From Chitinophagaceae bacterium (GTDB taxonomy: Bacteria > Bacteroidota > Bacteroidia > Chitinophagales > Chitinophagaceae): a stretch of DNA of 39,412 bases. Of this stretch, positions 1 through 39,412 are shown one piece after another (position 1 is the stretch's first letter; each line of letters begins with the position of its first letter). The notes beneath the pieces were generated by a model. That model had not been told where the DNA came from, did no database searches, and worked only from the letters and a program-made list of their open reading frames with translations. The translations under genes were made by a program, and so were the position numbers. The stretch lies in the NCBI GenBank assembly GCA_025363075.1, contig JANYEP010000093.1, positions 1 to 39,412 on the forward strand, read 5' to 3'.

Positions 1-1780
1 TATCATACTTCACAGCATCTTTTGGTGCATAGCTTTTTACATTGCCATAACTAACACGCATTGTAAAGTTTGCATCAGGGTACATTTTACTTGCTTTAGC
101 AGGATTCATTTCCATAATTCCTTTTAAATATGCTCTGCCTAAATCATTATTTTTTAAAGCAAACGCCATATACTTTGGAGCATAGTTAGCGTTGTAATTT
201 TTAATAAATGCAGCAGCAGTTTTAAATGCAGGATCTGCTGCAAGTGCTTCTACTGTTGGTTTTGCAGTAAATGCCTTCCATTTTGCATCATCAAAAGCCA
301 TTGTATTTTCAAACACATCAGCTGCATATTTTTTAAACGGATTTTCGTCAATGCTGCTGTTCTTAAATAAGTCTGTAAAGAACCCTTTAGGATGTTGGTC
401 AGCATCTACATCACTCATAAACATTGATAGCACATTTGCTAAAATTGCTTGGTCGCTTTTTTTGTTCTCATCGTTTAAAAAATTCTTTCTTGCAGCTTCA
501 GCAGCTTTAATGGCTTTATCAATGTCTTCTTGTTTAACATCCTTTTTATTCAAGGTATTTTCTAACCCAATCCAGCTTGCAGCAAATGCCATTAATGGAG
601 AACCCATTACACCTTCATTGATATATTGACGATGTCTTGCAAAAGGTCTCCAAACATCATAATTTTTTGTGTAGTCGGTAGTTATGTTTTCAAATTCGGT
701 TTTTCCTTTTGCCCAAGTATTAAATTCACTTTCAAATTTTTTCTTTTGACCAAACACATCATACTTTAATAATTGTTTGCTTTCGCCATCAAAAAATTTC
801 CAATAGTTTGCAATGCCTGCATAGCTGCTTGCCAATTGTAATTTAACAGCTGGATCTTTTATCATTTCTGCGTGCATTAATTTCAAACGCATATCACGAA
901 GCTTTACCAAATCAGGGCTTGTAATATCTGTGCTCAATTTAACACCATCACTTATTTCATACCTGTTTGTGCCACCTGGATAGCCATAAATCATACTGTA
1001 ATCACCATCTTTTAATGGCTTAATACTTACAGGCAAATGATACTTAGCATTCATTGGAACATTTGCTGCATCATACTTTGCAGGCTTTCCATCTTTACCT
1101 GCATATACCCTGAAGCAAGAAAAATCTCCTGTATGTCTTGGCCATTCCCAATTGTCAGTATCGCCACCATATTTACCAATACTTTCGGGAGGCGTACCTA
1201 CAAAACGAATATCCTTATAAACATTATAAACAAAAACAAAGAACTGATTTCCTTTAAACATACTTGCTACAACTGCACGCTTAAACTCATCGCCACCAGT
1301 GGCTTCTTTTACAATGTCAGCTTGTATTTGCTGAAATTTATCGTTTCTTTCTTTGCCTGTTAAATTGCCCAAACCATCCATAATTTTTGAGGTAACATCT
1401 TCAATTTTGTCAAGAAACTGAACGGTTAAAGATGTTTGAATTTCTTTGGTTTTATCTGCTGCCCAAAAGCCATCTTTCAAGTAGTTATGATCGACTGTAC
1501 TTGCTTTTGCAATAGCATCGTAACCACAGTGGTGATTGGTAAAAATTAATCCTTCTTTACTTACAATTTCGCCAGTGCAACCTCCACCAAAAATGATGAT
1601 AGCATCTTTAATAGAAGAATGGTTGATGCTGTAAAGCTGGTCTGCTTTAAGTTTCAGCCCACGCTTAACCATATCATTATAAACCTGCTGACCTAAAAGC
1701 ATAGGTAGCCACATACCTTCATCGGCATAGCTTTTAAACATTAAAAGCACAAGAGAAAGTGAAACCAGTATTTTTTTCAT
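1..1780 (-). CDS. S46 family dipeptidyl-peptidase (DPP7/DPP11-like), C-terminus beyond the window
   Basis: The frame is open from an ATG at 1780 to the window edge, giving about 593 residues of a family usually about 720 long. Residues 1-19 form a signal peptide (cleavage likely after SYA), followed by the DEGMWL start typical of mature S46 enzymes. The catalytic His lies in TNHHCGYD (residues 81-88) and the Asp probably in HTGDF (about 219). The Ser region (GNSGSP-like) and the residue that separates DPP7 from DPP11 specificity are outside the window, so substrate preference cannot be called. The family removes dipeptides from peptide N-termini in the periplasm. A promoter at 1799-1829 gives a 5' leader of about 10-15 nt. 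The gene is monocistronic at its 5' side. Confidence 0.93.
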   Translation of the reverse strand, partial: MKKILVSLSLVLLMFKSYADEGMWLPMLLGQQVYNDMVKRGLKLKADQLYSINHSSIKDAIIIFGGGCTGEIVSKEGLIFTNHHCGYDAIAKASTVDHNYLKDGFWAADKTKEIQTSLTVQFLDKIEDVTSKIMDGLGNLTGKERNDKFQQIQADIVKEATGGDEFKRAVVASMFKGNQFFVFVYNVYKDIRFVGTPPESIGKYGGDTDNWEWPRHTGDFSCFRVYAGKDGKPAKYDAANVPMNAKYHLPVSIKPLKDGDYSMIYGYPGGTNRYEISDGVKLSTDITSPDLVKLRDMRLKLMHAEMIKDPAVKLQLASSYAGIANYWKFFDGESKQLLKYDVFGQKKKFESEFNTWAKGKTEFENITTDYTKNYDVWRPFARHRQYINEGVMGSPLMAFAASWIGLENTLNKKDVKQEDIDKAIKAAEAARKNFLNDENKKSDQAILANVLSMFMSDVDADQHPKGFFTDLFKNSSIDENPFKKYAADVFENTMAFDDAKWKAFTAKPTVEALAADPAFKTAAAFIKNYNANYAPKYMAFALKNNDLGRAYLKGIMEMNPAKASKMYPDANFTMRVSYGNVKSYAPKDAVKYD

Positions 1781-1798
1781 ATAAACAATTTTGAGTGG

Positions 1799-1829
1799 CA
1801 AACGTAAGGAATTTACAACACGGATGAAA
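1799..1829 (-). promoter_or_regulatory. Bacteroidota-type promoter of the S46 peptidase
   Basis: On the minus strand, TTTC (1826-1829), a 19-nt spacer and TACGTTTG (1799-1806) match the Bacteroidota primary sigma consensus (-33 TTTG, -7 TAnnTTTG) in sequence and spacing. The -7 element lies 18 bp before the ATG. Confidence 0.6.
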
Positions 1830-1855
1830 CGGATTTTGATAGACGAACGCAAATA

Positions 1856-2611
1856 CTATTTGCCTTGCAAACGAAGTAACTTGTAATATTTAACCATTGT
1901 ATTGTAGGCAACTGTTGATGCAATAAAAAAACCATCTGCCCCATCAAGAAAACCAAATTTAAAAATGTAACCGCTTGTAAATGCTACAAACGGATTTGCA
2001 AATAGCTTAAAAGTGTTGCTACGCTTACCTTTTGCATACATAGCTTTTGCCTGAATAGTTGTAAATTTATTTTGCTGTGTTAGCACTTCTTCAACAGTGT
2101 TGTAGCTGTAATGATATATATCACCTTTTAAAAACTGTGTTGAGCAATTAGCTTGCATTTCTATTTTATCGTGTGGATCAATGCCTGCCCATTTCCCTTT
2201 TTGTTTGTTAAACAAACGCAATTTTTTGTCAGGATACCAAGAGCCGTGCTTAATCCATTTGCCACAAAAATTGCTAAGCCTGTTCATTGTGTAAGCATCT
2301 ACAGAAAAATCATTTTGCTTGGCTTCTTTAATAGATTTGATAAGCTCTGGACTTAAACATTCATCAGCATCCAAACACAATACATTGTTGTATTTGCAGT
2401 GTTCGAGTGCAAAATTTTTTTGTGCTATGTATCCCAAAAAAGATTGCTTAAAAAACTTAACGTCGTATTGCTTGCAAATGCTTTCTGTATTATCAGTTGA
2501 GTTAGAATCTATCACCACAATTTCGTTGGCAATATCTTTAACGCTGTCAAGACATCGGGCAATATTTTTCTCTTCATTAAATGTGATAATTGAAACTGAA
2601 AGTTGTTGCAT
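1856..2611 (-). CDS. Glycosyltransferase family 2 (WaaE/KdtX-like)
   Basis: A 251-residue GT-A protein. The N-terminal SVSIITFNEEKNIARCLDS is the nucleotide-sugar binding strand and helix, DSNSTDNT (35-42) follows, and DADE (81-84) is the metal-binding acidic motif. Length and order of motifs resemble the LPS-core beta-1,4-glucosyltransferase group (WaaE/KdtX), so it probably adds a hexose to a cell-surface glycan on the cytoplasmic face of the inner membrane. The exact sugar and acceptor cannot be read from sequence. It lies 45 nt downstream of murI on the same strand and may be co-transcribed with the murI-thiL group. Confidence 0.85.
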   Translation of the reverse strand: MQQLSVSIITFNEEKNIARCLDSVKDIANEIVVIDSNSTDNTESICKQYDVKFFKQSFLGYIAQKNFALEHCKYNNVLCLDADECLSPELIKSIKEAKQNDFSVDAYTMNRLSNFCGKWIKHGSWYPDKKLRLFNKQKGKWAGIDPHDKIEMQANCSTQFLKGDIYHYSYNTVEEVLTQQNKFTTIQAKAMYAKGKRSNTFKLFANPFVAFTSGYIFKFGFLDGADGFFIASTVAYNTMVKYYKLLRLQGK

Positions 2612-2656
2612 TGTTGTTGAATAAGCAGAATAAATATAAGTATGACGAATTAGTTG

Positions 2657-3481
2657 TTAAACCCTTGCCAATTTAGATGCAATAGTTTCTCCATAAAAAA
2701 CTGTTGCGTGTTTATCGAAATCATCAGTAGAATCTGTGGTGTAAAAATCTCTTTCAAATCGTTTACTACAAAGGGCTTCAATTTCTTGGTGACGTTGCAA
2801 ATAATCCTTTAAACTGTTAGCTACTATTTCTCCTTGAGTAATAATTTTAGTTCCAATAGGTGTGTATTCCTTTATTTTATTTAGCAACAAAGGATAATGT
2901 GTGCAAGCCAATAAAACGGTATCAATATTTGGGTTTTGCTTATCCATTGCATCTATATATTCCTTTACAAAAAAGTCAGCACCTTTTTTATTATGTTCAT
3001 TATTTTCAATCAATGGAACCCACATTGGGCAAGCTTGTTGGTGAACAATAACGTTTGGAAAAAATTTATTTATTTCTATTGGATAAGAATTGGATTGCAC
3101 TGTACCTGTTGTTGCCAACACACCAATATGATTTGATTTCGTGAAGTTTCCAATTACTTCTGTGGTAGGGCGAATAACACCTAACACTCTTTTATTTGGA
3201 TGATGTATTGGCAAATAATTTTGCTGAATAGTTCTCAAAGCCTTTGCTGATGCTGTGTTACAAGCCAATATTACTAAATGACAACCTTGATTAAAAAACC
3301 ATTCCACACACTCTTTTGTGTATTGATGTACTGTCTCAAAACTTCTATTGCCATAGGGAGACCTGGCATTATCACCAAGATAAATGTAGTTGTATTGTGG
3401 AAGCTTTTTTACTATTTCTTTTAAAACAGTTAAGCCCCCATAACCACTATCAAAAACTCCTATTGAACCAGCAGTTTGCAT
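2657..3481 (-). CDS. murI: Glutamate racemase
   Basis: Converts L-glutamate to D-glutamate for peptidoglycan, cofactor-independent and cytoplasmic. The 274 residues carry the family signatures: FDSGYGG (10-16, Asp-Ser pair), ACNTAS with the first catalytic Cys at 74, and LLACTHYPLL with the second catalytic Cys at 193. Both cysteines are present, so the enzyme should be active. The start ATG follows the thiL stop by 11 nt, which suggests one transcript with thiL. Confidence 0.95.
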   Translation of the reverse strand: MQTAGSIGVFDSGYGGLTVLKEIVKKLPQYNYIYLGDNARSPYGNRSFETVHQYTKECVEWFFNQGCHLVILACNTASAKALRTIQQNYLPIHHPNKRVLGVIRPTTEVIGNFTKSNHIGVLATTGTVQSNSYPIEINKFFPNVIVHQQACPMWVPLIENNEHNKKGADFFVKEYIDAMDKQNPNIDTVLLACTHYPLLLNKIKEYTPIGTKIITQGEIVANSLKDYLQRHQEIEALCSKRFERDFYTTDSTDDFDKHATVFYGETIASKLARV

Positions 3482-3492
3482 ACAGATGTTTT

Positions 3493-4515
3493 TTAAAATG
3501 CTTTCCAGCCCTGAGCCTCAATATTGTGTGTGCCACCACCTTTGGTAATAATTTTACAACCTTCTTCAAGTTCTGCCATATAACCAATTACGCTAATCTC
3601 TTCACTCAATACTATTTTGTCGTAGTCTTCTTGTTTAACTGTAAATATTAATTCATAATCTTCTCCACCACTTAAAGCACAAATAGTAGCATCAAGCCCA
3701 AACTTAAATGCAGCTTGCTTTGTAGCCTGATGAACAGGTATTTTTTCTTCGTATAATCTACAGCCCAAATTGCTTTGTTTGCTAAGGTGTAAAACTTCGC
3801 TACTCAATCCATCACTTACATCCATCATACTTGTTGGAGTAATTTTTTGTTCCTCAAAAAAATCAATTATATCCTTTCTTGCTTCGGGTTTTAGCAGCTT
3901 TCCAACAATGTAATCTTCACCCTCAAGGTCGGGTTGAATTTGTGGATTTTCAAGATAAATTCTTTTCTCTCTTTCCATTAAAGTTAAGCCTAAAAAAGCT
4001 CCGCCAAGAAAACCACTCACACAAATTAAATCTCCTTTTTGGGCAGTGCTTCTTTTAACAAATCTATCAGGAGTAACCTCACCAATGGCAGTTACCGAAA
4101 TGATAAATCCTTTTTGAGAAGATGTAGTATCGCCACCAATTAAATCAACACCATATTTTTCACAAGCTGCAAAAACACCTTCATAAAATTCATCAAGTGC
4201 TTCAAGACTAATTCTATTGCTAATGCCAATACTCATTGTAATTTGAGTTGGCGTTGCATTCATTGCATAAATATCGCTCACGTTTACCACTACACTTTTA
4301 TAGCCCAAATGCTTCAGTGGCGTGTACATCAGGTCAAAATGAATTCCTTCAATCAACAAATCTGTACTAATCACAGTTTGCTTTCCAAAATGGTCAATCA
4401 CTGCTGCGTCATCTCCAACACTTTGAATGGTTGAAGCATTTTTCGTTTCAAAATTTTTGGTTAAATGTTCTATCAAACCAAATTCTCCAAGCGTTTCTAT
4501 TTCTGTGCGTTCCAT
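3493..4515 (-). CDS. thiL: Thiamine-monophosphate kinase
   Basis: Phosphorylates thiamine monophosphate to the active cofactor thiamine diphosphate. At 340 residues it has the usual length. Seen motifs are SVGDDAAVI (32-40), the TDLLIEGIHFDL strand with metal-binding Asp, GGDTTSS, MMDVSDGLSSEV and LSGGEDYELIFTV, all typical of the ThiL/PurM-like ATP-binding fold. No other thiamine gene is nearby, and the neighbours are murI downstream and a small membrane protein 4 nt upstream, so these genes appear to be an operon by proximity rather than by pathway. Confidence 0.95.
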   Translation of the reverse strand: MERTEIETLGEFGLIEHLTKNFETKNASTIQSVGDDAAVIDHFGKQTVISTDLLIEGIHFDLMYTPLKHLGYKSVVVNVSDIYAMNATPTQITMSIGISNRISLEALDEFYEGVFAACEKYGVDLIGGDTTSSQKGFIISVTAIGEVTPDRFVKRSTAQKGDLICVSGFLGGAFLGLTLMEREKRIYLENPQIQPDLEGEDYIVGKLLKPEARKDIIDFFEEQKITPTSMMDVSDGLSSEVLHLSKQSNLGCRLYEEKIPVHQATKQAAFKFGLDATICALSGGEDYELIFTVKQEDYDKIVLSEEISVIGYMAELEEGCKIITKGGGTHNIEAQGWKAF

Positions 4516-4519
4516 TATA

Positions 4520-4924
4520 CTAAGTCTGTTTGTTTATTTTTTTAATTAGCAACAAAATCATTACTAAAATATTAATGCTTGTGTAAGTTACACCATACAA
4601 ATAAATCAATTCTTTTGGTGTTCCGTTTATTTTGCAAAACACCATTATCATAAACCCAAAAAATACTCCCACAATTATTGTTAAAAATGGAATTAATATA
4701 GGCACGAAAAACATCTTTTTTTGCTGTAATATAATTATCTGAAACAGATAAGTTAAAAAGCTTACTAAAGCAAGAATGTCCATTACATAACTAATTTCTT
4801 CCCCTTTAAGTTTTGTAAATTTTGGATAGTTAGATGACCAATAAAAAACAATAACAGAAGAAATCATTGCGTAAAAAATTATCGTGTATTTCAATAACCT
4901 TTTTCTGAATTGTTTTTCTATCAT
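4520..4924 (-). CDS. Small membrane protein of unknown function
   Basis: The 134 residues contain four hydrophobic segments (about 13-30, 46-65, 72-97 and 106-128) separated by short lysine-rich loops. The basic N-terminus (KQFRKRLLK) suggests a cytoplasmic N-terminus. I do not recognise a family. The stop is 4 nt before thiL and the start is 24 nt after the inositol-monophosphatase stop, so it is co-oriented and probably co-transcribed. Codon use is like its neighbours. Confidence 0.7.
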   Translation of the reverse strand: MIEKQFRKRLLKYTIIFYAMISSVIVFYWSSNYPKFTKLKGEEISYVMDILALVSFLTYLFQIIILQQKKMFFVPILIPFLTIIVGVFFGFMIMVFCKINGTPKELIYLYGVTYTSINILVMILLLIKKINKQT

Positions 4925-4948
4925 AAATCTAAAATCAATAAATCGTAC

Positions 4949-5725
4949 TTAAATCTCTCCTCCATTAACAATTCTTACAATATCATCGTGTATCAAGCCA
5001 TTGGTAGCAATAAGTCCAGGCTGATAAGGATTGTAAGGTTCTCCTTTTAAATTGGTAACTTTCCCCCCAGCTTCTTCTACAATTATAAAACCTGCAGCAC
5101 TGTCCCACGCACTCAATTTATGTTCATAAAAGCCATCAAATCTTCCAGCAGCAACCCAACATAAATCTATTGCAGCACTACCTAATCTACGCACAGGAAT
5201 TCCTTTTCTAATGAATTTTTCAAACACTTGCAAAGGTCCATTTTCTTCATCCAGATAGGTGTAAGGAAAACCAGTAACCAGGCAGCTTTTAATAACTTCT
5301 GTTCTTGTAGTTACGCTTATTTTTTTATCATTTAAAGTTGCTCCAAAACCTCTTTGTGCAAAATAAAATTCATTCATAAAAGGATTGTAAACCGCACCCA
5401 TTATCATCTTTCCATTTTGTTCAACACCAATGCTGACGCAGCATATAGGAATTCCATTGGCATAATTTACAGTGCCATCAATTGGGTCAATTATCCATTT
5501 ATACTCGCTGTCTTGCACAATAGCACCAACTTCTTCACTCAAAATATAGTGGTCGGGAAAGTCATTTTTAATAATTTCAATAATTGCTTTTTCGCTTTTG
5601 TGGTCAACCTCAGTAACCAAATTATTCATTCCTTCTTTATTGGAAATAACAAATGTTTTATCGAAGTTTTCTTGAATTATTTTACCAGCAGCTTCAGTAG
5701 CTTTAATGAGTGTGTTTTTTAACAT
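4949..5725 (-). CDS. Inositol monophosphatase family protein (SuhB-like)
   Basis: A 258-residue metal-dependent sugar or inositol phosphatase. All metal ligands are visible: SEEVG (63-67), DPIDGTVNY (80-88) and the AWDSAAGFIIVEEAGG motif near residue 205. The N-terminal helix (LIKATEAAGKIIQENF) is standard for the family, which supports the ATG at 5725. Substrates in this family include inositol-1-phosphate, 3'-phosphoadenosine-5'-phosphate and fructose-1,6-bisphosphate, and sequence alone does not decide. The promoter at 5730-5761 places transcription initiation at about the start codon, so the message may be leaderless. Confidence 0.9.
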   Translation of the reverse strand: MLKNTLIKATEAAGKIIQENFDKTFVISNKEGMNNLVTEVDHKSEKAIIEIIKNDFPDHYILSEEVGAIVQDSEYKWIIDPIDGTVNYANGIPICCVSIGVEQNGKMIMGAVYNPFMNEFYFAQRGFGATLNDKKISVTTRTEVIKSCLVTGFPYTYLDEENGPLQVFEKFIRKGIPVRRLGSAAIDLCWVAAGRFDGFYEHKLSAWDSAAGFIIVEEAGGKVTNLKGEPYNPYQPGLIATNGLIHDDIVRIVNGGEI

Positions 5726-5729
5726 TGTG

Positions 5730-5761
5730 CAAATATAATGGCAATGTTAAAAGTCGTGAAA
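5730..5761 (-). promoter_or_regulatory. Promoter directly at the inositol-monophosphatase start
   Basis: On the minus strand, TTTC (5758-5761), a 20-nt spacer and TATATTTG (5730-5737) match the Bacteroidota promoter pattern. The -7 element ends only 4 nt before the ATG at 5725, leaving almost no 5' UTR. Confidence 0.55.
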
Positions 5762-5948
5762 CCGAGATTGTAAGTGTCGTATTCTTACATTTTTGTAAAC
5801 TATTTAAATGCAGCTAAATATTCGGTTTCTACTTTATTACTACGCAATTAAAAAGCAAAAGGTTGGGTATTAGTAAAAATATTTTTTGTTTCGCATTGCA
5901 AAAGATAAAAAAGAATGAAAAACAAGATGCTTACATTCGCATTTCGTT

Positions 5949-7796
5949 ATGAGTGTTGATGCAAAAAAGCCAGGTTTTGACCTCTCTTTATTAAAACAGA
6001 TTTTTGGTTACGTAAAACCATATCGCAAGTTTTTTTACTTGAGCATTTTATTGGCTTTGCTAATGGCTTTTGTGGCTCCCATTCGTCCTTATCTTATTCA
6101 ACTTACAGTTGATAAAGCCACAGGAAAAAGCGTGAATATTCCCAATTGGTTGCAACTATTTTTTAGCAATCATCACATTAACAATATCGAAAGTTTTATT
6201 ATTGCGATTACAGTTTTTCAAATTTCATTTATTTGCATAGAAACCGCTGTACGCTTCGCTTTCACGTTTATTACAGCTTGGCTTGGGCAAAATGTTGTAA
6301 AGGATTTAAGGAACAATGTTTTCAAAAAAATTCTTGGCTTGCCATTAAGCAAATTTGATACTACGCCCATTGGTACATTAACCACAAGAACCATTAACGA
6401 TGTTGAAAGTATCAATGATATTTTTAGCGATGGACTCATTCCAATAATTGCAGATTTGCTTACTATCATTTTTACTTTGTCAACAATGTTTTGGATAGAT
6501 TGGAAGTTGACATTGGTAGCATTAATTCCCTTTCCAATTTTAATTATTGCAACCAATTATTTTAAAAAAAGTGTCAACAAAAGTTTTATTAAAGTAAGAA
6601 ATGCAGTTGCCAATTTAAATGCTTTTGTGCAAGAGCATATTGCAGGAATGACCATTGTGCAAGCATTTGCAGCTGAAGACAGGGAATTTAAAAAATTTGA
6701 AAAGATAAATACTGAACACAGAGACGCCAACATAAAAGCAATTTTTGCTTATAGCGTTTTCTTTCCTGTTGTTGAGTTGGTGCTTGCAATTAGCACTGCA
6801 TTAATTGTATGGTGGGTTGCAAATATGGCTTTGGAAAACAGTGGAAATATTCACATTAATTTCTCTGGAAAAATTGTTGCATTTGTAATGTATATGAACC
6901 AGATTTTTCGACCATTAAGAATTTTAGCAGATAAGTTTAATGTATTGCAAATGGGAATGATTGCTGCTGAAAGAGTGTTTAAAATATCGAATGATGAACA
7001 AGGAATATTGAATGATGAGGTAAGCACAAAAAATGAACGAACAAGAAACGAGAAACAAGAAACTGGAAAAATTATTTTCAAGAACGTTTGGTTTGCTTAC
7101 AACAATGAAAACTATGTTTTAAAAAATATTTCTTTTGAAGCCAAAGCTGGCGAAACCTTAGCATTAGTAGGGCATACAGGCAGTGGCAAAACTTCCATTA
7201 TTAGTTTAATCAATAAACTTTATCCCATAAACAAGGGCTCTATTTTTATTAATGATATAAATATTAATGAGTATAATTTAGAAGATTTAAGAAGTAATGT
7301 TGGCGTGGTTTTGCAGGATGTTTTTTTGTTTTCTGGCAGCATAATGGACAACATTACTTTAAGAAATTCTAACATCACAAAAGCACAAGTTGTAGAAGCT
7401 GCGACATTAATTGGTATGCACGATTTTATTATGCAACTTCCAAATAATTATGATTACAATGTAATGGAACGTGGCAATATTTTAAGTATGGGGCAAAGGC
7501 AATTAATCTCCTTTATTCGTGTGTTGTTATATAATCCTGCTATATTGATTTTAGACGAAGCAACATCATCTATTGATACAGAAAGTGAGCAACTTATTCA
7601 ATATGCAATCAATACTTTAATTAAAGGCAGAACGTCTATTGTAATTGCTCATAGGTTATCAACTATTACAAAGGCAAATAAAATAATTGTGCTTGATAAA
7701 GGTGAAATTAAAGAACAAGGCACACACGCTGAATTGCTTAGTAGCAAAGGCTTTTACAGTGATTTGTATCATAGAAATTTTGAAACAAAAAACTAA
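5949..7796 (+). CDS. ABC exporter, fused permease and ATPase (MsbA/LmrA type)
   Basis: A 615-residue half-transporter that would work as a homodimer in the inner membrane. Residues 1-340 are the six-helix type 1 exporter domain. The nucleotide-binding domain has Walker A GHTGSGKTS (about 407-415), Q-loop VLQDVF, signature LSMGQRQL (about 512), Walker B ILILDEATSSID and switch His in IAHRLST. The signature reads LSMGQ rather than LSGGQ, a common variant. Substrate (lipid, peptide or drug) cannot be told. The domain linker at residues about 345-372 is encoded by tandem 7-bp units (see the repeat at 6983-7063) and is unusually polar. The gene stands apart from the divergent phosphatase by 223 bp. 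Confidence 0.93.
   Translation: MSVDAKKPGFDLSLLKQIFGYVKPYRKFFYLSILLALLMAFVAPIRPYLIQLTVDKATGKSVNIPNWLQLFFSNHHINNIESFIIAITVFQISFICIETAVRFAFTFITAWLGQNVVKDLRNNVFKKILGLPLSKFDTTPIGTLTTRTINDVESINDIFSDGLIPIIADLLTIIFTLSTMFWIDWKLTLVALIPFPILIIATNYFKKSVNKSFIKVRNAVANLNAFVQEHIAGMTIVQAFAAEDREFKKFEKINTEHRDANIKAIFAYSVFFPVVELVLAISTALIVWWVANMALENSGNIHINFSGKIVAFVMYMNQIFRPLRILADKFNVLQMGMIAAERVFKISNDEQGILNDEVSTKNERTRNEKQETGKIIFKNVWFAYNNENYVLKNISFEAKAGETLALVGHTGSGKTSIISLINKLYPINKGSIFINDININEYNLEDLRSNVGVVLQDVFLFSGSIMDNITLRNSNITKAQVVEAATLIGMHDFIMQLPNNYDYNVMERGNILSMGQRQLISFIRVLLYNPAILILDEATSSIDTESEQLIQYAINTLIKGRTSIVIAHRLSTITKANKIIVLDKGEIKEQGTHAELLSSKGFYSDLYHRNFETKN
6983..7063 (+). repeat. In-frame heptamer arrays in the ABC exporter linker
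   Basis: Two consecutive stretches have a 7-bp period. 6983-7017 reads AATATCG, AATGATG, AACAAGG, AATATTG, AATGATG, so a pair of units recurs after exactly 21 nt. 7036-7063 reads AACGAAC, AAGAAAC, GAGAAAC, AAGAAAC. Both lie between the membrane and ATPase domains and keep the reading frame. The encoded peptide is rich in Asn, Glu, Lys and Thr, unlike the rest of the protein. Confidence 0.75.
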
Positions 7797-7850
7797 TTAA
7801 TCTCAAATATTTTCAAACCCATATTTTTATAAAATCTAATCACAAACAAT

Positions 7851-8579
7851 ATGAAATTTAAGTCATTTATCGTAGGCTTTTTTTGCCTTTTTACCATCTC
7901 TTCTTGCGACCAATTAAAGCAAATTGGAACATCAATTCTAACAAATCCATCAAGCTACGAAATGGGTATGGGTTTAAAAGAAGCGTTACAACAAGGGTTG
8001 TTTAAAAGTTTTGATGCTTATAGTAATCCTGCAAATAACCCAGCACTGGCTTTTGCTTTTCCTGGCGATGCACAAAAAATTGTGAACCTTGCTAATAAGG
8101 CTGGCTTAGGTTCTGTTATTACTAAAACAACAGATAAGTTTAATAATGCAATTGCAAAATCTTTTACAGCAGCAAAACCTATCTTCTTAAACTCCTTGCA
8201 GAATATGAGTTTTACCGATGCTGCAAGCATTTTAATTACAGACAATCAACAAGCAGCAACTGATTATTTTAAAACAACTACAAACACTGCTTTAATGAAT
8301 GCTTTTAGACCAATTGTTGATAGTAGTATCAAAGCAGAAGGTGCTAATAAAGAGTGGAAAAAAATTGCAGATATTATAAACAATATTCCATTCAGCAACT
8401 TTAAAGTAGAGAGTTCATTAACCGATTTTATTGCTGCTCGTGCCATTGATGAAATGTATAAAATGGTAGCAGATGAAGAAAAGAAAATCAGAACAGATTT
8501 AAACTTTAGAAAATCTGATTTAGTGAAGAAAGTATTTAGTTATGCCGATGATGAATTGAAGAAAAAGAAAGGGCAATAA
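7851..8579 (+). CDS. DUF4197 domain lipoprotein
   Basis: A 242-residue exported protein. The N-terminus has a hydrophobic segment and lipobox ending at Cys19 (TISSC), so it is probably lipid-anchored after cleavage. The rest matches DUF4197 as I recall it: an N-terminal helix with GLKEALQQG, then FPGDAQKIVNLANKAGLG and helical repeats to a Lys-rich C-terminus. The function of the family is not known. It is 54 nt after the ABC exporter on the same strand, so co-transcription is possible. It ends one base before the stop of the convergent gene at 8581. Confidence 0.85.
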   Translation: MKFKSFIVGFFCLFTISSCDQLKQIGTSILTNPSSYEMGMGLKEALQQGLFKSFDAYSNPANNPALAFAFPGDAQKIVNLANKAGLGSVITKTTDKFNNAIAKSFTAAKPIFLNSLQNMSFTDAASILITDNQQAATDYFKTTTNTALMNAFRPIVDSSIKAEGANKEWKKIADIINNIPFSNFKVESSLTDFIAARAIDEMYKMVADEEKKIRTDLNFRKSDLVKKVFSYADDELKKKKGQ

Positions 8580-8580
8580 A

Positions 8581-8796
8581 CTATTTGAAAAAAACAAATT
8601 TGTAATAAATAAACATACAAAAAAAGTTCATTACAAAAGCTACACCCACAACCAATGCAAAATAGAGTAATAGATTCTTGAGGTTTCTATTACTCAGTAA
8701 TTTCTTTTTAAACCAAATATGTATTGTATAAACAGGAACTGCTACCATTACAAAATAGAGTAATAGTAGCAGTTGCCAATGTGGTGTATTTTTCAC
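8581..8796 (-). CDS. Small two-helix membrane protein, GTG start
   Basis: The 71 residues contain two hydrophobic helices (about 8-29 and 41-67) joined by a basic loop (KKKLLSNRNLKN). I do not recognise a family. The start is GTG at 8796, sharing its first G with the TAG stop of the guanylyltransferase gene, an arrangement typical of translational coupling and the main support that this small frame is real. No ATG fits better. Confidence 0.55.
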   Translation of the reverse strand: MKNTPHWQLLLLLYFVMVAVPVYTIHIWFKKKLLSNRNLKNLLLYFALVVGVAFVMNFFCMFIYYKFVFFK

Positions 8797-9878
8797 TATA
8801 AATATTTATCGCCTTTGCTGCGTTTTACTTCTGCCACAAACTCTTTAATGGCTTGTTCTTTTTCTTTTTTGCAAATGAGCAAAGCGTCTTTTGTATCAAC
8901 AATAATAAAATCGTCTAATCCTTGCAACACAACCACTTTATCTGGAGCAGCACTCACCATACATTTGGTTGCATCTATCACAATCACACTATCACCAGCA
9001 ACAGCATTACCCAAATAATCTTTTTCTAAATTTTCGTAAGCACTATTCCACGTTCCTAAATCACTCCAGCCAAAACTTGAAGGAATTACACAAACGCTTT
9101 TAGCTTTCTCCATTATGGCAAAATCAATAGAAATATTGGTACAAAGAGGATAAATTCTACTGATAGCCTCTTTTTCATTTGATGTATTAAAGTTAGCCTT
9201 TTCGTTATCAAACAATTCAAACATTTCTTGTTGTTGAGCTGCAAATTCATTTACCACATCTTGAGCTTTCCACACAAAAATTCCTGAATTCCAAAGAAAA
9301 TCACCACTATCTAAAAACGATTTCGCAATTTCTAAATTTGGTTTTTCCGTAAAGGTTTTTACCTTAAAAATATTTTCTTCAACAGCATCTGTATCGTATT
9401 GAATATAGCCATAGCCTGTGTTTGGATGATTTGGTTTAATACCAAGAGTAATAAACGTATCATTTTTATCAACAAAATCCAATGCTTTTAATGTAATGTT
9501 TTTAAAAGTTTCTCCATCCAAAATCATATGATCGCTTGGGGCAACAACCAAAGATGCATTAGGATTTTTTTGTAATAATTTAAAGGCAATATAGGCAACA
9601 CAAGGAGCTGTGTTTTTTTTGCTTGGCTCCGCCAAAATATTTTCAACAGGCATATCAGGCAGCTGTGTTGCAACAATATCTGTATATTCTTCAGATGTTA
9701 CAACAAAAATATTTTCCTTAGGAATAAAAGCAGCGTATCGGTCAAAAGTCCATTGAATAAGAGTTTTGCCGCTATTTAAAATATCAAGAAATTGTTTTGG
9801 ATAAGATGTTCTACTCATTGGCCAAAAGCGACTTCCAATGCCGCCAGCCATAATTGCAACGTAATGATTCGGATTCAT
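8796..9878 (-). CDS. Mannose-1-phosphate guanylyltransferase
   Basis: Makes GDP-mannose from mannose-1-phosphate and GTP for surface glycans. The 360-residue protein has the nucleotidyltransferase signature MAGGIGSRFWPMSR (residues 10-23) with PKQF following, VVAPSDHMI for the metal-binding Asp, and EKPNLEIAKSFLDSG further in. It lacks the C-terminal cupin phosphomannose isomerase domain of bifunctional ManC, so it is the single-domain type. A -7 promoter element lies at 9898-9905. It is followed by the overlapping small membrane gene. Confidence 0.93.
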   Translation of the reverse strand: MNPNHYVAIMAGGIGSRFWPMSRTSYPKQFLDILNSGKTLIQWTFDRYAAFIPKENIFVVTSEEYTDIVATQLPDMPVENILAEPSKKNTAPCVAYIAFKLLQKNPNASLVVAPSDHMILDGETFKNITLKALDFVDKNDTFITLGIKPNHPNTGYGYIQYDTDAVEENIFKVKTFTEKPNLEIAKSFLDSGDFLWNSGIFVWKAQDVVNEFAAQQQEMFELFDNEKANFNTSNEKEAISRIYPLCTNISIDFAIMEKAKSVCVIPSSFGWSDLGTWNSAYENLEKDYLGNAVAGDSVIVIDATKCMVSAAPDKVVVLQGLDDFIIVDTKDALLICKKEKEQAIKEFVAEVKRSKGDKYL

Positions 9879-9897
9879 TTAAAGATTTTTTAATTAT

Positions 9898-9905
9898 CAA
9901 ATGTA
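9898..9905 (-). promoter_or_regulatory. -7 promoter element of the guanylyltransferase gene
   Basis: The minus strand carries TACATTTG, a perfect TAnnTTTG match, 20 nt before the ATG. Only TTTT is found at the expected -33 position, so the upstream half is weak. Confidence 0.45.
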
Positions 9906-9930
9906 AAGTGGTAAGGTATTGCTTAAAATG

Positions 9931-9967
9931 AAATGTGGATTAATAAATTGTTTATTAATCCACATTT
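9931..9967 (-). terminator. Perfect 17-bp hairpin after the desaturase gene
   Basis: Arms at 9931-9947 and 9951-9967 are exact inverted repeats with a 3-nt loop. The hairpin lies 19 nt past the desaturase stop codon and is followed in that direction by a short T-rich run. It probably ends the desaturase message. Its AT-rich symmetric form could also bind a protein. Confidence 0.65.
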
Positions 9968-9985
9968 AAAATATCTGAATAACTC

Positions 9986-11068
9986 TTAGTCGTATTTGCC
10001 CATCTGTCTCAAGAATCTAACGTGAGCTGCAATAGCTTTTCTTGTTGTTGGATACTCAATATATTGCAATTGATATTCTGCACAAACTGTACGAATAATA
10101 TTGCTGATGGCAGGATAATGAACGTGAGAAATTTTTGGGAATAAGTGGTGTTCTATTTGAAAATTTAAACCACCAACTAACCAACTAACTAACTTATTTT
10201 TTGTAGCAAAATTTGCAGTAGTTTTTATTTGGTGTTCTGCAAACTCATCAGGTAATTTATTTTCTTCAATACTTGCTACAGGGAACTCTGTTTGCTCAAC
10301 AGTATGTGCTAATTGAAACACAATACTTAAAACAAATCCAGCAACACAAGTGATTATTAAAAACCCAACCAACCAAGCTAACCAGCCAAGCATATAAATT
10401 GGAATTACCACAAATACAGCAGCATGATAAACCTTAACAACCCAAAAAGAAATATGATCTTTAATACTCATTTTCTTTAGAGGCACATCACCAATTTTTT
10501 GTAGAAAATATTTTTTATAGTCTGTAAAAAATATCCAAAAAATATAAAGTAGCATATACAAAAACCAAAAATAGATATGTTGAAATCTATGTCCTTTTAA
10601 TCTTTTTTGTGTTGGTGCCATTCTCATTAAAATACCAATTTCAATATCATCATCAACACCATCAACATTGGTAAAAGTGTGGTGAATCATATTGTGTTTC
10701 ATATTCCACAAAAAATGATTTGCACCCAACATACTAATACTATGAGCAGCAATTTTATTGGTCCATTTATTCTCACTAAAACTGCCGTGGCTTCCATCGT
10801 GCATTACGTTAAACCCAATAGCAGCAATCACTCCACCCAAAATAACTGCTTCAATTAAACTAACATACAAAATAGAGTGAAAGAAAATTAAATGAATGTA
10901 TAATGCAGCAAAAACAGTAATTAAAAGGATGGCCTTGAAAAATAATTTTCCGTTTCCTGTTGGATTAATTTTATTATCAGTGAAATATTGATACACTCTT
11001 TTTCTCAACTCGCTGTGCAGCGAATTTTTAACTACAGGAAATTTTGGTGCTGTGTAAGTTGTCGACAT
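9986..11068 (-). CDS. Membrane fatty acid desaturase (front-end type)
   Basis: A 360-residue di-iron membrane desaturase. The three histidine boxes are intact: HDGSHGSF (about 90), HNMIHHTF (about 125) and QIEHHLFP (about 306). Gln as first residue of the third box is the mark of front-end (delta-5/delta-6, linoleoyl-CoA type) desaturases. No fused cytochrome b5 or ferredoxin domain is present, so electrons must come from a separate carrier. Four membrane-spanning helices are visible around residues 42-82 and 170-245. The gene is monocistronic, with a -7 element at 11087-11094 and a hairpin terminator at 9931-9967. Confidence 0.92.
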   Translation of the reverse strand: MSTTYTAPKFPVVKNSLHSELRKRVYQYFTDNKINPTGNGKLFFKAILLITVFAALYIHLIFFHSILYVSLIEAVILGGVIAAIGFNVMHDGSHGSFSENKWTNKIAAHSISMLGANHFLWNMKHNMIHHTFTNVDGVDDDIEIGILMRMAPTQKRLKGHRFQHIYFWFLYMLLYIFWIFFTDYKKYFLQKIGDVPLKKMSIKDHISFWVVKVYHAAVFVVIPIYMLGWLAWLVGFLIITCVAGFVLSIVFQLAHTVEQTEFPVASIEENKLPDEFAEHQIKTTANFATKNKLVSWLVGGLNFQIEHHLFPKISHVHYPAISNIIRTVCAEYQLQYIEYPTTRKAIAAHVRFLRQMGKYD

Positions 11069-11086
11069 AATAATTTATTTACTTGG

Positions 11087-11094
11087 CAAAAATA
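11087..11094 (-). promoter_or_regulatory. -7 promoter element of the desaturase gene
   Basis: TATTTTTG on the minus strand matches TAnnTTTG exactly, 18 nt before the ATG at 11068. No clear -33 element at 19-20 nt spacing. Confidence 0.4.
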
Positions 11095-11139
11095 ATAGTT
11101 ATTAGCAAAACGGAATAAAATTTAACAAATTGAATTTAT

Positions 11140-12312
11140 CTAAATACCAATACCCAACCAACTCATTATTCCCATTCCAATTTCAACGGCAGTTTCGTCT
11201 ATATTAAATTTTGGTGTGTGAACATTATGAATAATACCTTGAGCTTCATTTCTTACACCAAGCCTGAAAAAGCAACCAGGAATTTGTTGCGTGTAATAAC
11301 CAAAATCCTCTGCACCCATTCTTAATTCTGTTTCTTCAACATTGGTTTCGCCCATAAAATCATTGGCAAGCATTGTACATTCCTCTGTTAAAATTGGTTC
11401 ACTATCTACAGTTGGGTAACCAACGTCAATAAGAATTTCAAGTTCAGCACCCATTCCCTCCACAATTGCTTTTGCTTGTTTTTTTATTAAGTCGTGGGCT
11501 TTATAACGCCAGCTTTCATCCATACATCTCAATGTTCCCATCAACCTCACTTCGCTTGGAATTACATTGGTTGCATTGCCACCGTGAATAGAACAAATGG
11601 ATAAAACACTTGGGCTTGTTGGATTGTTGTTTCTTGAAATAATTTGTTGCAACGAAACAATTAATTGTGATGCAATCAATATGGTATCTTGTGTTAAATG
11701 TGGAGCAGCAGCGTGTCCTCCATGTCCTTTGATGGTAATGAAAATCTCCTCAGCACTTGCCATTACCCTTCCTTTTCTAAAACTTAGTTTACCCACCTGT
11801 AACCCAGGATGCACATGCAAAGCAACAATTTTTGTTGGTGCAGGATTTTGCAAAACGCCTTCCTTAATCATTAAACTCGCACCACCAGGGTTTTTTTCTT
11901 CGCCCAATTGAAAGATGAGTTTTACAGTTCCTTCCCATTCGTTTTTTAACTCATTCAAAATTTTTGCAGCACCTAATAAACAGGTTGTATGAACATCGTG
12001 TCCACAGGCGTGCATTACACCATCAACAATACTTCTATAAGCTACATTATTTTCTTCTTGTATTGGCAAAGCATCCATATCTGCACGTAGTGCAACAATT
12101 CTTGATGATGGATTTTTGCCTTCAATTACAGCAACCACGCCAGTTGTAGCCATTACAGAATATGAAATACCAAATTCAGTTAATTTATTTTGAATAAACT
12201 TTGATGTATTAAATTCCTTATAACTCAATTCTGGATTGGCGTGTAAGTGATGTCTTACCTCAATAAATTCTTGGGCATATTGAGATGCGAGTTGTTTTAT
12301 TTTACTTAACAT
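11140..12312 (-). CDS. M20 family amidohydrolase (N-acyl-amino acid or hippurate hydrolase type)
   Basis: A 390-residue cytoplasmic metallopeptidase of the M20D group that removes acyl groups from amino acids. Visible motifs are RHHLHANPELS near the N-terminus, MHACGHDVHTTCLLGAA (metal His and Asp), FQLGEEKNPGGA (Glu pair), ALHVHPGL, and the C-terminal ELRMGAEDFGYY with the last ligand. The frame extends to an ATG at 12351, but the ATG at 12312 is preferred: it overlaps the end of the SPOR gene by only 11 nt and begins at the usual family N-terminus. The longer form would add 13 residues without similarity to the family. Confidence 0.9.
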   Translation of the reverse strand: MLSKIKQLASQYAQEFIEVRHHLHANPELSYKEFNTSKFIQNKLTEFGISYSVMATTGVVAVIEGKNPSSRIVALRADMDALPIQEENNVAYRSIVDGVMHACGHDVHTTCLLGAAKILNELKNEWEGTVKLIFQLGEEKNPGGASLMIKEGVLQNPAPTKIVALHVHPGLQVGKLSFRKGRVMASAEEIFITIKGHGGHAAAPHLTQDTILIASQLIVSLQQIISRNNNPTSPSVLSICSIHGGNATNVIPSEVRLMGTLRCMDESWRYKAHDLIKKQAKAIVEGMGAELEILIDVGYPTVDSEPILTEECTMLANDFMGETNVEETELRMGAEDFGYYTQQIPGCFFRLGVRNEAQGIIHNVHTPKFNIDETAVEIGMGIMSWLGIGI

Positions 12313-12754
12313 CTTCGTCACTTTTTGGGGTGTATTCAATAGCATCTTCAACTACAAAAACCCCGGTAGGATAGGTCTTTGACAATTGCTTTTTCATTTT
12401 TTCTGCTTCATCTCTATGCAAAAAATTTCCAAAACGAACCTTAAAATACGGTGCCTGATAACTTACATAAGTTTTTTGGTCGGGATAGGCGGATAACAAA
12501 TCATATTTCAACTTAAAAGCTAAATTTCTATTATTGGAGTTTAGTAATTGAATACGATACCCTTTATACAATCCACTACTTGTCATCAATTTAGAGCGTT
12601 TGTTTATCATCGCTTGTTTTTGAGTAAGCACATCTAAGCGAGGGTCTTTTGTAACAACAATGCTTTCTTTTGTTTTAGGTGTAGAGTCATTTTGAGCAAA
12701 AGGTTTTGCAACAAAAAAATGAACGGCGATAAGCAAAAAGTATCTGTATAACAT
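12302..12754 (-). CDS. Exported SPOR-domain protein
   Basis: The 150-residue protein has a signal peptide (1-20, cleavage near PFAQ) and a C-terminal SPOR repeat (about 62-140): GYRIQLLNS, then ALKFKLKYDLLSAYP-like helix, and YFKVRFGNFLHRDEAEKMKKQLSKTYP. SPOR domains bind septal, denuded peptidoglycan, so a periplasmic cell-wall or division role is likely. It overlaps the start of the amidohydrolase gene, indicating translational coupling, and follows the broken toxin gene by 3 nt. Confidence 0.85.
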   Translation of the reverse strand: MLYRYFLLIAVHFFVAKPFAQNDSTPKTKESIVVTKDPRLDVLTQKQAMINKRSKLMTSSGLYKGYRIQLLNSNNRNLAFKLKYDLLSAYPDQKTYVSYQAPYFKVRFGNFLHRDEAEKMKKQLSKTYPTGVFVVEDAIEYTPKSDEDVK

Positions 12755-12757
12755 AAA

Positions 12758-13060
12758 TTATTTCAATTTGGTTTTGATGAATTTTTGTGAACGTGATGTG
12801 TGAATGAGGGCAAAAATGACAATTGAATTTTCATCAATTGTATAAATAATTTTATAGGGAAATTTTCCAATTAGACTTCTACGAAATTTGTTTTTTACTG
12901 TAATCCTATATCGGAATGGATTGCTTATTAATCTTGTCTCTGCCTCTTCAATAGCATCAAAAAATTTTTTTGAAAGCCTTGGTGTTATTAAGTTCTACCA
13001 ATCAATAACAATTTTATAGTCATCCCAAAATTCTTTTTTATATCTAACTTCAAAACTCAT
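12758..13060 (-). pseudogene. RelE/ParE-type toxin gene with an internal TAG
   Basis: Read through, the frame would give 100 codons of a ParE/RelE toxin: MSFEVRYKKEFWDDY at the start, FFDAIEEAETRLISNPFRY in the middle and the strand pair GKFPYKIIYTIDE and VIFALIHTSRSQ at the end. Codon 22 is TAG (12995-12997), where family members usually have Tyr in a W-Y-N/E context, so one base change (TAC or TAT to TAG) explains it. The rest of the frame is undamaged, so the lesion looks recent. The start overlaps the antitoxin stop by one base. A sequencing error is the alternative. Confidence 0.75.
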
Positions 13061-13287
13061 TATACACCAATATAGTTACGAAGTTTCTGTTTAAATTCTG
13101 TGGCAGAATAAGTGCTTGAATTTTTATCTTTTATGTAATCGTCCCATCTTGTGTCGAGCATTGCAATTACCTCTTTACTTTCTTCATCAGTATCACTTTC
13201 ATCTTCTAAACTATTTAAAAGTTGTTCTGCAATTAATCTTCTCTCTTCAATTGGAAGGCTTAATAATTTTTCAATTTGTATTGCCAT
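13060..13287 (-). CDS. Addiction-module antitoxin component
   Basis: The 75-residue acidic protein begins with IEKLLSLPIEERRLIAEQLLNSL, the helix pattern of the putative addiction module component family (PF09720/TIGR02574), and ends with WDDYIKDKNSSTYSATEFKQKL. It would bind and neutralise the RelE/ParE toxin encoded next, with which it shares one base (TAATG). Because the toxin frame carries a stop, the antitoxin may be a remnant or may act on a related toxin, such as the one at 14259. A heptamer array lies 6 bp upstream. Confidence 0.8.
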   Translation of the reverse strand: MAIQIEKLLSLPIEERRLIAEQLLNSLEDESDTDEESKEVIAMLDTRWDDYIKDKNSSTYSATEFKQKLRNYIGV

Positions 13288-13293
13288 AAATTC

Positions 13294-13321
13294 AAGATTT
13301 AAAATTTGATGTTTAAAATTA
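13294..13321. repeat. Intergenic heptamer array
   Basis: Four 7-bp units, AAGATTT, AAAATTT, GATGTTT and AAAATTA, fill the 35-bp gap between the ALDH C-half stop and the antitoxin start. Same period as the arrays inside the ABC exporter and IcmF genes but a different unit. Confidence 0.5.
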
Positions 13322-13322
13322 A

Positions 13323-14207
13323 TTAATACCCAGCTTTTGCACCACCAATATTTTCAATAGGATGCCAGGTTGTTTTTATTTCTTGTGTATCCATAATGAA
13401 ATAAGGAGTTTCAGCTTCATCAGTATTCCATTTTACTTTATCATACAATACAACTCTTTTTACATTTAAGGATGCTTTTTCTTTAATGAGTTTTTTTGTT
13501 TCAACATCATTCTCGCAATAAATAATTGAGTTTACATCCATATGGTCGGCAAAGTATTTTACCAACTCACCTGGCTTACCCGTTAAAATATTTACAACAC
13601 CGCCACTTACGTCGCTACTATTTAAAACCTCTGCAAAAGTTACTGCACACAATGGTTTGGTTTCACTTGCTAAAACAATGCAAGTATTGCCACCAGCAAT
13701 TACTGGTGCAATTGCTGAAACCAATCCCAACAATGAAGTTTGTTGTGCTGCAATAATCGCTACAACACCTGTTGGTTCTGGCACAGAGAAGTTAAAATGT
13801 GAAGATGCTACAGGATTTACTGCACCAAAAACCTGCTGAAATTTATCGCACCAACCTGCATAGTAAATTAGCCTGTCAATGCAAGTATTTACTTCCTCCT
13901 CAGCTTGTTTTGCAGTTGAATCTTGTTTAACCAATTCATCAATAAACTGTGCTTTTCTTCCTTCAAGCATTTCAGCAATACGATATAAAATTTGCCCACG
14001 ATTAAATGCAGCTTTTGCACTCCAACCACCAAAAGCATTACGAGCAGCAACAACTGCTTCACGAAAATCTTTTCTGCTGCTTAAACAAACATTTGCCAAT
14101 GCCTGTCCTGCTTTATTTTTTGGTGTATAATACCTTCCACTTTCAGTTCTTGGAAACTGACCACCAATATAAATTTTGTATGTTTTTAAAACTTCCAATC
14201 GAGTCAT
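13323..14207 (-). CDS. ALDH-fold protein without catalytic residues (ALDH16 C-terminal half-like)
   Basis: The 294 residues align with the N-terminal cofactor-binding part of aldehyde dehydrogenases (YIGGQFPRTESGRYY, AARNAFGGWSAK, YYAGWCDKFQQ, EPTGVVAII, IAGGNTCIV) and stop before the catalytic region: there is no ELGG glutamate and no nucleophilic Cys. In ALDH16 proteins a full ALDH domain is followed by just such a truncated, non-catalytic ALDH domain. Here the two would be separate genes of 490 and 294 residues, whose sum is close to a typical ALDH16. A structural role in the dimer is therefore more likely than an enzymatic one. A half repeat lies 20 bp upstream. Confidence 0.8.
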   Translation of the reverse strand: MTRLEVLKTYKIYIGGQFPRTESGRYYTPKNKAGQALANVCLSSRKDFREAVVAARNAFGGWSAKAAFNRGQILYRIAEMLEGRKAQFIDELVKQDSTAKQAEEEVNTCIDRLIYYAGWCDKFQQVFGAVNPVASSHFNFSVPEPTGVVAIIAAQQTSLLGLVSAIAPVIAGGNTCIVLASETKPLCAVTFAEVLNSSDVSGGVVNILTGKPGELVKYFADHMDVNSIIYCENDVETKKLIKEKASLNVKRVVLYDKVKWNTDEAETPYFIMDTQEIKTTWHPIENIGGAKAGY

Positions 14208-14227
14208 TGTTTTTTATTTTTTATTTT

Positions 14228-14251
14228 GCCACAAAGGCACTAAGACACAAA
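14228..14251 (+). repeat. Half copy of the octamer-built palindrome
   Basis: Three 8-bp units in a row: GCCACAAA, GGCACTAA, GACACAAA. This is one arm of the palindromes at 16256-16313 and 16720-16778, and no opposite arm is present. It begins 20 bp upstream of the ALDH half-gene start and ends 7 nt from the RelE toxin stop codon. Confidence 0.8.
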
Positions 14252-14258
14252 TTATTTA

Positions 14259-14525
14259 TTAAGGAAAAAAACGATAAACTTCTTTTCTATTCATTACCCT
14301 GCTTAAAATTATTTCATCATTTTCATAAATAAATCCAATTCTAAAATCTCGTAACCTAATTCTATAAGCAGCTTTATATCCTTTCAGTTTCTTAAGGTTT
14401 TTAATTTCTTCAAGTCTATTTATTCTTTGCAATTCATCTATTATTTCAGCTAATTCTATTTGTAAAGACTTATTTAACTCTTTCTCAACATCTTTAATAA
14501 ATTGCTTGGTAGTAACAACTTTCAT
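14259..14525 (-). CDS. RelE/ParE family toxin
   Basis: The 88 residues show the compact toxin fold: helical QFIKDVEKELNKSLQIELAE, then LKKLKGYKAAYRIRLRDFRIGFIY and a final strand IILSRVMNRKEVYRFFP. Tyr, Arg and Lys residues typical of RelE RNases are in these strands. It is probably a ribosome-dependent mRNA endonuclease, held in check by the upstream 65-residue protein, with which it shares one base (TAATG). The pair separates the two ALDH genes. Its stop is 7 nt from a repeat half-copy. Confidence 0.85.
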   Translation of the reverse strand: MKVVTTKQFIKDVEKELNKSLQIELAEIIDELQRINRLEEIKNLKKLKGYKAAYRIRLRDFRIGFIYENDEIILSRVMNRKEVYRFFP

Positions 14526-14722
14526 TAACTACGAAGTTGTTTAACAAATTCAGTTGTATCAACAGTTTCAGCATAATTTGTTTCTTCTATCATTCTTCCT
14601 AAAACAATATCTTCTTTATCATCATCAGTTAATATTCTACTTTTTAAATGGTGTTGTTTTAAAAAATTTTCAACAAGAATTAACTCTTGACTATTTGTTG
14701 TTTGAATTAATAAAGTATTCAT
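14525..14722 (-). CDS. Antitoxin of the RelE-type pair
   Basis: The 65-residue protein (MNTLLIQTTNSQELILVENF at the start, then a region with DDDKED and a C-terminal TTEFVKQLRS) matches the short Bacteroidota antitoxins that start with a small beta-alpha unit and end in an extended toxin-binding tail. Identification rests mainly on position: it lies directly upstream of and overlapping the toxin. Its start is only 2 nt past the ALDH stop codon. Confidence 0.75.
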   Translation of the reverse strand: MNTLLIQTTNSQELILVENFLKQHHLKSRILTDDDKEDIVLGRMIEETNYAETVDTTEFVKQLRS

Positions 14723-14724
14723 AA

Positions 14725-16197
14725 TTATAAATTTAAATAAGCCCCCAATCCGTGTAAACCACCTTCTCTTCCATAACCACTTTCTTTATATCCACCAAAA
14801 GGTGAAGTTGGGTCAAATTTATTATAAGTATTTGCCCAAATAACGCCTGCTCTAAGTTTTGTTGTAAGGTTGAATATCTTAGAACCCTTATCAGTCCACA
14901 CTCCTGCACTTAAACCAAACGGTGTGTTATTCGCTTTTTCAATCACTTCATCATCTGTTCTAAAGGTTTGGATGGTAAGTACTGGACCAAAAATTTCTTC
15001 TTGTGCAAGCCTGCTACTTTGTGCCACATTGGTAAATAAAGTTGGGCGAATAAAGAATCCTTTTTTAGGAATTGGGCAACTGCTTTGATACATATCCAAT
15101 CCTTCTTTCTCGCCAATTTTTAAATACTTAACGATGTTGTCCATTTGCTCTTTAGAGTTAATAGCACCAATGTCTGTATTCTTATCTAATGGGTCGCCAA
15201 CAATCAAACTCTCTAATCTGTCTTTTAATTTTCGCAACACTGTATCATATACACTTTCTTGCACAAATAAACGAGAGCCTGCACAACAAACGTGACCCTG
15301 ATTAAAGAAAATTCCATTAATAATTCCTTCAACAGCCTGATCAAGTGGTGCATCATCAAAAATGATATTGGCTGCTTTTCCACCCAATTCAAGCGTTACT
15401 TTTTTATCAGTTCCAGCAACTGCTTTTTGGATAATTTTACCAACATTGGTGCTACCAGTAAAGGCAATTTTATTAATGTCTGGATGATTAACAATAGCAG
15501 CACCAGTTGCACCTGCACCAGTAATAATATTTACAACGCCTGGTGGCAAATCACTTTCCTGGATAATTTCAGCAAGCTTTAAAGCCGTTAGTGGCGTGGT
15601 TTCTGCTGGTTTCAACACCACTGTATTTCCTGTTGCCAAAGCTGGTGCAATTTTCCAAGCAGCCATCAGCAAAGGAAAATTCCAGGGAATAATTTGACCT
15701 GCTACACCCAATGGTGCAATTTTTTTATTAGGAAAAGCATATTCCAATTTATCTGCCCAACCTGCATAATAAAAGAAATGATTAGCTACCAAAGGCACAT
15801 CAACATCACGACTTTCACGAATAGGCTTACCACCATCTAAAGTTTCAATTACTGAAAACTCCCTTGCACGTTCCTGAATCATTCGTGCAATGCGATAAAT
15901 ATATTTTGCACGTTCTTTCGCAGGCATTTTGCCCCAGGTTTTGTCATAAGCAGTTCGTGCAGCTTTAACAGCTTTATCAACATCTGCAGCATTTGCATCA
16001 GCCACTTCACTCAACTTTTCTTCTGTTGCAGGATTGATGGTATCGAAATATTTTTTGCTTGATGGTTTTTCAAATTTGCCATTAATGAACAGGTCGTACT
16101 TAGCATCAATCTTAGCACTGGCTTTACTTTCAGGTGCTGGTGCATACTTAGTATCGAAGTTAAGTTTGATGGTATTATTTTTTGTTGTCTTCGCCAT
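14725..16197 (-). CDS. Aldehyde dehydrogenase, catalytic partner (ALDH16 N-half-like)
   Basis: A 490-residue NAD(P)-dependent aldehyde dehydrogenase. Key residues are present: PWNF (Asn173), KPAE (Lys196), FTGST (247-251), general base Glu270 in ELGGK, nucleophile Cys304 in GHVCCAG and EEIFGPV for cofactor ribose. With the downstream 294-residue half protein it matches the two-domain ALDH16 architecture. The nearby deoC suggests its substrate is acetaldehyde from deoxyribose-5-phosphate, or glyceraldehyde-3-phosphate. The first 33 residues are a polar extension before the usual LFINGKF strand. A repeat half-copy (16210-16226) precedes the start. Confidence 0.92.
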   Translation of the reverse strand: MAKTTKNNTIKLNFDTKYAPAPESKASAKIDAKYDLFINGKFEKPSSKKYFDTINPATEEKLSEVADANAADVDKAVKAARTAYDKTWGKMPAKERAKYIYRIARMIQERAREFSVIETLDGGKPIRESRDVDVPLVANHFFYYAGWADKLEYAFPNKKIAPLGVAGQIIPWNFPLLMAAWKIAPALATGNTVVLKPAETTPLTALKLAEIIQESDLPPGVVNIITGAGATGAAIVNHPDINKIAFTGSTNVGKIIQKAVAGTDKKVTLELGGKAANIIFDDAPLDQAVEGIINGIFFNQGHVCCAGSRLFVQESVYDTVLRKLKDRLESLIVGDPLDKNTDIGAINSKEQMDNIVKYLKIGEKEGLDMYQSSCPIPKKGFFIRPTLFTNVAQSSRLAQEEIFGPVLTIQTFRTDDEVIEKANNTPFGLSAGVWTDKGSKIFNLTTKLRAGVIWANTYNKFDPTSPFGGYKESGYGREGGLHGLGAYLNL

Positions 16198-16209
16198 ATT
16201 TTTTATTTT

Positions 16210-16226
16210 GCCACAAAGGCTCTAAG
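16210..16226 (+). repeat. Partial copy of the octamer repeat
   Basis: GCCACAAA followed by GGCTCTAA and G, two units of the same family as 16256-16280 with one change. It lies 12 bp upstream of the ALDH start codon on the opposite strand. Confidence 0.65.
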
Positions 16227-16255
16227 GAATAATGTATTTTTATTTTATTTTTCTT

Positions 16256-16313
16256 GCCACAAAGGCACTAAGACACAAAGATTAAATACTTAGTGCCTTT
16301 GCGTCTTTGTGGC
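16256..16313. repeat. Octamer-built palindrome downstream of the first GxxExxY gene
   Basis: Two 25-nt arms (16256-16280 and 16289-16313) around an 8-nt AT loop. The left arm is GCCACAAA, GGCACTAA, GACACAAA, G. The right arm on the other strand is GCCACAAA, GACGCAAA, GGCACTAA, G. Twenty of 25 positions pair, and the mismatches follow from a different order of similar 8-bp units. It ends 6 nt from the stop of the GxxExxY gene. Confidence 0.85.
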
Positions 16314-16319
16314 TACATA

Positions 16320-16703
16320 TCAATTTATAAATCTTCTAATTCCATTTTTAATCAAAGGCACATTGAAGTTGATTAAATATCCTAAATTTCTGTTTGTTAA
16401 TTTAAGATGAGAAATAATTTGTGCTTCCCATACTGGATTCACTAATTCAACCGCTTTTAATTCAATTATTACACAATCTTCAACTAAAATATCTAATCTC
16501 AATCCTTCTTCAAACTCAATTCCATCATAGCTTATAGGAATATTAATTTGTCTATCAACTTTGTAACCCAACTTTCTAAGCTCGTGTGATAAACAAACTT
16601 CATATACTTTTTCTAATAATCCTGGACCAAGTGTTTTATGAATTTTAAAACAAGCGTTCACAATATTTTTTCCTATTGCTTCTTCTTGTTCTGTTGGTTT
16701 CAT
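16320..16703 (-). CDS. GxxExxY protein, PD-(D/E)XK nuclease fold (copy 1)
   Basis: A 127-residue protein of the GxxExxY family (TIGR04256/PF13366, PD-(D/E)XK nuclease superfamily). The name motif is G28-E31-Y34 in GPGLLEKVYEVCL. The likely active site is Asp71 in RLDILV and Glu81-Leu-Lys83 in IIELKAVE, with Gln95 following. Biological role is not established. The frame also opens at an ATG at 16724, but that ATG lies inside a repeat arm where a C-to-T change turned CAC into CAT, so the ATG at 16703 is preferred; it gives the same length as the second copy. The gene is bracketed by palindromes at 16256-16313 and 16720-16778 and sits between ALDH and deoC. Confidence 0.85.
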   Translation of the reverse strand: MKPTEQEEAIGKNIVNACFKIHKTLGPGLLEKVYEVCLSHELRKLGYKVDRQINIPISYDGIEFEEGLRLDILVEDCVIIELKAVELVNPVWEAQIISHLKLTNRNLGYLINFNVPLIKNGIRRFIN

Positions 16704-16719
16704 TTTATAATATTTTTTT

Positions 16720-16778
16720 GCCATAAAGACGCTAAGGCACTAAGTGTAAATTTCTTTGTGTCCTTGTGCCTTTGTGGC
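16720..16778. repeat. Octamer-built palindrome upstream of the first GxxExxY gene
   Basis: Arms at 16720-16744 (GCCATAAA, GACGCTAA, GGCACTAA, G) and 16754-16778 (other strand: GCCACAAA, GGCACAAG, GACACAAA, G) around a 9-nt loop. It fills the gap between the GxxExxY gene and the deoC stop at 16785, again 6 nt from a stop codon. Confidence 0.83.
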
Positions 16779-16784
16779 AACTTA

Positions 16785-17705
16785 TCAATCTATTGAAAAA
16801 TAGTTTGCACTTTGATACACGCCAGTTCTTTCTTTTTCTAATTGCATCAACACATCATTTGCAAGGCTACTTGCACCAAATCTAAACCATTCATTATTCA
16901 TCCAGGCTGTACCTAAAGTTTCTTGCAACATCACTAAATAATGCAATGCCAGCTTGCTTTTGCTAATGCCACCAGCAGGTTTCATTGCAATCATTTTTCC
17001 TGTTTTATAATAAAAATCTCTGATGGCTTCCAGCATTACCAATGTTACAGGCATTGTTGCAGCAGGTGAAATTTTACCTGTCGATGTTTTAATAAAATCA
17101 CCACCAGCATACATTGCAATATCACTTGCCCTGCGTACTTTATCTAATGTAACCAATTCGCCCGTTTCAAGAATTACCTTTAAACGTGCAGTACCACAAG
17201 CTTCTTTAATAGCAGCAATTTCATCAAACACAAAATTGTATTCTCCTTCTAAAAATTTACCCCGACTAATTACCATATCAATCTCATCGGCACCTTCGGC
17301 AACAGCAAATTTTGTATCCCTGATTTTTACATCAAGCGGTGCTTGTCCACTTGGAAAAGCAGTTGCCACAGCGGCCACTTTAACACCACTATTCCCTAAA
17401 GCTTGCTTTGCAATTTTTACCATTGACGGATACACGCAAATGGCTGCAACTGTTGGTAAGCCTGGGTATGAGTCGTGTAAATGTTGTGCTTTATAGCAGA
17501 GTTGTTGAACCTTTCCTTTGGTATCTTTTCCTTCCAAAGTGGTAAGGTCAATCATATTTAAAGTAAGCAATAAACCATTTAATTTGGTTTCTGCCTTGAT
17601 GCTTCTTTTGGTAAAACGTGAAGCTCTTTCTTCAACGCCAACCTGATCTATTCTTGGAGAAATAGAAAAATCTGGAATGGCAATAGATGTATTTGTAGCA
17701 ACCAT
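16785..17705 (-). CDS. deoC: Deoxyribose-phosphate aldolase
   Basis: Cleaves 2-deoxyribose-5-phosphate to acetaldehyde and glyceraldehyde-3-phosphate in deoxynucleoside breakdown. The class I aldolase signatures are present: AVATAFPSGQ, EIDMVISRG with the catalytic Asp, FIKTSTGK with the Schiff-base Lys, and MKPAGGISK with the second Lys. From the ATG at 17705 it has 306 residues, the long form of the family. The frame continues upstream to 17777, but a -7 promoter element (17724-17731) lies inside that extension and the extra 24 residues are hydrophobic and unrelated. With the downstream ALDH genes it suggests a deoxyribose-utilisation cluster. Confidence 0.93.
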   Translation of the reverse strand: MVATNTSIAIPDFSISPRIDQVGVEERASRFTKRSIKAETKLNGLLLTLNMIDLTTLEGKDTKGKVQQLCYKAQHLHDSYPGLPTVAAICVYPSMVKIAKQALGNSGVKVAAVATAFPSGQAPLDVKIRDTKFAVAEGADEIDMVISRGKFLEGEYNFVFDEIAAIKEACGTARLKVILETGELVTLDKVRRASDIAMYAGGDFIKTSTGKISPAATMPVTLVMLEAIRDFYYKTGKMIAMKPAGGISKSKLALHYLVMLQETLGTAWMNNEWFRFGASSLANDVLMQLEKERTGVYQSANYFSID

Positions 17706-17723
17706 ATTTTTAAGTGTAATTTT

Positions 17724-17731
17724 CAAAAGTA
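17724..17731 (-). promoter_or_regulatory. deoC: -7 promoter element of deoC
   Basis: TACTTTTG on the minus strand matches TAnnTTTG, 18 nt before the ATG at 17705. It decides against the longer frame starting at 17777. The -33 half is not clear. Confidence 0.45.
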
Positions 17732-17783
17732 GTAGAAAAGTGGCTACAATTTTCTGTGGTAGATAATTTGGGTACATAAATTA

Positions 17784-17869
17784 TTTTCCATATTTCGGTT
17801 GGTGTGACACCAACCGATAACCTACACTATTGGTTTGTGTCCTCACAAACCAGCATAGAATATGGAAAA
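17784..17869. repeat. Branched palindromic element with two nested hairpins
   Basis: An outer 10-bp inverted repeat, TTTTCCATAT (17784-17793) and ATATGGAAAA (17860-17869), encloses two perfect hairpins: 17796-17816 (10-bp arms, CGGTTGGTGT and its complement, 1-nt loop) and 17831-17852 (9-bp arms, TGGTTTGTG and its complement, 4-nt loop). The fold is a three-way junction. It sits between the 17926 gene stop and the deoC promoter and resembles a miniature repeat element more than a terminator, because no T-tract follows closely. Confidence 0.75.
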
Positions 17870-17925
17870 AAAATTATTCACCCGATAATTTGGAGTTAAT
17901 AATGCAGATGTAAATATTAAAAATA

Positions 17926-19485
17926 TTAGTGCCTTCTGCTTTTGCTGGCTTTGTATTTATCGTAAATGATGGTTGCCATTGGTTTTTCGTAAACCTTGCT
18001 TTCAACCCACGAAATAATGTCTAAGTAAGCGAACGACCTTGTTTCAAAACGATTTTTTTCAAGGTATTTTATTTTCTCTAAAAGCTTTACAAACTCTGGC
18101 TTTAGCTTGCGTGGCGATATATTGAACGTATCTCTTAAAAATCTAAAGATTGCTTCTTCAACAACAGTTAAATTTTTCATTTTTGCCATAAATCTATACA
18201 CAGATTTTGTTAAAGATTCAATGATAGAATCATTGCCTAATTCGTAGTGCGACATTAAATGCAACAACCTTGCATAGCATTGCAAATCGTAACGTAAATC
18301 TTCGTGGGCATTGATAATGATGTTTAAATAATCTATGGCTTTGTCGTAATCTCCATTGCCAAAATGCAGCGAAGCAATTTTATAGTTAAACACCACAATC
18401 CTGTGCCTGTCAACAAAAAGTGCATACTCTTTCAGCTCTTCCTTTAAGGATGGCACAAGCTTCAAACCCTCGCTGAACGTGCCTTTCATTAAGTGCTGGT
18501 TAACTTTTGCACTATTGATATAGATGGAGGTATGAACCCTGAAGTTGTCATGCAATTGTGCAGTATCTGTTTTAAAAAATTGTTCAAATTGATATAACAC
18601 AACCTCAAATTTTTTAAAATGCCTCAAGTCAAACAAGGCATTCAGCAGCGTGTGCATTCCCTTAATGTAATGTCCTGTTTCTACTGCTACCATTGATTTG
18701 TCTTCCACAAATAAATCAATCCACTTTTGGCTGTACCTGTAATACATTAAGAAATCCTGACGAATAAATGCGTACCAGCAATAGCTTTGGTAGAAGTACA
18801 ATTTTTCGTAAAAACCATCCACATCATTTTCACTTGGTGGCACATAGCTTTTAAAATATTCCTTTATATCCTTTTCGTCAGCTACATTTCTTGCGTGTCC
18901 ATATTGCACATACCAACGATACAACATCAATGCAAGGTTTGAGAGGCGAGTTACCCTATCAATATGCCCACTTATTTCAAGTGCTTCATTAGTAAGCACA
19001 GCAGTTCTATCTATGGAGCTGCGTGTTATATGCAGTGTTTCAATTTTTTTTTCCAAAGAAATTACCTGAGCCATAAAGTTGAACTTCTGGTTGGCTCTTG
19101 CTACTTCCTTTGCTTTTTCTAAAATCTTGAGTGCCTGAATCTTTAATCCTTTGTTGTATAAAAGGCGGGCATAATCGAGGTTTTCGCTCAACTGCAAGTC
19201 TATGTTTTCAGTGGTTTTAAGCAAACGAAGGGCTGATAATATTTGCTTATATAAATGCGATTTTAAGTTTGCCAATTGTGGCTTTTCTACAGATGGAAGT
19301 TTCTTCAGCAAAAGCTTTTCGTCATAATCATCTGGTAATTTATCCAACACATCAAAAAGCTGCACAATTTTTAAATCATCTTTTGCCGAACTTCTTTTTA
19401 TATAGAGCTTAAAATGCCGCTTCTCTGCCTTTTGCAAAGATTTTATTAACTGAAATAATATATCTGTTGAGCGGTTGGACATCAT
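17926..19485 (-). CDS. Large all-helical protein of unknown function (TPR-like)
   Basis: The 519 residues have no signal peptide or membrane helix. The sequence is helical throughout, with TPR-like pairs such as NLDYARLLYNKGLKIQALKI, YKIASLHFGNGDYDKAIDYL and LQCYARLLHLMSHYELGNDS. The N-terminal part (ILFQLIKSLQKAEKRHFKLY, then KSHLYKQILSALRLL) is a pattern I associate with conserved Bacteroidota cytoplasmic proteins without assigned role. It probably serves as a protein-binding scaffold. The gene is alone on its transcript, with a 350-bp gap upstream. Confidence 0.75.
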   Translation of the reverse strand: MMSNRSTDILFQLIKSLQKAEKRHFKLYIKRSSAKDDLKIVQLFDVLDKLPDDYDEKLLLKKLPSVEKPQLANLKSHLYKQILSALRLLKTTENIDLQLSENLDYARLLYNKGLKIQALKILEKAKEVARANQKFNFMAQVISLEKKIETLHITRSSIDRTAVLTNEALEISGHIDRVTRLSNLALMLYRWYVQYGHARNVADEKDIKEYFKSYVPPSENDVDGFYEKLYFYQSYCWYAFIRQDFLMYYRYSQKWIDLFVEDKSMVAVETGHYIKGMHTLLNALFDLRHFKKFEVVLYQFEQFFKTDTAQLHDNFRVHTSIYINSAKVNQHLMKGTFSEGLKLVPSLKEELKEYALFVDRHRIVVFNYKIASLHFGNGDYDKAIDYLNIIINAHEDLRYDLQCYARLLHLMSHYELGNDSIIESLTKSVYRFMAKMKNLTVVEEAIFRFLRDTFNISPRKLKPEFVKLLEKIKYLEKNRFETRSFAYLDIISWVESKVYEKPMATIIYDKYKASKSRRH

Positions 19486-19536
19486 TAAAAAATTTACTCA
19501 AAAATCAATGCCAGCAATGGTTTTAACATTTTTTTA

Positions 19537-19569
19537 AAAGTTTTGCCATAATAAATTATGGCAAACTTT
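19537..19569. repeat. Inverted repeat between divergent transcripts
   Basis: Arms 19537-19552 and 19555-19569 are complementary over 15 bp with one bulged T and a 2-nt centre (core TTTGCCATAAT and its complement). It lies 52 bp from the 19485 start and 26 bp before the -7 element of the plus-strand RNA, so it could be an operator for either or a hairpin. Confidence 0.55.
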
Positions 19570-19594
19570 AGTTTTTTAACCTGCGTGACTTGTC

Positions 19595-19602
19595 TATTTT
19601 TG
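19595..19602 (+). promoter_or_regulatory. -7 promoter element of the psuG leader RNA
   Basis: TATTTTTG matches TAnnTTTG and predicts transcription from about 19609. A convincing -33 element is not seen. Confidence 0.45.
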
Positions 19603-19608
19603 ACTTAT

Positions 19609-19754
19609 CAAATTCAAAATGGCTAGCAATCGAGAGAAAGAGAATCGTTAGAGGCCGAGAAATACAAAATTTTAGTTCTTTAGAACTCAGAACTTTTTTC
19701 ATATGGCAAGCAATCGTTAGAGGCTGCCCTGTTTCTACAGGGGAGCCCTTTTTT
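19609..19754 (+). ncRNA. Structured RNA with tandem motif and intrinsic terminator (candidate psuG riboregulator)
   Basis: The region contains two related segments. ATGGCTAGCAATCG (19619-19632) and AATCGTTAGAGGC (19643-19655) are separated in the first, while in the second (19703-19726) the same pieces are fused as ATGGCAAGCAATCG running into TTAGAGGC. The second segment can fold as GGC-A-AGC (705-711) against GCTGCC (723-728), with the conserved AATCGTTAGAG as loop. That pairing uses the 5' arm of the terminator at 19722-19754, so the two folds exclude each other. psuG begins 81 nt further on. It could be a riboswitch-like attenuator or a free-standing small RNA; no known family was recognised, and 6S RNA was considered. 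Ends are inferred. Confidence 0.55.
19722..19754 (+). terminator. Intrinsic terminator of the psuG leader RNA
   Basis: Stem GGCT/AGCC and CCCTGT/ACAGGG with one G-G mismatch and a TTCT loop (19722-19747), followed by C and six T (749-754). Its 5' arm is shared with an alternative hairpin. Confidence 0.8.
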
Positions 19755-19835
19755 ATTTAGGCGTTGCAAAGAAAGGAGCTTATAGTTGAATTGCGAAAAA
19801 AAACTTTATTTTACATCTTTAACGCAATCTAAATA

Positions 19836-20747
19836 ATGTCAAACACTTTCTTCAAAATTCATCCTACAATTCAAGAAGCATTAGAAAATAATATGCCTGT
19901 TGTTGCTCTTGAAAGCACTATTATTTCTCACGGAATGCCTTATCCCAAAAACGTTGAAACAGCCTTGTCTGTTGAAAATATTATCAGGGATAATGGTGCA
20001 ATGCCTGCAACTATTGCCATCATTAATGGTAAATGTTGCGTTGGATTATCGGCAGATGAAATTGAAACTTTTGGCAAAGAAAAAGATGTGTGGAAAGTGA
20101 GTCTGCGTGATATGCCTTATGTAGTGAGTAAAAAACTTTTTGGAGCTACAACCGTTGCTGCCACTATGCGTATTGCAGCAATGGCTGGCATAAAAATATT
20201 TGTAACTGGTGGCATTGGTGGTGTGCATCGTGGTGCAGAAACAACAATGGATATTAGTGCCGACCTTACAGAAATGGCTCAAACAAGCGTGGCTGTTGTT
20301 TCTGCTGGCATTAAATCAATTTTAGATATTGGATTAACATTGGAATATTTAGAAACATTGGGGATTCCTGTGGTTACTTACCAACAAGAAATATTCCCAA
20401 GTTTTTATTCAAATGAAAGCAATTTTAAAACACCGTTGCAATTAGATTCTGCAAAAGAAATTGCAACAATGCTTAACACAAAATGGACTTTAGGTTTAAA
20501 TGGTTCTGTATTAATTGCAAACCCGATTCCAAAAGAAGTTGAAATGCCAGCAACACAGGTGGAACAGCATATTCAAGAAGCGTTGGCAGCCGCAGAGGCA
20601 AATAATATTAAAGGCAAGGAAGTAACACCTTTTATACTTCAATATATTGCTAAACACACTGGTGGTGAGAGTTTAGAAGCAAATATTGCTCTTATAAAGC
20701 ATAACGCAAAGTTGGGTGCAGAAATAGCAAAAGAAATAGTAAAATAA
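19836..20747 (+). CDS. psuG: Pseudouridine-5'-phosphate glycosidase
   Basis: Splits the C-glycosidic bond of pseudouridine 5'-phosphate to uracil and ribose-5-phosphate. The 303 residues match the family in length and motifs: ALESTIISHGMPYPKN (24-39), MPATIAIINGK, VTGGIGGVHRGAETTMDIS, the catalytic-site SAGIKSILDIG and GVPVVTYQ-like GIPVVTYQQEIFPSFY. The usual partner, pseudouridine kinase, is not adjacent. An RNA with a terminator lies directly upstream and could control expression. A degenerate repeat (20751-20777) follows the stop by 3 nt. Confidence 0.95.
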   Translation: MSNTFFKIHPTIQEALENNMPVVALESTIISHGMPYPKNVETALSVENIIRDNGAMPATIAIINGKCCVGLSADEIETFGKEKDVWKVSLRDMPYVVSKKLFGATTVAATMRIAAMAGIKIFVTGGIGGVHRGAETTMDISADLTEMAQTSVAVVSAGIKSILDIGLTLEYLETLGIPVVTYQQEIFPSFYSNESNFKTPLQLDSAKEIATMLNTKWTLGLNGSVLIANPIPKEVEMPATQVEQHIQEALAAAEANNIKGKEVTPFILQYIAKHTGGESLEANIALIKHNAKLGAEIAKEIVK

Positions 20748-20750
20748 ACT

Positions 20751-20777
20751 CTCGCAGAAAATAGTTAATTCGTCGAA
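20751..20777 (+). repeat. Degenerate copy of the 9-mer repeat
   Basis: CTCGCAGAAAATAG then TTAATTCGTCGAA. It matches the arm at 21283-21310 at most positions and has the same orientation. It lies between the psuG stop and the second GxxExxY gene, so that gene has one repeat on each side. Confidence 0.6.
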
Positions 20778-20825
20778 TAATCTTTGGGCAACTTATTTTT
20801 TTATCAACAAAATTGAAGGTCAATT

Positions 20826-20864
20826 AAAATAGTTGCATAGCTAACTATTTTTTATTTAGTTTTG
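20826..20864 (+). promoter_or_regulatory. Hairpin and promoter region of the second GxxExxY gene
   Basis: AAAATAGTT (20826-20834) and AACTATTTT (20843-20851) form a 9-bp inverted repeat. TAGTTTTG (20857-20864) matches TAnnTTTG, with TTG at 20833-20835 about 21 nt upstream. The start codon is 25 nt further. Confidence 0.35.
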
Positions 20865-20888
20865 TTTTAGACATTAATTCAATTTTTA

Positions 20889-21275
20889 GTGATGGAACTT
20901 GATGATTTAACATACAAAATTCGTGGGGCAATGTTTGAAGTTTATAAAGAACTTGGTCCAGGCCTTTTAGAGAGTGTTTATGAAATGGCTTTGATGAAAG
21001 AATTTGATTTGCAAGAAATCAAAGCAAAAAGTCAAGCTGCATTACCTGTTGCCTATAAAGGAGAATATTTAGAGTTAGGTTTTAGGTTTGATATCATAGT
21101 TGAAGGCAAAGTAATTATTGAAATAAAGTCAGTAAAAGAGTTGGAGGATGTTCACAAGAAACAATTGCTTACTTATCTTAAACTAAGTGAATTAAAAATT
21201 GGATTTCTTGTGAACTTTAATTCAAGACATTTAAAGGATAAAGAATCATTGATTAGAATAGTAAACAATTTATAA
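20889..21275 (+). CDS. GxxExxY protein, PD-(D/E)XK nuclease fold (copy 2)
   Basis: Starts at GTG 20889 or, more likely, at the adjacent ATG 20892, giving 127 residues. The name motif is G24-E27-Y30 in GPGLLESVYEMAL. The nuclease-like residues are Asp67 in FRFDIIV and Glu77-Ile-Lys79 in IIEIKSVK, with the same 10-residue Asp-Glu spacing as copy 1, and Gln91 follows. Apart from these motifs it differs strongly from copy 1, so the two are not a recent duplication. The stop lies 7 nt before a perfect 28-bp palindrome. Role unknown; the fold predicts metal-dependent nucleic acid cleavage. Confidence 0.88.
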   Translation: MMELDDLTYKIRGAMFEVYKELGPGLLESVYEMALMKEFDLQEIKAKSQAALPVAYKGEYLELGFRFDIIVEGKVIIEIKSVKELEDVHKKQLLTYLKLSELKIGFLVNFNSRHLKDKESLIRIVNNL

Positions 21276-21282
21276 GATATTG

Positions 21283-21365
21283 CTCGCAGAAAACAGAGAA
21301 TTCGCAGAAATTATCACGCTCTCTAAAACAAAAAATTTTTCTGCGAATTCTCTGTTTTCTGCGAG
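21283..21365. repeat. Perfect 28-bp palindrome after the second GxxExxY gene
   Basis: Arms 21283-21310 and 21338-21365 are exact inverted repeats around a 27-nt loop. Each arm is three 9-bp units, CTCGCAGAA, AACAGAGAA, TTCGCAGAA, plus A. The outer end is 36 nt before the FadN-like start codon, so it would form a strong hairpin in any transcript reading into that gene. Confidence 0.92.
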
Positions 21366-21401
21366 AGAAATAAATCGAAGATTTGTCAAAAGTAAAAGAC
21401 T

Positions 21402-23771
21402 ATGAACAGAAGTATAAAAAAAATTGCAGTACTTGGTAGTGGTGTTATGGGCAGCAGGATTGCTTGCCATTTTGCAGGCATTGGTGTGCAAGTATTGCTA
21501 TTAGATATTCAACCAAAACAAGAAGAAAGTAAAAAAGTTGATGTCAATAAAATTGTAAATGATGCTTTGGCTGCTGCTATAAAAAGTAATCCAAGCCCAG
21601 TGTTTACAAAAGATGTTATAAAGAAAATTACAACTGGAAACTTCACAGATAATATGAAAGACATTGCTACTTGCGATTGGATTATTGAAGTTGTGATTGA
21701 AAGGCTCGATATTAAGCATCAAATTTATGAACAAGTAGAACAATACAGAAAGCCTGGAACCCTTATTACATCTAATACTTCAGGCATTCCTATTCATTTA
21801 TTGTCGCAAGGTAGAAGCGAAGATTTTAAGCAACATTTTTGTGGTACTCACTTCTTTAATCCACCAAGATATTTACGTTTATTAGAAATTATTCCTACAC
21901 CATATACAGACCAAAGCGTAGTCGATTTTTTAATGCACTACGGCGATGTGTTTTTAGGCAAAACAACTGTATTATGCAAAGACACACCTGCTTTTATTGC
22001 TAACAGAATTGGCGTGTTCAGCATTATGAGCATATTTCACATAATGGATAAATTAGGTTTAAATATTGATGAAATTGATGCTTTAACTGGACCGATTATT
22101 GGTCGCCCGAAAAGTGCAACATTCAGAACTGCTGATGTGGTAGGTATTGATACTTTGATAAAAGTTGCAAAAGGTGTTAAGCAAAGTTGTCCCAATGATG
22201 AAGCTAAAAACATTTTTGAAATTCCAGATTGGTTAAACAAAGTTGTTGAGAATAATTGGCTGGGAGATAAGACTGGTCAGGGTTTTTTTAAGAAAACTAA
22301 ATCAGAAAATGGTAAAGAAATTCTAACCCTTGATTTAAAAACTTTAGAGTATAAAGCAAGAGTTAAACCAAAATTTGCATCACTTGAAACAGCAAAACCC
22401 ATTGATGATTTAAAAACAAGACTTAAAACTTTATGTGCTGCAACTGATAAAGCTGGAGAATTTTATAAACAATTTCATTACTCATTATTTTCTTATATCA
22501 GCCATCGCATTCCAGAAATCAGTGATGAATTATACAGGGTTGATGATGCAATGAAAGCTGGTTTTGGTTGGGAAGTTGGGGCTTTTGAAACCTGGGATAT
22601 TTTAGGTGTTGCCAAAAGCATAGAAGCAATGAAAGCCAATGACGTAAAGGTTTCTGCTTGGGTGGAAGAAATGCTGGCAAATGGTTGTACATCTTTTTAT
22701 AAAGTAGAAAATGGTAAGAGATTATTCTATGATATTGCTTCAAAATCTTACAAAAACAATTTATCTCAAGAATCATTTTTAATATTAAAAAATAATAGCG
22801 ATAAGGTTGTTTGGAAAAATAGTAATTGTACTTTATATGATATTGGTGATGATGTTGTAGGCTTGGAATGGAATACAAAAATGAACACTATTGGAGGTGA
22901 AGTTTTAGAAGGTATTAATAAGTCAATTGCCATTGCAGAAGAAAAATTTAAAGGATTGGTGATAGCAAATGATGGTGCAAATTTTAGTGCAGGTGCCAAT
23001 GTAGGAATGATTTTTATGTTTGCCATTGAGCAAGAATATGACGAGTTGGATATGGCAATTCGTATGTTTCAAAACACAATGATGCGTTGCCGATATTCAA
23101 GCATACCAGTAGTTACAGCCCCTCATGGCCTAACTTTAGGTGGTGGTTGCGAAATGAATTTGCACGCCGATAAAGTGTGTGCTGCTGCTGAAACTTATAT
23201 TGGTTTGGTGGAGTTGGGTGTAGGCTTAATTCCTGGTGGTGGTGGCACAAAAGAATTTGTGTTAAGAGCAAGTGATGATTTGCATAAAGATGAACCAGAA
23301 ACTAATACTTTAAAAGAAAGGTTTTTTGCTATTGCTACTGCAAAAGTGGCTACCAGTGCAGCAGAAGCCTTTGATATGGGTATATTAAAAAAAGGGAAAG
23401 ATGAAATTGTAATGAATGTTGCAAGAAGAATTTCTATTGCAAAAAAATCTGCAATAGAATTATATGATGCAGGTTATACAATGCCCACCAAACGCAATGA
23501 TATTAAAATTTTGGGAAGAAGTGGTTTAGGTGCAATGCTTGCAGGAATTAATGGAATGCAGCGAGGAAATTATGCAACAGAATACGATGCTCTCGTAGCA
23601 AAAAAATTAGCTTATGTAATGTGTGGTGGAGATTTAAGCGAAACACAAAATGTGAGCGAACAATATTTATTAGATTTAGAAAGAGAAGCATTTCTATCTC
23701 TTTGTGGCGAAAGAAAAACATTAGAGCGAATACAAAGTGTGTTAAAAACTGGCAAGCCTTTGAGGAATTAG
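21402..23771 (+). CDS. 3-hydroxyacyl-CoA dehydrogenase / enoyl-CoA hydratase (FadN-like)
   Basis: A 789-residue bifunctional beta-oxidation protein with the dehydrogenase first and hydratase last, the order and length of FadN rather than FadB. The Rossmann motif is GSGVMG (12-17). HFFNPPRYLRLLEIIPT and NRIGVFS mark the dehydrogenase core. The crotonase part (about 480-680) has SAGANVG for the oxyanion hole, HGLTLGGGCEMNL and GLVELGVGLIPGGGGT, with both catalytic Glu. It hydrates trans-enoyl-CoA and oxidises the 3-hydroxyacyl-CoA. The usual neighbours, a thiolase and acyl-CoA dehydrogenase, are not in the window. A palindrome and the GxxExxY gene lie directly upstream. Confidence 0.92.
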   Translation: MNRSIKKIAVLGSGVMGSRIACHFAGIGVQVLLLDIQPKQEESKKVDVNKIVNDALAAAIKSNPSPVFTKDVIKKITTGNFTDNMKDIATCDWIIEVVIERLDIKHQIYEQVEQYRKPGTLITSNTSGIPIHLLSQGRSEDFKQHFCGTHFFNPPRYLRLLEIIPTPYTDQSVVDFLMHYGDVFLGKTTVLCKDTPAFIANRIGVFSIMSIFHIMDKLGLNIDEIDALTGPIIGRPKSATFRTADVVGIDTLIKVAKGVKQSCPNDEAKNIFEIPDWLNKVVENNWLGDKTGQGFFKKTKSENGKEILTLDLKTLEYKARVKPKFASLETAKPIDDLKTRLKTLCAATDKAGEFYKQFHYSLFSYISHRIPEISDELYRVDDAMKAGFGWEVGAFETWDILGVAKSIEAMKANDVKVSAWVEEMLANGCTSFYKVENGKRLFYDIASKSYKNNLSQESFLILKNNSDKVVWKNSNCTLYDIGDDVVGLEWNTKMNTIGGEVLEGINKSIAIAEEKFKGLVIANDGANFSAGANVGMIFMFAIEQEYDELDMAIRMFQNTMMRCRYSSIPVVTAPHGLTLGGGCEMNLHADKVCAAAETYIGLVELGVGLIPGGGGTKEFVLRASDDLHKDEPETNTLKERFFAIATAKVATSAAEAFDMGILKKGKDEIVMNVARRISIAKKSAIELYDAGYTMPTKRNDIKILGRSGLGAMLAGINGMQRGNYATEYDALVAKKLAYVMCGGDLSETQNVSEQYLLDLEREAFLSLCGERKTLERIQSVLKTGKPLRN

Positions 23772-23819
23772 AAAACAATAGGAACAGCACTAATTTCAAT
23801 ATGTTTCACTTTCTAAACA

Positions 23820-24479
23820 CTAATGACCAAACTCTCTGCGGCTTTTATATTTTAAAAACTCAAGAAAATTATCATAGTAGTCTTTAATAGTCAGCTCCTT
23901 TACTTCTTGCCATTTTGAGGCTGGTAAAACAATTTTTTCATTAGTCATTTTTAATGACCTTGCATTACTGATTTGTAGCATATCCCCATAGAGTGCAATC
24001 CAGCGATGGTCATAGGTTTCAGCATTTGTTCTTACAAACTGAATAACTCTATTAATAATACTTTTTGCACTATCTCTGTGCAAGAAAATAAAATGATTTA
24101 CACCTGGCCCGTATCGATTATTTAAGGTAGTAAGCGTCGTTGCCACTGATGTATCTAAACAAAGTTCAACATCAATTCTTGCTCGCAATTGGGCAAGATA
24201 AAACATATAAGTAGCCACATATTCTTTTCTGTCACGAAACAAAATTCTTGAAGCTTCATACAATACCAAAGGATTGTAGCTATTAATATTTTGTTCAATG
24301 CTATCGAGTACTATTTGCTTTGCTTTTTTATCTGCTGCTTTTAGAATATGAATCATACTCAATTCCTTATCAATGTTGATTTCATTATAAACACTAGCAG
24401 AATCATAAGCATATTGTTGAGCAATGCAATTTTGAGTAACAGAAAAAAATGCTATTGCAAGCATTGTAATTATTTTCAT
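23820..24479 (-). CDS. Exported protein of unknown function
   Basis: A 219-residue protein with a signal peptide (MKIITMLAIAFFSVTQNCIAQQ; cleavage probably after CIA). The mature part is largely helical, with YEASRILFRDRKEYVATYMFY and SIINRVIQFVRTNAETYDHRW as recognisable amphipathic stretches, and I cannot name a family. The frame continues upstream to 24548, but the ATG at 24479 begins the signal peptide and a promoter (24518-24548) lies inside the longer frame, so the short form is chosen. It is convergent with the FadN-like gene, 48 nt away. Confidence 0.75.
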   Translation of the reverse strand: MKIITMLAIAFFSVTQNCIAQQYAYDSASVYNEINIDKELSMIHILKAADKKAKQIVLDSIEQNINSYNPLVLYEASRILFRDRKEYVATYMFYLAQLRARIDVELCLDTSVATTLTTLNNRYGPGVNHFIFLHRDSAKSIINRVIQFVRTNAETYDHRWIALYGDMLQISNARSLKMTNEKIVLPASKWQEVKELTIKDYYDNFLEFLKYKSRREFGH

Positions 24480-24517
24480 TTGTGAGGGTTTTGTTAAACT
24501 AATTTTCCGATGGAATA

Positions 24518-24548
24518 CAAATGTATTCTTTTTAAAAACGCAATTCAA
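24518..24548 (-). promoter_or_regulatory. Promoter of the exported-protein gene
   Basis: On the minus strand, TTG (24546-24548), a 20-nt spacer and TACATTTG (24518-24525) match the Bacteroidota pattern. It rules out a start upstream of 24512. Confidence 0.5.
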
Positions 24549-24652
24549 GATAGCAAAAAAATCCTAATTGACCTACACTCACTTATAAAAACTAACATCT
24601 GTTATTTTTCGCAGCCTCAATGTCTTAATTTCGCAGCCACAACAATTGTTTT

Positions 24653-27600
24653 ATGAGTCATACTAAAGTTCGTATAGTTACTGCTGCCAGTTTGTTTGAT
24701 GGGCACGATGCTGCCATTAATATTATGCGTAGAATTTTGCAAAGCAAGGGTGCCGAAATTATTCATTTGGGGCATAACAGAAGCGTTCACGAAATTGTGG
24801 AAACGGCTATTGAGGAAGATGTTCAGGGAATTGCCATTACATCATACCAAGGTGGGCATGTTGAATTTTTTAAATATATGAAAGACTTGTTGGATGAAAA
24901 CGGTTGCAGCCATATCAAGATTTTTGGTGGTGGTGGTGGCACTATTTTACCAACAGAAATTGAAGAATTACATAACTATGGCATCACTAAAATTTACAGT
25001 CCGGATGATGGCCGAACAATGGGATTGGAGGGGATGATTGAAGATGTGATAGAAAAGTGCAAAGTACAAAGTACAAAGCACGAAGCACGAAGTACAAAGA
25101 ATGCACTGGGTGAAGCAAAGGATATTATAAGTATTGCAGAAAAAATTACTGCTGCTGAAAATGGTGAAACTATAAACTTAACTCCTAATTCCCAATTCCC
25201 AATTCCTGTGTTAGGAATCACAGGTACAGGTGGTGCAGGAAAATCTTCAGTAACTGATGAAATTGTTCGTAGATTTTTAAACAACTTTAACGACAAAACC
25301 ATTGCTGTTATTAGCGTTGACCCATCTAAGAAAAAAACTGGTGGTGCTTTGCTTGGTGATAGAATTAGGATGAATGCTATTTCTCATCCACGTGCTTATA
25401 TGAGAAGCTTGGCAACGCGAGAAGACAATAAAGCCTTGAGTGCTTATGTGCAGGAAGCCATTAATATTTGTAAGGAAGCTGCATTTGATTTTATTATTTT
25501 AGAGAGTGCTGGTGTTGGGCAAAGTGATGCTTCAATATTAGATTATTGCGATGTGAGTATGTATGTGATGACACCTGAATATGGTGCTGCATCTCAGCTT
25601 GAGAAGATTAATATGCTTGATTATGCCGATTTAATCTGCATCAATAAATTTGATAAAGCCGGTGCATTGGATGCTTTGCAGGATGTGCGTAAGCAGTATA
25701 AACGCAACCATAAAATATTTATGGCAAAGGATGATGAATTACCAATTATTGGAACAATGGCAAGCAAGTTTAACGATGAAGGCGTGAATCATTTATTTGA
25801 AATGTTGTTGAAATCTATTGTAACAAAAACGCAAACAGCATTTGGCGAATATCATTTTAGCGAAACAGCAAAGGTTTCATCAGCCATTATTCCATCTAAC
25901 AGAACAAGGTATTTAAGCGAGATTAGTGAAGGCAACAGAGGTTATGATACACTTGTTAAAGAGCAAGCTGGCATTGCATCTAAGCTGTATCAACTAACAG
26001 GAACTTTGGAAATATTTAAAGCAAAAAATGATTCAAATCTTGTTGATATTATTCAACAACAAATCAATTTTTATCACGAACAGTTAACGCCTGTTGCCAA
26101 AAAATTAATCTCTAACTGGAAAGAAAAAGTAGCAACCTACAATAAAGATTTTTATGAGTATAAGGTAAGAGATAAAGTGATTAAACAAGAAATGTTTAGC
26201 ATTAGTTTGTCTGGCACTCGCATTCCTAAAGTGGTGTTGCCAAAGTACAAAGATTGGGGCGACTTATTGCGTTGGCAAGGTCAGGAAAATTTTCCTGGTA
26301 GCTTTCCTTTTACATCAGGTGTGTTTCCTTTAAAACGTGATGGTGAAGACCCAACAAGAATGTTTGCTGGCGAAGGTGGACCAGAACGTACCAACAGAAG
26401 GTTTCACTATGTAAGTGTGGGGCAGCCTGCAAAGCGTTTGAGTACTGCGTTTGACAGTGTTACGTTGTATGGAGAAGACCCCGCACATCGTCCAGATATT
26501 TATGGAAAAGTGGGTAATAGTGGCGTAAGCGTTGCAACAGTTGATGATGCTAAAAAACTGTATAGTGGCTTTGATTTATGCGACCCAAAAACATCTGTAT
26601 CAATGACCATTAATGGTCCTGCACCAATGTTGTTGGCATTTTTTATGAATGCAGCGATTGACCAGCAATGCGAAAAATATATCATTGAAAATAATTTGCG
26701 GGAGCAGGTAAATAAAATTATTGAAGAGAAATTTAACATCAATCATTTACCCAAATATATTGGTGTTGATGGCAAAGAAGTATCACCACACAAAGGCGAT
26801 TTAGATGGTGTGTTGCCAGCAGGAAATAATGGCTTAGGCTTACGTCTATTGGGTTTGAGTGGTGCCGATGTATTGCCAACTGATGTTTATGAAAAAATAA
26901 AAGCACAAGCTTTGCAAAATGTAAGAGGTACTGTGCAAGCAGATATTTTAAAGGAAGACCAGGCACAAAACACCTGCATTTTCTCTACAGAATTTGCATT
27001 GAAATTGATGGGTGATGTGCAGGAATATTTCATCAATCAAAAAGTAAGGAACTTTTATAGTGTAAGTATTAGTGGTTATCATATTGCTGAAGCTGGTGCC
27101 AATCCTATAACACAGCTTGCCTTTACATTGGCTAATGGCTTTACTTATGTGGAATATTATTTAAGCAGAGGGATGAATATTGATGATTTTGCTGCCAATC
27201 TTTCTTTCTTTTTTAGCAATGGAATGGATCCTGAATATAGCGTGATTGGTCGTGTGGCAAGGCGTATTTGGGCAAAGGCAATGAAGTATAAATACAAGGC
27301 AAATAAACGTAGCCAAATGTTGAAATACCATATTCAAACAAGTGGCAGAAGCCTGCACGCACAAGAGATTGACTTCAACGATATACGCACCACCTTACAA
27401 GCATTATATGCCATTTATGATAATTGCAATTCACTTCACACCAATGCTTATGATGAAGCTATAACAACACCAACAGAAGAAAGTGTAAGGCGTGCAATGG
27501 CTATTCAATTAATTATCAACAGAGAATTGGGCAGTGCTAAAACAGAGAACTTTACACAAGGAAGTTTTGCATTGGAAGAAATGACTGATTTGGTTGAAGA

Positions 27601-28024
27601 GGCTGTACTTACTGAGTTTGACAGGATTAATGAACGTGGAGGTGTATTGGGTTCTATGGAAAGAATGTATCAAAGAAATAAAATTCAGGAAGAGAGTTTA
27701 TTTTATGAACACCAAAAACATACTGGCGAATTACCATTGATTGGTGTGAATACTTTTTTAAATAGTAAAGGTTCGCCAACCATTATTCCAAGTGAAGTTA
27801 TACGCAGTACAACTGAAGAAAAAGAACAACAGATTAATACTGTTGAAGCATTTAAAAAACGCAATGAAAATGTCGCTCAATCTAAGTTGAAACAACTGCA
27901 ACAAGTTGCCATTAACAATGGAAATTTATTTGCAGAATTAATGGAAACAGTTAAGTATTGCAGCCTTGGGCAAATAACAAATGCTTTGTATGAAGTAGGT
28001 GGTCAGTATAGAAGGAATATGTAA
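24653..28024 (+). CDS. Fused acyl-CoA mutase with G-protein chaperone (IcmF-type)
   Basis: The 1123 residues join the three IcmF parts: B12-binding domain (1-134, with DGHDAAI at 16-22 and GGGGGTILP), MeaB-like GTPase (P-loop GTGGAGKSS at 191-199, [19 protein letters not shown] specificity motif) and the TIM-barrel mutase (about 520-1123, with [20 protein letters not shown] and [14 protein letters not shown]). IcmF interconverts isobutyryl- and butyryl-CoA, or isovaleryl- and pivalyl-CoA, using adenosylcobalamin, with the GTPase loading and guarding the cofactor. Substrate choice cannot be read here. The B12-to-GTPase linker (about 135-185) contains two heptamer arrays in frame. Confidence 0.93.
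25055..25099 (+). repeat. In-frame heptamer array 1 in the IcmF linker
   Basis: Units in order: AAGTGCA, AAGTACA, AAGTACA, AAGCACG, AAGCACG, AAGTACA, AAG. They encode residues 135-149, a basic polar stretch with two STK triplets, directly after the last helix of the B12-binding domain. Confidence 0.85.
25180..25207 (+). repeat. In-frame heptamer array 2 in the IcmF linker
   Basis: Units AACTCCT, AATTCCC, AATTCCC, AATTCCT encode TPNSQFPIP (177-185), immediately before the first strand of the GTPase domain. The unit differs from array 1, which lies 80 bp upstream. Confidence 0.8.
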
Positions 28025-28048
28025 GTTTAAAAAATGTAAAATTGTAAA

Positions 28049-28894
28049 ATGAAATTTGGTAAAACAATAAAAATATTCTTGATTGATGGCGATCCCAATG
28101 GAAGAATGAGTTGTGAACTTTCCAATTGGACAGGGAAGGCATATAAAATTCCAAGAATAAAAATAAAAGATTGCATAGACCGTGAAGACCTTACTAATAC
28201 AGGTGTTTATCTTTTATTTGGCAAAAATGAAGAGGGTAAAGATCAAGTGTATATTGGAGAAGCAGAAACCATTTTAAAAAGATTAAATCAACATTTAACT
28301 CAAAAAGATTTTTGGAATGAAACAATTGTCTTTGTTAGTAAAGATGATAATCTTAATAAGGCTCATATTAAATATTTAGAAAATCGATTATTTGAAATAG
28401 CAAAAGTTGCTAATCGTTATATAATTGAAAACTCAATAACACCAACACAGTCCTCTATCTCAGAGTCTGATAAAGCAGAAATGGAAGAATTTATTGAGAA
28501 CACAAAAATGCTTGTCAATACCCTTGGGCATAAGGTATTTGACGAAAAAAGAGATGTAAAACCTAAGCAAAAACAAGATTTATTTTTCATTAAATCTATA
28601 CGAAATGCAGATGGACAAGGAGAGCCTACTTCTGATGGATTCGTTGTATTTAAAGATTCTAAAGCATCTGGTACAATTGTTAATTCAATGTCATTAAGTT
28701 TTATAGCTCTTCGACAGAAGCTAATTGACGAAAATGTCTTGATAAATAAAGGTGATTTTTTAGAGTTCTCGGAAGATTATATTTTTTCAAGTCCCTCAAC
28801 AGCTGCAGTAATGATTATGGGTAGAAATGCAAATGGATTGATTGAATGGAAACAAAAAGACGGAAAAACGCTTAAAGAATTTGAAGCTATATAA
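28049..28894 (+). CDS. GIY-YIG nuclease domain protein with C-terminal DUF4357
   Basis: The 281 residues hold a GIY-YIG domain (GVYLLFG at 52-58, VYIGEA at 67-72, Arg78, catalytic Glu111 in KYLENRLFE), a charged helical middle, and a DUF4357 domain (about 215-275: SGTIVNSMS, LIDENVLI, SPSTAAVMIMGRNANG). All nuclease core residues are present. The combination is widespread but unassigned; a role in DNA processing or defence is only inference. It starts 24 nt after the IcmF stop, behind an A/T-rich near-repeat (TAAAATTG, TAAAATGA). Confidence 0.85.
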   Translation: MKFGKTIKIFLIDGDPNGRMSCELSNWTGKAYKIPRIKIKDCIDREDLTNTGVYLLFGKNEEGKDQVYIGEAETILKRLNQHLTQKDFWNETIVFVSKDDNLNKAHIKYLENRLFEIAKVANRYIIENSITPTQSSISESDKAEMEEFIENTKMLVNTLGHKVFDEKRDVKPKQKQDLFFIKSIRNADGQGEPTSDGFVVFKDSKASGTIVNSMSLSFIALRQKLIDENVLINKGDFLEFSEDYIFSSPSTAAVMIMGRNANGLIEWKQKDGKTLKEFEAI

Positions 28895-28939
28895 ACTTAT
28901 TTCATAGATACTCATCTAAGATTTTTTTAATACACCTCC

Positions 28940-28947
28940 TATTTTTG
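28940..28947 (+). promoter_or_regulatory. trmD: -7 promoter element of trmD
   Basis: TATTTTTG matches TAnnTTTG, 16 nt before the trmD ATG, suggesting trmD is transcribed from its own short-leader promoter. The -33 half is not evident. Confidence 0.4.
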
Positions 28948-28963
28948 CTTCACAAACACACCA

Positions 28964-29647
28964 ATGAATATTCATATTTTATCTGCCGTTCCTGAGCTTT
29001 TAGAAAGCCCTTTTAACCATAGCATTTTAAAACGTGCCAATGAAAAAGGCTTGTTAAATGTGATTGTTCACAATATTAGAAAATGGTCTATAAACAAACA
29101 TAATCAGATTGATGATTACCAATATGGTGGTGGTGCAGGAATGGTAATAATGTGCGAGCCTTTGGTAAAAGCCATTGAAGAATTGCAGCAGCATAACAAG
29201 TTTGATGAAATTATTTATGTAACACCAGATGGTGAAACTTATAATCAAAAAATAACCAACCAACTTTCTCTTAAGGAGAATATTCTCATCATTTGTGGAC
29301 ATTATAAAGGCATTGACCAACGCATCAGAGACCATTATATAACAAGGGAAATTTCAATTGGAGATTATGTTTTAAGTGGTGGAGAGTTAGCAGCAGCAAT
29401 ACTTGTAGATTCAATTGGCAGGCTAATTCCAGGTGTTTTAAACGATGAAACATCTGCATTAACTGATTCTTTTCAAGACGATTTATTAGCTCCACCAGTT
29501 TACACTCGCCCAGCTGATTTTAATGGCTGGAAAGTGCCAGATATTTTATTGACTGGCGACCCTAAAAAAGTTGAAGAGTGGCGATATGAACAGTCGCTTG
29601 AAAGAACAAAACTTCGCAGGCCAGATTTATTGAATGATGATGAATAA
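28964..29647 (+). CDS. trmD: tRNA (guanine-N1)-methyltransferase
   Basis: Methylates G37 of tRNAs with S-adenosylmethionine, preventing frameshifts. The 227-residue SPOUT protein has the family hallmarks: IHILSAVPELLESPF at the start, DDYQYGGGAGMVI, ICGHYKGIDQRI and the knot EISIGDYVLSGGELAA. The usual rpsP-rimM-trmD-rplS neighbours are absent, common in Bacteroidota. It ends 2 nt from the stop of the convergent transporter. Confidence 0.96.
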   Translation: MNIHILSAVPELLESPFNHSILKRANEKGLLNVIVHNIRKWSINKHNQIDDYQYGGGAGMVIMCEPLVKAIEELQQHNKFDEIIYVTPDGETYNQKITNQLSLKENILIICGHYKGIDQRIRDHYITREISIGDYVLSGGELAAAILVDSIGRLIPGVLNDETSALTDSFQDDLLAPPVYTRPADFNGWKVPDILLTGDPKKVEEWRYEQSLERTKLRRPDLLNDDE

Positions 29648-29649
29648 CA

Positions 29650-30564
29650 TCAATCAACCAATTCTCTTTCCTTAATTTTTCGCATACTAAAATTTACCAA
29701 ATAAACACCTGCAATGGTAATGAGCGAACCAACAATTATGGTTACAGTAATTTTTTCGTTGAGAAAGAAACAACCTGTAACCATTGCTACTATTGGGTTT
29801 ATGTAGGCATATAAAACTGCAATGGCTGGGTTAAGATGTTTCATTGAATAAACAAAAGCTATAATGGCAATCATAGAACCTGCGAAAATCAGGTAAGCAA
29901 TTGCCAGCCACGCATTAAATGAAACGGCAGACAATGGAATAACCCTTTCTGTGGAAAAACTAATGCCAGCAACTATTATAGAACTAATGAGCATTTGCCA
30001 ACCCATTCCAAAGTAGGGGTTCATTTTTATATACTTTTTTGCAATCATTATACTACTGAAACTCCACGAAAGCATTGCAAGTATTGCAAGAGAAAGCCCC
30101 AATAAATAACCTTTTGGATGCACACCAAAAGCATTGTCATAAAACACAAAAGCAATGCCTCCAATGCCTAATAAAATACCAATGATGGTGAGAAAGTTTA
30201 TCTTTTTGTTATTAAAAAAAAAGTATTCCATTATTACCACACTCAATGGATATAATGCACCAATTAAAGCACCCAAACCACTCGAAATATATTTTAAACT
30301 CCAGGTACTGCCTGCATTTGCAATTACAAAAGTGGTGATAGCAAGCAACAATAATTTTTTAAACTGATGAAAACTTGGAAGCTGTTCCTTTTTAAAAAAA
30401 AAGAAAACAATAAAAATGCTGCCAGCAATAAACTGCCTTACTGCTGCAAGCTCAAGTGGTGGCATTCCTTTAATCCCAAACTTCATTGCAACCCAGGTTG
30501 TACCCCAAATAATGCTTGTGGCAACAAGTGCTAAATATGCTTTGTGTTTTGATGAGAAAGGCAT
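29650..30564 (-). CDS. EamA/DMT family transporter
   Basis: A ten-helix inner-membrane permease of the drug/metabolite superfamily with two EamA halves: AYLALVATSIIWGTTWVAMK begins the first and LSLAILAMLSWSFSSIMIAK the second. Substrate unknown; relatives export amino acids or metabolites. The frame opens at 30600, but the ATG at 30564 is chosen because it overlaps the ComEC stop as TAATG and begins just before the first helix. This gives 304 residues. Translational coupling with comEC is likely. Confidence 0.88.
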   Translation of the reverse strand: MPFSSKHKAYLALVATSIIWGTTWVAMKFGIKGMPPLELAAVRQFIAGSIFIVFFFFKKEQLPSFHQFKKLLLLAITTFVIANAGSTWSLKYISSGLGALIGALYPLSVVIMEYFFFNNKKINFLTIIGILLGIGGIAFVFYDNAFGVHPKGYLLGLSLAILAMLSWSFSSIMIAKKYIKMNPYFGMGWQMLISSIIVAGISFSTERVIPLSAVSFNAWLAIAYLIFAGSMIAIIAFVYSMKHLNPAIAVLYAYINPIVAMVTGCFFLNEKITVTIIVGSLITIAGVYLVNFSMRKIKERELVD

Positions 30565-32657
30565 TAAAGATTCATTTGATATGCACCTTGCAACGAGCAA
30601 GTGTGATATTGCAAATGTAGGCTGTCACAGTCTTTCGCCCATTTATTGATTTTCCACATTGAATTACTTCCATCAAAAATATATTGCTTGCAATCAAATA
30701 TTTGTGTAAGTTGATTGATGTAGATTTTAGGACTTTTTGTAATAATGATGGCATCAACTTTTATCTTGTTGCTTGTATATTGATACACATTTAGAGGAGC
30801 ATTTACAATAGCAATGGTTTTATTTTTTGTAATGATGAAATTGTTGCGATATAAAATATCTGTTAAAGAATCGGCAGTGTTTATTCTATGCAAAACCCTT
30901 GAAGGCTTGATGTGAAAATTTTTAAGAAATCCATCTTCCTCTAAAATGCTGTCACCAATAAACTGGTAATGTCGCCCTTCAATTAAATCAATAGCAGTAT
31001 GGCTTGGAACATTGTAAACAATGAGTTTTTGCTGTTCATTTCGTTTGATAAAATCAATACTTCTAATGGCAAAAAAGCACATCGTAAAAAACAATCCTGC
31101 AAGCAATCCTTTTGCCTTTTTCTCAATAATCCAAAAGCTGAAACCAATAATGGCAATAAATAAAATGATGGCTTGTGGTATGCTTATTTGCAACGATTCC
31201 CACACTGCAAAAGCTAATCCATCAACGTTTAAAATAAATTTGTTCATCACCTTAATCATCCACTCTGTTACAATGCCAATAAGGTTTGCAGCAGGATGCC
31301 ACCACGAAAAAATCAGCAATAAAAGTTCAGCATATAAAATAAATCCACTCCAGGGAACTGCAAAAATATTGGTGATTAAAAACAGTGTTGGAAACTGATG
31401 AAAATGATATAGCACAATTGGAAGTGTAAGCACTTGTGCAGAGAGTGTGATGGAATTTAATTCCCAAAAACCAGCCAGTAATTTATTCTTAAAATAAAAC
31501 CATTTTTTAACATAAGTAGAAAACACAACAATACTCAACACAGCACTATAAGAAAGTTGAAAGCCTACATCCCACAAACTGAAAGGACTCATAATTAAAA
31601 TAATGAAAGCCGACAGAGCCAAACCATTATAGATATTGCTTTTTTTACCAAACGATTCACCAACTGCAATGCACGAAAACATAATGGCACTTCGCAAAAT
31701 AGAAGGTGCCATTCCTGCAATAAAACTAAACATCCACAGCACAAAAATGATGGTGATAGGTTTTACAATTTTGCTCCATTTAAATCTTGCTAAAGGCTTA
31801 AACAAAAACAGTATTAAACCATAAATCATTCCTAAATGTAAGCCACTAATAGCAATGATATGAACCACGCCTGTGTTGCTATAAGCCCTCACTAAATCTC
31901 TGTCCAACTCATCCCTATAGCCTATAAGCAAAGCCTCTGCAATGCTTAATTCATCTGGGTTGTGAATATTTGCCTTTAATATTCTTAACGTGTTTGTTCT
32001 AATATCAATCAACCATTTTGTAAACCAATTTGTTTTTGTTGTTGGTAAAATAATAAAGTCGCCATCCTTCAAAAATCCTTGATAATTGATGTCTTGAAAA
32101 CTGCAAAACTGTGCATAGTTAAAACCTCCAGGATTACCACTGTTTACAATAGTTGTGATATTTTTTGTAACTAATATTTGTGAACCATAATGAATGTTGG
32201 GCATTGTTGAATCTTTCTTAAAATACAATAACACATCACCTTCAACATTTTGCCATTTATTATTTTTGTAAACAGCTTCAGTTGTTGCTAAAGCTTTATA
32301 ACTTTTTTCTTTTGTTGCTAAATTTTCCTGAAGTGTAACAATCAACGGCGTTCCTTTTTCAAAATAATTTCCTACCCAAGCAGGTCTATTGCTAATATTT
32401 TTTGTGAAAGACAAACAGCCACCAACACCAATGAAAAGTATAGTGATTAAAAAGCCTTTTAACCAGCCTAACATAAACTTTTTGTTGCTCGATAAAAAAG
32501 AAAAAAATAGCAACAAAAGCCCTGATACCACTGCAATCAAAGACATTAAAACAAATGATAAGCCTAATTGAAATTGCAATAAAATGCCAATAGAAACTGG
32601 CAATAAAAACTTTAAAGCTGGTATTTGTTTTAGTATATTATTTGAGTATGATTGCAC
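30564..32657 (-). CDS. comEC: ComEC/Rec2 family DNA uptake channel protein
   Basis: The 697 residues have hydrophobic helices near the N-terminus (15-75), the DUF4131 OB-fold region (about 85-205) and the competence domain with IAISGLHLGMIYG and IAGMAPSILRSAIMF at about 265-320, followed by many helices. ComEC carries single-stranded DNA across the inner membrane in natural transformation. The C-terminal part after the last helix (about 520-697) is short and lacks the metal motif of the beta-lactamase-like domain found in longer homologues. The start is GTG at 32657, with no suitable ATG near. Confidence 0.9.
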   Translation of the reverse strand: MQSYSNNILKQIPALKFLLPVSIGILLQFQLGLSFVLMSLIAVVSGLLLLFFSFLSSNKKFMLGWLKGFLITILFIGVGGCLSFTKNISNRPAWVGNYFEKGTPLIVTLQENLATKEKSYKALATTEAVYKNNKWQNVEGDVLLYFKKDSTMPNIHYGSQILVTKNITTIVNSGNPGGFNYAQFCSFQDINYQGFLKDGDFIILPTTKTNWFTKWLIDIRTNTLRILKANIHNPDELSIAEALLIGYRDELDRDLVRAYSNTGVVHIIAISGLHLGMIYGLILFLFKPLARFKWSKIVKPITIIFVLWMFSFIAGMAPSILRSAIMFSCIAVGESFGKKSNIYNGLALSAFIILIMSPFSLWDVGFQLSYSAVLSIVVFSTYVKKWFYFKNKLLAGFWELNSITLSAQVLTLPIVLYHFHQFPTLFLITNIFAVPWSGFILYAELLLLIFSWWHPAANLIGIVTEWMIKVMNKFILNVDGLAFAVWESLQISIPQAIILFIAIIGFSFWIIEKKAKGLLAGLFFTMCFFAIRSIDFIKRNEQQKLIVYNVPSHTAIDLIEGRHYQFIGDSILEEDGFLKNFHIKPSRVLHRINTADSLTDILYRNNFIITKNKTIAIVNAPLNVYQYTSNKIKVDAIIITKSPKIYINQLTQIFDCKQYIFDGSNSMWKINKWAKDCDSLHLQYHTCSLQGAYQMNL

Positions 32658-32755
32658 AGTTAGTTGTATTGATTTTGCTAAAATATTGATTTAGTTTTCA
32701 ACAAACAAGGTAAGGCATAAAAATGTTTTTATTTTCAACTTGCTAAATAGCTTCA

Positions 32756-34084
32756 ATGAAAAAAATGCAAATATTTTTAATAGCAACTATAGTTTTAATT
32801 GCTTGCAAAACACAACAAAAAAATATACACCAATCAAAAAATAAAATGCTCGATTTTATTAAAGTAAAAGGAACTCAATTTGAAGTTGATGGAAAACCAT
32901 ATTACTTTATTGGTGCTAATTTTTGGGCAGGAATGAACTTAGGTTCTTTAAGCAAAAGTGGCAATAGAGAAAGATTGATTAGAGAGTTGGATATGATGCA
33001 AAAAATGGGCATCAATAATATTAGAATTATGGCTTTGACTGAAGGTCCAGATACAGAACCTTACAGAATTATTCCATCTAATAACGACAAGGGAATTTTA
33101 AAAGAAGATTTATTAATTGGCTTAGATTTTTTGTTGAATGAAATGAACAAAAGAAAGATGTATGCCGTGGTTTGTTTATCTAATTTCTGGCCTTGGAGTG
33201 GTGGCTTTGCACAATACCAAAAATGGGCTGGAGATATTGTAAACATTGACTATCCAATGGATACTACAAAAGCTCAAGATTGGGATTTATATATGAAAAA
33301 TACTGCCAAGTTTTATAGTTCTTCAAGGGCAATTGATTTATATAAAGCATCCATTGCAAAAATTATTAATCGCAAAAATTGTATCACAAATATTGACTAT
33401 AAAAATGATGCAACCATTATGAGTTGGGAGCTTTGCAATGAACCTCGTGGAATGAGTAATGTAAAAGATTATTTAGCTTGGATTGAAAGCAGTGCTGCAT
33501 TTATAAAACAACTTGATAGCAATCATTTAGTAACTGTTGGCAGTGAGGGTTTAGATAGTTATGCAGCCACAAATGGAACACCTTTTATTGCAACTCACAG
33601 CAGTAAAAATATTGATTATACCTGTGTTCATTTATGGGTTCAAAACTGGAATTGGTACGATGCAAAAAATCATCAAGCAACTTATGATAACGCTATCAAA
33701 AAAGCTACAGATTATTTAGCAGCACATATTGCATTGGCTCAACAACTCAATAAACCTTTTGTGTTGGAAGAGTTTGGAATAGGTAGAGACAATGCAAGTT
33801 ATGATACAAATTCATCAGTAAGTATTAGAGACAATTATTATGAATTTGTTTTCAATGAAATTTACAAATACGCAAAACATCACAAAGCTGCTGGTGCAAA
33901 TTTTTGGGCTTGGGCTGGTGAGGGAAAGCCGAGAAAACCTGCTTGTTGGTGGAGAGAAGGTGATGATTTTACTGGAGATCCACCACACGAATTGCAAGGT
34001 TGGTATTCGGTTTACGATAAAGATATAACAACTCAAAAAGTGATACAGAAATATGCAGCATTAATGAAAAATATTGTAGAGTAG
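32756..34084 (+). CDS. GH5 endo-beta-1,4-mannanase lipoprotein
   Basis: The 442-residue protein begins with a lipoprotein signal (lipobox ending at Cys17, VLIAC), so it is anchored at the cell envelope. The catalytic TIM barrel belongs to the GH5 mannanase group: YYFIGANFWAGMNL, NIRIMALTEG, SWELCNEPRG with acid/base Glu229, and VLEEFGIG with nucleophile Glu339, then GANFWAWAGEG. It should cleave mannans or glucomannans internally. No SusC/SusD pair or other glycosidase is adjacent, so it is not part of a visible polysaccharide locus. Confidence 0.9.
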   Translation: MKKMQIFLIATIVLIACKTQQKNIHQSKNKMLDFIKVKGTQFEVDGKPYYFIGANFWAGMNLGSLSKSGNRERLIRELDMMQKMGINNIRIMALTEGPDTEPYRIIPSNNDKGILKEDLLIGLDFLLNEMNKRKMYAVVCLSNFWPWSGGFAQYQKWAGDIVNIDYPMDTTKAQDWDLYMKNTAKFYSSSRAIDLYKASIAKIINRKNCITNIDYKNDATIMSWELCNEPRGMSNVKDYLAWIESSAAFIKQLDSNHLVTVGSEGLDSYAATNGTPFIATHSSKNIDYTCVHLWVQNWNWYDAKNHQATYDNAIKKATDYLAAHIALAQQLNKPFVLEEFGIGRDNASYDTNSSVSIRDNYYEFVFNEIYKYAKHHKAAGANFWAWAGEGKPRKPACWWREGDDFTGDPPHELQGWYSVYDKDITTQKVIQKYAALMKNIVE

Positions 34085-34179
34085 GTAAAGTGTGAAAATA
34101 AATTTTAACAAATATTTATGAATTCAAATCTTTACTAATGGAATTTTAATTGGTTATTTGACAAACAAAACAATTTAAT

Positions 34180-34881
34180 ATGAAACAAAAAACAAAATAT
34201 AGTATACTGCTTTGCGAAGACGATCAAAACTTAGGAATGGTGCTAAAAAATTTCTTGGAACTTAACGATTATGATGTAACGCTTGAGCGTGATGGAAGGC
34301 TTGGTCTTGTTGCTTTTACACAAAACAAATTTGACCTTTGTTTACTAGATATAATGATGCCAAGAGTTGATGGTTTTAAGCTTGCAGAAGACATTAGAGA
34401 AATAGACCCAGAAGTGCCTTTGTTTTTTTTAAGTGCAAAAACAATGAAGGAAGACATCATCGAAGGCTATAGACTTGGTGCAGATGATTATATCACCAAA
34501 CCCTTTGATAGTGAGGTTTTGCTGGCAAAAATTCAAACAATTATTAAGCGTAATGATGAGCAGAATGCTTACAACGAAAGTCTTGAATACACTTTTGGCA
34601 ATTACCATCTTGTGCCTCGTTTAAGAGAATTGTCAAACAATGGAACTACAGCTAAATTAACAGCAAAGGAAACTGCCTTATTGCGTTTATTAGTAACAAA
34701 TAAAAACGATCTTTTATCTCGCGAAGAAGCACTAAAAAAAGTGTGGGGAACCGATTCATATTTTAACGCAAGAAGTATGGATGTTTATGTTGCAAAACTT
34801 AGAAAATTGTTTTCTGAAGAAAGTGGAATACTTATTAAAAATGTGCATGGTCAAGGTTTTAAAATGATTGTTCCTGAATAG
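34180..34881 (+). CDS. OmpR-family response regulator, orphan
   Basis: A 233-residue two-domain regulator. The receiver has the acidic pair in CEDDQNLG, phospho-acceptor Asp57 in CLLDIMMPRVDGF, and the Lys in YITKPFDSEVL. The winged-helix part (about 130-232) ends with KNVHGQGFKMIV, typical of OmpR/PhoB, and resembles RprY of Bacteroidota. No histidine kinase is next to it, so the partner must be elsewhere. Confidence 0.92.
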   Translation: MKQKTKYSILLCEDDQNLGMVLKNFLELNDYDVTLERDGRLGLVAFTQNKFDLCLLDIMMPRVDGFKLAEDIREIDPEVPLFFLSAKTMKEDIIEGYRLGADDYITKPFDSEVLLAKIQTIIKRNDEQNAYNESLEYTFGNYHLVPRLRELSNNGTTAKLTAKETALLRLLVTNKNDLLSREEALKKVWGTDSYFNARSMDVYVAKLRKLFSEESGILIKNVHGQGFKMIVPE

Positions 34882-34892
34882 TTTTTAGTTCA

Positions 34893-34943
34893 AATGCTGC
34901 ATTTAACTTGCAAATCCTTAAAAAGTATGTTATTTGCAGCATT
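34893..34943 (+). promoter_or_regulatory. Alternative hairpins before the PAP2 gene
   Basis: AATGCTGCA (34893-34901) can pair with TGCAGCATT (34935-34943), while TGCAAAT (34909-34915) can pair with the overlapping ATTTGCA (34932-34938). The two pairings compete for the segment just before the ATG at 34947. Confidence 0.3.
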
Positions 34944-34946
34944 ATA

Positions 34947-35570
34947 ATGAACTCCCTTCTCAATATATCTTGGTTTACACATTTTATTGAATGGCTTACA
35001 GGCAAAGACAAAGAGCTTTTTCTGTTTATTAATCAACGCTGCTCCAATTCTTTTTTCGATTGGTTAATGCCCATCATTCGTGAAGCGAAAAACTGGATTC
35101 CATTATACATTTTTTTGATTGTTTTTGCCTCCATAAAACTTAAAAAGTATGTATGGATTTGGATACTACTTGCTATTGCAACTTTTACATTAACCGACCA
35201 ATTTAGCAGCCATATTTTCAAGCCCTTGTTTGCTCGTTTACGCCCTTGTGCAGACCCTAATTTTTCGCCACAAATAAGACTGTTGCTTGACCATTGTTCT
35301 GGTGGTTTTAGCTTCACATCATCACACGCTTGCAATCATTTTGGCATTGCTACTTTTATTATTATTTCACTGGGATTTTATTTGAACAAATGGAAGTATT
35401 TGTTTATGATCTGGGCTGCAATTATTTGCTTCGCACAAGTATATGTTGGTGTGCATTATCCATTGGATGTATTGTGTGGTGGGCTTTTGGGAGCTTTGAT
35501 AGGAAAAATAACAGGTAGTTTTTATTTGAATAAAATTAATAAAATAAAAACAGTAAACGATAAACTGTAA
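34947..35570 (+). CDS. PAP2 family phosphatase
   Basis: The 207-residue membrane phosphatase carries the three motifs of the family: [19 protein letters not shown] (in place of the usual PSGH) and [14 protein letters not shown]. About five membrane helices surround them. Likely substrates are lipid phosphates such as undecaprenyl pyrophosphate or phosphatidylglycerol phosphate. The frame extends upstream to a TTG at 34908, but the ATG at 34947 fits the family start. The second motif has Ala-Cys between the two His, so check against known members. guaA follows 10 nt downstream. Confidence 0.9.
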
Positions 35571-35580
35571 ACAAATTTAT

Positions 35581-37113
35581 ATGACAGAAAAAATACTTAT
35601 ACTCGATTTTGGAAGCCAGTTTACACAACTTATTGCACGTAGTGTAAGAGAGGCAAGTGTGTACTGCGAAATCATTCCATATAACAAAGAATTTGCTATT
35701 GATAAAACCCTTAAAGGAATCATTTTAAGTGGTAGCCCATTTAGTGTAAATGATGAAAATTTTCCTTGGGTTGATATTGAAAAACTTAATAATCAATTAC
35801 CCATTTTAACCATTTGTTATGGGGCTCAATTAACAGCAAAAAGTTATGGCGGTGTAGTAAATAAAAGCAATAAGCGTGAATATGGCAGAGCCAATTTGCA
35901 AATTAAACAAGAAGACATTTTGTTTAAAAATGTCGCTACAAATTCTCAAGTTTGGATGAGCCATAGTGATAGTATTGTTCAATTACCACAAGGGTTTCAA
36001 GTGTTGGCAACTACTAACGACATTCCTGTTGCAGCATTTAAAAAAGCAAGTGATGGCAATGCTTTATATGGTTTGCAATTTCATCCTGAAGTATATCATT
36101 CAACCGATGGAAAAAAAATGATTACTAACTTTTTAGTTGATGTTTGTAAGTGTGAATGCAGTTGGACTCCTGCATCTTTTATTAATGAAACTGTAGCTGC
36201 ATTAAAACAACAAATTGGAGATGCAAAAGTGATAATGGGATTGAGTGGTGGTGTTGATAGCACAGTAGCTGCAACCCTTATTCACAAAGCAATTGGTAGC
36301 AACTTATATGGAATTTTTGTTGATAATGGTTTGCTTCGCAAAGATGAATTTCAACAAGTATTAGACATCTATAAAACACTTGGATTAAATGTAACTGGCA
36401 TTGATGCCAAACAACTTTTTTATGATGGATTAAAAGAAGTTTCTGACCCAGAAACTAAAAGAAAAGTTATAGGCAAATTGTTTATAGATGTGTTTCAACA
36501 AGAAGCAAATAAAATACACGATGCTGGCTTTTTGGGACAAGGAACTATTTACCCTGATGTGATAGAAAGTGTGAGTGTTCATGGACCATCGGCAACCATA
36601 AAATCTCATCACAATGTTGGTGGTTTGCCAGACACAATGAAGCTAAAATTGGTTGAGCCTTTGCGTTTTTTGTTTAAAGACGAAGTGAGAAAAACTGGCT
36701 TGGAGCTTGGTATTCCAGCAGATTTAATTAATCGTCATCCTTTTCCTGGACCAGGTTTAGCCATTAGAATTTTAGGAGATATTACACCCGAAAAAGTTGC
36801 AATGTTGCAAGCAGCAGATGCTATTTATATCAATGCTTTGAAAGAGCAAAATTTATACAATAAAGTGTGGCAAGCTGGTGCAATTTTATTGCCTGTAAAA
36901 AGTGTTGGAGTAATGGGAGATGAACGAACTTATGAATTTACACTAGCATTAAGAGCTGTTACAAGTGTTGATGGAATGACAGCAGACTGGAGTCATTTAC
37001 CTTATGAATTTCTTGCAAATGTTAGCAACCAAATTATCAATGAAGTAAAAGGAATCAACAGAGTTGTTTATGATATTAGTAGCAAACCGCCAGCTACAAT
37101 TGAGTGGGAGTAA
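35581..37113 (+). CDS. guaA: GMP synthase (glutamine-hydrolysing)
   Basis: Converts XMP to GMP with glutamine and ATP. The 510 residues contain the glutaminase (Cys79 in TICYGAQ, His and Glu in FHPEVYHS), the ATP pyrophosphatase with P-loop GLSGGVDST (about 221-229) and the dimerisation domain ending in KPPATIEWE, the canonical C-terminus. It probably shares a transcript with the PAP2 gene upstream. Confidence 0.97.
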
Positions 37114-37269
37114 GGATTTGTTAATTTAATGATAATGTGAAGATGGAAGGCTTATAAAACAAATATTTTATGATTGGGTATGATGCATCTGCTTCCCACG
37201 ACCTAATTCAAGAAACTAAAGCAATAACTTAAAAACAAATCTTTTTCATTTCCAATAAATTAGCAACAT

Positions 37270-37288
37270 TTGCAATAAGCAATTGCAA
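37270..37288 (+). promoter_or_regulatory. Small hairpin directly before the start at 37291
   Basis: TTGCAAT (37270-37276) and ATTGCAA (37282-37288) pair around a 5-nt loop, ending 2 nt before the ATG. It could block ribosome access. The rest of the gap 37114-37269 shows no clear signal. Confidence 0.3.
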
Positions 37289-37290
37289 GT

Positions 37291-38487
37291 ATGAAAAATA
37301 AATTTACTTACACCATTATTATAGCGAGAATATTTATTGTTCTCTGTTTTTTCATTTCATTTTTTAGCAAAGCAAACGCACAACAGCCTAAGCATCGCAT
37401 TGCAGTATTCTCTCCCATTTATATCGACTCTGCATTTAAAGGTGATGCTTATAAACTCTATGGAAATTATTTACCAAAAAATATGTTGCCTGGTTTAGAG
37501 TTTTATAATGGTGTGATGATGGCAATTGATTCATTAAAATCTGATAGTACAAGCAACCTTTTGGTTAATATTTACGATTATAAGAGTAAGGATAATTCTT
37601 TAAATGAAATTATTGACGACTCTGCCAATGGTTTAGATAGTGCAAAAGTTATGATTGCTTCGTTTAACAATCGTCCTGATATTAAAATATTAGCCGATTA
37701 TGCAAAACAACATCAAATACCACTCATTTCTGCTACTTATCCTAATGATGGTGGTATTTCCAATAATCCTTATTTCTTTCTCCTCAATCCAACTTTGCGT
37801 ACACATTGTAAAGCTATTTATCAGCACATACAAAAGCATTATTCCACCAGCAATGTAATTTACCTAACAAGAAAAGGTAGTTTTGAAACAATGGTAAAAA
37901 ACTATTTTGCAGAGTATGATTCCACTAATCTAAACAATGCACTCAACCTTGAGCCTGTAACTTTGGTAGATACATTTTACTCGCAAGAATTAACGAGTTT
38001 ATTAGATAGCAATCAGCAAAATGTTATCCTTTGTGGTACTATCAGCGAAACATTTGCAAAAAAAGTTTTAAGCACTTTGTCTCCATTTAAAAAATATAAA
38101 ATAACTGTTATTGGAATGCCCACTTGGGATGGAATGAAAAGCCTTGAAAGGCAAGAGTATAAGGGCATTGAGATAATTTACACATCGCCATATAATTATT
38201 CAAAAAACAATAAATTAATTGCAAGTCTAACTTCAAAATACAAAACTAAGTATAACGCAAAGCCAAGTGATTTGGTCTTTAAAGGCTATGAAACAATGTT
38301 GCGATTTGGTAAAACAATTAGTCTTTATGGTGCTGGTGCAATGCAGCTTTTTGGTGATGATTTATTTAAAGTAATAAACAGTTTAGACATTCAACCTGTC
38401 TATAATAAGGACAAAAAAAATCAAATAGATTTTTATGAAAACAATAAAATCTATTTCATTAATAGAATAGATGGAACGGTGAAATAA
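37291..38487 (+). CDS. Exported protein with type 1 periplasmic binding fold
   Basis: The 398 residues begin with a signal peptide (cleavage probably after ANA30). The rest follows the pattern of amino-acid ABC transporter ligand-binding proteins: RIAVFSPIYIDS, LEFYNGVMMAIDSL, ILADYAKQHQIPLISATYPND, ITVIGMPTWDG and YKTKYNAKPSDLVFKGYETM. No permease or ATPase gene is adjacent. Relatives in Bacteroidota often carry LysM domains, absent here. It may bind a ligand for sensing rather than transport. The stop is 4 nt from the convergent regulator gene. Confidence 0.8.
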   Translation: MKNKFTYTIIIARIFIVLCFFISFFSKANAQQPKHRIAVFSPIYIDSAFKGDAYKLYGNYLPKNMLPGLEFYNGVMMAIDSLKSDSTSNLLVNIYDYKSKDNSLNEIIDDSANGLDSAKVMIASFNNRPDIKILADYAKQHQIPLISATYPNDGGISNNPYFFLLNPTLRTHCKAIYQHIQKHYSTSNVIYLTRKGSFETMVKNYFAEYDSTNLNNALNLEPVTLVDTFYSQELTSLLDSNQQNVILCGTISETFAKKVLSTLSPFKKYKITVIGMPTWDGMKSLERQEYKGIEIIYTSPYNYSKNNKLIASLTSKYKTKYNAKPSDLVFKGYETMLRFGKTISLYGAGAMQLFGDDLFKVINSLDIQPVYNKDKKNQIDFYENNKIYFINRIDGTVK

Positions 38488-38491
38488 TTAT

Positions 38492-39148
38492 TTAAAGAAT
38501 ATGATTTGTTGCAGCATACACTGCAAGTTCTTGCCTTGTGTGAACCCCAATTTTTGAAAAAACAGCATTCCTATAATCGCCCACAGAATTGGAACTAATA
38601 AACATTTTATCTGCAATATCGTTGTAGCTTAAAGATGTGCAAGCCCATCTTACAAACTCAGTTTCTTTGGGGCTAAACTCTACCTTGCCCTGAGAAAAAT
38701 AATCAGTGCTGTTTTGAATAGCACTACTGAAAGCATTAAAATCAACTTGGTTCAAGTAAGCATCTCCACCTAAAACGGTTCTAATAGCCAATAACAATTC
38801 AGCAGGGCTTGCAGATTTGCTAACAAAACCTTTAGCTCCAGAACGCATCACTTTTGCAATAGAAAATCCATCAGATTCACTCGATAAAGCCAACACTTTT
38901 ATCATAGGAAAATTTTGCTTCATCCACGCAGCTATTTCAAAACCACTCTTATCAGGCATTCTGATATCCATTAAAAGAAGTGAAAGGTTTCTATTTGTTT
39001 TCAACATTTGTTTTAAATCCTCAAAGTTCTCTACATCAAAAACCACATTGAACTCATTAAATGCTTCAACAAGGTTTACCACAGCTTTTCTCACTATGCT
39101 ATGATCATCAATTAAAGCTATCGTTGGCTTTCGACTTTTATTTAACAT
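38492..39148 (-). CDS. LuxR/NarL-family response regulator, orphan
   Basis: The 218-residue protein has a receiver domain (LIDDHSIVRKAV, phospho-acceptor Asp61 in LLMDIRMPDKSGF, Lys in FVSKSASPAELL) and a C-terminal LuxR-type helix-turn-helix (about 155-215: FSPKETEFVRWACTSLSYNDIADKMF split over two helices, then SVGDYRNAVFSKIGVHTRQEL). No histidine kinase is adjacent on this side. The 160-bp gap upstream, shared with rsmG, holds no clear promoter match. Confidence 0.9.
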   Translation of the reverse strand: MLNKSRKPTIALIDDHSIVRKAVVNLVEAFNEFNVVFDVENFEDLKQMLKTNRNLSLLLMDIRMPDKSGFEIAAWMKQNFPMIKVLALSSESDGFSIAKVMRSGAKGFVSKSASPAELLLAIRTVLGGDAYLNQVDFNAFSSAIQNSTDYFSQGKVEFSPKETEFVRWACTSLSYNDIADKMFISSNSVGDYRNAVFSKIGVHTRQELAVYAATNHIL

Positions 39149-39308
39149 TTGTAGGATTTTACGATGTAAAAATAATGGTATTTAAAATTTAATTTCTTGC
39201 TTCATTACAATGGTGTTTTTTTTCATTGATAAAACTATTACAAATTTTTAAATTGAGTTGGTAGCTTTCAACTTTATTTGTAATTAATTCATCATAGCAA
39301 TAAACACA

Positions 39309-39412
39309 ATGGAGATTCTTTTAAAATATTTTTCTGATTTTACACCAACACAATCGCAGCAATTCGAAATGCTTTTAGAATTGTATAAAGAATGGAACGA
39401 AAAAATAAATGT
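39309..39412 (+). CDS. rsmG: 16S rRNA (guanine527-N7)-methyltransferase, N-terminus only
   Basis: Thirty-four codons are visible before the window ends. The segment FTPTQSQQFEMLLELYKEWN, followed by EKIN, matches the conserved N-terminal helix of RsmG/GidB (consensus Y-x-x-W-N-x-K-x-N), whose product methylates G527 of 16S rRNA. The catalytic Rossmann part is beyond the edge. Confidence 0.8.
   Translation, partial: MEILLKYFSDFTPTQSQQFEMLLELYKEWNEKIN

Follow-up and report, generated by a model that had tools for sequence, protein, structure and literature searches.

Organization of the locus

The window (i.e. the whole stretch of 39,412 nucleotides that was analysed, from a member of the Chitinophagaceae) contains a predicted small RNA gene lying between psuG and the divergent gene of a 519-amino acid helical protein (Table 1). 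The initial annotation had assigned a -7 element to this RNA, and TATTTTTG does fit TAnnTTTG, the consensus of the -7 element in Bacteroidota. Sequences of the form TAnnTTTG are enriched between about -80 and -140 relative to the core of the RNA (180 copies). The strong intrinsic terminator noted at the same time is also present, as a hairpin and U tract that end 81 nt before the ATG of psuG. The box TTTTGCCATAAT is surrounded by a palindrome (19538-19570) in the divergent promoter region. With up to two mismatches the box occurs in 36 of the 103 free-standing loci described below, compared with 2.1 after shuffling.

Table 1. Features of the small RNA locus and its neighbours, in window coordinates.
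Feature	Position	Strand	Remarks
Gene of 519-aa all-helical repeat protein	17926..19485	-	Divergent from the small RNA; distantly related, over its full length, to the BT_2802 family
Upstream box TTTTGCCATAAT	19541..19552	+	Lies in a palindrome; may be a regulator site
Putative small RNA -7 promoter element TATTTTTG	19595..19602	+	Fits TAnnTTTG; start at ~19609
Small RNA gene, predicted transcript	19609..19754	+	From promoter fit and terminator; ~146 nt
5′ module, half-motifs GGCTAGCAATCG and AATCGTTAGAGGC with an insert between	19619..19655	+	Related to the core
Core, 27 nt, nearly invariant	19696..19722	+	Proposed seed for mRNA start regions
Terminator hairpin, loop UUUCUA, G+C-rich	19722..19747	+	Stem covariation
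Terminator U tract	19749..19754	+	From sequence
Possible separate psuG promoter, 3′ of the small RNA terminator	19785..19817	+	GTTGAATTG at 19785 and TTTTACATC at 19809; putative reading
psuG, 303 aa	19836..20747	+	Pfam Indigoidine_A, PF04227, E 2.4e-131; outside the small RNA system

A 13-nt motif had been seen twice here, and both 19643-19655 and 19712-19724 are indeed exact matches to AATCGTTAGAGGC; a third match of up to two mismatches does not occur in the window. Shuffled windows contained a mean of 0.50 such matches, and two or more in 10/100 shuffles; the real pair is exact. ATGGCTAGCAATCG lies at 19619-19632 and ATGGCAAGCAATCG at 19703-19716. Both motif copies are thus present, but they are not equivalent members of a tandem. 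In the second copy GGCAAGCAATCG and AATCGTTAGAGGC overlap to make one unbroken stretch, which hardly varies among relatives; in the first an insert separates GGCTAGCAATCG from AATCGTTAGAGGC.

No Rfam family reached its gathering score in the window, in agreement with the earlier statement that no known RNA class could be recognised, and the region 19480-19900 gave only chance-level matches up to E 10. No tRNA gene was found in the window. The fold stability of the window RNA was not above that of shuffled sequences (z = -1.01).

A multicopy RNA family in the Chitinophagaceae

The sequence 19693-19754 is one member of a small RNA family that exists in multiple copies. BLAST against 59 related genomes found the 3′ half alone repeated several times per genome. 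Only strong rows are counted here, since the E limit was permissive (10) and gave some match in all genomes. The pattern TTCATATGGCAAGCAATCGTTAGAGG, with up to three mismatches, is present in 127 of 195 Chitinophagaceae genomes and 68 of 101 genera, and absent from 68 genomes; the reversed control matched in none. There are between 0 and 8 copies per genome, with tandem copies spaced by ~380-560 nt in genomes G010, G025, G080, G103 and G016. The genome of the window has two copies, one of each main kind: that of the window, on contig C77, and a second on contig C199, which follows a lipoprotein gene.

Records with exact matches comprise at least 119 stretches, the titles of which include Niabella, Niastella, Segetibacter, Hydrotalea, Sediminibacterium and Filimonas, or are unspecific. 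At least three carry discordant titles, namely Flavobacterium, Pedobacter and Beijerinckiaceae, the last being an alphaproteobacterial family. The record titled Beijerinckiaceae (L164), which has a core copy, was paired with G169:C161 of the family of the window; its title is apparently wrong or the assembly mixed. A covariance model applied to a phylum sample of 247 genomes, with stricter filters that may miss distant forms, gave matches in five of the eight listed family genomes; among the 239 genomes from other families six matched weakly (E 6.4e-5 to 0.009). A home outside the Chitinophagaceae was rejected, as GCAAGCAATCG is absent from the one match read in each of those six genomes (the first of two in G349).

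The core UUUUCAUAUGGCAAGCAAUCGUUAGAG is 27 nt in length, with at least 1.7 bits at each position in 184 unique copies and variable flanks; these copies were chosen with up to four mismatches in 26 nt, so that divergent copies are missed. On its 3′ side the 184 copies have a hairpin with a loop of the UUUCYA type and then a U tract, which a script rule scored as clear in 180 of the 208 distinct copies. Covariation of the stem was assessed in 35 gap-free rows out of 58 aligned. Paired cells amounted to 94% against 82.5 on shuffling, cells changed on both sides to 49 against 16.8, and the covariation score to 0.49 against 0.27 (0/500 shuffles in each case). Two further measures were not significant, i.e. 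the pairs with two-sided change (6/9; 40/500) and the pair types (138/500). Thermodynamic folding of the 208 copies gave a mean unpaired probability of 0.51 for the core and 0.49 for the preceding 90 nt, with values above 0.6 in 32 copies. Folding thus predicts no greater openness for the core than for the sequence 5′ of it.

Degenerate half-motifs are found 5′ of the core in 66 of the 103 free-standing copies, compared with 2/103 after shuffling. They occur in 3/36 copies of the lipoprotein type, in 4/56 others and in 2/10 viral copies. The first motif copy of the initial annotation is such an upstream module of the free-standing type.

By genomic setting the 208 distinct copies divide into 103 divergent from a homologue of the helical protein, 36 following a lipoprotein-like gene, 10 viral and 59 other, ten of the last having less than 400 nt of upstream sequence. 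For the 103 copies the helical-protein homologue (51-100% identity) is encoded upstream in the opposite orientation, no more than 2.5 kb away; the distance is 131-304 nt in 90 and 604-1876 nt in 13, tandem copies being among the latter. The 36 are located 15-201 nt 3′ of a gene whose small lipoprotein-like product has the form MKK...C and repeats rich in D/T/K. We note that this tiny D/T/K-rich lipoprotein family carries the core in its 3′UTR (L003, i.e. C199 of the same genome as the window, and 35 further loci), often with a sigma-factor-like gene opposite. On clustering the neighbours, the divergent gene was read by eye as an ECF sigma factor at 27 of 184 copies.

The 519-aa protein aligns with NF058569 (BT_2802) at E 4.3e-44 and 151.4 bits, residues 7-506 falling on model positions 4-501/502. 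This is below the curated cut-off of 550 bits, so that it is a full-length relative and not a member. Pfam gave sub-threshold TPR matches only. A structure model based on 29 homologues is all-helical (mean pLDDT 84.8, pTM 0.77); a fold search with it placed TPR-type superhelices closest among solved folds (best E 2.3e-3, none below 0.001). No solved structure related by sequence to the protein was found. A homologue with E <1e-100 was present in 29/29 RNA-positive genomes (of the 127) and in 10/34 RNA-negative genomes (Fisher 9e-10, uncorrected for relatedness), the negatives being 33 by the pattern and G003 by weak BLAST. In both of the homologue-bearing negatives to which the covariance model was applied (G070 and G105) there is a diverged RNA copy beside the helical-protein gene, so these two are misses of the pattern. 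Second helical-protein homologues, each with one in-frame TAA, were observed at G028:C1:10948-12492 and G030:C1:1932761-1934302. We take BT2802 to be RusR, adjoining the ribose locus BT2803-2809. In the parts of PMC12596196 available, RusR and the locus BT2803-2809 are named and BT2802 is not.

An exact 21-mer of the family is found in ten IMG/VR contigs, two of which (L196 and L199) are identical around the core. By eye, the viral terminator stems are unlike those of the hosts. ARAGORN placed a tRNA within ~40 nt of the copy in L195, L197, L201 and L204 and a doubtful one ~120 nt from the copy in L200, with none in five contigs; in L197 two core copies lie around a tRNA-Phe. No match up to E 1 was found in the named phage records of INPHARED.

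Complementarity to the starts of susC-type genes

The complement of the core, CUAACGAUUGCUUGCCAUAUGAAAAA, resembles the start of a gene for an exported protein. From the 56 susC-type genes (TIGR04056) listed per genome we took 50 for G012, 50 for G080, 50 for the RNA-negative G009 and 30 for G196; the script predicted starts for 49, 50, 48 and 28 of these respectively. G009 was the one usable RNA-negative genome, G029 being set aside with just one susC gene over the cut-off. Compared with shuffled seeds, GGCAAGCAAUCGUUAG was predicted to pair better with susC starts in G012 (z = -4.9, 0/100) and G080 (z = -2.5, 0/100), with a borderline result in G196 (z = -1.6, 5/100). There was no such effect in the RNA-negative G009 (z = +0.3, 66/100), nor with segments inside susC (z = 0.1, 1.0 and 0.2).

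Exact 8-mer complements are present at 30 of the 127 susC starts of the three RNA-bearing genomes, against a shuffled mean of 5.71 and maximum of 19 (0/300). By genome there were 17/49 in G012 (0/300), 7/50 in G080 (11/300, weak alone) and 6/28 in G196 (1/300), compared with 3/48 in the RNA-negative G009 (51/300) and 0/88 inside susC. The pooled count differs from those of G009 and of the interior of susC with Fisher values of 0.009 and 3e-8 respectively. Sites of 7 nt were counted separately on the two sides of the start, as conservation of signal peptides may account for those in codons 2-5. Those ending 0-8 nt before the ATG number 15/127 (shuffled 1.96, 1/300) and those in codons 2-5 number 21/127 (shuffled 2.5, 0/300), against 0/48 for both in G009, where the chance level is however lower (shuffled 0.26 before the ATG, compared with ~0.8, and 0.69 in codons 2-5). 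Complementarity of the RNA to susC starts in RNA-bearing genomes, and its absence in one RNA-negative genome, is thus supported in silico.

One predicted duplex, AUUGCUUGAGUAUGAAAAA, extends across the start codon in L239 of G012 (-19.7 kcal/mol), and AUUGCUUG is found shortly 5′ of the AUG in the predicted susC leaders L239 and L364 of that genome. The segment UUUUUCAUAUGG alone was not significant in any genome, with a similar result in the RNA-negative G009. In the genome of the window itself the full core showed no significant predicted pairing with 20 TonB-type genes (z = -1.4; 20/200 shuffles equally good). Six susC genes there exceeded the cut-off, and three of them (L330, L331 and L335) have short complements near the start.

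The targets may not be confined to susC. Among 275 other genes of G012, taken from 20 arbitrary stretches, there was no shift in mean energy (z = -0.8, 20/100). Exact 8-mer complements were nevertheless present in 15 of these start regions, against 5.05 on shuffling (0/300), and this excess indicates that the target set may be larger. Two of the 15 are susC; ten others were scanned with Pfam, of which nine matched, i.e. Sugar_tr, FecR (3), GH20 (2), AraC, Cons_hypoth698/KdgT and MFS. Several TonB, SusD and sugar genes are also found among 19 control genes from the same stretches, so the enrichment of target classes is just suggestive. In the FecR anti-sigma genes L252, L255 and L259 of G012, 8-mer complements of the core fall in the interval from -47 to +19 around the predicted start. 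A search of G012 for LSU rRNA as a possible pairing partner found none.

Possible function and relation to known RNAs

We think it probable, on the basis of these comparisons, that the RNAs constitute a FopS-like, trans-acting multicopy family of the Chitinophagaceae that represses glycan import at the starts of susC-type genes; other glycan-acquisition mRNAs are perhaps repressed at their start codons too. The locus in the window would be a free-standing gene, and the hairpin would serve to terminate the small RNA. The seed GGCAAGCAAUCGUUAG would pair immediately upstream of the start of mRNAs encoding susC-type TonB importers, or slightly within it, with UUUUUCAU lengthening the duplex across the start codon and the lysine codons that follow (AUGAAAAA). 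The ribosome would thereby be kept off the paired start, and glycan import repressed. Signals could enter through the BT2802-like protein at the free-standing copies, and through the lipoprotein 3′UTR copies, some of which lie beside ECF sigma factors. Since the promoter and 5′ part vary among copies, a shared set of targets could answer several signals. We infer that the RNA is expressed, that it pairs and represses, and that such signals control it.

These elements might be combined into one circuit dedicated to glycan import. The BT2802-like protein would sense a sugar signal, and would then either activate the divergent small RNA gene or bind the repeated core in the RNA, thereby determining the amount of free small RNA that represses susC mRNAs; phages would carry the RNA beside their tRNA genes in order to hijack the circuit and shut the outer-membrane importers while infecting the cell. 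As a whole this scheme is tentative and rather doubtful.

Alternatively the core could be a binding site for the BT2802-like or another RNA-binding protein, with the RNA acting as a sponge or scaffold and pairing being secondary. The near-invariance of all 27 nt even in viral contigs, the additional half-motifs of the free-standing copies and the uneven distribution of the helical-protein homologue between RNA-positive and RNA-negative genomes are consistent with such a role. However, complementarity to susC that is missing in the RNA-negative genome would not be expected, and most copies of the lipoprotein type lack extra motifs; we consider a protein site unlikely. The known protein sponges CsrB and RsmY have a GGA motif. 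They resemble the free-standing copies in having a repeated motif in one small RNA, but the core motif differs from GGA, and most lipoprotein-type and other copies are without an extra motif.

It is improbable that the motif is an element of the 3′ end (functioning in stability, processing or with a termination factor) that has no regulatory targets. Its position directly preceding the terminator in free-standing genes, 3′UTRs and viral contigs would suit this, but 0 to 8 per genome is few for a general element, and the susC result would be left unexplained.

A tiny reading frame in the core, ATG GCA AGC AAT CGT TAG (MASNR), might encode a leader or signal peptide. The frame is open in most copies, and the first copy in the window would read MASNREKENR. 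A coding role was rejected as very improbable: the ATG becomes ATA in copies of G007, G129, G151 and G217, conservation at third codon positions and in the U-rich stretch that precedes the ATG equals that of the rest, and the frame is shifted in the 5′ copy of relatives.

The initial annotation had read the region as a riboswitch or attenuator of psuG. Of this, a regulatory RNA with a genuine terminator survives; control of psuG was rejected, and we give it scarcely any credence, in spite of the terminator and the 81-nt distance to the gene. psuG is 3′ of just 2/208 copies (2/181 with at least 1.2 kb downstream), that in the window and one other in the same genus. Homologues adjoin unrelated genes, a result that the annotation had itself named as speaking against its reading. 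The GGCA/TGCC pairing required for the hairpin proposed to compete with the terminator is possible in 1/208 copies, and psuG may have a separate promoter. The fallback of the annotation, a free-standing small RNA, was in the right direction, but nothing points to the 6S RNA that it gave as the example: no 6S model of Rfam reached its gathering threshold anywhere in the window, and none matched in 19480-19900 even with the limit relaxed to E 10.

The preferred reading of a trans-acting repressor of susC-type genes can be compared with the FopS RNAs of Bacteroides thetaiotaomicron. In the sections of PMC11697453 available these are described as multicopy small RNAs with binding sites close to the start codon of susC mRNAs and with reported repression of translation, and a copy is reported in a Caudovirales phage. 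Several paralogous copies per genome are found in both families, as are a conserved stretch with a Rho-independent terminator, pairing near the susC start codon (predicted in the present case), 3′UTR-derived copies (one such member in FopS) and copies in a phage (FopS) or in IMG/VR contigs (the present family) (PMC11697453). The families differ in that there are 12-15 FopS copies per Bacteroides genome, whereas here 127/195 genomes of another bacterial family have up to 8, and in that the FopS seed is at the 5′ end, whereas ~85 nt of variable sequence and half-motifs precede the core in the window copy (PMC11697453). No FopS hit appeared when 19480-19900 was compared with Rfam up to E 10, in a library that may lack a FopS model. 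Further traits of FopS are an R1′ seed predicted to be single-stranded and binding by RbpB. The present family is not classed as FopS, from which its layout 5′ of the seed differs; to the extent of the in silico comparison it would act in the manner of FopS.

GibS of B. thetaiotaomicron likewise has a terminator and a long conserved seed across the start codon of metabolic mRNAs, but as described in part of PMC7366714 it is a single intergenic small RNA, the 5′ part of which contains two seed regions, and its targets are other than susC. The multicopy LhrC and Qrr RNAs are similar in being paralogues with overlapping target sets (from the portion of PMC11697453 available), but belong to other phyla.

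Among open-licence PMC papers there was no match to the core, whether written as DNA or as RNA. Searches there for Chitinophagaceae small RNAs, and for noncoding RNA motifs, covariation and multicopy RNAs in Bacteroidetes, returned unrelated material only, and Chitinophaga was named in none of the matches listed for base pairing between small RNAs and SusC.

The published control of glycan uptake by small RNAs that we found concerns gut Bacteroides. If a large family of environmental bacteria has a second set of multicopy RNAs with similar architecture and similar predicted targets, then regulation at susC starts by paralogous small RNAs may have arisen repeatedly, or may be ancient and diverge quickly. 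It may also be asked, in view of the copies in viral contigs, what use a small RNA of the host type would be to a virus. The fixed helical-protein neighbour is a candidate for the input to the system, and the invariant core gives predictions of base pairing that are directly testable.
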